DNA from: an uncultured Chloroflexota bacterium
GTDB taxonomy: Bacteria > Chloroflexota > Anaerolineae > Anaerolineales > Villigracilaceae
Direction: 5' to 3'
DNA: 42,507 bases
Assembly: GCA_903914955.1 (NCBI GenBank)
Contig: CAIWRB010000162.1
Location: 1 to 42,507 of the forward strand
Positions 1 to 42,507 of this stretch are shown here, piece by piece. Both the position numbers and the translations under genes were made by a program. The stretch's first letter is position 1, and each line of letters starts with the position of its first letter. The notes under the pieces are model-generated. The model was not told the origin of the DNA and ran no database searches. It was given only the letters and a program-made list of their open reading frames with translations.

Positions 1-1
1 A

Positions 2-592
2 CGAGAATTGATCATTACAAAAGAATCTCTCGAAGATGCGAATCGTGAATTGCAGACTGCGCTGGTTCGCGAACAAAAACTATCGCACACCGATTCGTTG
101 ACAGGCATTAACAACCGCCGTTACCTATTTGAACTTGCCGAGAACCAGATCGCGATCGCCTCACGCTATCAACAACCGCTGGCTGTGATGATGTTCGACA
201 TCGACCACTTTAAGCAGGTCAACGATTCATTTGGACACGATGTTGGCGACCAGATGCTGAGACGCGTGGCGCAAATCGCCTGTGCAGAACTGCGCAGCGC
301 AGATGTGATCGGACGCTATGGCGGCGAGGAATTCATTGTACTTATGCCGATGACCAACGCCCAACAAGCCTGCCTGCTGGCGGAGCGCATCCGCGCGGGT
401 GTGGCGGCCCTGCATGTGTTATCGGAAAAAGGGGATACATCCACCACGCTCAGCATTGGCATTGTGGAGATCAGCCACGCCCCGCGTTCGCATTCCAAAT
501 CAGTGGAGGATGTGTTTCGCAGCGCCGATAAGGCAATGTATAGCGCCAAGCAAGCCGGACGTAACCGTGTGGTGTCTATACCTTCACAATAA
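2..592 (+). CDS. Diguanylate cyclase (GGDEF), 5' end outside window
   Basis: This is the C-terminal part of a GGDEF-domain enzyme, which makes cyclic di-GMP from two GTP. The frame is open to the window edge, so the true start and any sensor domains lie upstream. A TTG at position 8 is probably not the start. A short coiled-coil-like stretch leads into the domain (DSLTGINNRR), followed by FDIDHFKQVND, the active-site GRYGGEEF, and the late motifs TLSIGI and ADKAMYSAKQAGRN. RSAD lies five residues before GGEEF and matches the RxxD product-inhibition I-site, so feedback-inhibited activity is likely. The domain is closely similar to the C-terminus of the MASE1 protein at 3238-6732, which points to duplication within the cluster. 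Enzyme family assignment is firm; the signal sensed is unknown. Confidence 0.93.
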   Translation, partial: RELIITKESLEDANRELQTALVREQKLSHTDSLTGINNRRYLFELAENQIAIASRYQQPLAVMMFDIDHFKQVNDSFGHDVGDQMLRRVAQIACAELRSADVIGRYGGEEFIVLMPMTNAQQACLLAERIRAGVAALHVLSEKGDTSTTLSIGIVEISHAPRSHSKSVEDVFRSADKAMYSAKQAGRNRVVSIPSQ

Positions 593-618
593 ATTAAACC
601 TGTCAAAGGAAATCATCC

Positions 619-3216
619 ATGAGCCAATATTCTCAAAAGGAAAAACGAACAACTTACGTTTTTATTTTTATTTTCCTTTTGCTGGCGGTGAGCATTTCTG
701 CGATCGGGTATGTTTCCTATCATAACTTTAAACAGCAATTCCGTACTCAAGCCGAGAGACAACTATCATCCATTGCGCAACTTAAAGTAAATCAACTGGC
801 TGGCTGGCGTCTGGAACGGCTGGCAGATGCCGAGTTGCTTCATCAGAACCAGGCTTTTGCATCTCTGGTGCAGGCCTACTTCAAAGATCCGCAGGATGCT
901 TCAGCTCGGGCGCAGATACAGGATTGGCTGGAAAGTTATAAGATATACAGTGAAAATGACCGCATTCGTTTGCTGGACGCAAAGGGTTTGACGCGTCTTT
1001 CCATCCCTCAGGAATTGCCGCCCATCTCATCTGTCGTTGCCAGCCGTATCCCGCAAGTGCTGCAATCTAACCAAGTGACGCTGGTGGATTTTTATCGCAG
1101 AGGGGATGACTCACAAATACGTCTCTCCCTCCTGATCCCGATCGTACATGCCCTGGCTGGTGATCAGGTATTGGGGGTGGTATCCATAAGTATAGATCCT
1201 GAAAAATTTTTGTATCCATTGATAAAAGAATGGCCTTTTGAGAGCACCACCGCCGAGACTCTGCTTGTGCGTCGTGATGGAAATGATGTACTCTTTTTGA
1301 ATGAGCTACGTTTCCAGCCAGACACAGCCATGAACCTGCGCTTTCCACTGGAGAAGACTGAAATTCTGGCCGTTAAATCTGTGCTGGGGCAAATTGATAT
1401 TGTAGAAGGCAAAGATTATCGCGGCGGGCAAGTGCTTGGTGCATTGCGCGCCATACCTAATTCACCCTGGTTCATGGTTGCACGCATAGATATCACTGAG
1501 GTCTATGCGCCGTTGAGTACAAGATTATGGCAAACCTTCGGAATGATCGGCATGGCAATTATTGTGGCGGGTACAGGTTTGACGACCATCTGGCGGCGGC
1601 AGCGCCGTCTATACTATCGTAATCAGGCTGAGGCGGAGAAATTAGCCCGCGAAAACGAACTACAGCTTAACGAAGCACAGGTTATCGCAAGGATGGGAAG
1701 TTATCGATTTGATTTTTCCACTGGAAAATGGAAAAGCTCTGAAGTGCTGGATAAAGTGCTTGGGATAGATAAAAATTATGACCGATCCATCGAAAGTTGG
1801 GCGGCACTCATTCATGCCGATGACCGCCATTTCATGACCGATTATTTCGCGAACGAAGTCATTGGCAATCGAACACGCTTCGATCACGAATACCGCATCG
1901 TTAGGCACGATGATCATGTTGAACGCTGGGTGCATGGCTTGGGGGAATTGGAATTTGATGCCGAGAACAAACTCGTTTCCATGCTGGGGACCATCCAGGA
2001 TATTACCGGGAGCAAGCGCGCCGAAGAAGTGATCAGCAAGAGCGAGGAAAAATACCGCAGGGTGGTCGAGACCGCATTCGAAGGCATTATCTTTTTAGAC
2101 GGCGACACCCGCATGACCTTTGTCAATAATCAAATGGCGTTCATGCTCGGATATACAGTTGAGGAAATGCTTGGGCAAAAGCTCGAATCTTTTCTTGATG
2201 AAAACCAATTAAGAGATCATCACCTGCAGATGAAAGAGAACGCGTTTGAGATGAAGGATGTTTATGAGCAGTGTTTCAAGAGAAAAGATGGGGGAAAACA
2301 CTGGACGCTCATGTCGCCCAGGGCGATCTTTGACTCGGATGGAAACCTGGAAGGTTTCTTTGGGATGATAACCGATATCAATGAGCGCAAAATTGCCGAA
2401 CAACAGCTCACTGAATATGCCGGGCGTCTTGAAGAAATGGTGGATGACCGCACGCGTGAATTACGCGATGCCCAGGAACAACTTGTGCGGCAGGAACGGC
2501 TGGCTTTACTGGGGCAGGTGGCGGGCAGCATTGGCCATGAACTGCGTAACCCGCTTGGTGTTATCTCAAACGCGATCTACTTCCTAAAAATGGCCCAACC
2601 CAACGCCAGCGAGAAGGTGAAGGAATATCTGACCATTATCGAGAAGGAAGCGCGTACCTCCGACAAGATCATCACCGATCTGCTGGACTTCGCCCGCCAC
2701 AGATCCGTTGACCGTGAATCTGTTCCCGTTGCTGATTTGATCCATGAGATGTTTGAGCGTTTTCCCGCACCCCTGTCTGTGACGGTGACGCTTGATATTC
2801 CGCCAGAACTGCCGAAGATATTTGTAGATCCTCATAATCTGGTTCAGATCCTTGGTAACCTGACGGTTAATGCCTGTCAGGCCATGCCAAAGGGAGGACA
2901 GTTATCAATTGCGTGTCGTAAGTCATCAACGATTAAGGAACAGGCATCAATAAGTTCTGACTCGCTGATCACTGACCCCTCGACTGCGCCAATTACAAAT
3001 AACTGGGTATTAATGAGTGTTAAAGATAGTGGTACGGGCATTTCTGTTGAAAATATGCCCAAGCTCTTCGAGCCGCTCTTCACAACCAAAACCAAAGGGA
3101 TTGGGCTGGGGCTGGCTGTCAGCAGGAAACTGATCGAGGCAAATGGAGGCCGCATCGAGGTCGAAAGCGAAGTTGGGCTGGGTTCCACCTTCACGCTTTG
3201 GCTGCCTGTCGACTAG
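619..3216 (+). CDS. Membrane sensor histidine kinase (CACHE-PAS-PAS-HisKA-HATPase)
   Basis: An 865-residue transmembrane sensor kinase. TM1 is at about residues 12-33. An extracytoplasmic region that looks like a double CACHE domain (about 40-295) is followed by TM2 (about 306-326). Two PAS domains (about 345-465 and 470-590, the second beginning SEEKYRRVVETAFEGI) lead through a coiled coil (TRELRDAQEQLVRQERL) to HisKA, with the phospho-acceptor His at residue 640 in GHELRNPLG. The HATPase has an N box (NLTVNACQAM), a G1 box (DSGTGI) and a G2 box (GIGLGLAVS). A loop in the HATPase (about 770-800) is longer than usual and Ser/Thr rich. AAGGAA before ATG 619 supports the start. The kinase core closely resembles that of 6844-9999. 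No receiver is attached, so the partner is probably the double-receiver protein at 9996 or another one in the cluster. Confidence 0.92.
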   Translation: MSQYSQKEKRTTYVFIFIFLLLAVSISAIGYVSYHNFKQQFRTQAERQLSSIAQLKVNQLAGWRLERLADAELLHQNQAFASLVQAYFKDPQDASARAQIQDWLESYKIYSENDRIRLLDAKGLTRLSIPQELPPISSVVASRIPQVLQSNQVTLVDFYRRGDDSQIRLSLLIPIVHALAGDQVLGVVSISIDPEKFLYPLIKEWPFESTTAETLLVRRDGNDVLFLNELRFQPDTAMNLRFPLEKTEILAVKSVLGQIDIVEGKDYRGGQVLGALRAIPNSPWFMVARIDITEVYAPLSTRLWQTFGMIGMAIIVAGTGLTTIWRRQRRLYYRNQAEAEKLARENELQLNEAQVIARMGSYRFDFSTGKWKSSEVLDKVLGIDKNYDRSIESWAALIHADDRHFMTDYFANEVIGNRTRFDHEYRIVRHDDHVERWVHGLGELEFDAENKLVSMLGTIQDITGSKRAEEVISKSEEKYRRVVETAFEGIIFLDGDTRMTFVNNQMAFMLGYTVEEMLGQKLESFLDENQLRDHHLQMKENAFEMKDVYEQCFKRKDGGKHWTLMSPRAIFDSDGNLEGFFGMITDINERKIAEQQLTEYAGRLEEMVDDRTRELRDAQEQLVRQERLALLGQVAGSIGHELRNPLGVISNAIYFLKMAQPNASEKVKEYLTIIEKEARTSDKIITDLLDFARHRSVDRESVPVADLIHEMFERFPAPLSVTVTLDIPPELPKIFVDPHNLVQILGNLTVNACQAMPKGGQLSIACRKSSTIKEQASISSDSLITDPSTAPITNNWVLMSVKDSGTGISVENMPKLFEPLFTTKTKGIGLGLAVSRKLIEANGGRIEVESEVGLGSTFTLWLPVD

Positions 3217-3237
3217 GACTAAAAAATGGAGAATCCC

Positions 3238-6200
3238 ATGAACGAAATCCAGAATAAGGCGCTGATAGATCAACTAGAGCGGTTTTGGCCGCAGATGCTC
3301 CGCTGGGCATTGATCGCGTTCGCTTACTGGATTGCAGTACGCCTTGGGCTTTTGTTCGTAGCACAGCCTGAAGGGATCGCCTCAGTTTGGCCCGCGAGCG
3401 GTTTGGTGCTGGCGATTTTATTGCTTAACCCAAAAAGCCAGTGGACAAAACTTCTCGCAGTTATTTTTGTTGTGAATGCGGTCGGGAATTGGAGCGGCGG
3501 TAACACGATTGCGGTGAGTCTGGGGTTTGCGCTGGCCAATTCGCTTGAGCCGTTTCTCGGCGCATGGGTCATGACGTATTTTTGTAGATCTAAAATTACC
3601 TTCGAGAGCATTCGGGAAGTAATGGCTTTATTTAGTGTAGCGCTCATTGTAAATGGCGTTAGCGCCTTGCTGGGAGCGGCCATACCCGCGATCGCTTTCA
3701 ATGTTCAATTTTTTAAGGCATGGCAGCTTTGGTGGGCCGCGGATGGGTTGGGGATAATTCTTATGACGCCGCTAATTGTCAGCCTGTTCACCAGCCCGGT
3801 CGACATACGATCGATCACAGCGCGCCGCACGCTTGAAGCAGTTTGCCTTTTGTCGATCATGCTTTCATTTGCGTGGTTGTTGTTTGGCGGGTTTACTGAT
3901 CCCGCACATCCGCTGCTGCGGAATTATATGGTTTTCCCGTTCGTGATCTGGCTGGCGTTCAGATTCCGACTCCACGGTATGGCTGGCGCGCTGCTGTTGT
4001 TTGCCGCCATTGCCACCGGGTACACTTTACAAAATATTGGCATCTTCGCAATTGCAGGTCAGACCCTGTCCGAACACCTCGTATCAGTTCAAATATTTCT
4101 CAGTGTAATAACCTTTTCGGGCTTTCTATTGAATGCCTTGGTCACAGAGCATAATCATGCGGAGATCGTTTTGCAGGCGAGTGAGGCAAATTTCAGGAAC
4201 CTGGTTGAGAGCGCGCCGGAGGGTATTCTGATCGCCTCATCTGATGGACGGCATGTCTACGCCAACCACCATGCTGTCGAAATTCTGGGTTACTCGCCCG
4301 ATGAGATTGTATTAACCAAGCAAAAAGATCTGGCGGATTCGGCGGCCTACCCTCTTTTGAGGCAAAGGTTGGAGGACCGTATTGCAGGGCTGCCGGTGCC
4401 GCATACGTATGAAACGAATATCCGCCGCAAAGACGGTTCGAGTTTTCGGGCGGAGATCACTGGAACACGAACCAGCTGGGAGGGAGAGTTCAATGATCTG
4501 GTGTTCATCCGCGATATTACCGAACGCAAACAGGCTGAACAAAATCTGCAAAAAAAGGAATCCAACCTAAGTGCTTTAATATCCAACACAAGAGACAGTA
4601 TCTGGGCAGTAGATGCGGAATATCGTTTGGTCATCAACAACGAGCAGTTTTTAGGGATGATAGAGGAAACAATAAAACACGCGATCGGAATAGGAAAAAG
4701 TGTGCTGTTGGAAGAAATTCCACAGGAATTACGCGAACGCTGGCGCAGTTATTATGATCGCGCCTTGGGTGGTGAAATATTCAGCATCGAAACTAAAATG
4801 CTTTTTACCGAACAAGACCTTTATATGGAATATAGCTTTCATCCCATCCGGAAGTTAGATGAAAGCATTAGCGGAGTTGTTGTTTCAGGGCACGATATTA
4901 CTGAACGCAAACAGGCTGAATCCATGCTGAGGGTGCGTTTGGATCTCAGCAAATTTTCCGACTCTCATTCGCTGGATGAACTGCAGCAAAAGATGCTCGA
5001 CGAAGCCGAAGTATTGACCGGCAGTCAGATCGGCTTTGTGCATTTTCTTGAAGCCGATCAAAAGACATTGTTGCTGCAAACATGGTCTAGTAACACTCTC
5101 AAGAACATGTGTACCGCCGAAGGCAAGGGACAGCATTATTCGGTGGATAAAGCCGGTGTATGGGTGGATTGTGTTTCGACGCGTGCGCCCGTGATCCATA
5201 ATGATTATCCAAACCTTGAGCATCGCAAAGGACTTCCAGAAGGTCATGCTCCTGTTCTGCGCGAACTTGTTGTGCCTGTTATTCGCAATGACTCTATTGT
5301 CATGATCATGGGCGTTGGTAATAAGCCGACTGATTTTACCAATGTGGATGTTGAGATCATGTCTCAATTAGCTGATTCGGCCTGGGATATTATTCAACGC
5401 AAGCGGGCGGAGCAACAGCTTAAAATAAACGAATCCATGCTCGCCGAGATGGGTATAACGGCAAAAGTAGGCGCGTGGAAAGTTGATCTGAAAACAATGC
5501 AGCAGACATGGACGGAAGAGGTCTATCTGATCCATGAACTGGATCGGTCTTTTTATCCCACCTATGAAAATGGAATTGAATTTTACCCTCCGGTCTCCAG
5601 ACCTGTTATTGAGAAAGTCCTACAGCGAGCCATTGAAAATGGAGAGCCGTTTGACCTTGAATTGGAATTCGTTACCGCCGGGGGGACCCACAAATGGGTT
5701 CATGTCATTGGGAAGAAGGATGTTGAAAGTAACGATATCCATGGAACATTTCAAGATGTTACCGAACAAGTGCTGGCAAGGGACGCCTTGCAAGACAGTG
5801 AGTTCTTTATCAAAAGTATCCTTAACTCGCTAACTGCACAGATTGCGGTGTTGGATGGGCAAGGCGTGATCGTGGCGGTCAACGAAGCCTGGAAGAAGTT
5901 TGGGCGTGAAAATGGCAGCCCTGATCCTACAGATTATTTAGGCTCCAATTACCTTGCCGCGTGTGAAGCGGCAATTGAGCAGGGTGATCCGGTTGCCCGC
6001 CGCGTGGATCAGGGTATTCGCGCGGTGTTGGATGGGACTGAGACGCATTTCAGTATTGAATATCCATGTCATTCACTGAAACAAAAGCGTTGGTTCTCGG
6101 TACGTGTGGTACCCCAGCATCATTCCGGCCGGGGAGTGGTGGTGATCCACGAGGATATCTCCAATCGCAAGCAGGCCGAACAAGCGCTCGAAGCGGCGAA

Positions 6201-6732
6201 CCTCGCCTTGCAGACCACACTGGCACGTGAGCAGGAATTGGCGCGCACTGATCCGCTGACCGGTATTGACAATCGCCGCAACCTGATCGATCGTGCCAAA
6301 CATGAATTGGACATTGCCGCCCGCTACCGGCAGCCGCTCTCTGTGATCTTATTCGACCTAGATCATTTCAAAAGCATCAACGACACCTTCGGTCACACAG
6401 TTGGTGACCATATTCTGCAGCGGATTACGCAGTTCGCCTGTGCCCAACTCCGTTCGGCTGATGTGATCGGGCGTTATGGTGGCGAAGAATTCGTCATCCT
6501 CATGCCAATGACTAAACCCGAACAGGCCTTTTCACTGGCGGAGCGCATCCGAGAGGATGTTGCAGCATATTCAATGCCAACGCCAAAAGGAGAAGTCAGC
6601 GTCACGCTCAGCATCGGCATTGTTGAACTCTCGCAGGTTGAATCTGTGGAAGAGGTGTTTCACCGCGCCGACGAAGCAATGTATGCCGCCAAGCAAGCCG
6701 GGCGCAATTGCACAAGGATCGGCTCTATATGA
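3238..6732 (+). CDS. MASE1-PAS-PAS-GAF-PAS-PAS-GGDEF diguanylate cyclase
   Basis: A membrane-anchored diguanylate cyclase of 1164 residues. An N-terminal MASE1-type membrane domain (about residues 10-295, several hydrophobic segments, motif SVWPASGLVLAILL) is followed by two PAS domains (about 310-555), a GAF domain (about 560-720), two more PAS domains (about 730-970), a coiled coil and GGDEF (about 990-1160). The active site GGEEF is at 1081-1085 and the I-site RSAD at 1072-1075, so product inhibition is likely. ATG 3226 is in frame, but GGAG at 3228-3231 sits six bases before ATG 3238, which is therefore preferred. It starts 21 bases after the preceding kinase stop, so the two are probably co-transcribed. 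MASE1 ligands are largely unknown; the GAF and PAS domains suggest integration of several cytoplasmic signals. Confidence 0.92.
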   Translation: MNEIQNKALIDQLERFWPQMLRWALIAFAYWIAVRLGLLFVAQPEGIASVWPASGLVLAILLLNPKSQWTKLLAVIFVVNAVGNWSGGNTIAVSLGFALANSLEPFLGAWVMTYFCRSKITFESIREVMALFSVALIVNGVSALLGAAIPAIAFNVQFFKAWQLWWAADGLGIILMTPLIVSLFTSPVDIRSITARRTLEAVCLLSIMLSFAWLLFGGFTDPAHPLLRNYMVFPFVIWLAFRFRLHGMAGALLLFAAIATGYTLQNIGIFAIAGQTLSEHLVSVQIFLSVITFSGFLLNALVTEHNHAEIVLQASEANFRNLVESAPEGILIASSDGRHVYANHHAVEILGYSPDEIVLTKQKDLADSAAYPLLRQRLEDRIAGLPVPHTYETNIRRKDGSSFRAEITGTRTSWEGEFNDLVFIRDITERKQAEQNLQKKESNLSALISNTRDSIWAVDAEYRLVINNEQFLGMIEETIKHAIGIGKSVLLEEIPQELRERWRSYYDRALGGEIFSIETKMLFTEQDLYMEYSFHPIRKLDESISGVVVSGHDITERKQAESMLRVRLDLSKFSDSHSLDELQQKMLDEAEVLTGSQIGFVHFLEADQKTLLLQTWSSNTLKNMCTAEGKGQHYSVDKAGVWVDCVSTRAPVIHNDYPNLEHRKGLPEGHAPVLRELVVPVIRNDSIVMIMGVGNKPTDFTNVDVEIMSQLADSAWDIIQRKRAEQQLKINESMLAEMGITAKVGAWKVDLKTMQQTWTEEVYLIHELDRSFYPTYENGIEFYPPVSRPVIEKVLQRAIENGEPFDLELEFVTAGGTHKWVHVIGKKDVESNDIHGTFQDVTEQVLARDALQDSEFFIKSILNSLTAQIAVLDGQGVIVAVNEAWKKFGRENGSPDPTDYLGSNYLAACEAAIEQGDPVARRVDQGIRAVLDGTETHFSIEYPCHSLKQKRWFSVRVVPQHHSGRGVVVIHEDISNRKQAEQALEAANLALQTTLAREQELARTDPLTGIDNRRNLIDRAKHELDIAARYRQPLSVILFDLDHFKSINDTFGHTVGDHILQRITQFACAQLRSADVIGRYGGEEFVILMPMTKPEQAFSLAERIREDVAAYSMPTPKGEVSVTLSIGIVELSQVESVEEVFHRADEAMYAAKQAGRNCTRIGSI

Positions 6733-6843
6733 AAAAAAGAACCTGTCACGAAAAAAATAATCAGGAACTTCATTGTCGGATGAATGGGAAGTTGGGCAGG
6801 TGCAGTCAATGTTCCATTTGGCTGCCGGTAAACTGAGGAATTC

Positions 6844-9800
6844 ATGAATATTGAAATTGATATTCACACGCTTGCCATTGTTCTAAGCCTTATTAATTTC
6901 CTGCAGGTCATTGCCCTCTATGTCCAATACAGGTTGGAAAAAAATCGCAGCGGGCCGGGTTGGTGGATTCTTGGTAACACCGCTGTGGCACTGGGGTTTG
7001 TCTTCAATTACGTGCGGGATAACCCAACCTTTGGGCTGATCGCGATCGTAGCAAACAATGTTCTGTTCGTCTCCGGTATGCTGCTGCTTTATGTTGGCGT
7101 GCTGCGTTTCTTTGATCAACGCGAACGGCGTGGCTGGCTGATTACGTTCTGTGTACTCTTCACACTGGCCATCATTTATTTCACCTATCTCAATGATGAT
7201 CTGGCGGCTCGGAGGGTGTTGCTCTCCTCTGCGATAGCCGCGATTTCATTTTTAATTACATGGTCTCTCCTAAAGCGTACGGTGCGCTCGGTTACGGCTT
7301 CGGCCCATTTTTTGGCTGTAGTATTTCTAGCCACCGGTATTTTCTTTGTGATGCGTATGCTCTCTGCGTTTAGTGGCGCACCGCTAGGCGGCATTTTTAC
7401 ACCAACCGTTACACAAACCGCAACGTATCTGTTCATCCTCATCGCCAGTACGCTGTGGACGTTTGGATTGATCATCTTCGTCAACCAGCGTTTGAGTGAG
7501 GAGAGCCGCGAGGTTAGCGAAAACCAGGACTTGATCTTTAATACCAGCCCTGATGCGGTCCTGATCACCCGCCTGGCTGACGGCTTGTTTGTTGGCATCA
7601 ATTATGGATTTACGGTGCTGACTGGTTTCACCAGAGCGGAAGTGATCGGTAGATCCATTTTGGAAGTTAATATTTGGAAAAATCCCAAGGATCGTCAACA
7701 ACTTGTCGAACTGTTGCTTGAAAAAGGGGTTTGTGAAAACCTTGAAGCGGTTTTTCAGCGCAAGAACGGCAGTCAAATGATCGGGATGGTATTTGCCAAG
7801 ATAATTACTCTGCAAGGCGTGGCGCATATTGTCAGCGTGACGCATGACATCACTGAACGCAAACAGGCGGAAGATGCGCTGCGCGAGAGCGAGGAAAAAT
7901 TTAGAGAGCTGGCAAATCTCCTGCCGCAGACGATCTTTGAGTCTGACACACAGGGGAACCTTACTTATGTGAACAAGCAGGCCTATGGAATATTTGGATA
8001 CACGGAAAATGATTCGATGATCGGTGTAAACACCCTGAACTTCTACACACCCGAATCTAAAATAAGAGCCATTGAAAACATAAAGCGCAGAATATCCGGT
8101 GAACCCATGGGGAGCAATGAATACACCATGCTACGTAAAGATGGTTCGACATTTAAGGCTCTGGTCTACTCGAATTCGATATGGAAAGAAAAGAAACCCG
8201 TGGGGTTGCGGGGAATTATTGTTGACATAACCGAGCTGCGGCATGCGGAAGAATCCCTGCGGGAGAGGGAAGAACAACACCGCACCATTCTCCAAGTCGC
8301 GTTGGACGGTTTTTGGATGTCGGACATGTATGGCCGGTTATTGGAAGTCAACGACTCCTATTGTCAGATGAGCGGTTATGACGCCTCGGAATTGCTGACC
8401 ATGCGCATCTCTGATCTTGAGAGTGTCGAAACGGAGCATGAAACATCCGCGCATCTCCAGATGGTCAAGACCCTTGGTGAGAGTCGTTTTGAGTCTCGGC
8501 ACCGTCGCAAGGATGGCAGTATTTTTAACGTTGAGATCAGCGTTCAATACCGTGCAGATGAAGGTGGGCGGTGCATCGCTTTTCTGCGCGATATCACTGA
8601 ACGCAAACAAGCCGAGGAAAGAACCCAGACCTTGGTGGAACGCTGGTCGATCGTCTATCGGGCAGGCGAGGAGATTGGCGCTAGTTTGGATACAGAACAG
8701 GTTTTTCGGGCGGTCCATCACGCCGTTGGGCAGGTCATGCCTTCCGAGGATTTCCTGATCAGTCTATATGATGAAAACCGCAATCTATTGTGGGGGGATT
8801 ATATTATTGAGAACGGTATACGGGTATCTTCGAATTCACATCAATATAAAAACAATAAAAAGATTGCGCCGAATCCACAACTGGCAGATCTAGGCCTGGG
8901 AGGTTTCATCATCCATTCCGGACAATCAGTGCTCTTGAACAGCCCGGAGCAGATCAAGGCAAGCGGTATAAAATTCTTGCCATATGGAAGCGGAGTTCCC
9001 ACCTCTTCGGTGCTGGCAGTTCCAATTCAACTTAAGGGAAAGATGCTCGGTATCATCTCTGCTCAGAGTTATCAATCGGGCGCGTATACACCGGAAGATC
9101 AGGAACTGCTTGAAATGTTGGCCAGCCATGCCGCGATCGCCATTGACAATGCCAGCCTGTTCGAGCGGGCTCAACAGGAGATAGTGGAACGGGTGCAGGC
9201 TGAAGAGGAAGTCCGTCAATTAAATTTCACTCTCGAAAAACGCATCAAAGAACGCACCCGCGAATTGAGCGATGCCCAGGAACAACTGGTGCGCCACGAG
9301 AAATTGTCTGTGCTCGGGCAAATGGCGAGCAGCGTTGGGCATGAATTGCGCAACCCGCTCGGCGTGATCACCAGCGCGATCTATTATCTAAAACTTGTGC
9401 AGCCGGATGCGAATGAAAAGATCAAGCAATATCTTGGCATAATTGAACAGGAAGTCCAAACTTCTGAAAAGATCATCACCGATCTTTTGGATTTCGCCCG
9501 TATCAAATCCGTTGACCGTGAAGCCGTTGCGGTTTCCGAGTTGGTTAATCAAACCCTGGCCCGTTTCCCCGTACCAAATACGGTGGATGTAACCATCGAG
9601 ATCCCAAATGATCTGCCGCAGGTTTTTGTTGATCCACGCCAGATCGTTCAGGTGCTTGGAAACATAACTCTCAATGCCTGTCAGGCGATGGCTTCTCCTG
9701 CGGGAGAAGCCGCATCAAATGGTGGCGTGCCCAAACATGGACTTTTGTCACTTCACGCTAATTTACAAGGTGATATGATAAATATTGTCGTAAAAGACGA

Positions 9801-9999
9801 TGGAGTTGGTATTCCAACGGATAATATTCAAAAAATTTTTGAGCCGCTTTTCACCACAAAGGCCAAAGGGGTCGGTTTGGGACTCCCCGTCAGCCAGAAA
9901 CTGACCCAGGCAAATGGCGGCAGTATTGAAGTACAGAGTGAAGTTGGTAATGGTAGCTCGTTTAATGTGTTTTTACCGATCTATAAGGAGGCAAAATGA
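6844..9999 (+). CDS. 7TM-PAS-PAS-PAS-GAF sensor histidine kinase
   Basis: A 1051-residue membrane histidine kinase. Seven hydrophobic segments fill residues 6-230. Then come three PAS domains (about 230-340, 345-465 and 470-590), a GAF domain (about 605-770), a coiled coil (ERTRELSDAQEQLVRHEKL), HisKA with His833 in GHELRNPLG, and HATPase (LNACQAM, DDGVGI, GVGLGLPVS). GAGG upstream of ATG 6844 supports the start. The last codons overlap the next gene as ATGA, so this kinase and the double receiver are translationally coupled and are likely partners. An insertion of about 12-16 residues after NACQAM, absent from the paralogue at 619-3216, coincides with a perfect DNA palindrome at 9690-9711. 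The 111 bases before the gene show no other feature. Confidence 0.92.
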   Translation: MNIEIDIHTLAIVLSLINFLQVIALYVQYRLEKNRSGPGWWILGNTAVALGFVFNYVRDNPTFGLIAIVANNVLFVSGMLLLYVGVLRFFDQRERRGWLITFCVLFTLAIIYFTYLNDDLAARRVLLSSAIAAISFLITWSLLKRTVRSVTASAHFLAVVFLATGIFFVMRMLSAFSGAPLGGIFTPTVTQTATYLFILIASTLWTFGLIIFVNQRLSEESREVSENQDLIFNTSPDAVLITRLADGLFVGINYGFTVLTGFTRAEVIGRSILEVNIWKNPKDRQQLVELLLEKGVCENLEAVFQRKNGSQMIGMVFAKIITLQGVAHIVSVTHDITERKQAEDALRESEEKFRELANLLPQTIFESDTQGNLTYVNKQAYGIFGYTENDSMIGVNTLNFYTPESKIRAIENIKRRISGEPMGSNEYTMLRKDGSTFKALVYSNSIWKEKKPVGLRGIIVDITELRHAEESLREREEQHRTILQVALDGFWMSDMYGRLLEVNDSYCQMSGYDASELLTMRISDLESVETEHETSAHLQMVKTLGESRFESRHRRKDGSIFNVEISVQYRADEGGRCIAFLRDITERKQAEERTQTLVERWSIVYRAGEEIGASLDTEQVFRAVHHAVGQVMPSEDFLISLYDENRNLLWGDYIIENGIRVSSNSHQYKNNKKIAPNPQLADLGLGGFIIHSGQSVLLNSPEQIKASGIKFLPYGSGVPTSSVLAVPIQLKGKMLGIISAQSYQSGAYTPEDQELLEMLASHAAIAIDNASLFERAQQEIVERVQAEEEVRQLNFTLEKRIKERTRELSDAQEQLVRHEKLSVLGQMASSVGHELRNPLGVITSAIYYLKLVQPDANEKIKQYLGIIEQEVQTSEKIITDLLDFARIKSVDREAVAVSELVNQTLARFPVPNTVDVTIEIPNDLPQVFVDPRQIVQVLGNITLNACQAMASPAGEAASNGGVPKHGLLSLHANLQGDMINIVVKDDGVGIPTDNIQKIFEPLFTTKAKGVGLGLPVSQKLTQANGGSIEVQSEVGNGSSFNVFLPIYKEAK
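9690..9711. repeat. Palindrome inside the kinase HATPase domain
   Basis: GGCTTCTCC and GGAGAAGCC form a perfect 9-base inverted repeat around TGCG. It encodes part of an extra loop (ASPAGEAASNGG) that the paralogous kinase lacks at the same place. This looks like a short dispersed palindromic element accepted in frame. Copies elsewhere in the genome cannot be checked here. Confidence 0.55.
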
Positions 10000-10748
10000 A
10001 TCAAAATCTAAACATCCTGATCGTGGACGATGACCGCCGCATGACGCGCACATTGGCCGATATCTTATCCTTATCGGGGCATAATGTGATGGAAGCCGAG
10101 TCCGGTTTGGATGCGCTGGAAAAAATCCGCACAACGGAATTTGACTGTGTCTTGAGCGATATAAAAATGCCTGAGATGGATGGAGTGGAATTGCACCGCC
10201 GTTTGCACGAGTTTCAGCCCGGATTGCCGGTCGTGCTCATGACCGCCTATGCCGCCGACGAGCTTATTCGTCAGGGCTTGGAGGAGGGTGTGGCGGGCAT
10301 TTTCGATAAGCCATTGGACATTAATTATTTGCTGGGTTTTTTCACCTCGCTCGCAAAGAATCGCACGATCGTGATCGTGGATGATGATGAGGTTTTCTGC
10401 AAGACTCTGGATGATATTTTGCATCATCGCGGATTCAAAGTCTCAATGATTACCAACCCGCAGTTGGATGTGAGTTCGATCACAACGGATGCGCAGGTGA
10501 TCCTGCTGGATATGAAATTAAATGGCATCAGTGGATTGGATGTACTCACGGAAATCCGCAAGAATAACCCAACCCTGCCCGTGTTAATGGTGACCGGGCA
10601 CCGTCAGGAAATGTCATCTTCCATTGAGGCCGCGCTGCAGATCAACGCTCATGCCTGCCTGTATAAGCCATTGGAGATACCGAAATTGCTTGAGATGCTG
10701 TCGCAGCTTCAGACGAAACGTTTGAGAGGCTTTATCAAGGAAAATTAG
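9996..10748 (+). CDS. Double receiver-domain response regulator
   Basis: A 250-residue protein made of two CheY-like receiver domains and no output domain. The first (about 5-118) has the acidic cluster DDD at 11-13, phospho-acceptor Asp55 in SDIKMPEMDG and the conserved Lys in FDKP. The second (about 123-240) has DDDE near 129-132, Asp172 in LLDMKLNG, and YKP. ATG overlaps the stop of the preceding kinase (ATGA) and AAGGAGG lies just upstream, so it is coupled to that kinase. It could act as a phosphate sink, a relay component, or a binding partner for the giant hybrid kinase downstream. The domain identity is clear; the role is inferred. Confidence 0.9.
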   Translation: MNQNLNILIVDDDRRMTRTLADILSLSGHNVMEAESGLDALEKIRTTEFDCVLSDIKMPEMDGVELHRRLHEFQPGLPVVLMTAYAADELIRQGLEEGVAGIFDKPLDINYLLGFFTSLAKNRTIVIVDDDEVFCKTLDDILHHRGFKVSMITNPQLDVSSITTDAQVILLDMKLNGISGLDVLTEIRKNNPTLPVLMVTGHRQEMSSSIEAALQINAHACLYKPLEIPKLLEMLSQLQTKRLRGFIKEN

Positions 10749-10751
10749 ATC

Positions 10752-10786
10752 GTGAATCATGCCATCGCAATGGCGGCTTGATTCAC
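10752..10786. other. Strong imperfect hairpin between signalling genes
   Basis: GTGAATCA (10752-10759) pairs with TGATTCAC (10779-10786). Inside, GCCAT (10761-10765) pairs with ATGGC (10770-10774) around CGCA. A run of A, not T, follows, so it is not a classical plus-strand terminator. It could be a processing or stability element, or a terminator read from the other strand. It sits in the 81-base gap before the giant hybrid kinase. Confidence 0.5.
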
Positions 10787-10829
10787 AAAAAATCTTTTTA
10801 CAGGTCTAGCATTTCTGGGAGTACTTTGA

Positions 10830-13800
10830 ATGGAAGAACAGAATCCACATATCCTGATCGTGGATGATGACCCGAATATGACCGGGACCATCAGCGATAT
10901 CCTCATAGCCAAAGGCTATCAGCCGACCTCTGCGTTGTCGGGTGGCGAAGCGCTGACTCAAATCGAGGAATATAAAATTCAGGTGGCGCTGATCGACCTG
11001 CGTTTGGGGGATATGTCAGGTATGGATGTCTTGCGGGGCATTAAAGCCCGCTCGCCCAGAACAGAATGCATCCTGTTGACCGGACACGCCACCCAAAATT
11101 CTGCCATAGATGCCGTTCAAGCGGGAGCTTTTGGATATTTTCAAAAACCTTTTGATTTAGAACAGGTCTTGCTGTCCATTAAGCGCGCGATCGAGAAATA
11201 TGTTGCAGAGGCAAGGCTGCATGAGAGCGAAGAGCGCTATCGTGGATTGTTTGAAGATTCTCCCATCGCAATTTGGGAGGAGGATTTTTCAGAGGTCAAG
11301 CAACATCTTGATTCTTTGAAACAGCAGGGTGTAACTGATTTTCGAAATTATTTTGAGTCGCATCCCGAGGCATTACTTGAGTGTATTTCAAAGATCAAGA
11401 TATTGGATGTAAACAACGCTGCAGTGCAAATGTTCAGAGCGGAGAGCAAGGAAGAGTTAATTAGAAACACAAACCTTGCTCCGAGCAAAGGTGAGCAGGA
11501 AAATAACCACGAGGATTTCATAGTTATTACGGAGGGAAAGACTGGCAATGTTTGGGAAGGCTCAGACGAAACACTGAATGGTGAACCAATTGAAATAAGC
11601 CTGACCTGGTCTGTTGTACCCGGATATGAAAAGGATTATTCAAAAATCATTGTCACGACCCTTGATATTACCGAACGAAAGCGGACGGAAGAGGCTTTGC
11701 GCAAAAATGAAGCGCTTCTTTCCGAAGCCCAGCGCATCGGGAAGATCGGTCACTGGGAGTGGGTCGCGCCGGAAACTGAATTGATCTGTTCAGACGAACT
11801 GTTCAAGCTCTTTGAGATCCCACAGAATGGGCAAAAAATCTCTCGTGGCACTATCAGCAAATTGATGCATCCTGAAGATCTGGCGCGGGTAACTATCCTT
11901 GACCGTGAGCTTTTTGCCAAACATTTGGATTTGGATTACGAATATCGTGTCATCCTGCCCGGTAGCAGACTACTGTGGATACATCAACAGGCGCAGATAT
12001 TCTACGGGGTGAATGGTCAGCCTGTTCGTATGATGGGGATCATTCAGGATATCACCGAACGTAAAGCGGTGGATGAAGCCTGGCGCAGGAGTGATGCGCA
12101 ATATAGATTACTTGCCAATAATATATCTGATGTGATCTGGATCCTTGATATCGAAGCGATGTGTTTTACCTATGTCAGTCCGTCTGTGGAGCAATTACGC
12201 GGGGTCACGCCGTCAGAAGTTCTTGTCGAGGAACTCTCCGCATCTCTGACGCCTGATTCGATGGCGCTCATTCAAAAACTTATCCCGGCGCGGCTTGCAA
12301 TAGCCCAACAAGGGATACAGGCCTCCTACACCGACGAGATCGAACAAACCTGCAAGGATGGATCAACCGTTTGGACGGAAACAAGCACCCATTTCCATTT
12401 CAATAGCATCAGCGGCCATTGGGAAGCGTACGGCGTTTCACGCAATATTAGCGAGCGCAGATCGGCGGCAGAGTCCCTGCGTGAAAGCGATGAGCGTTAC
12501 CAGTTGGCAAATCAAGCCACATTCAACGTGGTCTGGGATTGGGACCTGCAAACCAATAATATCTGGTGGAATGATAATTTCAGATTGCTATTTGGCTATT
12601 CGGCAGGTGATATTGAGTCCAATATTGATTCCTGGATGAGTCTGATCCACCCACGAGAATTGGAGCGTGTTAAGAATAGCATTCAGTCCGTCATCGATTC
12701 TGGAGGGCGGATCTGGTTTGAACAATATCGCCGTTTGCATAAGGACGGTTTTTATATAGATGTTGAAGACCGCGGTATCGTCAGCCGTGATGCGAACGGC
12801 ACTCCGAAGCGCATGATAGGCGCGATGCAGGATATCACCGAACGCAAGCTGGCAGAAGATGCCCTGCGCGAAAGTGAGAAGCGCTACCATGACCTGTTTG
12901 AAGATTCGCCGATCGCATTACGCGAAGAGGATTTTTCAGAAGTTAGAAAACATCTCGATCTATTGAAACAGCAAGGCGTGACTGATTTTCAAAACCACTT
13001 CGTATTACACCCAGAGCTTGTGCTTGAATTGGCCGCAAAGGTCAAGGTTATGGAAGTAAACAAGGCCGCCCTAAAAATGTACCGTGCGGATAACAAGGAC
13101 AAACTACCCAACAACTTGATCGTAGCATCAGACGGTAAGCCTACAGACCGTTTTAGAAACCAACTTGTAAGCATTGCAGAAGGTCAGACCAAGTTCGTTT
13201 GGGAGTGGATGGACCATACAATTGATGGAAAGCAAATTTATGTGGAAGTGAACTGGTCAGTTGATGCGAGCCATGAAAAAGATCTTTCAAAAGTGATCGT
13301 TTCCCTTCAGGATATCACCGAGCGCAAACAGGCCGCGGATCTGGTACGCGATCAGACTGAACAACTCAGATTATTATATGAAGCCAGTCAGCAACTAAAC
13401 CGAACATTGGACTTGAAAGAGATATACCAGGCGGTCTGTGATTTCATGTCCAGCATTGCTGTCAACGATGGTTTGTTTATTTCTGCATTTGACCCTGAAA
13501 CTCAACTGATCACCTGCCGCGCCTATTGGATGGAGAATAAGTGGCTGGATGTCAGCCCCTTCCCGGCCATTCCGCTTGAAGAGGAAGACAAGGGCGCGCA
13601 AAGCCGTGTGATTCGCTCGGGTCAGTCCATGTTGATCAATGATTATCAAGCGTTTGTAGAAACCGTTCAGAGCGGTTATTACGTCAACAGTGAGACAAAC
13701 CAGATCGTCAATAATATTCCGCCGGAGGAAGAGATCGCGCGCTCGGCGCTGATCGTTCCGCTTAAACTGAAGGGCAAGGTCAGCGGGGTGATTCAAGTGA

Positions 13801-16800
13801 TGAGTTTTCGCCTGAATGACTACAACGAAACTCAGTTGAAATTGCTCGATGCCCTGGCTTTGCATGTTGCATCCGCCGAGCAGAATGCCCAGCTTTATTC
13901 TCAAGTGCAAGCTGAATTGAATGAGCGCAAGCTGGTGGAAAAATCACTGCGTGAGAATGAAGAACAGTATCGGACCCTGGTCGAGCAGATCCCAGCCATC
14001 GTTTTCATTGACGAAGCCAGAGTGGATGGATCCACTATATACGTGAGCCCCCAAGTTGAGACGATATTAGGATTCACGCCGCAACAATGGATGGAGGGAT
14101 CGCCTGGCCTTTGGGCCAAACAAGTTCATCCAATCGATCTCGAGCGGATCCACACGAGATATTTGCAATGTATCCAGTCAGGGGTGCCTTATGATTTGGA
14201 ATATAGAATCAGCGCGTCTGATGGACGGTTGCTGTGGTTCCATGATCAGGCAATTATGCTGCGTGATGAAAATGGCAAGCCTAAGTCAATTCATGGCTTG
14301 ATGTATGATATTACTGAACGCAAGCAGGCTGAGGAAATCACCCATCAACATGTATTGGAACTGGAACTGCTTTACGAAAGCGGTCTGGCATTCAGCCAGT
14401 TGCTTAATCCCAAAGATATCGGGCAAAAGATCATTTCTCTGCTCGAACAAAAAATGAACTGGCATCATACGGCCATTCGCTTGTATGATCCGCAAACAAA
14501 AATACTACATCTGTTGGCTTTCAATCAACCGAGTTTGGATGTGGTTCAAGCCCTCGTTGTGGAGCAAAAACTAAAGGAAAAAGTTACAAGACCCGATCAA
14601 GGTGTTAGCGGTTGGGCAGTTGAGCACGGCCAAATCGTGCGTTCCACTGACCTGCCAAATGATGCGCGTTATGTTGAAACTCTGTCTGGGATGCAATCCG
14701 GGCTTTATGTGCCGATCAAGCTGGGCGACCACGTGATCGGAGTGATCAGTATTGAAAGTGAAAATCCGAATGCATTCAGTCAGGCTGATGAACGACTGAC
14801 AGACACATTGGCAAGTCAGGCCGCCAGTGCGCTGGAAAATGCGCGTCTCTTCGATGAAACCCATCTGCGTATCAAAGAGTTGACTATGCTTCATGGCACA
14901 AGCCAGAGTTTGCTTGCCGCGCGCCTCAACACAGAAGAGATATATACAGCAGTACATCAGGCTGTGGCAAAGACCATGAAATGTGACGCCTTTGTAATTG
15001 TGCTTGATAACGAAGAATGGAGCGAATATCATGCCGTCTATTTCTTTGACAAAGGTCAACATTTCTCACCGCGACGACTGCCTCGTGGAACGGGATTGAG
15101 CGGGCGCGTGATCTCCTCCGGCGAAACGCTTATGATCGATGATACAAGCAAAGAGAATGTGCAGGCGACTCATTTTGGCACGATGGAATCGACGCTCTCG
15201 ATCCTGGCGGTTCCATTACGCAGGGGAAATGAGACCATCGGCATGCTTTCCACGCAGTCCTACCAACCGCGCGCATATAGCGATTCTCAGCTGGCGCTGT
15301 TGGAGACGATCGGGGCGCAGCTTTCCTCAGCTCTCGATAACACGAATCTTTTTCAGCAGACCCAGGCGCGGATCAGAGAGTTGGAATCCCTTTACATCAT
15401 CACCACGTCGCTGCGATCGATCCAATCTATGGAAGGGGCGCTTTCAACTCTACTGGATAACACCCTGGCTGCCTTGGATACAAGCGCGGGAGAAGTTTTA
15501 CTTTACAACCAGGATAGCAATGAATTGCGCGGAGTTGTTGCCAAGGGCTGGTATAAAGAATTAATGGATTTCCCGGTGAAGAGTGGTACCGGGGTGGCCG
15601 GCACAGTTCTGGCAACAGGAGAATCATATTATTCAATTGAGTTTGCTCGTGAGGCTTTGCCCCAGGCCTCCTCTCGAGCGTTGATCCCGCCGGGTTGGGG
15701 CGGAGTTTGCCTTCCGATACGAATATCCACTGAGGCTATTGGTGTGATGTTTATTTCTGTCGAACTGCCCCGCCAGATCAATTCGCAACAAATTCGATTG
15801 CTTGAGTCGCTGGTTGAGATCGCGGGTGTCACTATAAACCGTATACGCCTGTACGATGCTGCCGCCCGCCGTGCTGAAGAATTTGCCTCCCTCTACGAGA
15901 CGAGCAAAGTGCTTTCCGAAGAATATGATCTGGATACCCTGCTTGAAGTTATTGTAGAACACGCAAGAGAAATGTTGAACTCATCCACAAGCGGTATGTA
16001 TCTATATGACGCAAAGAGACAGGTATTGGAATTAAAGATGGATAATTCACCTGAAAGGCCTGTCGGAATGTTGCTGCAGATCGGCGAAGGTTTGGCTGGT
16101 AAGGTGGCGCAAACCCGTCAACCAATGAGAATAGAGGATTATTCAATCTGGGAAGGCCGTTCCCCTCATTATGAAGGCATCCCGATTCGTGCTGTGATCG
16201 AAGTTCCGATGTTGTATGCAGGCGAATTGATCGGTGTATTGGCGGCCGATGAGGATAGCAATTCAAATAGGAAATTTACCGAGTCAGATGAACGTCTGCT
16301 TTCGCTATTTGCGTCGCAGGCGGCTGGTGCCATTAATGCAGTGCGGCGACGTGAGGAAACCCTCCGTTACGCAGATGAACTGGAAGAGCGCGTCATCGAA
16401 CGCACGGCTGAAATAGATTCCACTCGCAAGCGACTGGACCTGGCTGCCCGCGCAGGCGGGATCGGCGTTTGGGAAATTGAAATAAAGGAAAACAAGGTTA
16501 TTTTGGATAAACGTATGCATTTTATTCTTGGTACCGATCCTGAAGAATTTGATAATACTCTTGAGGCGTGGTGGGCAAGGATCTATCCAGAAGATCTGGA
16601 ACAAACTCAAAAGCACTTCGCGGAAGCCCTGAAAAAAACGGGGATATTCTCCGACGAACATCGTATTATTCGCCTGGACGGATCTTTGCGCTATACCTCC
16701 GTCAACGGCATTGTTCTGTCTGATTCGGAATATAACCCTGAGCGTATGATCGGTGTCGCTGTGGATATTACCGACCGCAGGCAGGCTGAAGAGGCTCTGA

Positions 16801-18002
16801 AGCTGGCTAGTTTTGAAATGGAACGCGCCATGCGCACCAAGGATGAATTTCTCGCAAACATGAGTCATGAATTGCGCACTCCACTCAATGCCATTCTCGG
16901 TATTTCCGAAAGCCTTGAAGAACAGTTCGTTGGCGCTCTCAACGATAAACAACTTAAGTACACTGGAATCATCCGTGAAAGTGGGCGTCATCTGCTGGAT
17001 CTCATCAACGACATCCTCGACATTTCCAAGGTAGATGCGGGGCGCCTCGAGCTTGATCTTCATGATTATTCGGTTGAAAAAATATGCCAATCCAGTCTGC
17101 GCATGATCAAGGAACTTGCGCAGAAAAAAGACTTGAGCGTTTCATTCGAAATAAAAGGCGGCGTGAAAACCATCCTGGGTGATGAGCGGCGTTTGAAACA
17201 ATCACTTGTAAATCTACTTGGTAACGCAGTTAAATTCACTCCTCAAGGCGGGGCCATTGGGTTGGAAGTGAACGGCTACCCGGAATTAAGCGAAGTCACC
17301 TTTACTATTTGGGACACGGGCGTTGGCATTGCCAGCGAAGATATACAATATCTGTTTAAACCCTTCGTGCAATTGGATGCCGGCCTCGCTCGCGAGTTTC
17401 AGGGTACCGGGTTGGGGCTAGCGCTTGTCGCGCAAATGATCCACTTGCATGGCGGACGGGTGCATGTGGAGAGCTCCCTCGGGCATGGTAGTCGCTTTAT
17501 CATTACGCTGCCCTGGTGGAGCGAGCAGCAGAATGCCCTGCTGATGAGGGCGACGGGTGAGATCCCGCGAGTCCGCTTGACGGACGGCAAGAAGCTCAGC
17601 GGGAAAATCCTGCTTGTGGAAGATACGAATGTTGTGATTACCCTTATGAGTGAATATTTAATTTACAAGGGTTATAAGGTGTTTATTGCGCGTAATGGTC
17701 TGGAAGGCGTTCAGATCGCAAAAGAGGAACATCCGGATCTCATTCTTATGGATGTGATGATGCCGGTCATGGATGGGCTGGAAGCCACGCGTCGTATTCG
17801 CGCCGATCAATCTTTGCGAGATGTACCCATAATTGCGTTGACAGCCCTTGCGATGGCAGACGATCGTGAACATTGCCTTGCTGCAGGCATGAATGATTAC
17901 ATGAGCAAACCCATTAGGATGCAGGAACTGTCAGATGTGATCGAAAAATATTTGGGCGCAGATGGCGCGTCTGGTGGAAAAAAAAGCTCGGTTGATAATT
18001 AA
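10830..18002 (+). CDS. Giant hybrid histidine kinase, 2390 residues
   Basis: A soluble-looking hybrid kinase with no obvious membrane segment. Order with rough positions: receiver 1-125 (Asp56 in LIDLRLGDMSG); five PAS domains between about 130 and 840; GAF 847-1030; PAS 1040-1170; four GAF domains at about 1177, 1350, 1517 and 1683; PAS 1865-1990; HisKA with His2013 in SHELRTPLN; HATPase (GNAVKFT, DTGVGI, GTGLGLALV); C-terminal receiver with Asp2308 in LMDVMMPVMDG. Two of the PAS units, at about 135 and 685, are internal duplicates sharing LFEDSPIA, EEDFSEV and LKQQGVTDF. GGGAG precedes ATG 10830. The domain chain implies a His-Asp phosphorelay integrating many cytosolic ligands, perhaps passing phosphate to the receiver-HD-GYP protein next door. 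Family assignment is firm; ligands are unknown. Confidence 0.93.
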   Translation: MEEQNPHILIVDDDPNMTGTISDILIAKGYQPTSALSGGEALTQIEEYKIQVALIDLRLGDMSGMDVLRGIKARSPRTECILLTGHATQNSAIDAVQAGAFGYFQKPFDLEQVLLSIKRAIEKYVAEARLHESEERYRGLFEDSPIAIWEEDFSEVKQHLDSLKQQGVTDFRNYFESHPEALLECISKIKILDVNNAAVQMFRAESKEELIRNTNLAPSKGEQENNHEDFIVITEGKTGNVWEGSDETLNGEPIEISLTWSVVPGYEKDYSKIIVTTLDITERKRTEEALRKNEALLSEAQRIGKIGHWEWVAPETELICSDELFKLFEIPQNGQKISRGTISKLMHPEDLARVTILDRELFAKHLDLDYEYRVILPGSRLLWIHQQAQIFYGVNGQPVRMMGIIQDITERKAVDEAWRRSDAQYRLLANNISDVIWILDIEAMCFTYVSPSVEQLRGVTPSEVLVEELSASLTPDSMALIQKLIPARLAIAQQGIQASYTDEIEQTCKDGSTVWTETSTHFHFNSISGHWEAYGVSRNISERRSAAESLRESDERYQLANQATFNVVWDWDLQTNNIWWNDNFRLLFGYSAGDIESNIDSWMSLIHPRELERVKNSIQSVIDSGGRIWFEQYRRLHKDGFYIDVEDRGIVSRDANGTPKRMIGAMQDITERKLAEDALRESEKRYHDLFEDSPIALREEDFSEVRKHLDLLKQQGVTDFQNHFVLHPELVLELAAKVKVMEVNKAALKMYRADNKDKLPNNLIVASDGKPTDRFRNQLVSIAEGQTKFVWEWMDHTIDGKQIYVEVNWSVDASHEKDLSKVIVSLQDITERKQAADLVRDQTEQLRLLYEASQQLNRTLDLKEIYQAVCDFMSSIAVNDGLFISAFDPETQLITCRAYWMENKWLDVSPFPAIPLEEEDKGAQSRVIRSGQSMLINDYQAFVETVQSGYYVNSETNQIVNNIPPEEEIARSALIVPLKLKGKVSGVIQVMSFRLNDYNETQLKLLDALALHVASAEQNAQLYSQVQAELNERKLVEKSLRENEEQYRTLVEQIPAIVFIDEARVDGSTIYVSPQVETILGFTPQQWMEGSPGLWAKQVHPIDLERIHTRYLQCIQSGVPYDLEYRISASDGRLLWFHDQAIMLRDENGKPKSIHGLMYDITERKQAEEITHQHVLELELLYESGLAFSQLLNPKDIGQKIISLLEQKMNWHHTAIRLYDPQTKILHLLAFNQPSLDVVQALVVEQKLKEKVTRPDQGVSGWAVEHGQIVRSTDLPNDARYVETLSGMQSGLYVPIKLGDHVIGVISIESENPNAFSQADERLTDTLASQAASALENARLFDETHLRIKELTMLHGTSQSLLAARLNTEEIYTAVHQAVAKTMKCDAFVIVLDNEEWSEYHAVYFFDKGQHFSPRRLPRGTGLSGRVISSGETLMIDDTSKENVQATHFGTMESTLSILAVPLRRGNETIGMLSTQSYQPRAYSDSQLALLETIGAQLSSALDNTNLFQQTQARIRELESLYIITTSLRSIQSMEGALSTLLDNTLAALDTSAGEVLLYNQDSNELRGVVAKGWYKELMDFPVKSGTGVAGTVLATGESYYSIEFAREALPQASSRALIPPGWGGVCLPIRISTEAIGVMFISVELPRQINSQQIRLLESLVEIAGVTINRIRLYDAAARRAEEFASLYETSKVLSEEYDLDTLLEVIVEHAREMLNSSTSGMYLYDAKRQVLELKMDNSPERPVGMLLQIGEGLAGKVAQTRQPMRIEDYSIWEGRSPHYEGIPIRAVIEVPMLYAGELIGVLAADEDSNSNRKFTESDERLLSLFASQAAGAINAVRRREETLRYADELEERVIERTAEIDSTRKRLDLAARAGGIGVWEIEIKENKVILDKRMHFILGTDPEEFDNTLEAWWARIYPEDLEQTQKHFAEALKKTGIFSDEHRIIRLDGSLRYTSVNGIVLSDSEYNPERMIGVAVDITDRRQAEEALKLASFEMERAMRTKDEFLANMSHELRTPLNAILGISESLEEQFVGALNDKQLKYTGIIRESGRHLLDLINDILDISKVDAGRLELDLHDYSVEKICQSSLRMIKELAQKKDLSVSFEIKGGVKTILGDERRLKQSLVNLLGNAVKFTPQGGAIGLEVNGYPELSEVTFTIWDTGVGIASEDIQYLFKPFVQLDAGLAREFQGTGLGLALVAQMIHLHGGRVHVESSLGHGSRFIITLPWWSEQQNALLMRATGEIPRVRLTDGKKLSGKILLVEDTNVVITLMSEYLIYKGYKVFIARNGLEGVQIAKEEHPDLILMDVMMPVMDGLEATRRIRADQSLRDVPIIALTALAMADDREHCLAAGMNDYMSKPIRMQELSDVIEKYLGADGASGGKKSSVDN

Positions 18003-18043
18003 GGCCACGTTCAATGAGCATGGGCGAAAGATAAGGAGCAATT

Positions 18044-19030
18044 ATGCCAAGTATAATCTTGATCGTAGATGACGAAGCAGGCGGAAGATACACTCTGGAG
18101 TCCATTTTGGAGGAACAGGGATATCGCATTGAAATGGCGGAAAGCGGCAGGGAAGCTCTTGAAAAAGCCCATCAATTTTTGCCGGATGTGATCCTGTTGG
18201 ATGTAATGATGCCGGATATGGATGGGTTTGAAGTATGCGAGCGCATCAGAAAAGATCCCATTCTCGCCGAAATTCCCATCATCATGCTGACTGCGCTGGA
18301 CGACAGGAAATCTTTTTTAATCGGGTTGGAAGTGGGAGCGGATGATTACATCACAAAACCTTATGATCGCCGCGAGCTGAGGGCTCGTCTGCAAGGGATC
18401 ACACGCCTCAATCGGTACAAAAAATTGGTGGAAGAACGCGCCAATATTGAGATAGCGCATGAACAGCTTTTGGCCGCTTATGATGCCACGATCAACGGCT
18501 GGTCGAACGCCCTCGATCTGCGAGATAAAGAAACCGAGGGACATTCCCGACGTGTGGCGAACCTGTCAGGGAAACTCGCGGAAATGATGAGTATTGGAGC
18601 AGAGGAAATGGTCTCCATTCGGCGCGGCTCGCTTTTACACGATATTGGGAAACTTGGAGTGCCTGATTCTATTTTGCTCAAGCCTGATAAGCTGACCGAG
18701 GAGGAATGGGTCATCATGCGTAAGCATCCGCAGTACGCTTATGATATGTTCTATCCGATCGAATATCTGCGACCCTCGCTGGATATTCCCTATTGTCATC
18801 ACGAAAAATGGGACGGCAGCGGCTATCCGCGCGGATTGAAAGGCGACGAGATCCCTTTATCGGCACGCATATTTGCCATTGTAGATGTATGGGATGCGTT
18901 GAGTTCCGACCGCCCATATCGCCCTGCATGGGAAAAATCAAAAGTGTTGGAATATGTTCGCGAGCAGTCTGGAAAACATTTTGACCCGCAGGTAGTTGAG
19001 CTTTTCAATAAAATGATTGCGGAGATATAA
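18044..19030 (+). CDS. Response regulator with HD-GYP domain (c-di-GMP phosphodiesterase)
   Basis: A 328-residue receiver plus HD-GYP protein of the RpfG type. The receiver covers about 1-120 with Asp53 in LLDVMMPDMDG and Lys in ITKPYD. A short linker leads to HD-GYP (about 150-328) with EGHSRRV, the metal-binding LLHDIGKLGVPD, and HHEKWDGSGYPRGLKGDEIP followed by ARIFAIVDVWDALSSDRPYR. All expected metal ligands and the GYP signature are present, so hydrolysis of cyclic di-GMP is expected. AAGGAG lies upstream of ATG 18044. It is the last gene of the signalling cluster and is followed by a terminator. It offsets the two GGDEF cyclases encoded upstream, and its phosphorylation by the giant hybrid kinase is a reasonable inference. 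Confidence 0.93.
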   Translation: MPSIILIVDDEAGGRYTLESILEEQGYRIEMAESGREALEKAHQFLPDVILLDVMMPDMDGFEVCERIRKDPILAEIPIIMLTALDDRKSFLIGLEVGADDYITKPYDRRELRARLQGITRLNRYKKLVEERANIEIAHEQLLAAYDATINGWSNALDLRDKETEGHSRRVANLSGKLAEMMSIGAEEMVSIRRGSLLHDIGKLGVPDSILLKPDKLTEEEWVIMRKHPQYAYDMFYPIEYLRPSLDIPYCHHEKWDGSGYPRGLKGDEIPLSARIFAIVDVWDALSSDRPYRPAWEKSKVLEYVREQSGKHFDPQVVELFNKMIAEI

Positions 19031-19046
19031 ACATTAAAGGTTAAAA

Positions 19047-19082
19047 AAAAGAGGAAGGTTAAACAAAAACCATCCTCTTTTT
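19047..19082. terminator. Bidirectional intrinsic terminator
   Basis: GAGGAAGG pairs with CCATCCTC (one A-A mismatch) around TTAAACAAAAA. A-rich sequence precedes it and T-rich sequence follows. It therefore gives a U tract in both directions and can end both the signalling cluster and the convergent oxidase gene, whose stop is at 19164. Confidence 0.75.
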
Positions 19083-19163
19083 GCCATTCATGCAAACTCA
19101 AATGTCTTCATTCCTGCTCACCCGCGCAGAGCTGGCATATGCCACGTTCATGTTCATTGTTTT

Positions 19164-20054
19164 TTACGCGTCTTCGGTTTCGCGCGCAACACGATTAATT
19201 TCATCAAGACTCGCGCCGTTTGCTTTTTCGAGTCGTTCAAAGCGTTTGCTGAATTGCATCATCGCGTAGTTCACAAAGTCATCCTCCACCAAACCAAATG
19301 GGACAACTTCATAACGCGCGAAGGCGTCGCCGATCACGCCGATGGCAAGCGGAAGCAGGCTGTTCATTTGCGTTTGGAGATGATCCCATTCCTGAGGATT
19401 CTCTGCGATGAGCCGCGAGAGCAGGTAAACACCATACGCGATATGGCGTGACTCGTCCTGCTTGAGCAATGAAATTCCAGCGCGCAGTCCTGGCATTAAG
19501 TTATTGCGCTCGAGCATGCTGAAGAAGGCGTGATAGCCAGTCTCTGCGAGCACACCTTCCACAACCATGTTATAAGTGACAGAGGCGCGAATCTGCGCGG
19601 CAGGGCTTGAATCATTTTTTAATCCAAGCAAGGCGTCGGGCAGGGCTTTGTAAAAAATATGTTTGTAATTGTTCGTATGATAATGGGAAAGATCAACTGG
19701 CGCACCGCAGACCTCATCCAAAAATCTTCGGAAGAAATCCGTATGTTTGGCTTCTTCGAAAAGAAAAGTTGTCAGGAACATTTCCTCTTCGAGGCGGCCT
19801 TCTCGCGCGATCACTTCGATCAGCGGCAGCAGGTCCAGGGTTACGGCTTCTTCGCCCGCCACGAAGAGCGCGAGTAAAAGCCAGATCAAATCTTTTTCAT
19901 CATCCTTGAAAGTTGCCCAATCCAATTTATCCTTTGAGAAATCAATATCTGAAGGGTTCCAGATGCCCAGTTTCTTGGCCTTCTCGTATAAGCGCATGGG
20001 CGGCAGGGCGCGGTTCAATCCGCGCGTGGTGGTGGCGAAGGATGTGTGGGACAT
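19164..20054 (-). CDS. R2-like ligand-binding oxidase (R2lox)
   Basis: A 296-residue ferritin-like protein related to ribonucleotide reductase R2 but of the ligand-binding oxidase type, with a Mn/Fe cofactor and a bound long-chain fatty acid in characterised members. Predicted metal ligands are E68 (GEEAVT), E101 and H104 (EEAKH), E166 (VVEGVLAE), and E201 and H204 (DESRH). V71 and Y161 occupy the positions of the Val-Tyr ether cross-link known in this family. No R1 (nrdA) gene is nearby, which argues against a true reductase subunit. On the minus strand TGGAGAA precedes the start. It is divergent from the methyltransferase at 20151, sharing a 96-base control region. The substrate is unknown for the family. 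Confidence 0.9.
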   Translation of the reverse strand: MSHTSFATTTRGLNRALPPMRLYEKAKKLGIWNPSDIDFSKDKLDWATFKDDEKDLIWLLLALFVAGEEAVTLDLLPLIEVIAREGRLEEEMFLTTFLFEEAKHTDFFRRFLDEVCGAPVDLSHYHTNNYKHIFYKALPDALLGLKNDSSPAAQIRASVTYNMVVEGVLAETGYHAFFSMLERNNLMPGLRAGISLLKQDESRHIAYGVYLLSRLIAENPQEWDHLQTQMNSLLPLAIGVIGDAFARYEVVPFGLVEDDFVNYAMMQFSKRFERLEKANGASLDEINRVARETEDA

Positions 20055-20137
20055 GCGGGTTCTCCAGTATATAAAATATTTTTTATTGAATGTAATTATT
20101 AGTATAAGCGTGGGAAGATTTACATGGAAGGGTCGAT

Positions 20138-20143
20138 TATAAT
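20138..20143 (+). promoter_or_regulatory. TATAAT box seven bases before a start codon
   Basis: A perfect TATAAT ends seven bases before ATG 20151. If used as a -10 box, transcription would begin at or next to the A of the start codon, giving a leaderless mRNA. No convincing -35 is present. It lies inside the coding region implied by the alternative upstream start at 20124, which is one reason to prefer 20151. Confidence 0.5.
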
Positions 20144-20150
20144 TTTTGAC

Positions 20151-20999
20151 ATGCCTATCACCCGTGATTCTATCCGTACTTATTATGATCAGAATACGAA
20201 TCTGTTTCTTAAATTCAGAGGCCGGAGTTCAAGGAAGGCGGAAAATATCCACCGCTCGCTATGGACAGACGGCGCGCAGACTCTCACTGAGGCGCTGAAT
20301 GTTTCAAACGCGCGTATTCTTAAGGAAATAGAATCTGTTGCCCAAACAAATGCCCGCATTGCAGATCTTGGCTGCGGCGTTGGCGCGAGCTTGTTTTATA
20401 TTTATCCGCATTTGCAGGATCCCGCTCCCGCATTTGGTTTAACGCTCAGTCCCGTGCAGGCAAAATTGGCGGGGGAATCTGCGAAACAATTAGGGTTGCA
20501 AGATCGAATTCTCCTTGCCGAAGGTGATTTCACTAGTGTGCCGCTCGCGAACAATCTGGACGCGGTGTATTCTGTTGAAGCAGTTGCGCATGCGGTGGAG
20601 CCTGAGGAATATTTTATCGAAGCGAGTCGCTTGCTGCGCGGTGGCGGGAAATTAATTCTTGTGGATGATTTCAATACGGTGCGTCCGCTTTCAGGGGCAG
20701 AGTCAAAATGGCTGAAAGCCTTTATCGACGGCTGGCATGTCGCGGGTGTGCGGACGGTGGAGCAAACCATTTCTTCCGCGGAAAAAAATCATTTGCGTTT
20801 GCTCAAAAACGAAGACTTGACTCCGCATCTGCGTTTGCGTAATCTGCCAAACATGCTTGCGAATATAATTCTTTTTATTGGAAATCATTTATCAATAAAA
20901 CACGCAATAATACCGTCCATGCTTGGCAGTCTGGCACTGCAACAATGCCTGTATATGGGGATCATTAAATATCGGTTTTTGGTGTTCGAGAAAAACTAG
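20151..20999 (+). CDS. SAM-dependent class I methyltransferase
   Basis: A 282-residue methyltransferase. Motif I is IADLGCGVGAS, followed by FGLTLSPVQAKLA, then AEGDFTSVPL and DAVYSVEAVAHA, and LLRGGGKLILVDDF. The pattern resembles the small-molecule methyltransferases related to UbiE and tocopherol methyltransferases, with N-terminal IRTYYDQNT. A further in-frame ATG at 20124 has a GGAAG upstream, but the family-like start and the TATAAT at 20138 favour ATG 20151. The C-terminal third is hydrophobic in places (ANIILFIGNHL) and could touch membrane or a lipid-like substrate. The substrate cannot be read from the sequence. Divergent pairing with R2lox, whose relatives bind fatty acids, hints at a lipid or quinone theme, but this is speculation. 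Confidence 0.82.
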   Translation: MPITRDSIRTYYDQNTNLFLKFRGRSSRKAENIHRSLWTDGAQTLTEALNVSNARILKEIESVAQTNARIADLGCGVGASLFYIYPHLQDPAPAFGLTLSPVQAKLAGESAKQLGLQDRILLAEGDFTSVPLANNLDAVYSVEAVAHAVEPEEYFIEASRLLRGGGKLILVDDFNTVRPLSGAESKWLKAFIDGWHVAGVRTVEQTISSAEKNHLRLLKNEDLTPHLRLRNLPNMLANIILFIGNHLSIKHAIIPSMLGSLALQQCLYMGIIKYRFLVFEKN

Positions 21000-21026
21000 C
21001 AGATGGCTGGCACCCGCCAACATGAT

Positions 21027-22277
21027 TTAAAACCTATCCAAGCGCATCGGACTTAAACTGAAAGATGGGGTTTGTCCATTGACCAACTCAGCCACCACCT
21101 GACCTGTGCCAGGTCCAAGCGACAATCCCAACATGGCATGACCCGTGGCGAGGATCAAATTGCCATGGGTTGGAGAGCGCCCTATGATCGGCATTCCATC
21201 GGGAGTGACAGGCCGCAATCCTGCCCAGGTTTCTTGGATGTCGAGTTTTTCATCGAGGGTAATATATTCGCGGACGGAATTTTCGATGCGTTGAATCCAA
21301 ACAGGATTCGGCATCTGGCTGTAGTTTCCCACTTCGAGACGACCCGTGAAGCGCAGGAGATTCCCCAGCGGCGAGACTGCGATCCTGCGCTCCCCGAGGA
21401 TCAAAGCCTGACGCGGCATTTGTTTGTTTGCGGTCATGGTCAGGCTGTATCCGCGCGCGGGTTGAATGGGAATGTTCAGCTTCAAATCGCGCGCGACAAG
21501 CGGGGTGAACGCGCCAGCGGCGAGAATGACCTGCTCGGATTCAAAATCCCCCGCATTTGTTTTAACTTTGGTGATCTTCCCGTTCATTGATTCAAATCCC
21601 GTGACGGATGTATTCTCGAACATTTCCGCGCCTATTGCGCGGACCCGTTCACTTAATAATTTAAGGAACACCGCGGGATTCAAATGCGCGTCACCTGTGA
21701 AATGGATGCCGCCAATCACATCACTCAGCGCGACAGGCTCGACCTCATGCACTTTGGATTTATCGTACACATTTATCGGGATGCCATGTTTTTGCATAAA
21801 CTCGGCTTCGTGTTGTCCCGCATGGAAGCCTTCTTCGTTTTTGTATAAATTGAGAAAACCCTTTTCTTGATAAGAACAGTCAAATTTTTCTTCGGTGATG
21901 AGTTGTGCGAAATTCTTCGCGCTCAATTGACCAAGACTATTCAAGGGTGAGATCGCGCGTTGGACGTTCGCTTCATTACATGCCATCACGAATTGCAGCA
22001 GCCATGAAATATATTTCGGGTCGAGGCTGACCTTCATCCCAAAGGGACTGTGCGCGGGGTCGAGCATCCACTTGAGCGCGGAGGTTACCACTCCGGGTGC
22101 GGCCAGTGGAATGATGTGACTCGGCACGATATGCCCCGCATTGCCCGAGCCGCTGCCCTTACCGATCTCATGCGCGTCAAGGATGGTTACTTTACGCCCC
22201 GATTTCAGAAGGTAATACGCGCAGCTTAATCCCACGGGTCCACCGCCAATTATTAATACATCATGTTTTGAATTCAT
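21027..22277 (-). CDS. FAD-dependent amino acid oxidase, probable cis-4-hydroxy-D-proline oxidase
   Basis: A 416-residue DadA-type flavoenzyme. The N-terminal Rossmann motif is VLIIGGGPVGLSCAYYLLKSG, and GSGSGNAGHI, VILAAGAFTP and the C-terminal WAGLRPVTPDGMPIIG with ATGHAMLGLSLGPGTG complete the FAD-binding fold. By family alone it could be any D-amino-acid dehydrogenase. Its place as the third gene after a DHDPS-family enzyme and a hydroxyproline-type epimerase suggests oxidation of cis-4-hydroxy-D-proline to the pyrroline carboxylate. TGGAGAC precedes ATG. The short gap to the epimerase stop (53 bases) supports one transcript. The gene ends tail to tail with the methyltransferase, 27 bases apart. 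Confidence 0.85.
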   Translation of the reverse strand: MNSKHDVLIIGGGPVGLSCAYYLLKSGRKVTILDAHEIGKGSGSGNAGHIVPSHIIPLAAPGVVTSALKWMLDPAHSPFGMKVSLDPKYISWLLQFVMACNEANVQRAISPLNSLGQLSAKNFAQLITEEKFDCSYQEKGFLNLYKNEEGFHAGQHEAEFMQKHGIPINVYDKSKVHEVEPVALSDVIGGIHFTGDAHLNPAVFLKLLSERVRAIGAEMFENTSVTGFESMNGKITKVKTNAGDFESEQVILAAGAFTPLVARDLKLNIPIQPARGYSLTMTANKQMPRQALILGERRIAVSPLGNLLRFTGRLEVGNYSQMPNPVWIQRIENSVREYITLDEKLDIQETWAGLRPVTPDGMPIIGRSPTHGNLILATGHAMLGLSLGPGTGQVVAELVNGQTPSFSLSPMRLDRF

Positions 22278-22330
22278 TTAGTCTCCACAAGATTTTTGAC
22301 CTTTGACGAAGAAGAGTCAAAAGTTGAAAG

Positions 22331-23302
22331 TCAGATTCCATTTGCGAAAGGGTCACGTTCATCCACCAAAATTGTCCCTTCGGACATCACCCACGCTTCG
22401 CCTGTAATGGTTGGGATAATATTTTTGCCCTCAATTTGCACACTGCCTTCGAATATACTGCCGACTACACTTTGCTGTTTCCATATTTGACCTTCCACGA
22501 TTTTTCCATCGGCGTATAAGCAGGCGAGTTTTGCGCTGGTGCCTGTTCCGCAGGGCGAGCGGTCGTAAGCCTTGCCTGGGCAGAGAACAAAACTTTTACT
22601 GTCCGCTTCTGGCGTGGAGGCGAACAACTCAACATGGTCAACGTCCGCGCCGTTCGCGCCTGTGATTTCGTTAGCGGTAAACTGCTCGCGCACGCGCCAT
22701 GAGAAATCAGTCAGCGCTTCGAGGTTGGACATGTTCACATCCAAGCCGTGGTCATGGCACAGGAAGAACCAATTGCCGCCCCATGCCACGTCGCCGTGAA
22801 TGGTTTTTCCATCCACTGTGACAGGAACGTGAGTCAAATGACGATAGGCGGGAATATTTTTGACTGAAACTTTATTGGGATATTTACCCGCCCTCACCCC
22901 AAGCCCCTCTCCCTCAGGGAGCGGGGAGGAGTGTAAAGTTGCTTCAATGACCCCAACAGGAGTCTCAACTCGAATAGTTCCTGGATGCACGCGACCTAAA
23001 TATGCAAGCGAAGCGATAAGACCGATGGTGCCGTGTCCGCACATGCCGAGGTAGCCGACGTTGTTGAAGTAGATGACTCCAAGCTGACAGGTCGGGTCGG
23101 CGGGTTCGACGAGCAATGCGCCGACGAGCACATCCGAGCCGCGGGGTTCGTTTAGGACCGTAGTGCGGAAATCGTCGTGGTCTTTTTTCAGGCGGGATAA
23201 TTTGTCAGCAACGGAACCAGCCCCGAGGTCGAAGGGAAGCGTTTCTATCAGGCGGGTGGGTTCGCCGCCAGTGTGCGAGTCTAAGAAGGGGATTCGTTTC
23301 AT
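22331..23302 (-). CDS. 4-hydroxyproline 2-epimerase (proline racemase family)
   Basis: A 323-residue member of the proline racemase family. It interconverts trans-4-hydroxy-L-proline and cis-4-hydroxy-D-proline using two cysteines. Both are present: Cys88 in MCGHGTIG and Cys251 in DRSPCGTGTSA. This excludes the trans-3-hydroxyproline dehydratase branch, where the second Cys is replaced. ATG 23302 (MKRIPF) is preferred over an in-frame TTG at 23317. Residues about 125-143 (SSPLPEGEGLGVRAG and flanks) interrupt the usual short turn between ATLH and the next strand, and are encoded by a palindromic repeat at 22889-22933. The insertion keeps the frame. The gene lies between the deaminase and oxidase genes, consistent with hydroxyproline use as carbon or nitrogen source. 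Confidence 0.9.
   Translation of the reverse strand: MKRIPFLDSHTGGEPTRLIETLPFDLGAGSVADKLSRLKKDHDDFRTTVLNEPRGSDVLVGALLVEPADPTCQLGVIYFNNVGYLGMCGHGTIGLIASLAYLGRVHPGTIRVETPVGVIEATLHSSPLPEGEGLGVRAGKYPNKVSVKNIPAYRHLTHVPVTVDGKTIHGDVAWGGNWFFLCHDHGLDVNMSNLEALTDFSWRVREQFTANEITGANGADVDHVELFASTPEADSKSFVLCPGKAYDRSPCGTGTSAKLACLYADGKIVEGQIWKQQSVVGSIFEGSVQIEGKNIIPTITGEAWVMSEGTILVDERDPFANGI
22889..22933. repeat. Palindromic dispersed repeat inserted in the epimerase gene
   Basis: A GC-rich block with CTCCCT-C-AGGGAG at its centre, extended by CCCC and GGGG arms across a T/C mismatch. It encodes SSPLPEGEGLGVRAG on the minus strand. Such CCCTCxCCC...CTCCCTxAGGGAG elements are known as widespread short repeats in several phyla. 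Here one sits in frame in a conserved enzyme at a surface-turn position. Confidence 0.65.
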
Positions 23303-23373
23303 AAGGTTGAAGGTCAAGAGTTGAAAGGCGAAGGGTAGAGGCGATACTCGAAATTAGATAATTCGAATATCTT

Positions 23374-24243
23374 TTAAATCGCTTTGAAAATTTTCTCGAA
23401 TTCTGCGCGGTCTTCAGCAGTGAGTGGAAGCAGCGGTTGGCGCGGACTGCCGACGGGAATGCCGAGTAAGTCACATCCTACTTTGACCTTTTGAAGGTAA
23501 CTTCCGCTTTCAACACTGCGGAGCAGGGGCATCAATTTTTCCATATGTTTGCGGGCGGTGACGAAGTCGTTGGCGAGCGCGGCTTCGAGAACGCGGTGAT
23601 GTTCGAACGGAGCGCAGGAGGCAGCGCCGCCGATCCATGCGGTGGTGCCCCAGAGGAAATAATCGAGGGCTTGATCGTCACTGCCGCAGATGATCTGGTA
23701 ACGGTCACCATATCGCGCGCGAATCCCATAAACGCGGGACATGTCGCTGGAGGCTTCCTTGATGCCGATGACGTGATCGTATTTGGTCAGACCATCCATC
23801 ACCTCGAAGCCGACTTCGGAGCCTGCGCGCCAGGGGAAGTTGTAGAGCACGATGGGGATTTTGACAGCTTTAGCGACGGCTTCATAATGTGCGAGCAGTT
23901 CGCGCTGGTTGGGACGGGAATATGGCGGGACGGCGACCATGAGCGCGTCGTAGCCTATCTGCTCGGCGATCTGCGAGTAGCGGACGACGTCGCGCGTGGC
24001 GCCAGAGTTGGTGCCTGCAATGAGTGTCACCCGCCCGTTGACCTTTTCTTTGGTGAATTTGAAAATGTCCAGCCGTTCGGCTTCGGTGAAGGCGTAGACT
24101 TCGCCTGTTGTGCCGCCTGGGACGAGTCCCGCAATCTTGTTGCGAATCAGGTATTCGATCAGTTGTTCGAGGACGGGGTAGTTGATGCTTTCGTCTGCGT
24201 TGAAGGGGGTGACGATGGGGGCGTAGATTCCTTTGAGTTGCAT
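23374..24243 (-). CDS. DHDPS-family lyase, probable pyrroline-4-hydroxy-2-carboxylate deaminase
   Basis: A 289-residue DapA/NAL superfamily enzyme, a TIM barrel that works through a Schiff base. Visible marks are GGTTGE at 43-48, Tyr134 in VLYNFP and the Schiff-base Lys162 in GIKEASSDM. The family includes dihydrodipicolinate synthase, several keto-acid aldolases and the deaminase that turns the hydroxyproline-derived pyrroline carboxylate into alpha-ketoglutarate semialdehyde. Context with the epimerase and oxidase selects the last. A true DapA role is less likely because no lysine-pathway gene is near. CTGGAGC precedes ATG 24243. It is the first gene of the minus-strand cluster. The semialdehyde dehydrogenase that would finish the pathway is not in the window. 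Confidence 0.83.
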   Translation of the reverse strand: MQLKGIYAPIVTPFNADESINYPVLEQLIEYLIRNKIAGLVPGGTTGEVYAFTEAERLDIFKFTKEKVNGRVTLIAGTNSGATRDVVRYSQIAEQIGYDALMVAVPPYSRPNQRELLAHYEAVAKAVKIPIVLYNFPWRAGSEVGFEVMDGLTKYDHVIGIKEASSDMSRVYGIRARYGDRYQIICGSDDQALDYFLWGTTAWIGGAASCAPFEHHRVLEAALANDFVTARKHMEKLMPLLRSVESGSYLQKVKVGCDLLGIPVGSPRQPLLPLTAEDRAEFEKIFKAI

Positions 24244-24326
24244 GGGGGCTCCAGTTAGAAGGTTTGAAGGTTACAGATTTAAAAAATAAGATTGCAAATT
24301 TTCTTTTATAGAGAAGTGGGTAAGTG

Positions 24327-24562
24327 TTATTTTGGGAGCGGCGGGGCTAATGCGACACGAAAACCCACGAAGTAGAGACCTTCTAAATATCTGTGATTGT
24401 TGAGAATTAAAAAAAAGGAACCGCCACGCAGGTGCACCTGTATCTTCGATTGCATCCTCCTCTTCGCGCGGCGGGTTTGCGAAGTGCCCATTTGGGTATC
24501 ATTGGTGGAGCCCCTAAAGGGGATATATGGCAGAGGAAGACACGGAGAGAGCGGTTGGTCAT
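24327..24562 (-). pseudogene. Remnant of a TIR-FGE-sulfatase gene (ends only)
   Basis: On the minus strand, ATG 24562 begins MTNRSLRVFLCHIS, the start of TIR-domain proteins of the RVFLCH type. Within about 35 codons the sequence jumps to what looks like the end of a formylglycine-generating-enzyme (SUMF1-like) domain. RGGSF is readable in one frame near 24405, and NNHRYLEGLYFVGFRVALAPPLPK before TAA 24327 is in another. FVGFRV close to the C-terminus is typical of FGE-sulfatase domains. So most of the TIR domain and nearly all of the FGE domain are deleted and the rest is frameshifted. It shares about 110 bases of its 5' region with the remnant at 25240-25437. Recognition is by motif memory, so alignment is needed. 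Confidence 0.6.
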
Positions 24563-24577
24563 AAGGATGAAGGGGGA
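24469..24577. repeat. Direct repeat, copy 1 (5' end of TIR gene)
   Basis: About 110 bases matching 25346-25453 in the same orientation. Shared blocks include CGGCGGGTTTGCGAAGTGCCCA, GGGGATATATGGCAGAGG and CATAAGGATGAA. The repeat is explained by homology of the two decayed TIR genes rather than by an independent mobile element. It ends next to the DUF5615 stop. Confidence 0.75.
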
Positions 24578-24580
24578 ATT

Positions 24581-24931
24581 TTATTGTTTGGCGAAGCGGA
24601 CATTTTCTTCGGTGGCTACGACGAACTGGTTGGGCAGGCGGTCTGCATAAGAATTCAGTAATTGCTTCAACACATCAATTTTATTTTTGGCGCGTTCATT
24701 ATCCAAACGAAGCAGAATGACTCCGTGATGGGATTTATGCTCACGGTAAATTTGATCGCCGAAATCTTTGTCGTTTGTGATCAATATCCAATTTTCTTCA
24801 AAGGCTTTTTGAACAATATCGTTGTCATCCATCCCTCTTGCAGAGTCGTAAACAGAGAAAACTTCATGCCCCTGCGCTTGCAGCCATTCGGCTACGGCAG
24901 GTCCCGTACATTCATCTATGAGGAAACGCAT
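24581..24931 (-). CDS. DUF5615 PIN-like protein, putative toxin
   Basis: A 116-residue protein of the DUF5615 family, a small PIN-like fold suspected to be the toxin or nuclease part of pairs with DUF433 proteins. It starts MRFLIDECTGPAVAEWL, with acidic D6/E7 and the later pair ITNDKDFGD that would form the metal site. HHGVILLRL is a further family mark. Its ATG follows the DUF433 stop directly (TAAATG), so the two are translated together. No activity has been firmly established for the family to my knowledge. It is intact and flanked by gene remnants, consistent with a recently acquired or self-preserving module. Confidence 0.85.
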   Translation of the reverse strand: MRFLIDECTGPAVAEWLQAQGHEVFSVYDSARGMDDNDIVQKAFEENWILITNDKDFGDQIYREHKSHHGVILLRLDNERAKNKIDVLKQLLNSYADRLPNQFVVATEENVRFAKQ

Positions 24932-25180
24932 TTATGCGGATTCCACTGAAAGCGGCATGAAGACAGTATTTTCCATTGTTTTGCTGGCGAATAAAATACA
25001 GGCTTGAATATCGGCTTTGGTCAAGCCTGTATATTCATCAATGATTTCTTGAAATGATGCGCCATGAGCCATAAGATTGAGGATAAACTCAACTGTTAAT
25101 CGCGTCCCTTTGATGACGGGTTTGCCAATCATCACTTTGGAGTTGATTGTAATTCGTTCGAGTAATTTTTTATCAGTCAT
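24932..25180 (-). CDS. DUF433 protein, putative antitoxin
   Basis: An 82-residue DUF433 protein with the characteristic VMIGKPVIKGTRLTVEFIL, EIIDEYTGLTKADIQACI and a helix-turn-helix-like N-terminal half. DUF433 proteins are usually encoded just before DUF5615 proteins and are treated as antitoxins or DNA-binding partners. AAAGGAG precedes ATG 25180, and a good promoter lies at 25208-25236. Autoregulation at that promoter is likely by analogy with other toxin-antitoxin operons, but no operator repeat is obvious. Confidence 0.87.
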   Translation of the reverse strand: MTDKKLLERITINSKVMIGKPVIKGTRLTVEFILNLMAHGASFQEIIDEYTGLTKADIQACILFASKTMENTVFMPLSVESA

Positions 25181-25207
25181 TTCTACTCCTTTACAACTCT
25201 TGCAGGT

Positions 25208-25236
25208 ATCTTACTTCCGAGAAGATTAGATGTCAA
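25208..25236 (-). promoter_or_regulatory. Promoter of the DUF433-DUF5615 operon
   Basis: On the minus strand TTGACA (25236-25231), a 17-base spacer and TAAGAT (25213-25208) match the sigma-70 type consensus. The predicted start near 25201 leaves a leader of about 20 bases containing AAAGGAG. The -35 lies within or at the end of the decayed TIR sequence. Confidence 0.7.
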
Positions 25237-25239
25237 TTG

Positions 25240-25437
25240 ATTACTTTTCCACATTCCAAGCCGGCCATGAGTAGAGTTCTTCTCCGCGCTAAAGGCGAGC
25301 AAACAATCCATGCTTCGGCGCGGAATTTTTGATACAACTCCCGTACGGCGGGTTTGCGAAGTGCCCATCAGAGTATCAATGCTGGATTCCCCTAGAGGGG
25401 ATATATGGCAGAGGAAGACACGGAAAGGTCTATTCAT
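25240..25437 (-). pseudogene. Remnant of the 5' part of a TIR-domain gene
   Basis: ATG 25437 opens MNRPFRVFLCHIS. After about 48 extra bases the TIR reading resumes as KPAVRELYQKFRAEAWI (25355-25305), and after a frameshift as EELYSWPAWNVEK (about 25282-25244). These match the early half of bacterial TIR domains of the form RVFLCHSS-DKPAVRELYQKL with a following EEL-PGQDWN. The sequence decays after that and no FGE part is seen on this side. The original product was probably a TIR-FGE fusion like the partner remnant at 24327-24562. The two remnants bracket the DUF433-DUF5615 pair. Confidence 0.65.
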
Positions 25438-25453
25438 AAGGATGAAATTTTGA
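25346..25453. repeat. Direct repeat, copy 2 (5' end of TIR gene)
   Basis: The partner of the repeat at 24469-24577, about 880 bases away in the same orientation. Both copies carry the same 48-base interruption of the TIR frame between the VFLCH and KPAV codons, including a CCCCTxTAGGGG palindrome. The duplication therefore followed the interruption, or gene conversion spread it. Confidence 0.7.
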
Positions 25454-25500
25454 TTGGTTCTCGTGATTATACGGTATACACTGTTGGTCGAGTAGGCTGA

Positions 25501-25536
25501 ATTGCATCACATGCAATGGATTCCTAAAAGTATAAT
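25501..25536 (+). promoter_or_regulatory. Cupin promoter with operator-like inverted repeat
   Basis: A perfect inverted repeat ATTGCAT-CAC-ATGCAAT (25501-25517) stands 14 bases before TATAAT (25531-25536). It covers the place where a -35 would be and could be an operator. A small palindrome AGCCT-GT-AGGCT (25545-25556) follows in the leader before the gene. Confidence 0.5.
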
Positions 25537-25573
25537 TACCAGAAAGCCTGTAGGCTAAAGATGGAGAGATAAC

Positions 25574-25939
25574 ATGACAGTAAAACACGCAAACGATGTC
25601 GAAGCCAAAAACGTAACCGCTGGAAAAGATACGAAGTTCCAGGTATTGATCTCCTCTCAAGAGGGGCCAAATTTCGCCCTGCGGAAATTTTCCATGCTGC
25701 CGGGCGGCGGGATGCCGCGTCATACCAACGCGGTGGAGCATGAGCAATATGTTCTGCGCGGACATGCGCGGATCGGCCTCGCTGATGAGATCGTCGAAGT
25801 AAAAGCTGGCGATGTGGTCTTTATCCCTGAAGGCATGGTGCATTTCTATGAAAACATTGGCGATGAGCCGTTTGAATTTCTTTGCATTGTTCCAAATAAA
25901 GAAGACAAGATCACGATTGTTGATGAAGAAAGTTGTTGA
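25574..25939 (+). CDS. Small cupin-domain protein
   Basis: A 121-residue single cupin. Motif 1 is PRHTNAVEHEQYVLRGHARIG, carrying candidate metal ligands His, His and Glu. Motif 2 is GDVVFIPEGMVHFYEN, with the last His. The length and pattern fit small metal-binding cupins of unknown substrate, often stress or sugar linked. TGGAGAG before ATG 25574 supports the start. It stands alone, with its own promoter, and its TGA abuts the stop codon of the convergent rsmG with no bases between. Confidence 0.85.
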   Translation: MTVKHANDVEAKNVTAGKDTKFQVLISSQEGPNFALRKFSMLPGGGMPRHTNAVEHEQYVLRGHARIGLADEIVEVKAGDVVFIPEGMVHFYENIGDEPFEFLCIVPNKEDKITIVDEESC

Positions 25940-26650
25940 TCACAAAGGTGTTTTCGCTGCCATCCCCGCATTGCGTGGATACTTCGGCGGCGTGGCAGCG
26001 ACTTTGTCCAGCAGCACAAGATAGCGGTCATCGGCAACACCAGGCAAATTGACGGGGATCAATTGCTTTAATTTTCCGCCCAATAGTTTCATCGCGTTTT
26101 CAGCGGATTGCGCTTCGGCGGGTCCGCTTTCTCCTTTTTGCGCGAGGACTGTTCCGCCAATTTTTACCAGCGGAAGCAGATATTCACTCAACACATTGAG
26201 ATTTGCCACTGCGCGTGCCACCGCCCAATCATAAGTTTCTCGATGCTCTTTTTTTTGTCCCAAATCTTCTGCGCGGGAGTGGATTACATTTACATTCTCC
26301 AACCCAAGCACATTTAAAATATGTTCGCAGAATTTTGCTTTCTTGCCGACAGATTCGACCAAGGTCAATTGCATGGCGGGGTAAATTACTTTTAAGGGAA
26401 TGCCCGGGAAACCGGCGCCAGTTCCCACGTCAATGAGCCGCCGCGGAGGATTGGTTTTCCAGGCCAGCGCGCAGGAAAATGAATCCAGAAAATGTTTGGT
26501 GCGAATCGATTCCACATCCCGAATGGCGGTCAGATTAAACTTTTGATTCCAATCCAGCAGTTCACGCTCGTATGTGATGAGCGCCGTGATTTGTCGTCCT
26601 GTCATGTGAACATTGAAAAGCGAGAGTGCGTCGCGTGCTAGGTTTTCCAT
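25940..26650 (-). CDS. rsmG: 16S rRNA (guanine-527-N7) methyltransferase RsmG
   Basis: A 236-residue GidB/RsmG protein that methylates G527 of 16S rRNA with SAM. Marks are LLDWNQKFNLTAIRD, KHFLDSFS, the SAM-binding LIDVGTGAGFPGIPLKV, LVESVGKKAKF, VIHSRAEDL, and DWAVARAVANL. Upstream in-frame codons could extend it by 13 residues into the neighbouring terminator stem, which is not credible. ATG 26650 is chosen. A TGC-TATAAT extended -10 sits only six bases before it, so the mRNA may be leaderless. The preceding gene's terminator ends at that -10. Confidence 0.92.
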   Translation of the reverse strand: MENLARDALSLFNVHMTGRQITALITYERELLDWNQKFNLTAIRDVESIRTKHFLDSFSCALAWKTNPPRRLIDVGTGAGFPGIPLKVIYPAMQLTLVESVGKKAKFCEHILNVLGLENVNVIHSRAEDLGQKKEHRETYDWAVARAVANLNVLSEYLLPLVKIGGTVLAQKGESGPAEAQSAENAMKLLGGKLKQLIPVNLPGVADDRYLVLLDKVAATPPKYPRNAGMAAKTPL

Positions 26651-26656
26651 GAGGTG

Positions 26657-26665
26657 ATTATAGCA
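26657..26665 (-). promoter_or_regulatory. Extended -10 of rsmG
   Basis: On the minus strand TGC-TATAAT ends six bases before ATG 26650. An extended -10 can work without a -35. The upstream half lies in the base of the terminator hairpin of the preceding gene. Confidence 0.5.
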
Positions 26666-26704
26666 AAAAGAGAAGTTGCCGTTAGGCAACTTCTCTTTTT
26701 GCTA
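26661..26704. terminator. Perfect 20-base-pair hairpin terminator
   Basis: Two 20-base arms, perfectly complementary around the loop GTTA, with A-rich outer left and T-rich outer right parts (AAAAAGAGAAG / CTTCTCTTTTT). It can end transcription of the DUF4349 gene on the minus strand and is symmetric enough to act in both directions. Confidence 0.85.
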
Positions 26705-26705
26705 T

Positions 26706-27686
26706 TTATTTTTTCTCAACAGGTGTTTCCTGCGGCTGTTCTTTCTTCACTTTGTTGCCGCGCATTTTTCGGAAGAGTTTGCGCGCGCCGAGAAAGACAA
26801 GATACAGCGGGATGCCGATGATGAACCATACGGGCAGGGTGTAGATCACAAAGCGGATGATGAATTCCGTAAAGCCTTTCATGAAATTGATCAGATCCTG
26901 CACCGCTGTAAGCGCCACACCTTTGGGTTCCCATTTTCCGATGACAAGGGGTTGAATGGTTTCTTCGGCGATGATGTGCACGGTGATAGCTGAAAGCGCG
27001 GCGGCTTCTTCGTAATATTTGATCTGTCCCTTTACCAGTTCGATCTGCTCACGATAATAGACGAGTTGGTTGAAGATGTTGACCACGTCTGTGGTGTCTG
27101 TGGCTTTTTTCAGGATCTCGTTTAACTGTGATTCTGCGGATTCGAAATTCTTTAATCGCGATTGCAGATCTACATATTCAGCGGTCACATCTTGACCCGA
27201 AATATTTTCAGCTTGGATCTCAACTGTATCTTTCTTGATCTGGTTCATCGCGTCTTCCAATTTTTCAGAAGGCACGCGGACAACGATTTGCGCTTCGGGT
27301 ACTTTGATATTTGTGTTTGTATAGCTTTGATATAAATTTGATGAAACAACAAACCCGCCCATTTGCTGCGTCATCACTTGAATGTTCTTCATGCGCCCTT
27401 CCACATCCGCGACGACGATGGCAAGGTCTGCATTTTTGATGACGATGCGTTCGATTGCCGCCGCAGAAACACCAGACCCGGAGTTCGCTGTTGATTGTTC
27501 AGCCGATCTTGCTTCTGGAGCACTGGCAGGCTGGAGGGAGTCCTGGGCTACGGATGGCGCGCCGCCCATTTCCGGGGAATTATTGTAAAAATCTGCTGGT
27601 GCAGGGACTTCTACTGGTGAAGCACCACACGCGGCGAGGATCAGTGCGGTAATGACAATGAGACTAAATGGCAAAATTCTTTTCAT
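26706..27686 (-). CDS. DUF4349 membrane lipoprotein
   Basis: A 326-residue DUF4349 protein. The first 20 residues form a lipoprotein signal (hydrophobic stretch then LAAC lipobox), so it should be exported and lipid-anchored. A low-complexity Pro/Ala/Ser segment is followed by the conserved domain (about 80-260: IVIKNADLAIVV, MGGFVVSSN, VVRVPSEKLEDAMNQI, YVDLQSRLKNFESAE) with a coiled coil. A C-terminal transmembrane segment (about 275-300) and a basic tail come last. Function of the family is unknown. AAAGGAG precedes ATG 27686. It follows the metallophosphoesterase gene by 84 bases, possibly on the same transcript. Confidence 0.87.
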   Translation of the reverse strand: MKRILPFSLIVITALILAACGASPVEVPAPADFYNNSPEMGGAPSVAQDSLQPASAPEARSAEQSTANSGSGVSAAAIERIVIKNADLAIVVADVEGRMKNIQVMTQQMGGFVVSSNLYQSYTNTNIKVPEAQIVVRVPSEKLEDAMNQIKKDTVEIQAENISGQDVTAEYVDLQSRLKNFESAESQLNEILKKATDTTDVVNIFNQLVYYREQIELVKGQIKYYEEAAALSAITVHIIAEETIQPLVIGKWEPKGVALTAVQDLINFMKGFTEFIIRFVIYTLPVWFIIGIPLYLVFLGARKLFRKMRGNKVKKEQPQETPVEKK

Positions 27687-27770
27687 GATTTCTTCTCCTT
27701 TTTTAATTCTCTACCTAAAAGACGAACATCATTGAGAATTAGTTCCAGCCTTCCTCTCTCTGCTTCCCAA

Positions 27771-28502
27771 CTACCAACCATCAGCAAGGCGTACTGCGTG
27801 TTTCTCCGGCAAACCCGAAGAGCGGATCCGTTCCTGCACTTCGGCGATGTTGTATTCCACGCGGCGCGGAGTCCACGTGCGTGATTCAGTTTCGTAGATG
27901 GCGTATGCGGCGCGTGGATCACGATCTCGAGGCTGGCCGACCGAACCTGGATTCAGGATCAACCTTGGGCTCAGGGTGACCGTTTTATTGGGTATTGATT
28001 GCTCCAGAGTAACGCGTTCGGTTTTTACATCCATCGCGAACAGACATTGAATGTGAGTATGGCCAACAAAACACCACGGCGTGCTAAAGTGATCGAAGTT
28101 GACGCGCGCCGAAAGCCCGTTCAAAATATATTCCCACAATGGCTCGCGCGGACTTCCATGCGCGAGCGTGGCTTCACCGCATACTTTTGCGGTTGAAGAA
28201 AGTGAGCGCATAAAATCCATATTGCTCGCAGTTAAAACTTTTTCGTGATAGATCAGCGCACGGCGCGCATCGCCATTAAAGGTTTCGAAAGGCATTCTGC
28301 CAATGACAGCAACATCATGATTGCCAAGCATGCAGGTAAGGTTTACAGCATCACGCATTTCTTCAACGACTGCGTTCGGGTCGGGGCCATATCCGACAAG
28401 ATCGCCAAGACACCAGGTTTCATCTACCTGGCCGGCGTCAGTTATCACCGCTTTGAGCGCAGTGTAATTTGCATGGATATCCGATACGACCAAAACGCGC
28501 AT
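27771..28502 (-). CDS. Calcineurin-like metallophosphoesterase
   Basis: A 243-residue YfcE-like phosphoesterase. All metal motifs are visible: DIHANYTAL, GDLVGYGPDP, GNHD, AHGSPREPL, GHTH, and a late NPGSVGQPRD. Substrate could be a nucleotide, a phosphodiester or a protein phosphate; nothing here decides it. A GTG at 28508 is in frame, but GGAG five bases before ATG 28502 fixes the start. It overlaps the coaBC stop closely, so it is translated from the coaBC transcript. Confidence 0.88.
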   Translation of the reverse strand: MRVLVVSDIHANYTALKAVITDAGQVDETWCLGDLVGYGPDPNAVVEEMRDAVNLTCMLGNHDVAVIGRMPFETFNGDARRALIYHEKVLTASNMDFMRSLSSTAKVCGEATLAHGSPREPLWEYILNGLSARVNFDHFSTPWCFVGHTHIQCLFAMDVKTERVTLEQSIPNKTVTLSPRLILNPGSVGQPRDRDPRAAYAIYETESRTWTPRRVEYNIAEVQERIRSSGLPEKHAVRLADGW

Positions 28503-28504
28503 GT

Positions 28505-29710
28505 TCACTCCAAAAATTTTGATGTGTGTTCAATGATTTTTTCCGCCACTTCGAACTTGCTCATCAGTGGTAAAGTTTCCTGATTGCCATTGGCGAACAA
28601 TAGCGTTACCCGATTGGTCTCGACGGCGAAACCGGCATCCTTCGCAGAAATATCATTTGCAACAATAAGATCCAAATTTTTTGATCTTAATTTTTCGGAT
28701 GCATTTTCGAACAGGTTCTGACTCTCGGCCGCGAATCCCACTACGATTTGAAAGCGCTTCTTACCGACCTGTGAACTGGTGATTGTTTCAAGAATATCAG
28801 GTGCCGCTTCGAGTCTGATCTGCGGAATGCCGTCGCGTTTTTTTAATTTATCTTTCGCCGTCTGCGCTGGTCGGAAATCTGCCGCTGCCGCCGCCATGAT
28901 CAAAGCGTCAGCTGATTCATCCATCAGAGCATTGAGCATTTCCTGTACACTATTGACCTTTACCACGCGCGCGCCCACCGGCGGAGTTAATGCTGTCGGC
29001 GCAGTGATCAGGCAAACCTGCGCGCCTGAATCAAGCGCGGCTTGAGCGATCGCATATCCCTGTCTGCCTGAAGAATGATTTGTGATGACGCGTACCGGGT
29101 CGATCGATTCCTGCGTACCCCCCGCAGTGACGAGAATTTTTTTACCCGCAAGTTTTCCATTTTTACCGAGCGCGATCCGAAGGTGGCCGAAAATTTCGGC
29201 AGGTTCGATCATTCGTCCCTTGCCGGTTAATCCGGAAGCGAGATGTCCGTCTGCTGGACCAATGATGATCGCACCGCTCTTTTTTAGCTTCGCAATATTT
29301 TCCTGAGTGGTGGAATGATAGAACATACCACCATCCATGGCAGGCGCGATCACTAATGGACATTCCGCTGCCAACGCTGTGACCGTCAATAAATTATCAG
29401 CGAGACCATTTGCGAGTTTAGCGATTGTATTCGCTGTACATGGCGCGATGACCAGTAGATCGGCTATTTTTCCAAAGCTGACATGTAGTATATGAGCTTC
29501 ATTGCCCCACAGATCCTGGTCGGTAAATGCGCGGCGACCGGTCACAGATTGAAAGGTGAGTGGTGTGACAAATTTTTCCCCCGCGCCTGTTATGAGTACA
29601 TCTACTTGTGCGCCAGCCTGCGCGAGCTTGGATGCAAGGTCTGCGGCTTTATAACCCGCAATGGAACCTGTCACGCCGAGCAGGATGTGTTTTCCTGAAA
29701 AGATGGACAT
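28505..29710 (-). CDS. coaBC: Bifunctional phosphopantothenoylcysteine decarboxylase/synthase
   Basis: A 401-residue CoaBC (Dfp) that ligates cysteine to 4'-phosphopantothenate and decarboxylates the product in coenzyme A synthesis. The N-terminal flavoprotein half (about 1-180) has GVTGSIAGYKAADL, HILHVSFGKIADLLVIAPCTANTIAK and APAMDGGM. The C-terminal synthetase half (about 188-400) has ILVTAGGTQESIDPVRVITNHSSGRQGYAIA and the KLKKRDG lysine motif. Two variations are notable: Asp replaces the usual Asn of PAMN, and the flap region reads GLTGKGRM without the Cys of the E. coli enzyme. Both may be lineage features. A TATAAT nine bases before ATG 29710 and no ribosome site suggest a very short or absent leader. 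Confidence 0.93.
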   Translation of the reverse strand: MSIFSGKHILLGVTGSIAGYKAADLASKLAQAGAQVDVLITGAGEKFVTPLTFQSVTGRRAFTDQDLWGNEAHILHVSFGKIADLLVIAPCTANTIAKLANGLADNLLTVTALAAECPLVIAPAMDGGMFYHSTTQENIAKLKKSGAIIIGPADGHLASGLTGKGRMIEPAEIFGHLRIALGKNGKLAGKKILVTAGGTQESIDPVRVITNHSSGRQGYAIAQAALDSGAQVCLITAPTALTPPVGARVVKVNSVQEMLNALMDESADALIMAAAAADFRPAQTAKDKLKKRDGIPQIRLEAAPDILETITSSQVGKKRFQIVVGFAAESQNLFENASEKLRSKNLDLIVANDISAKDAGFAVETNRVTLLFANGNQETLPLMSKFEVAEKIIEHTSKFLE

Positions 29711-29719
29711 ACTGGAGTG

Positions 29720-29725
29720 ATTATA
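29720..29725 (-). promoter_or_regulatory. -10 box of coaBC
   Basis: TATAAT on the minus strand, nine bases before ATG 29710. The sequence between has no purine-rich ribosome site, so a leaderless or near-leaderless mRNA is expected. Confidence 0.5.
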
Positions 29726-29800
29726 CTTCTAACAATAATAAATCCTGAATGGGAATTCATTTCAAATTCGGTTGCCAAAAAATTCCCCAAAAATTGCCCC

Positions 29801-29829
29801 TTGACGCATCTGAAGTACGCGCATAGAAT
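29801..29829 (+). promoter_or_regulatory. Promoter of the aromatic operon
   Basis: TTGACG (29801-29806), a 17-base spacer and TAGAAT (29824-29829) match the sigma-70 type consensus. The predicted start near 29836 is only about four bases before the leader peptide ATG at 29840, which has no ribosome site. The leader may therefore be read from an almost leaderless transcript. Confidence 0.75.
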
Positions 29830-29839
29830 AGCGCCCAAT

Positions 29840-29914
29840 ATGTTATCTACTGTCCGCTTTTATTTTGCGTATTACTTTAACGGCCTCCGCTCGGTTGCCG
29901 CTGGTTGCGCTTAA
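29840..29914 (+). CDS. Phe/Tyr-rich attenuator leader peptide
   Basis: A 24-codon ORF starting MLSTVR and then FYFAYYF, that is three Phe and three Tyr in seven codons, ending GCA before TAA. It lies between a good promoter and an intrinsic terminator, 133 bases ahead of chorismate mutase. The composition matches the pathway end products Phe and Tyr, as in known phe, trp and his leader peptides. It has no ribosome site; translation would start at the very 5' end. The ORF also contains the antiterminator segment at 29882-29898. The assignment is from composition, position and pairing, not homology. Confidence 0.82.
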   Translation: MLSTVRFYFAYYFNGLRSVAAGCA

Positions 29915-29953
29915 GTAGACAGAAAAAAATCTGTATGCAAAAAGAGCGAGGCC
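29882..29953 (+). promoter_or_regulatory. Predicted antiterminator of the aromatic operon attenuator
   Basis: GGCCTC (29882-29887), bulged C, GCTC (29889-29892), then TTGC (29895-29898) can pair with GCAA (29937-29940), GAGC (29944-29947) and GAGGCC (29948-29953). That is 14 base pairs with one bulge and one small internal loop. The right-hand partner is the 5' arm of the terminator, so the two structures exclude each other. Between them lie the leader stop and a small ACAGA/TCTGT hairpin (29919-29934). Confidence 0.72.
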
Positions 29954-29973
29954 ACACGGTCTCGCTCTTTTTT
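29940..29973 (+). terminator. Attenuator terminator ahead of aroH
   Basis: AGAGCGAGGCC (29943-29953) pairs with GGTCTCGCTCT (29958-29968) around ACAC, with one G-T pair, followed by a run of T. It is an intrinsic terminator located inside the leader region, 74 bases before aroH, so read-through must be controlled. Confidence 0.85.
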
Positions 29974-30046
29974 ATTTCATCTTCTCGCTCGCTCACTCAT
30001 TTCCTATTATTGGGAAGAAGGGCTGGGCTGAAGCTAGGAGCAAAAA

Positions 30047-30418
30047 ATGTCAATTCGTGGAATTCGTGGCGCGACAACGGTTTCAGCCGATGATCCTGAT
30101 TTAATTCTCGAAGCCACTCGGGAATTACTGGAGGCAATTCTGAGTGCAAATGCAAGCATGAAGCCCGAAGATGTGGGCAGTGCACTCTTCACGGTGACAG
30201 ATGATCTCGTATCGACATTTCCTGCAGAGGCGGCGAGAAAAATTGGATGGGGGCTCGTCCCGTTGATGTGTATGCGCGAGATTCCCGTTCCTGGTAGTTT
30301 GCGGAGAGTCATCCGCGTGCTTGTTCATTGGAATACGGAAATACCGCAGAATGAAATCACGCATGTGTATTTACGCGAAGCGGTTAAACTAAGACCCGAC
30401 TTGATAGCCGCACAATAG
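30047..30418 (+). CDS. aroH: Chorismate mutase, AroH type
   Basis: A 123-residue monofunctional chorismate mutase of the trimeric AroH class. It turns chorismate into prephenate, the branch point to Phe and Tyr. RGIRGATTV with Arg7, Cys75 and Glu78 in [10 protein letters not shown], Arg90 in RRVIRVL and Tyr108 in HVYL match the Bacillus AroH active-site residues at the same numbers. AGGAG six bases before ATG 30047 supports the start. It is the first structural gene after the attenuator. The 45 bases to aroF are non-coding. Confidence 0.94.
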
Positions 30419-30463
30419 AAATTAATTTTTTTTTCTTCATCCTTTGCATTTAGGAGTTTCACC

Positions 30464-31522
30464 ATGATGATCATAATGAAAGCCAACGCCACACCGCAGG
30501 AAGTTGAAGCAGTGATCGTGCAAATCAAATCAATGGGGCTGGCTGTCCACCTTTCGCAGGGAGTGGAGGCGACGATTATTGGCGCGATCGGCGAGACGCA
30601 TAATATTCCGATGGAACGCTTTGAAGGTTTGGATGGCGTGGATATTGTCCAGCGTATTACCCAACCTTACAAACTTGCCTCTCGGCAATTCCACCCTGAA
30701 GATTCCATGATTCCATTAAACGGATTTTCGGTCGGGGGGAATGAGATCGCGATCATTGCGGGCCCTTGCGCAGTGGAGAGTCGCTCGCAGATCATTGAAA
30801 CAGCCATCGCTGTAAAAGAAGCGGGCGCATCCGCTTTGCGCGGAGGAGTGTTCAAGCCGCGCACATCGCCATATGCATTCCAAGGGCTTGGCGAAGATGG
30901 TCTCGAACTTCTCGCTGAAGCACGTGAAAAAACTGGACTGCCGATCGTTGTTGAGATCATGTCACAAGTTCAATTGGATATGATGGCGAAATATGTGGAT
31001 GTGTTTCAGGTGGGTGCGCGCAATATGCAGAATTTTAATTTGCTGCGCGCCATCGGTGAAGCCCGCACAGCAGTTCTGCTCAAACGCGGACTCTCCGCCA
31101 CGATCGAAGAATTGCTCATGTCTGCAGAATATATTTTAGCGGGGGGAAATCAGCGTGTGATGTTATGCGAGCGCGGCATTCGCACGTTTGAAACATCGAC
31201 GCGTAACACAACTGATATTAATGCCATTCCCGTTTTAAAACATTTAACTCATTTGCCAGTTATCCTCGACCCATCCCATTCCACAGGTCACGCCGATTAT
31301 GTCGCCGCGATCGCGCGGGCAGGCATTGCCGCAGGCGCCGATGGGCTCATCATCGAAGTTCATCCTGACCCTGCCAAAGCAGTTTCAGATGGCAAGCAAT
31401 CTCTCAGACCAGAAAAATTTGCCGAGATGGTTAAACAGGTTGGTCAGATCGCGCAGATCATGGGGCGAAGCCTCATAACGGTTCAAGGTGAATATTCGCC
31501 CTTGAAGCAGGGTTGGGCGTGA
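30464..31522 (+). CDS. aroF: DAHP synthase, first copy
   Basis: A 352-residue 3-deoxy-D-arabino-heptulosonate 7-phosphate synthase that joins PEP and erythrose 4-phosphate, the entry to the shikimate pathway. Residues 1-70 form the ferredoxin-like N-terminal regulatory domain ([15 protein letters not shown]), as in the Thermotoga-type enzyme. The barrel has [55 protein letters not shown] and [13 protein letters not shown], with the Cys, His, Glu and Asp metal ligands. The N-terminal domain usually carries Tyr or Phe feedback inhibition. It is 76 bases from a second copy of about the same length. Confidence 0.94.
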
Positions 31523-31598
31523 GAACAGTGATCAGTAATTTGTAAATGGTACCCGTCAATTATCAACAACAAACACAAAGTCAAAAGGAAAATTAACT

Positions 31599-32633
31599 AT
31601 GATGATCATCATGCACCCAGGTGCACCCAGAGAACAAATTCAAGGCGTAATTGCTGAAATCGAAAACCAGAAATTGTCATCGCACATTATTGAAGGCGTG
31701 GAGCAAACCATCATCGGTGCAGTTGGTGACGGGCATTATGTCGCCAAGGAAATTTTCGAAGCCTTGCCTGGCGTGCTGTCAGTTCAGCGTATTTCACAGC
31801 CTTATAAACTTGCTTCACGACAATTTCACGAACAGGATTCCATCTTTCAGCTCGATGGTTTCTCTATTGGAAGTTTGGAAATTCCCATCATCGCAGGGCC
31901 ATGCTCGGTTGAGTCGCGCGCGCAGATTCTTGAAATCGCGCAGGCAGTTAAAGAAGCAGGCGCGAACGCCCTGCGCGGCGGGGTCTACAAACCGCGCACC
32001 TCGCCGTATGCGTTTCAAGGTCTCGGCGAAGAAGGTCTCGAATACATGGCTGAAGCTCGTGAAAAAACAGGCCTTCCGCTCGTGGTCGAGGTGATGGCCG
32101 TTTCGCAAATTCCGATGATGGAGAAATATGTAGATGTCTTTCAACTTGGCGCGCGCAACATGCAAAACTTTAATCTCTTGCGCGCTATTGGTGAAACGCG
32201 AACTCCCGTGCTTTTCAAGCGCGGCATGTCTGCCACCATCGAAGAAATGTTGATGGCAAGCGAATATATTATCAGCGGCGGCAACACGCGCGTCATGTTA
32301 TGTGAGCGCGGCATCCGTACCTTTGAAACCGCCACGCGCAACACCACCGACATCAACGCTATTCCAGTGCTCAAAAAACTCACGCATCTGCCAGTCATCA
32401 TTGATCCGAGTCATTCAACTGGTGATTCCGCTTTTGTATCCGCTGTTGCGAGAGCAGGTGTCGCAGCGGGCGCGGATGGCATCATTGTCGAAGTTCATCA
32501 CGATCCCGCGCACGCCATCTCGGATGGCAAGCAGTCGCTGACACCTGAGGCATTTGCAAAAATGGTGAAGCAGGTCAGGGCGGTGGCTGAAGCGGTGGAC
32601 CGTCGCCTCGTCGCTCAACATGAAAAAATTTGA
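31599..32633 (+). CDS. aroF: DAHP synthase, second copy
   Basis: A 344-residue paralogue of the preceding gene, with the same two-domain layout and motifs ([57 protein letters not shown]). Identity is high through the barrel, while the N-terminal regulatory domain differs more, which would suit different effector preferences. AAAGGAA precedes ATG 31599. Its last 14 bases overlap tyrA. The gap from copy one contains AGTGATCAGTAATTTG, a tract that also appears at the end of aroKB. Confidence 0.94.
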
Positions 32634-33474
32634 TCTCGTTGAGTCCAGGATCGCAATCATCGGATTGGGATTAATGGGCGGCTCGCTCGCATTGGGATTA
32701 CGCGGAAAATGCGCCGCGCTTTTTGGATGTGATCCGCATCTTCCTACGCTCGAGCTTGCTCTGTCCCAAAATATAGTGGACTACGCTGATAGCGACCCTG
32801 CCAAAGTGCTCCCCGAAGTTGACCTGGTTGTTCTGTCGGCGCCCGTCCCCGCGATCTTGACTGTGCTGGAGCAGCTGCCAACTTTTACATCAAAGCCATG
32901 TATCGTACTGGATATGGGTTCAACAAAAAAAATGATCGTTGACTCCATGTCACGCCTGCCCGATCGCTTTGATCCCATCGGCGGACATCCCATCTGCGGC
33001 AAGGAAAAACTCTCCCTTGCCAACGCCGAACGGACTCTATATTACGCCGCACCATTTTTGTTGACTCCGTTAGAGCGAACCTCTGCGCGTGCTTTATCCG
33101 CCGCCCATCAAATTATCGAGGCTGTCGGCGCGAAAGCCAAAATCCTGGACGCAGTTGAACATGACCGCATTCTTGCCTCCACGAGTCATTTGCCGTTTTT
33201 GATTTCATCAGCGCTTGCGCTTGCTACTCCAGCCGATGTCACCTCATTCATTGGCCCGGGTTTCACATCCACAAGCAGATTGGCTGGCACATCCTCTTCG
33301 ATGATGCTGGGCGTTCTGCAATCAAATCAAGAAAATGTATTGACTGCTTTGCGCGAATTGCAAAACCAATTAGCCGAGATCGAATCTTATTTATCTGCAA
33401 AGGATTTTCTGAAACTTGAATCTATTTTGAACGAAGCGCAGAAAAAATATCAGGTATTTATTCACCCTTCATAA
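32620..33474 (+). CDS. tyrA: Prephenate dehydrogenase
   Basis: A 284-residue TyrA-type enzyme that oxidatively decarboxylates prephenate to 4-hydroxyphenylpyruvate for tyrosine. The NAD(P)-binding [13 protein letters not shown] is at about 15-27. [19 protein letters not shown] and [17 protein letters not shown] give the catalytic and substrate-binding His residues. No fused chorismate mutase or ACT domain is present, so feedback control would have to come from other steps. It overlaps aroF copy two by 14 bases, so translation is coupled. An arogenate specificity cannot be excluded. No prephenate dehydratase gene is in the window. Confidence 0.92.
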
Positions 33475-33500
33475 TTTACACAAAGCGTTCATCCTTTCCA

Positions 33501-34793
33501 ATGCAAATCATACCCATTGCTCATCCACTCTCTGCCGTCGTCCGCGTGCCTGGCTCCAAGTCGCTGACCAATCGCGCTTTATTGATCGCATCCCTTGTAA
33601 ACGGATCCACGCATTTAACCAACGCTTTGTTCTCCGATGACTCGCGTCACTTTGCCAAAGCTTTGCAAGCATTAGGCTTTGATATCCAGTTCGATGAAAC
33701 CGATCAAACAATGACCGTCACAGGGTTGGGTGGAAAAATTCCTGCCAGCAAAGCCGAACTCTTTATTGGCAACGCGGGTACTGCCGCGAGGTTTCTCTCC
33801 GCTTTTCTTACACTTGGCAACGGCGAATATATTTTGGACGGCGAGCCGCGTATGCGTGAACGTCCCATCGGGGACTTGGTTGATTCATTAACTCAACTTG
33901 GCGCAAACATTCGTCCAGTGGAGAATGTAGAAGGCGGAAAGCGGAATGCGCAAATCTGTCCTCCTGTGAAAATCACCGCCAATGGTTTGCCAGGCGGGAA
34001 GGCCCAAATCGCTGGCGATATTTCATCCCAGTTTTTATCCGCATTGCTGATGGTGGCTCCGTATGCCCAAGGCGAGATCAAAATTACACTTTCGACAGAA
34101 TTAAACTCGAAGCCTTATGTAGACATGACCATCGACATCATGAAAGACTTCGGCGTGGAAATCGAACGTGATGGGTACAATAGTTTTACTATTCATCCAG
34201 CCGCATATTTGCCAATTAGCAATTACCAAATCGAATCTGATGCTTCTGCAGCTTCCTACTTTTTCGCCGCTCCGGCCATTTGCGGCGGGACTGTCAGAGT
34301 AGAAAATATCTCAAGAAAATCCGTGCAGGGCGATATCGCATTTCTCGATATCTTGAAACAAATGGGCTGTCAGGTTATGGAAGGGGAAAACTTCATCGAA
34401 GTCACCGACGCGGAATTATTGCTTGGCGTTGATGTTGATATGTGTGACATCTCTGACACGGCCCAAACCCTCGCGGCGATTGCGCCCTTTGCATCTTCGT
34501 CGACCAGAATTCGCGGCATCGCTTCTGCGCGAGTGAAAGAGACTGATCGGGTCCACGCTACCTGCACCGAGCTTGCCCGCCTCGGCGTCCAAGTGGAGGA
34601 GCATGAAGATGGCATGACGATTCATCCCTGTAAAATTTTCTGGCCTGCCAACATTCAAACCTACAATGACCACCGTATGGCAATGGCATTCTCTCTGATC
34701 GGTTTGCGCGTTGACGGAGTAGCGATTGAAAATTCTACATGTGTTTCCAAAACATTCCCAAACTATTTTGAAGTATTGGACTCTTTGCGATGA
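33501..34793 (+). CDS. aroA: 3-phosphoshikimate 1-carboxyvinyltransferase (EPSP synthase)
   Basis: A 430-residue EPSP synthase that transfers the enolpyruvyl group of PEP to shikimate 3-phosphate. PGSKSLTNRALLIA with Lys20, Ser21 and Arg25, NAGTAARFLSAFLTL, GEPRMRERPI, SSQFLSALLMVAP, and the C-terminal KETDR and NDHRMAMAF are all present. The loop after NAGTA reads ARF, while the plant and E. coli enzymes have MRP there. The stop overlaps the aroE start as ATGA. Confidence 0.94.
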   Translation: MQIIPIAHPLSAVVRVPGSKSLTNRALLIASLVNGSTHLTNALFSDDSRHFAKALQALGFDIQFDETDQTMTVTGLGGKIPASKAELFIGNAGTAARFLSAFLTLGNGEYILDGEPRMRERPIGDLVDSLTQLGANIRPVENVEGGKRNAQICPPVKITANGLPGGKAQIAGDISSQFLSALLMVAPYAQGEIKITLSTELNSKPYVDMTIDIMKDFGVEIERDGYNSFTIHPAAYLPISNYQIESDASAASYFFAAPAICGGTVRVENISRKSVQGDIAFLDILKQMGCQVMEGENFIEVTDAELLLGVDVDMCDISDTAQTLAAIAPFASSSTRIRGIASARVKETDRVHATCTELARLGVQVEEHEDGMTIHPCKIFWPANIQTYNDHRMAMAFSLIGLRVDGVAIENSTCVSKTFPNYFEVLDSLR

Positions 34794-35620
34794 TTCGTCT
34801 TGGCTTGATAGGCTATCCGCTCGGACATTCCCTCTCGCCCAAAATTCATACTGCGGCATTGAAAGCCTGTGGATTACATGGTGACTATTCGCTTTTTCCA
34901 ATTCACCCTGACGATAAACCTGGGTTGAAAAAATTACTTGACCAAGTCCGCGTTGATGAAATTGCTGGACTCAACGTCACCATTCCGCATAAGCAAAATG
35001 TGATCGGGTTCATGGATGAGCTAACTCCAACCGCTCAAGTCATTGGAGCGGTCAACACAGTTTATTCGCGAGATAATAAATTAATTGGAGATAACACTGA
35101 CGCCGCTGGTTTTCTAACTGATCTGAATCGATTCGTTGCCACTCAGCAATCGGCGGCCCGAAATCGTAAATCATCAATGGTACTTGGCGCAGGTGGTTCG
35201 GCGTGCGCGGTTGTATACGCACTACTGAATGATGGCTGGCAAGTCACAATTGCCGCCCGCCGCATTGAACAGGCTCAAGAATTAGCGGCGCAGTTTAAGA
35301 ACGCCAGTGCTGTAGAACTTAATTTTCAAACTTTCCAACCTTCAAACCTGCAACTGATCGTCAACACCACTCCAGTAGGTATGACCCCACTCACCGACGA
35401 ATCTCCATTGCCTGAAAATACTTCTCTTTCATCAGACACAATAATTTATGATTTGGTCTACAATCCGCGTGAGACAAAATTAGTGAAAGACGCGCACATG
35501 CATGGATTATCTGCTACAACTGGACTCGGGATGCTCATCGAACAAGCCGCCCTTGCCTTTGAGATCTGGACGGGACATAACCCGCCAAGAGATGTTTTAT
35601 ATACCTCGGTGGTTGAGTAG
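34790..35620 (+). CDS. aroE: Shikimate dehydrogenase
   Basis: A 276-residue AroE reducing 3-dehydroshikimate to shikimate with NADPH. GYPLGHSLSPKIHTAAL, NVTIPHK with catalytic Lys68, GAVNTVY, DNTDAAGF with Asp104, the dinucleotide motif VLGAGGSACAVVYAL, and the C-terminal GLGMLIEQAALAFEIWTG are seen. A linker (FQTFQPSNLQL) is encoded by a CTTTCCAACCTTCAAACC tract like those in the intergenic repeats of this window. The ATG overlaps the aroA stop. Confidence 0.94.
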   Translation: MIRLGLIGYPLGHSLSPKIHTAALKACGLHGDYSLFPIHPDDKPGLKKLLDQVRVDEIAGLNVTIPHKQNVIGFMDELTPTAQVIGAVNTVYSRDNKLIGDNTDAAGFLTDLNRFVATQQSAARNRKSSMVLGAGGSACAVVYALLNDGWQVTIAARRIEQAQELAAQFKNASAVELNFQTFQPSNLQLIVNTTPVGMTPLTDESPLPENTSLSSDTIIYDLVYNPRETKLVKDAHMHGLSATTGLGMLIEQAALAFEIWTGHNPPRDVLYTSVVE

Positions 35621-35670
35621 GGGAGGTATTCTTTCGCCCCGTATCGAAACCACCAATTCATGGAGATCTT

Positions 35671-36837
35671 ATGATTCGCTTCTTAACTGCTGGAGAATCC
35701 CACGGCCCATCGTTAACATCCATTCTCGATGGTATGCCCGCGGGACTTCTCGTCACAGCTGAAATTATTAACAAAGAACTCGCCCGTCGTCAGCAGGGAT
35801 ATGGTTCAGGCGGACGCATGAAAATTGAAAAAGACACTGTTCAAATCCTTGGCGGTGTAATGGGCGGCGAAACTACAGGTGCGCCGATCGCTTTGCTTGT
35901 GCAAAACGATGACCATGCCAAATGGAAAGGCAAAGCCATCGAGCCGATGACCGCCCCGCGCCCAGGTCACGCAGATCTAACAGGTGCAGTCAAATATGGA
36001 TACAATGACCTGCGTCCCGCGCTCGAACGTGCGTCAGCTCGTGAGACAACCATGCGCGTTGCGGCTGGCGCGGTCTGCAAACATTTCCTCGCGCAATTTG
36101 GAATCATCGTTGGCGGATATGTTTCATCCATTGGCGGGGTGCAAACTGATTTTGGCGAGATGCCTTACGAAGAACGCTTCGCCCGCGCCGAAGAATCAGA
36201 AGTGCGCTGTCCCATTGAATCGTCTGCGAAAAAAATGCGGGATGAAATCGAGAAGACCATTCACGGCAAAAATACATTGGGCGGCGTGCTCGAAATTGTT
36301 GCGCTCAATCTACCTGTGGGCCTGGGCAGTTTCGTTCAATGGGATCGCCGCCTCGAAGCAAAACTTGCATTGGCAGTTATGAGTGTTCAAGCAATAAAAG
36401 GAGTCGAAGTCGGCGATGCTTTCGAGAATACTCGTTTATCTGGAACCCAAGCTCACGACCCGATCAACTTGCAACTTTCAAACCTTCAACGTTCAACCAA
36501 CAGAGCAGGCGGAATCGAAGGTGGAATATCTAATGGACAGCCGATCATCATTCGCGCAGCAATGAAACCAATTGCCACCACGCTTCTTCCCCAGCCGACA
36601 GTTGATCTGGCGTCAGGGGCAGAATCTCCCACCAAATATGAACGCTCTGATTTTTGTCCCGTTCCACGCGCTGTGCCTATTCTTGAAGCCATGGTTGCCT
36701 TTGTTCTGGCAGATGCGCTCATCGAAAAACTCGGCGGCGACTCGATGAACGAGATGAAATCAAGATATAAGTCTCTCAGAAAAGCCACTCTCGAAGATTT
36801 GCAAATGGATAATAATCCGCATGTGTTTTGGGAATAA
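35671..36837 (+). CDS. aroC: Chorismate synthase
   Basis: A 388-residue FMN-dependent chorismate synthase. GESHGPSLTSILDGMPAGL, QGYGSGGRMKIE, PRPGHADLTGAVKYGYNDLRPALERASARET, TNRAGGIEGGISNG and RSDFCPVPRAVPILEAMVAF match the family. The segment INLQLSNLQRS, just before TNRAGG, differs from the usual acidic-aromatic turn and is encoded by a CAACTTTCAAACCTTCAACG tract, again like the intergenic repeats. The length at this position is unchanged. GGAGATCTT lies before ATG 35671, 50 bases after aroE. Confidence 0.94.
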   Translation: MIRFLTAGESHGPSLTSILDGMPAGLLVTAEIINKELARRQQGYGSGGRMKIEKDTVQILGGVMGGETTGAPIALLVQNDDHAKWKGKAIEPMTAPRPGHADLTGAVKYGYNDLRPALERASARETTMRVAAGAVCKHFLAQFGIIVGGYVSSIGGVQTDFGEMPYEERFARAEESEVRCPIESSAKKMRDEIEKTIHGKNTLGGVLEIVALNLPVGLGSFVQWDRRLEAKLALAVMSVQAIKGVEVGDAFENTRLSGTQAHDPINLQLSNLQRSTNRAGGIEGGISNGQPIIIRAAMKPIATTLLPQPTVDLASGAESPTKYERSDFCPVPRAVPILEAMVAFVLADALIEKLGGDSMNEMKSRYKSLRKATLEDLQMDNNPHVFWE

Positions 36838-36845
36838 AGTAAAAA

Positions 36846-36890
36846 GGTCATCGCGAGGAGTGCTTTTGCTCTTTGTGACGAAGTAATTTT
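36846..36890. repeat. Degenerate GTCATxGCGAGGAG...GACGAAGTAAT repeat
   Basis: The block GTCATCGCGAGGAGTGC, TTTTGCTCTTTG and TGACGAAGTAATTTT resembles the short repeat GTCATTGCGAGGAGC...GACGAAGCAATC found many times in various bacterial genomes, including Chloroflexota. It fills most of the gap between aroC and aroKB. A second partial match (AGAATCGCAATAACGAA) lies at about 36907-36924. Confidence 0.5.
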
Positions 36891-36933
36891 TTATTTATTA
36901 ATGTGGAGAATCGCAATAACGAATGGAATCACC

Positions 36934-38460
36934 ATGACTCACATCTATCTCTACGGCCCGCCTGGGACAGGTAAATCTACCCTCGGCAAAGAACTTGCTG
37001 ACGATCTCAAGTTACCCTTCATTGACCTTGACCGTGTCATCGAAACAAACGCGGGTATTTCCATTTCACAAATCATGGAACAACAAGGCGAGTCTGTATT
37101 TCGCGACCTTGAATCTTCTGCGTTGAAAAACTTGCTGAATAAAAAACAAAGCATAGTCGCCTTGGGCGGCGGCGCTTTGTTGCGAGAAGAAAACCGAGTC
37201 TTCGCGGAAAGCAACGGCCAGGTTATTTTGCTGATGGCAGATTTATCCACTTTGTTGGAGCGGCTGCGCAATGTTTTTGACACACGTCCTCTTTTGTCTG
37301 GTGACTTGCACGAAAAACTTTCGTCACTATTGGCGAACCGTATTGAGCATTACAACTCTTTCCCTTTCCTGATTCATGTGGATGGTAAAGCTGCCGAGCA
37401 AAACGCGCATCAAATTCAAGTTGCGTTGGGACGATATCACCTCTCTGCAATGGGGGAGTACGATGTTATGGTAGGCCGGGTTTCCGATCTGATTGAGCTG
37501 CCCATGCAAAACCCCATTCTCGTGACCGATGAAAACGTCGCGAAATTTCACGCTGAATCGGTGGTTGCTTCCTTGCGCTCAGCAGGGTTTGAGCCAAAGG
37601 TGGTCACTGTCCCTGCTGGTGAATCATATAAAAATTTGGAAACAATTTCTGCTTTATGGAAATCATTTCTGCAAAATGGACTCGACCGCAAAAGCATTGT
37701 CATCGCCTTGGGCGGCGGCGTGCTGGGTGATATGGCTGGGTTCGCCGCTTCGACGTATATGCGCGGAATTGCGTGGGTGGGTGTGCCAACTACTTTGCTC
37801 TCAATGGTGGACTCGTCGCTCGGCGGCAAGACAGGCTTTGATCTGCCTGAAGGAAAAAATCTCATCGGCGCATTTTATCCGCCGAAACTGGTTTTGGCGG
37901 ACCCGCAATTGCTGATCACATTGCCTGAGGCAGAATTAATCTCTGGCATGGCAGAAGTCGTCAAACACGGAATCATCTCTGACCCCAAATTGTTTTCGTT
38001 GTGTGGACGTGGATTGGATTGGGTGAAAAATAATCTCGAAGAAGTTGTCAAACGCGCAATGGCGGTCAAGATAAAAGTCATCGAGGAAGACCCGTATGAA
38101 AAAGGATTTCGCGCGGCCTTGAATTTAGGTCACACTGTTGGGCACGCGGTCGAACTTGTCAGCAAGTTTAAGTTGCGGCATGGCGAAGCGATTGCGATTG
38201 GCATGGTTGCTGAGGCGAAGTATTCTGTCCAAATTGGGCTGGCATCTGTCGGGTTGGTGGATGCGATAACTGAGTCGCTGTCAGCGCTGGGACTGCCCAT
38301 CCGAATCCCAGAAAATATGCCGCGCGAGGAAATCATCCGCGCGATGCGAGTGGATAAAAAGAAGAACGCGAAAGCCATTCGCTTTGCGCTGCCTGTGGAG
38401 ATCGGCAAAGTTGAATTGGTGGATGTGACGGATTTAGAATTAGTGATCAGTAATAAGTGA
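36934..38460 (+). CDS. aroKB: Fused shikimate kinase / 3-dehydroquinate synthase
   Basis: A 508-residue fusion. AroK (about 1-165) phosphorylates shikimate: P-loop GPPGTGKST near residue 8, FIDLDRVIE, FRDLES, GGGALLREENR. AroB (about 180-508) converts DAHP to 3-dehydroquinate: ALGGGVLGDMAGFAASTYMRG, PTTLLSMVDSSLGGKTG, SGMAEVVKHGI with a metal Glu, NLGHTVGHAVE and RHGEAIAIGM with metal His residues. An upstream in-frame ATG at 36901 is less likely than ATG 36934, which has GGAAT six bases before it. The C-terminal VISNK is encoded by TTAGTGATCAGTAATAAG, resembling a repeat tract after aroF copy one. The same fusion is known from Thermotoga. Confidence 0.94.
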   Translation: MTHIYLYGPPGTGKSTLGKELADDLKLPFIDLDRVIETNAGISISQIMEQQGESVFRDLESSALKNLLNKKQSIVALGGGALLREENRVFAESNGQVILLMADLSTLLERLRNVFDTRPLLSGDLHEKLSSLLANRIEHYNSFPFLIHVDGKAAEQNAHQIQVALGRYHLSAMGEYDVMVGRVSDLIELPMQNPILVTDENVAKFHAESVVASLRSAGFEPKVVTVPAGESYKNLETISALWKSFLQNGLDRKSIVIALGGGVLGDMAGFAASTYMRGIAWVGVPTTLLSMVDSSLGGKTGFDLPEGKNLIGAFYPPKLVLADPQLLITLPEAELISGMAEVVKHGIISDPKLFSLCGRGLDWVKNNLEEVVKRAMAVKIKVIEEDPYEKGFRAALNLGHTVGHAVELVSKFKLRHGEAIAIGMVAEAKYSVQIGLASVGLVDAITESLSALGLPIRIPENMPREEIIRAMRVDKKKNAKAIRFALPVEIGKVELVDVTDLELVISNK

Positions 38461-38467
38461 GGTGAGA

Positions 38468-38902
38468 ATGAAGGTTTTACTTTTGCACGGCCCAAACTTA
38501 AATTTGCTTGGCACACGTGAACCTGAAATTTATGGCTCGCTGACCTTAGATGACATTAATAAAAAGATGATCGCGTTGGGGAAAGAATTGAATGTGGAAG
38601 TGACTTGTGAGCAATCGAATCATGAAGGCGCATTGATCGATGTCCTGCAGGATGCGCGCGCTTGGGCGGATGGCGTGGTGTTTAATCCTGGCGGTTACAC
38701 TCACACCTCCATTGCGCTGCGTGATGCGATTTCTGCGATTCAAATTCCCGTGATCGAAGCGCATCTATCGAACGTGTATGCGCGTGAAGAGCTCCGCCAT
38801 GTTTCGATGATCTCTGCGGTTTGCAAAGGAAAAGTCGTCGGATTTGGCTGGCGGTCTTACGAGTTGGGTTTGCGTGGTCTCATTGATATAATCAAATTGT
38901 GA
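38468..38902 (+). CDS. aroQ: 3-dehydroquinate dehydratase, type II
   Basis: A 144-residue type II dehydroquinase. HGPNLNLLGTREPEIYG with catalytic Tyr22, CEQSNHEGALID, NPGGYTHTSIALRDAI, EAHLSNVYAREELRH and FGWRSYELGLRGL are complete family motifs. GTG 38462 is in frame, but AGGTGAG before ATG 38468 fixes the start. With it all seven shikimate-pathway activities are encoded in this run. The stop overlaps the next start as GTGA. Confidence 0.95.
   Translation: MKVLLLHGPNLNLLGTREPEIYGSLTLDDINKKMIALGKELNVEVTCEQSNHEGALIDVLQDARAWADGVVFNPGGYTHTSIALRDAISAIQIPVIEAHLSNVYAREELRHVSMISAVCKGKVVGFGWRSYELGLRGLIDIIKL
38864..38892 (+). promoter_or_regulatory. Internal promoter at the end of aroQ
   Basis: TTGGGT (38864-38869), a 17-base spacer and TATAAT (38887-38892), ending six bases before GTG 38899. 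It would give a leaderless esterase mRNA independent of the attenuator. Confidence 0.55.
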
Positions 38903-39690
38903 ATACTCAAACCATACAAACTGCTGAACCTTTTTTTCTGCCTGGTAATCGCACAGGGATTTTGCTCATTCATGGATTCACTGGCACGCCCAAAGAAATG
39001 CGCTGGATGGGGGAATCTCTCAACCGTGAATTTGGTTTCACCTGTCTAGGTGTGCGCCTGGCTGGACATGCCACTCGTCCCAAAGATATGATCCGTTCGC
39101 GCTGGACCGATTGGACCGCTTCTGTTGAAGATGGCTACAATCTTCTCGGCGGAACTGTTGACAATATATATCTTGTTGGGCTTTCGATGGGCGGCGCATT
39201 ATCGTTGCTCATTTCGACGAGATTCGCGGCGCGCGTGAAGGGTTTGGTGGCAATTTCTGCGCCGTACGAAATTCCAAATGAACATCCCGCCTGGCAGATA
39301 CAACTCTATAGCTATTTCAAAACGTATATTGAAAAAAATAAAGGTGAGCCGGGTACAGGTTGGTTTGACAAGGAAGCCTACAAAGGTCACGTTTCATATC
39401 CATTAAACCCGATCCGTTCTGCGGCTGAGTTGAAGATATTGCTTGAGAAAATGCGCGCCGCTCTATCGAAAGTAACTGTGCCCGTATTGCTGATCCATTC
39501 AAAAGATGATGCATATGTGCTGCCTGAAAATATGGAGCATATTTACGCGGGACTGGTGAATGCGCCAGACAAGACAAAACTTTACGTGACTGGATCAGGC
39601 CATGTTGTGACTCGTGATGCGGCTCGTCATCAGGTATTCAAAGCTGCCGGGGAATTTATCCACAGAGTGGAGAGTCAAATTGAATCGTAA
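38899..39690 (+). CDS. Alpha/beta hydrolase, carboxylesterase-like
   Basis: A 263-residue serine hydrolase of the Est30/monoglyceride lipase kind. The oxyanion region is LLIHGFTGTPKEM, the nucleophile elbow GLSMGGAL, the acid HSKDDAYV and the catalytic His GSGHVVTRD. Substrate is unknown. The GTG start overlaps the aroQ stop, and a promoter candidate lies just upstream, so it could be expressed both with the operon and alone. The following gene starts within its last codons. Confidence 0.87.
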   Translation: MNTQTIQTAEPFFLPGNRTGILLIHGFTGTPKEMRWMGESLNREFGFTCLGVRLAGHATRPKDMIRSRWTDWTASVEDGYNLLGGTVDNIYLVGLSMGGALSLLISTRFAARVKGLVAISAPYEIPNEHPAWQIQLYSYFKTYIEKNKGEPGTGWFDKEAYKGHVSYPLNPIRSAAELKILLEKMRAALSKVTVPVLLIHSKDDAYVLPENMEHIYAGLVNAPDKTKLYVTGSGHVVTRDAARHQVFKAAGEFIHRVESQIES

Positions 39691-40807
39691 TTTATTTTTT
39701 GTGGCATCCGCTTTATTTCTGTGGGGTTTCGGCGAAGGGATGTTCTTTAATTTTGTGCCAATTTATCTTGATCTTCAATTTCTGTTGAGCAAATATGAAA
39801 TTGGATTGATCCTCGGCGTGTTTGGTTTTTTCATGGCGATCACACACATCCCTGCGGGCCGTCTTGCTGACCGAATTGGGCGCAGACCTTTGCTCGTCGG
39901 CGCGTGGCTGCTTGGCTTGGGTTCGACATTGATCATGGGATTTGCCCAGGCTTTGCCTCTTTTTTTGGTGGGTTTGTTTGCCTATGGTCTGACCGCTTTT
40001 GTTTCATCGCCGCTGGCCAGTTATGTGACCGCTGCGCGCGGCAAGTGGCCTGTGGGGACTGTGCTCTCGCTGACCACTGCGACCTTTGGCATGGGCATGG
40101 TACTGGGGCCGGTTACTGGCGGATGGATCGGCGACCATTACAGCATGCGGATGAGTTTTTATGTTGCGGCAGTTGTGTTTGTTTTTTCAAATTTATTTAT
40201 GGTTCTTATTGAGAAACAGCCGATTGATCATCATGACCCTGATGCCCCGCCGCCAAAATTGAGGAGCAATAAAAAATTTATCACTCTTATAGGCGTTCTT
40301 GTTTTTGCCATTTTTTCAATGTATCTGGCGCAGCCGCTTACACCAATTTTCCTCAAAACTGTACGCGGACTTTCATTGAGTCAGACAGGGTTAGTTTTTA
40401 CAGCGGGTGCATTGGGTAATTCATTACTGGCGCTTGCTTTCAGCCGCGCCAATCCGCGCACAGGATTTTTATTTGCTCAGGTGTTTGTGATTTTATTTGC
40501 CTTGTTCATTTGGAAAGGAACAACCCTGCCTGTTTTTGCATTGGGATATTTTCTGCTGGGCGGATTCCGCGCTGGACGCCCCATGGCGATGGCGCAGGCA
40601 CGTGAGCTCGTCCATGATTCGCAAATGGGAATTACTTATGGAATTATGGAAACTGTCAGCGCGGTGATCTTCATTGTTACGCCGCCCATCGCAGGTTTTT
40701 TATTTGAGCGCGACCCGATGATTCTGTATCCGCTTGCGATTGGTTTGATCGTTGTCTCGATAGTTGTCAGTTCGATTTTTCTGCCGCGAAAGGTGAACCA
40801 TGATTGA
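39680..40807 (+). CDS. Major facilitator superfamily transporter
   Basis: A 375-residue MFS protein with about 11-12 hydrophobic segments. The loop motif GRLADRIGRRPLL after the second segment is the MFS signature. The central loop (IEKQPIDHHDPDAPPPKLRSNKK) separates the halves. An upstream ATG at 39614 would lie in the hydrolase gene. TTG 39680, with GGAGA six bases before it, is preferred. Substrate unknown; a place in an aromatic-synthesis operon might suggest export of a metabolite, but MFS genes are too general to decide. Confidence 0.87.
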   Translation: MNRNLFFVASALFLWGFGEGMFFNFVPIYLDLQFLLSKYEIGLILGVFGFFMAITHIPAGRLADRIGRRPLLVGAWLLGLGSTLIMGFAQALPLFLVGLFAYGLTAFVSSPLASYVTAARGKWPVGTVLSLTTATFGMGMVLGPVTGGWIGDHYSMRMSFYVAAVVFVFSNLFMVLIEKQPIDHHDPDAPPPKLRSNKKFITLIGVLVFAIFSMYLAQPLTPIFLKTVRGLSLSQTGLVFTAGALGNSLLALAFSRANPRTGFLFAQVFVILFALFIWKGTTLPVFALGYFLLGGFRAGRPMAMAQARELVHDSQMGITYGIMETVSAVIFIVTPPIAGFLFERDPMILYPLAIGLIVVSIVVSSIFLPRKVNHD

Positions 40808-41441
40808 AATTGTCTCTCTTACTCTTGGCCCAGTGCAAACAAACGCTTATCTGGTTGCTGACCCTGAAACAAGAGAAGCAGCTGTCATTGATCCATCTTG
40901 GGATGGACACATTATCCTCAAAGCGGCGCAGGATCGCGGCTGGAGAATTGGGCACCTCTGGTACACGCACGCGCATTTCGATCACATAGGCGGCGCAGCG
41001 GCAATTGCGGATGCGCTGAATCCACTGCCACATGTTGCGCTTCATCCCGATGACCACATTCTCTGGCGTGCGGGCGGAGGCGGCGCAAAATTCGGCTTTG
41101 ACATTGACCCCGGCCCCGAACCGACGATTGATTTTCAACAGGGACAAATTCTAAAACTTGGTAACAATGAATTTGAAGTCCGTTATACGCCGGGACATAC
41201 CAAAGGTCATTGTGTGTTGTATGTTGCCAAAGAAAAAATCTGCTTCTGCGGTGATCTAATTTTCAATGGAAGTGTTGGCCGCACCGATCTGCCCGGCGGC
41301 GATTGGGATACATTAGAAGAAAGCATCCGCAGGCAAATTTTCACCATGCCCGATGAAACGAGACTGTTGTCAGGTCATGGAATTGAAACAACAGTTGCGC
41401 ATGAAAAGAAACATAATCCATTTGTGGGAGAGAGCGCTTAA
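40800..41441 (+). CDS. MBL-fold metallo-hydrolase (glyoxalase II-like)
   Basis: A 213-residue metallo-beta-lactamase-fold hydrolase. Motifs are THAHFDHIGG, TPGHTKGHCVLY, FCGDLIFNGSVGRTDLPGG and LLSGHGIETTVAHEKKHNP, giving a full two-metal site. It most resembles hydroxyacylglutathione-hydrolase-like enzymes such as YcbL. The ATG overlaps the MFS stop by eight bases, so it is translationally coupled. Confidence 0.9.
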   Translation: MIEIVSLTLGPVQTNAYLVADPETREAAVIDPSWDGHIILKAAQDRGWRIGHLWYTHAHFDHIGGAAAIADALNPLPHVALHPDDHILWRAGGGGAKFGFDIDPGPEPTIDFQQGQILKLGNNEFEVRYTPGHTKGHCVLYVAKEKICFCGDLIFNGSVGRTDLPGGDWDTLEESIRRQIFTMPDETRLLSGHGIETTVAHEKKHNPFVGESA

Positions 41442-42331
41442 TGAAACGTGCAGTCAGCATCAGCCTTGGAAGTTCGAAGCGTGATAAAAGTGTAACGGTC
41501 AATCTCAATGGGCAGGAAATCCTTGTCGAACGCATCGGCACCGACGGCGATATAGAAAAGGCGCGCCAGATGTATTTGGATCTCGATGGCAAAGTGGATG
41601 CCTTTGGAGTGGGTGGTGTGGATCTATATTTACGTTTGGATGAAAGGGAATATCCACTTCATGCCGCGCTGAAACTTGTCTCTGGTATCAGGCAAACGCC
41701 ACTTTGTGATGGGCGTGGACTCAAGCACACCCTCGAACGACGCGTATTTCAACTTGCAAAGCCTCAACTCGGAGATGTTCACTTCAAGCAGGCTTTTGTT
41801 CCGGTAGCGGTGGATCGGTCCGGCTTGGCCGAAGCAGTTGCCGAGGTCGCAGATAGAACCGTGTTTGGTGATTTGATGGTTGCCTTGGGAGTCCCAATTC
41901 CCATTTATGGGATCCCTGCCTTCAAAAGAGTCGCGAGAGTTATGCTGCCCATCGTCAGTCACTTTCCAATGAGTATGATCTTCTACGGCAGTGACGGCGC
42001 GGAGCAGGAACCGAGGTACACAAAATATTTTGAAGAGTCTGATTTGATCGCAGGTGATTTTCTCTTCATGCGAAAGTATATGCCGAATAATCTATCGGGC
42101 AAAACTATTGTGACGAATACAACGACCGAAGATAATATTGAGTTGTTAAAATCGCGCGGCGTAAAAACTGTCATCACAACCACGCCGCGTTACGATGGCC
42201 GCTCCTTTGGAACGAACATGAATGAAGCCATGCTCACGGCTTATGCGGGCAAAGGAAGAAGGTTGACGGACGATGAGCTGAATGGGCTGATCGATGAGCT
42301 GGGGATAAAGCCGACGGTGATTCAGTTTTAG
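41441..42331 (+). CDS. Conserved protein of unknown function
   Basis: A 296-residue protein starting MKRAVSISLGSSKRDKSV. Its beginning resembles proteins that databases tend to label quinate 5-dehydrogenase, but I see no clear catalytic Lys/Asp pair or Rossmann glycine motif of the AroE type, so the label is doubtful. Readable stretches are VERIGTDGDIEKAR, VDAFGVGGVDLYLR, CDGRGLKHTLERRV, GDLMVALGVPIPIYG and TNTTTEDNIELLKSRGVKTVITTTPRYDGRSFGTNMNEAML. It is coupled to the MBL gene (TAATG) and is the last gene of the aromatic run. A role near quinate or shikimate chemistry is possible from context only. Confidence 0.75.
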   Translation: MKRAVSISLGSSKRDKSVTVNLNGQEILVERIGTDGDIEKARQMYLDLDGKVDAFGVGGVDLYLRLDEREYPLHAALKLVSGIRQTPLCDGRGLKHTLERRVFQLAKPQLGDVHFKQAFVPVAVDRSGLAEAVAEVADRTVFGDLMVALGVPIPIYGIPAFKRVARVMLPIVSHFPMSMIFYGSDGAEQEPRYTKYFEESDLIAGDFLFMRKYMPNNLSGKTIVTNTTTEDNIELLKSRGVKTVITTTPRYDGRSFGTNMNEAMLTAYAGKGRRLTDDELNGLIDELGIKPTVIQF

Positions 42332-42350
42332 AATAGCTTTTGAATCAAAA

Positions 42351-42380
42351 GCAGGATGACCGAGATCATCCTGCTTTTTT
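42351..42380 (+). terminator. Terminator of the aromatic operon
   Basis: GCAGGATGA pairs perfectly with TCATCCTGC around CCGAGA and is followed by six T. It begins 19 bases after the last stop codon. The T run ends exactly where the intron begins. Confidence 0.9.
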
Positions 42381-42507
42381 GTGCGCCCAGCATGGGCGTT
42401 GACTAACGGGTGAAAGACCCATACAGAGGTTGATTGCACCAACTGTTAGCGGAAGGCAAGGGCGTTGTCGTGAGGCAAGGTCTGGAGGAAGCCGGAAGCA
42501 AACCTGC
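42381..42507 (+). mobile_element. Group II intron, probable class IIC, 5' end only
   Basis: The sequence starts GTGCGCCCAGCATGGGCG, the 5' consensus of group II introns (GTGYG). It continues through GGGTGAAAGACCC, CTGTTAG, GGCAAGGG and GGAGGAAGCCGGAAGC to AAACCTGC at the window edge. This order of short conserved blocks follows domain I of the Oceanobacillus-type IIC introns as I remember it. CGCCC/GGGCG and CTAAC/GTTAG stems are visible. The position immediately after the T run of an intrinsic terminator is the known IIC target. The reverse transcriptase ORF and 3' end would lie beyond the window. Confidence 0.82.

Follow-up and report, generated by a model that had tools for sequence, protein, structure and literature searches.

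Transcription attenuation by a stalled ribosome is a textbook mechanism, found in Proteobacteria and Actinobacteria. The enterobacterial pheA, pheST, trp and his leaders have a Shine-Dalgarno sequence, and each senses one amino acid. In Corynebacterium glutamicum, a leader called aroR, located before aroF, was reportedly described by Neshat et al. in 2014. The pheA, pheST and trp attenuators are named as such in a review (PMC11802643), and attenuation of this type is extended to some Firmicutes (PMC9413887). For aroR, the review describes how limitation of Phe causes ribosome stalling and raised transcription, Tyr availability being without effect (PMC11802643), and elsewhere translational control by Phe and Tyr is mentioned (PMC7356990). 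A proposed motif named uORFC-13-1 lies before aroF in 24 sequences, from Acholeplasma and unknown organisms only, with a ribosome binding site (RBS) present (PMC8632094, in part). As far as the available passages of two surveys go, one published in 2005 reported no conserved RNA structures before the Phe and Tyr operons of Actinobacteria (PMC1262725), and one on Rfam cis-regulatory RNAs, with Chloroflexi represented by five genomes, lists leaders for Trp, His, Leu and Thr as its amino acid leaders (PMC3766115).

For Chloroflexota, no description of an attenuator of the present kind was found in the open-licence literature, and the available portions of PMC9413887, PMC4833913 and PMC3766115 describe none. 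The initial annotation of the locus treated here had likewise known of none. It had also placed such control mostly in Proteobacteria, which is too narrow, since attenuation of a DAHP synthase gene has been described in an actinobacterium (C. glutamicum aroR). Here, we report a leader ahead of an aroH operon that, with a probability of roughly 0.87 as judged from sequence, is a ribosome-mediated transcription attenuator sensing Phe and Tyr.

The Leader and the Operon Behind It

The window, that is, the whole stretch of DNA analysed, is a contig of 42,507 nucleotides from an uncultured Chloroflexota bacterium whose genome comprises 4.4 Mb in 470 contigs. On its plus strand, an ORF of 24 codons runs from an ATG at 29840 to a TAA at 29912–29914. 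Its translation, MLSTVRFYFAYYFNGLRSVAAGCA, bears out the run FYFAYYF picked out by the initial annotation; these putative control codons are codons 7–13 of the ORF (29858–29878). The intrinsic terminator that had been placed behind the ORF is likewise found, as a hairpin of 15 pairs with a loop of 4, followed by T, at 29939–29972.

The aro genes follow on the same strand, tightly packed from 30047 to 38902. Profile matches identify aroH, encoding a type I chorismate mutase and having a Shine-Dalgarno-like word upstream (30047–30418; TIGR01796, 1.4e-42), two copies of aroF for DAHP synthase (30464–31522 and 31599–32633), tyrA for prephenate/arogenate dehydrogenase (32620–33474; E 1.7e-52, short of the matched models' curated cut-offs), aroA for EPSP synthase (33501–34793), aroE for shikimate dehydrogenase (34790–35620), aroC for chorismate synthase (35671–36837), an aroK-aroB fusion for shikimate kinase and 3-dehydroquinate synthase (36901–38460) and aroQ for type II 3-dehydroquinate dehydratase (38462–38902). 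The gene order first annotated, aroH, two aroF, tyrA and the rest of the pathway, is thus confirmed, and all seven shikimate activities are present together with chorismate mutase and TyrA. All of these genes would be carried by a single transcript. The tandem aroF pair (30464–32633) occurs in some genomes and a single aroF in others. A coaBC-type (Dfp) flavoprotein gene (28505–29710, minus strand) is divergent from the aro promoter, with about 130 nt between it and the leader ATG.

Distribution of the Leader

A scan with AroH yielded 45 loci, the closest named one of which (L001, AroH 98% identical) is titled Chloroflexi bacterium isolate LacPavin_0818_WC45_MAG_48_10. A short ORF with an aromatic run, starting 155–223 nt before aroH, is present in 37 of the 43 loci that have at least 300 nt upstream. 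The six loci without it are all non-Anaerolineae, namely three Brevibacillus, one Ktedonospora, one Spirochaetes and one Planctomycetota; the Planctomycetota locus L045 has aroH-aroF-tyrA without the leader. One or two copies of aroF lie behind aroH in 37 of the 39 loci L001–L039, the other two having less than 500 nt downstream. Leptolinea tardivitalis YMTK-2 (L039) is a named strain carrying the leader element. Another locus, L006, is titled Herpetosiphon sp., yet its AroH (84%) and its leader are of the Anaerolineales-record type, and its label or binning is therefore doubtful. When leaders of related genomes were aligned, a check that the initial annotation had proposed, the F/Y-rich ORF and the terminator turned out to be kept while the sequence drifts.

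At the level of the class, 203 of 298 genomes gave an AroH match, and 60 upstream regions were examined, mostly from the top of the list, one of which (L060) was too short. A leader, defined as a short ORF with at least five F, Y or W in eight codons, is present at 14 of the 15 near Anaerolineae loci and at 32 of the 44 far ones, as against none of 59 reverse-strand regions and 1.3% (near) and 0.7% (far) of dinucleotide shuffles; the sole near failure, L057, has four of eight. At the level of the phylum, 127 of 251 genomes gave an AroH match. Some 103 of these belong to other Chloroflexota classes, and 40 loci from them were chosen for spread over families: 12 have a leader by the same rule and 28 do not, the reverse strand giving none.

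A covariance model (R1) was built from 49 leaders, some of which come from the same genomes that were searched. Among 150 genomes of the family, it gave 115 matches at E ≤1e-7 in 114, and AroH gave 119 matches in 118 of the same 150. The leader lies directly upstream, within 420 nt, of 113 of the 119 aroH genes; conversely, 113 of the 115 strong matches lie at most 420 nt before aroH. As for the six aroH genes lacking a match, four are at or near contig ends (G632, G623, G644 and G650), one is a partial gene (G602) and one has a diverged leader that the model missed (G534; MPSTPAWFYGYYFFYASHRARGRVITP). Two R1 leaders have no aroH. One, on contig C74 of G623, is at 101–239 on the minus strand and therefore runs towards the contig start. 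The other, on contig C59 of G548 (L200, leader at 135), precedes a lone DAHP synthase gene (aroF); its run is Phe-rich, RFYFFAFFF, whereas that of the aroH leader in the same genome (L206) is Tyr-rich, RYAYYFY. Such a pair is what would be expected if the codons are the sensor, though it is one case, and in this single genome the codon bias may follow the DAHP synthase isozyme.

Promoter and Probable Leaderless Start

How would a ribosome be loaded onto so short a leader? Transcription normally starts about 7 nt past the -10 box. A sigma-70-type promoter, TTGACG - 17 nt - TAGAAT, occupies 29801–29829, with 10 nt between the end of its -10 box and the leader ATG. This spacing is exactly 10 nt in 44 of the 49 near leaders, the window included, and 11 nt in 2, and in 47 of the 49 the best-matching promoter agrees with the consensus at 10 or 11 of 12 bases. 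About 3 nt would therefore remain before the ATG, and the leader of the near family is probably translated from a leaderless end. A Shine-Dalgarno-like word is found before none of the 49 near leaders, as opposed to 48 of the 49 aroH genes. Such a word occurs in 2 of 37 far and 2 of 12 other-class leaders, the promoter mapping being that of the near set. An upstream in-frame TTG start, giving 37 codons, was rejected because this TTG belongs to the -35 box and owes its frame to the constant promoter spacing. In L200, an ATG at 118 that opens a longer frame with the usual tail overlaps the -10 box, and the ATG at 135 was taken instead.

A leaderless small ORF followed by a terminator is also the layout of Sinorhizobium rnTrpL/peTrpL, which is reported to act in trans, according to the available part of PMC7298713, and by this likeness the released leaderless RNA of about 135 nt, or its peptide, might act in trans besides attenuating in cis. 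However, the peptide outside the run differs, by eye, between the near and far sets, and we regard an additional action in trans as rather unlikely.

Putative Control Codons

The aromatic character of the run is kept among the 49 near leaders, while its wording is not: 23 distinct run strings occur, in which F and Y interchange freely. In the 8-codon windows, 325 of 392 codons are TTY, TAY or TGG (TTT 137, TTC 8, TAT 78, TAC 74, TGG 28), and near runs contain 5–7 aromatic codons in 8, often including Trp. The latter, which goes beyond the Phe and Tyr of the initial annotation, is present in the runs of 28 of the 49 near leaders, 13 of the 37 far ones and 3 of the 12 from other classes. In L014, L036 and L056, the frame shifts after the run; the nucleotides GCCGTTGG..GGCGCTTAA are unchanged, and the peptide becomes LPLVALK or LPLAALK. 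L200 likewise keeps the nucleotides of this stretch (segment 2, see below) in another frame. Thus, what is conserved there would be RNA pairing, not the peptide.

These features bear on whether the leader might encode a nascent-chain arrest peptide like TnaC, which would sense a free aromatic amino acid or a drug via the exit tunnel rather than a shortage of tRNA. Many near relatives do have a peptide of 24–27 residues with a similar C-terminus (VAVGGA and the like). However, the four frame-shifted leaders have another C-terminus on unchanged RNA letters, F and Y come in scrambled order across the run strings, and the far leaders' peptides outside the run are, by eye, quite different, all of which makes arrest very unlikely. 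On the attenuation reading, the leader ORF would be translated, to which the keeping of aromatic codons in frame points indirectly.

Terminator, Protector and Antiterminator

The hairpin at 29939–29972 has the most pairs among eight terminator-like sites in the 2 kb scanned, where shuffles lead one to expect 1.9. The 145-nt leader RNA folds with -47.7 kcal/mol (z -4.83), and none of 200 shuffles is equally stable. A simple finder detects a terminator in 51 of 52 near leaders, L055 being missed. In the family alignment (A1), the terminator helix, formed by segments 3 and 4 (3:4), is paired in 96% of cells, 7 of its 12 pairs have changes on both sides, and its covariation is reached by none of 500 shuffles.

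Segments 1 and 2 would form a protector hairpin, with its 5′ arm (segment 1, ACGGC..CCG) at 29880–29889 and its 3′ arm (segment 2, GCCGCTGGTTGCGCTT) at 29897–29912, ending at the stop codon. In the family, this helix joins ACGGY, right after the run, to GCCGU near the ORF end, with an inner stem of CCGA/UCGG, or CCAG/CUGG in some. In A1, 90% of its cells are paired and 6 of 9 pairs are changed on both sides, a covariation that again none of 500 shuffles equals.

Segment 2 has a second potential partner, segment 3 (GAGCGAGGCCACACGG; 29944–29959), which consists of the terminator 5′ arm and loop. In this putative antiterminator (2:3), CCGUUGGU..CGCUU, ending at the stop codon, pairs with AGAGCG..ACCACACGG. 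The assignment in the window relies on the duplex and slid-register tests and on analogy with the partner swap in far leaders. In the family, 92% of cells are paired, compared with 37–47% when the register is slid. No covariation of helix 2:3 was found within the family alignment, because the helix hardly varies there. As a duplex of single sequences it is only moderately strong in the family: when set against 200 shuffles, 27 of the 52 leaders come out among the top 10 (mean z -1.8).

In the partner-swap test, the 3′ part of the ORF was paired with the terminator 5′ arm and loop either of its own leader or of another genome. The set started from 46 loci, of which 9 have no leader ORF, while a strict finder detects no terminator in 9 more; the 28 remaining leaders comprise 26 far ones and L059 and L061, both of which are also in A1. 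Native duplexes average -21.5 kcal/mol and swapped ones -16.4, and none of 5000 permutations is as good, a figure that overstates independence because some rows are close relatives. Outside the class, a terminator is detected by the finder in 10 of 12 leaders, and the 2:3 duplex beats at least 293 of 300 shuffles in 8 of these 10; of the exceptions, L144 does not stand out and L122 fails. A protector-like pairing in the far and other-class sets, between sequence preceding the run and sequence following it, is modestly better in native than in swapped combinations (69 and 47 of 5000 permutations, respectively), relatedness among the leaders remaining in these figures as in the other permutation and shuffle controls.

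Protector and terminator are each mutually exclusive with the antiterminator, and all three pairings persist while the sequence drifts. A conserved antiterminator that overlaps the ORF end and opposes the terminator had not been part of the initial annotation. The best single duplex in the window, GGCCTCCGCTC:GAGCGAGGCC, was also considered as the antiterminator; it is found in L001 and L010 only and is thus not general. A pairing of the ORF start with bases past the stop is present in the fold of the window and, by eye, has another register in relatives.

Could the terminator be part of a constitutive attenuator that tunes the basal level only, the ORF being a by-product of a T-rich promoter-proximal stretch? 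Terminators are common and the leader is short, as this would have it; but an aromatic-rich ORF arises in none of the 59 reverse-strand regions and in about 1% of shuffles, the antiterminator is specific to native partners, the protector covaries, and strong leader matches are placed before aroH in 113 of 115 cases, which renders a purely constitutive role highly improbable.

Ribosome Position and the Proposed Choice of Fold

The ORF, the codon run, the terminator and the complementarities, together with their conservation, can be read directly from the sequences, and they suggest the following outline of attenuation by Phe and Tyr. RNA polymerase would start a few nucleotides before the leader ATG, as the fixed -10 spacing implies, and a ribosome would load on the bare 5′ end of the leader RNA. 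When charged tRNA-Phe and tRNA-Tyr are plentiful, the ribosome would reach the UAA at the end of segment 2 and cover this segment, so that segment 3 pairs with segment 4 and transcription stops ahead of aroH. When Phe- or Tyr-tRNA is short, the ribosome would stall in the aromatic run and open the protector helix 1:2; the freed segment 2 would then pair with segment 3, and the polymerase would continue into the operon. Without translation, 1:2 and 3:4 would both form and the operon would be off. The direction of the response, with shortage of Phe or Tyr raising expression, would follow from this arrangement. The combined Phe and Tyr sensing put forward in the initial annotation is supported, as far as the sequences allow one to judge.

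The scheme was modelled on folded nascent transcripts ending at the terminator loop, in which the roughly 30 nt under the ribosome were kept from pairing. In 48 near leaders (L029 was missed by the finder), the mean number of antiterminator pairs in this model, in which kinetics are ignored, is 9.9 with the ribosome on the aromatic codons, 7.6 with it at the stop and 5.2 without a ribosome; the corresponding values in 26 far leaders are 9.8, 6.3 and 5.7. With the footprint being assumed, the stalled position exceeds the stop position in 31 of 48 near (p 0.002) and 19 of 26 far leaders (p 0.0005), but 12 of the near set and one of the far set (L067) differ by more than 2 pairs in the opposite direction. 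The window itself barely discriminates (11.3 pairs stalled, 10.0 at the stop), because GGCCTCCGCTC (29882–29892) is also able to pair with the terminator arm.

Codon-by-codon scores, obtained for 19 of 22 chosen leaders, tend to be highest at mid-to-late codons of the run, with a sharp drop at the very last one in L003, L011, L017, L038 and L058. In Trp-bearing near leaders, the Trp codon, the first of the run in most of them, scores below the mid-to-late codons; in this model, Trp may therefore count least.

Other Amino Acid Operons in the Same Genome

A His leader, MFAHKHHVHHHNPPERPGYSLRVPEIN, lies before hisG (L109, contig C296, 1172–1255), with a terminator-like stretch behind it. ORFs with at least four His in eight codons occur on the hisG strand at 12 of 20 family hisG loci, that of the same genome included, and the his operon therefore seems to be attenuated in the same way as aro. 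Before trpE (L108, contig C97), there is a T-box-like match at 2061–2359 on the minus strand (RF00230, 75 bits, E 1.6e-16, curated 93), whose likely specifier, by eye in the alignment, is UGG (Trp); a leader scan of the trpE strand gave no Trp leader peptide. Within one genome, trp thus seems to be governed by a T-box, and aro and his by leader peptides. No Phe leader was found at the separate aminotransferase-pheA operon (L107) in the first 1.6 kb, where the only candidate is a frame with F/Y at 3 of 8 codons inside the aminotransferase gene, and the stretch further upstream (L150) gave no Rfam match.

The T-box-like match before trpE might lead one to suspect that a tRNA-binding T-box, or a protein-binding switch such as TRAP, controls the aro terminator as well, but this is scarcely credible, as no Rfam family is above its cut-off in the window, with no amino acid operon leader at or above its curated score, the sub-threshold matches there are weak (a Thr leader at 17.8 bits among them) and include no T-box (RF00230), and the stop codon is 23–41 nt from the terminator in the near set.

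Origin and Significance

Attenuation by Phe and Tyr codons being the preferred reading, a broader picture may tentatively be drawn from the sequences, with odds somewhat against it: a leaderless attenuator at the shikimate entry might date from an ancestor that Anaerolineae share with other classes of Chloroflexota, working as a position-weighted gate for all three aromatic end products, in which the weight of each shortage depends on how Trp, Phe and Tyr codons are ordered and apportioned with respect to segment 1, and in which duplicated DAHP synthase genes receive leaders retuned to one amino acid (seen in one genome). If present at the shikimate entry across a large part of a deep and mostly uncultured phylum, attenuation would prove able to serve as a long-lived control of an entire pathway. 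The leader also tells annotators of metagenome-derived genomes where the aro operon would be switched, and the more than 100 natural leaders mixing two or three amino acids form a series for measuring the weight of each codon position. Leptolinea tardivitalis, as a named strain, makes the attenuator testable.

Comparison with Known Attenuators

The C. glutamicum aroR leader resembles the present one in being a short peptide with Phe-Tyr-Phe before a DAHP synthase gene, as described in the available parts of PMC11802643, PMC7356990 and PMC4046766. As far as these sources go, it differs in having three aromatic residues, in contrast to 5–7 in 8 codons, often with Trp, in near Chloroflexota runs, and in belonging to an actinobacterial operon containing aroF, whereas a chorismate mutase-DAHP synthase-TyrA-shikimate operon follows here. 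The uORFC-13-1 motif (PMC8632094) similarly combines a uORF having at least one Phe codon with a terminator before a DAHP synthase gene; unlike the present leader, it has an RBS and comes from Acholeplasma or unknown organisms. For the RBS-free start, likenesses are offered, in the excerpts available, by the leaderless trpL transcript of Sinorhizobium meliloti (PMC7298713) and the ilvBNC leader of C. glutamicum (PMC4046766), both encoding attenuator leader peptides, though for other amino acids and in other phyla.

With the enterobacterial pheA, pheST, trp and his attenuators, the leader shares control codons, protector, antiterminator and terminator. Unlike them, the Chloroflexota family leader is predicted to be leaderless and mixes Phe, Tyr and often Trp, and its segment 2 lies inside the ORF up to the stop codon. 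The mechanism would thus be of a known kind. What appears to be new, as far as sequence tells, lies in the phylum, in how much of the pathway is covered, in runs that combine Phe and Tyr and often Trp, in the predicted leaderless start of the family with its constant spacing, and in an antiterminator that draws on the terminator loop and ends at the leader stop codon.
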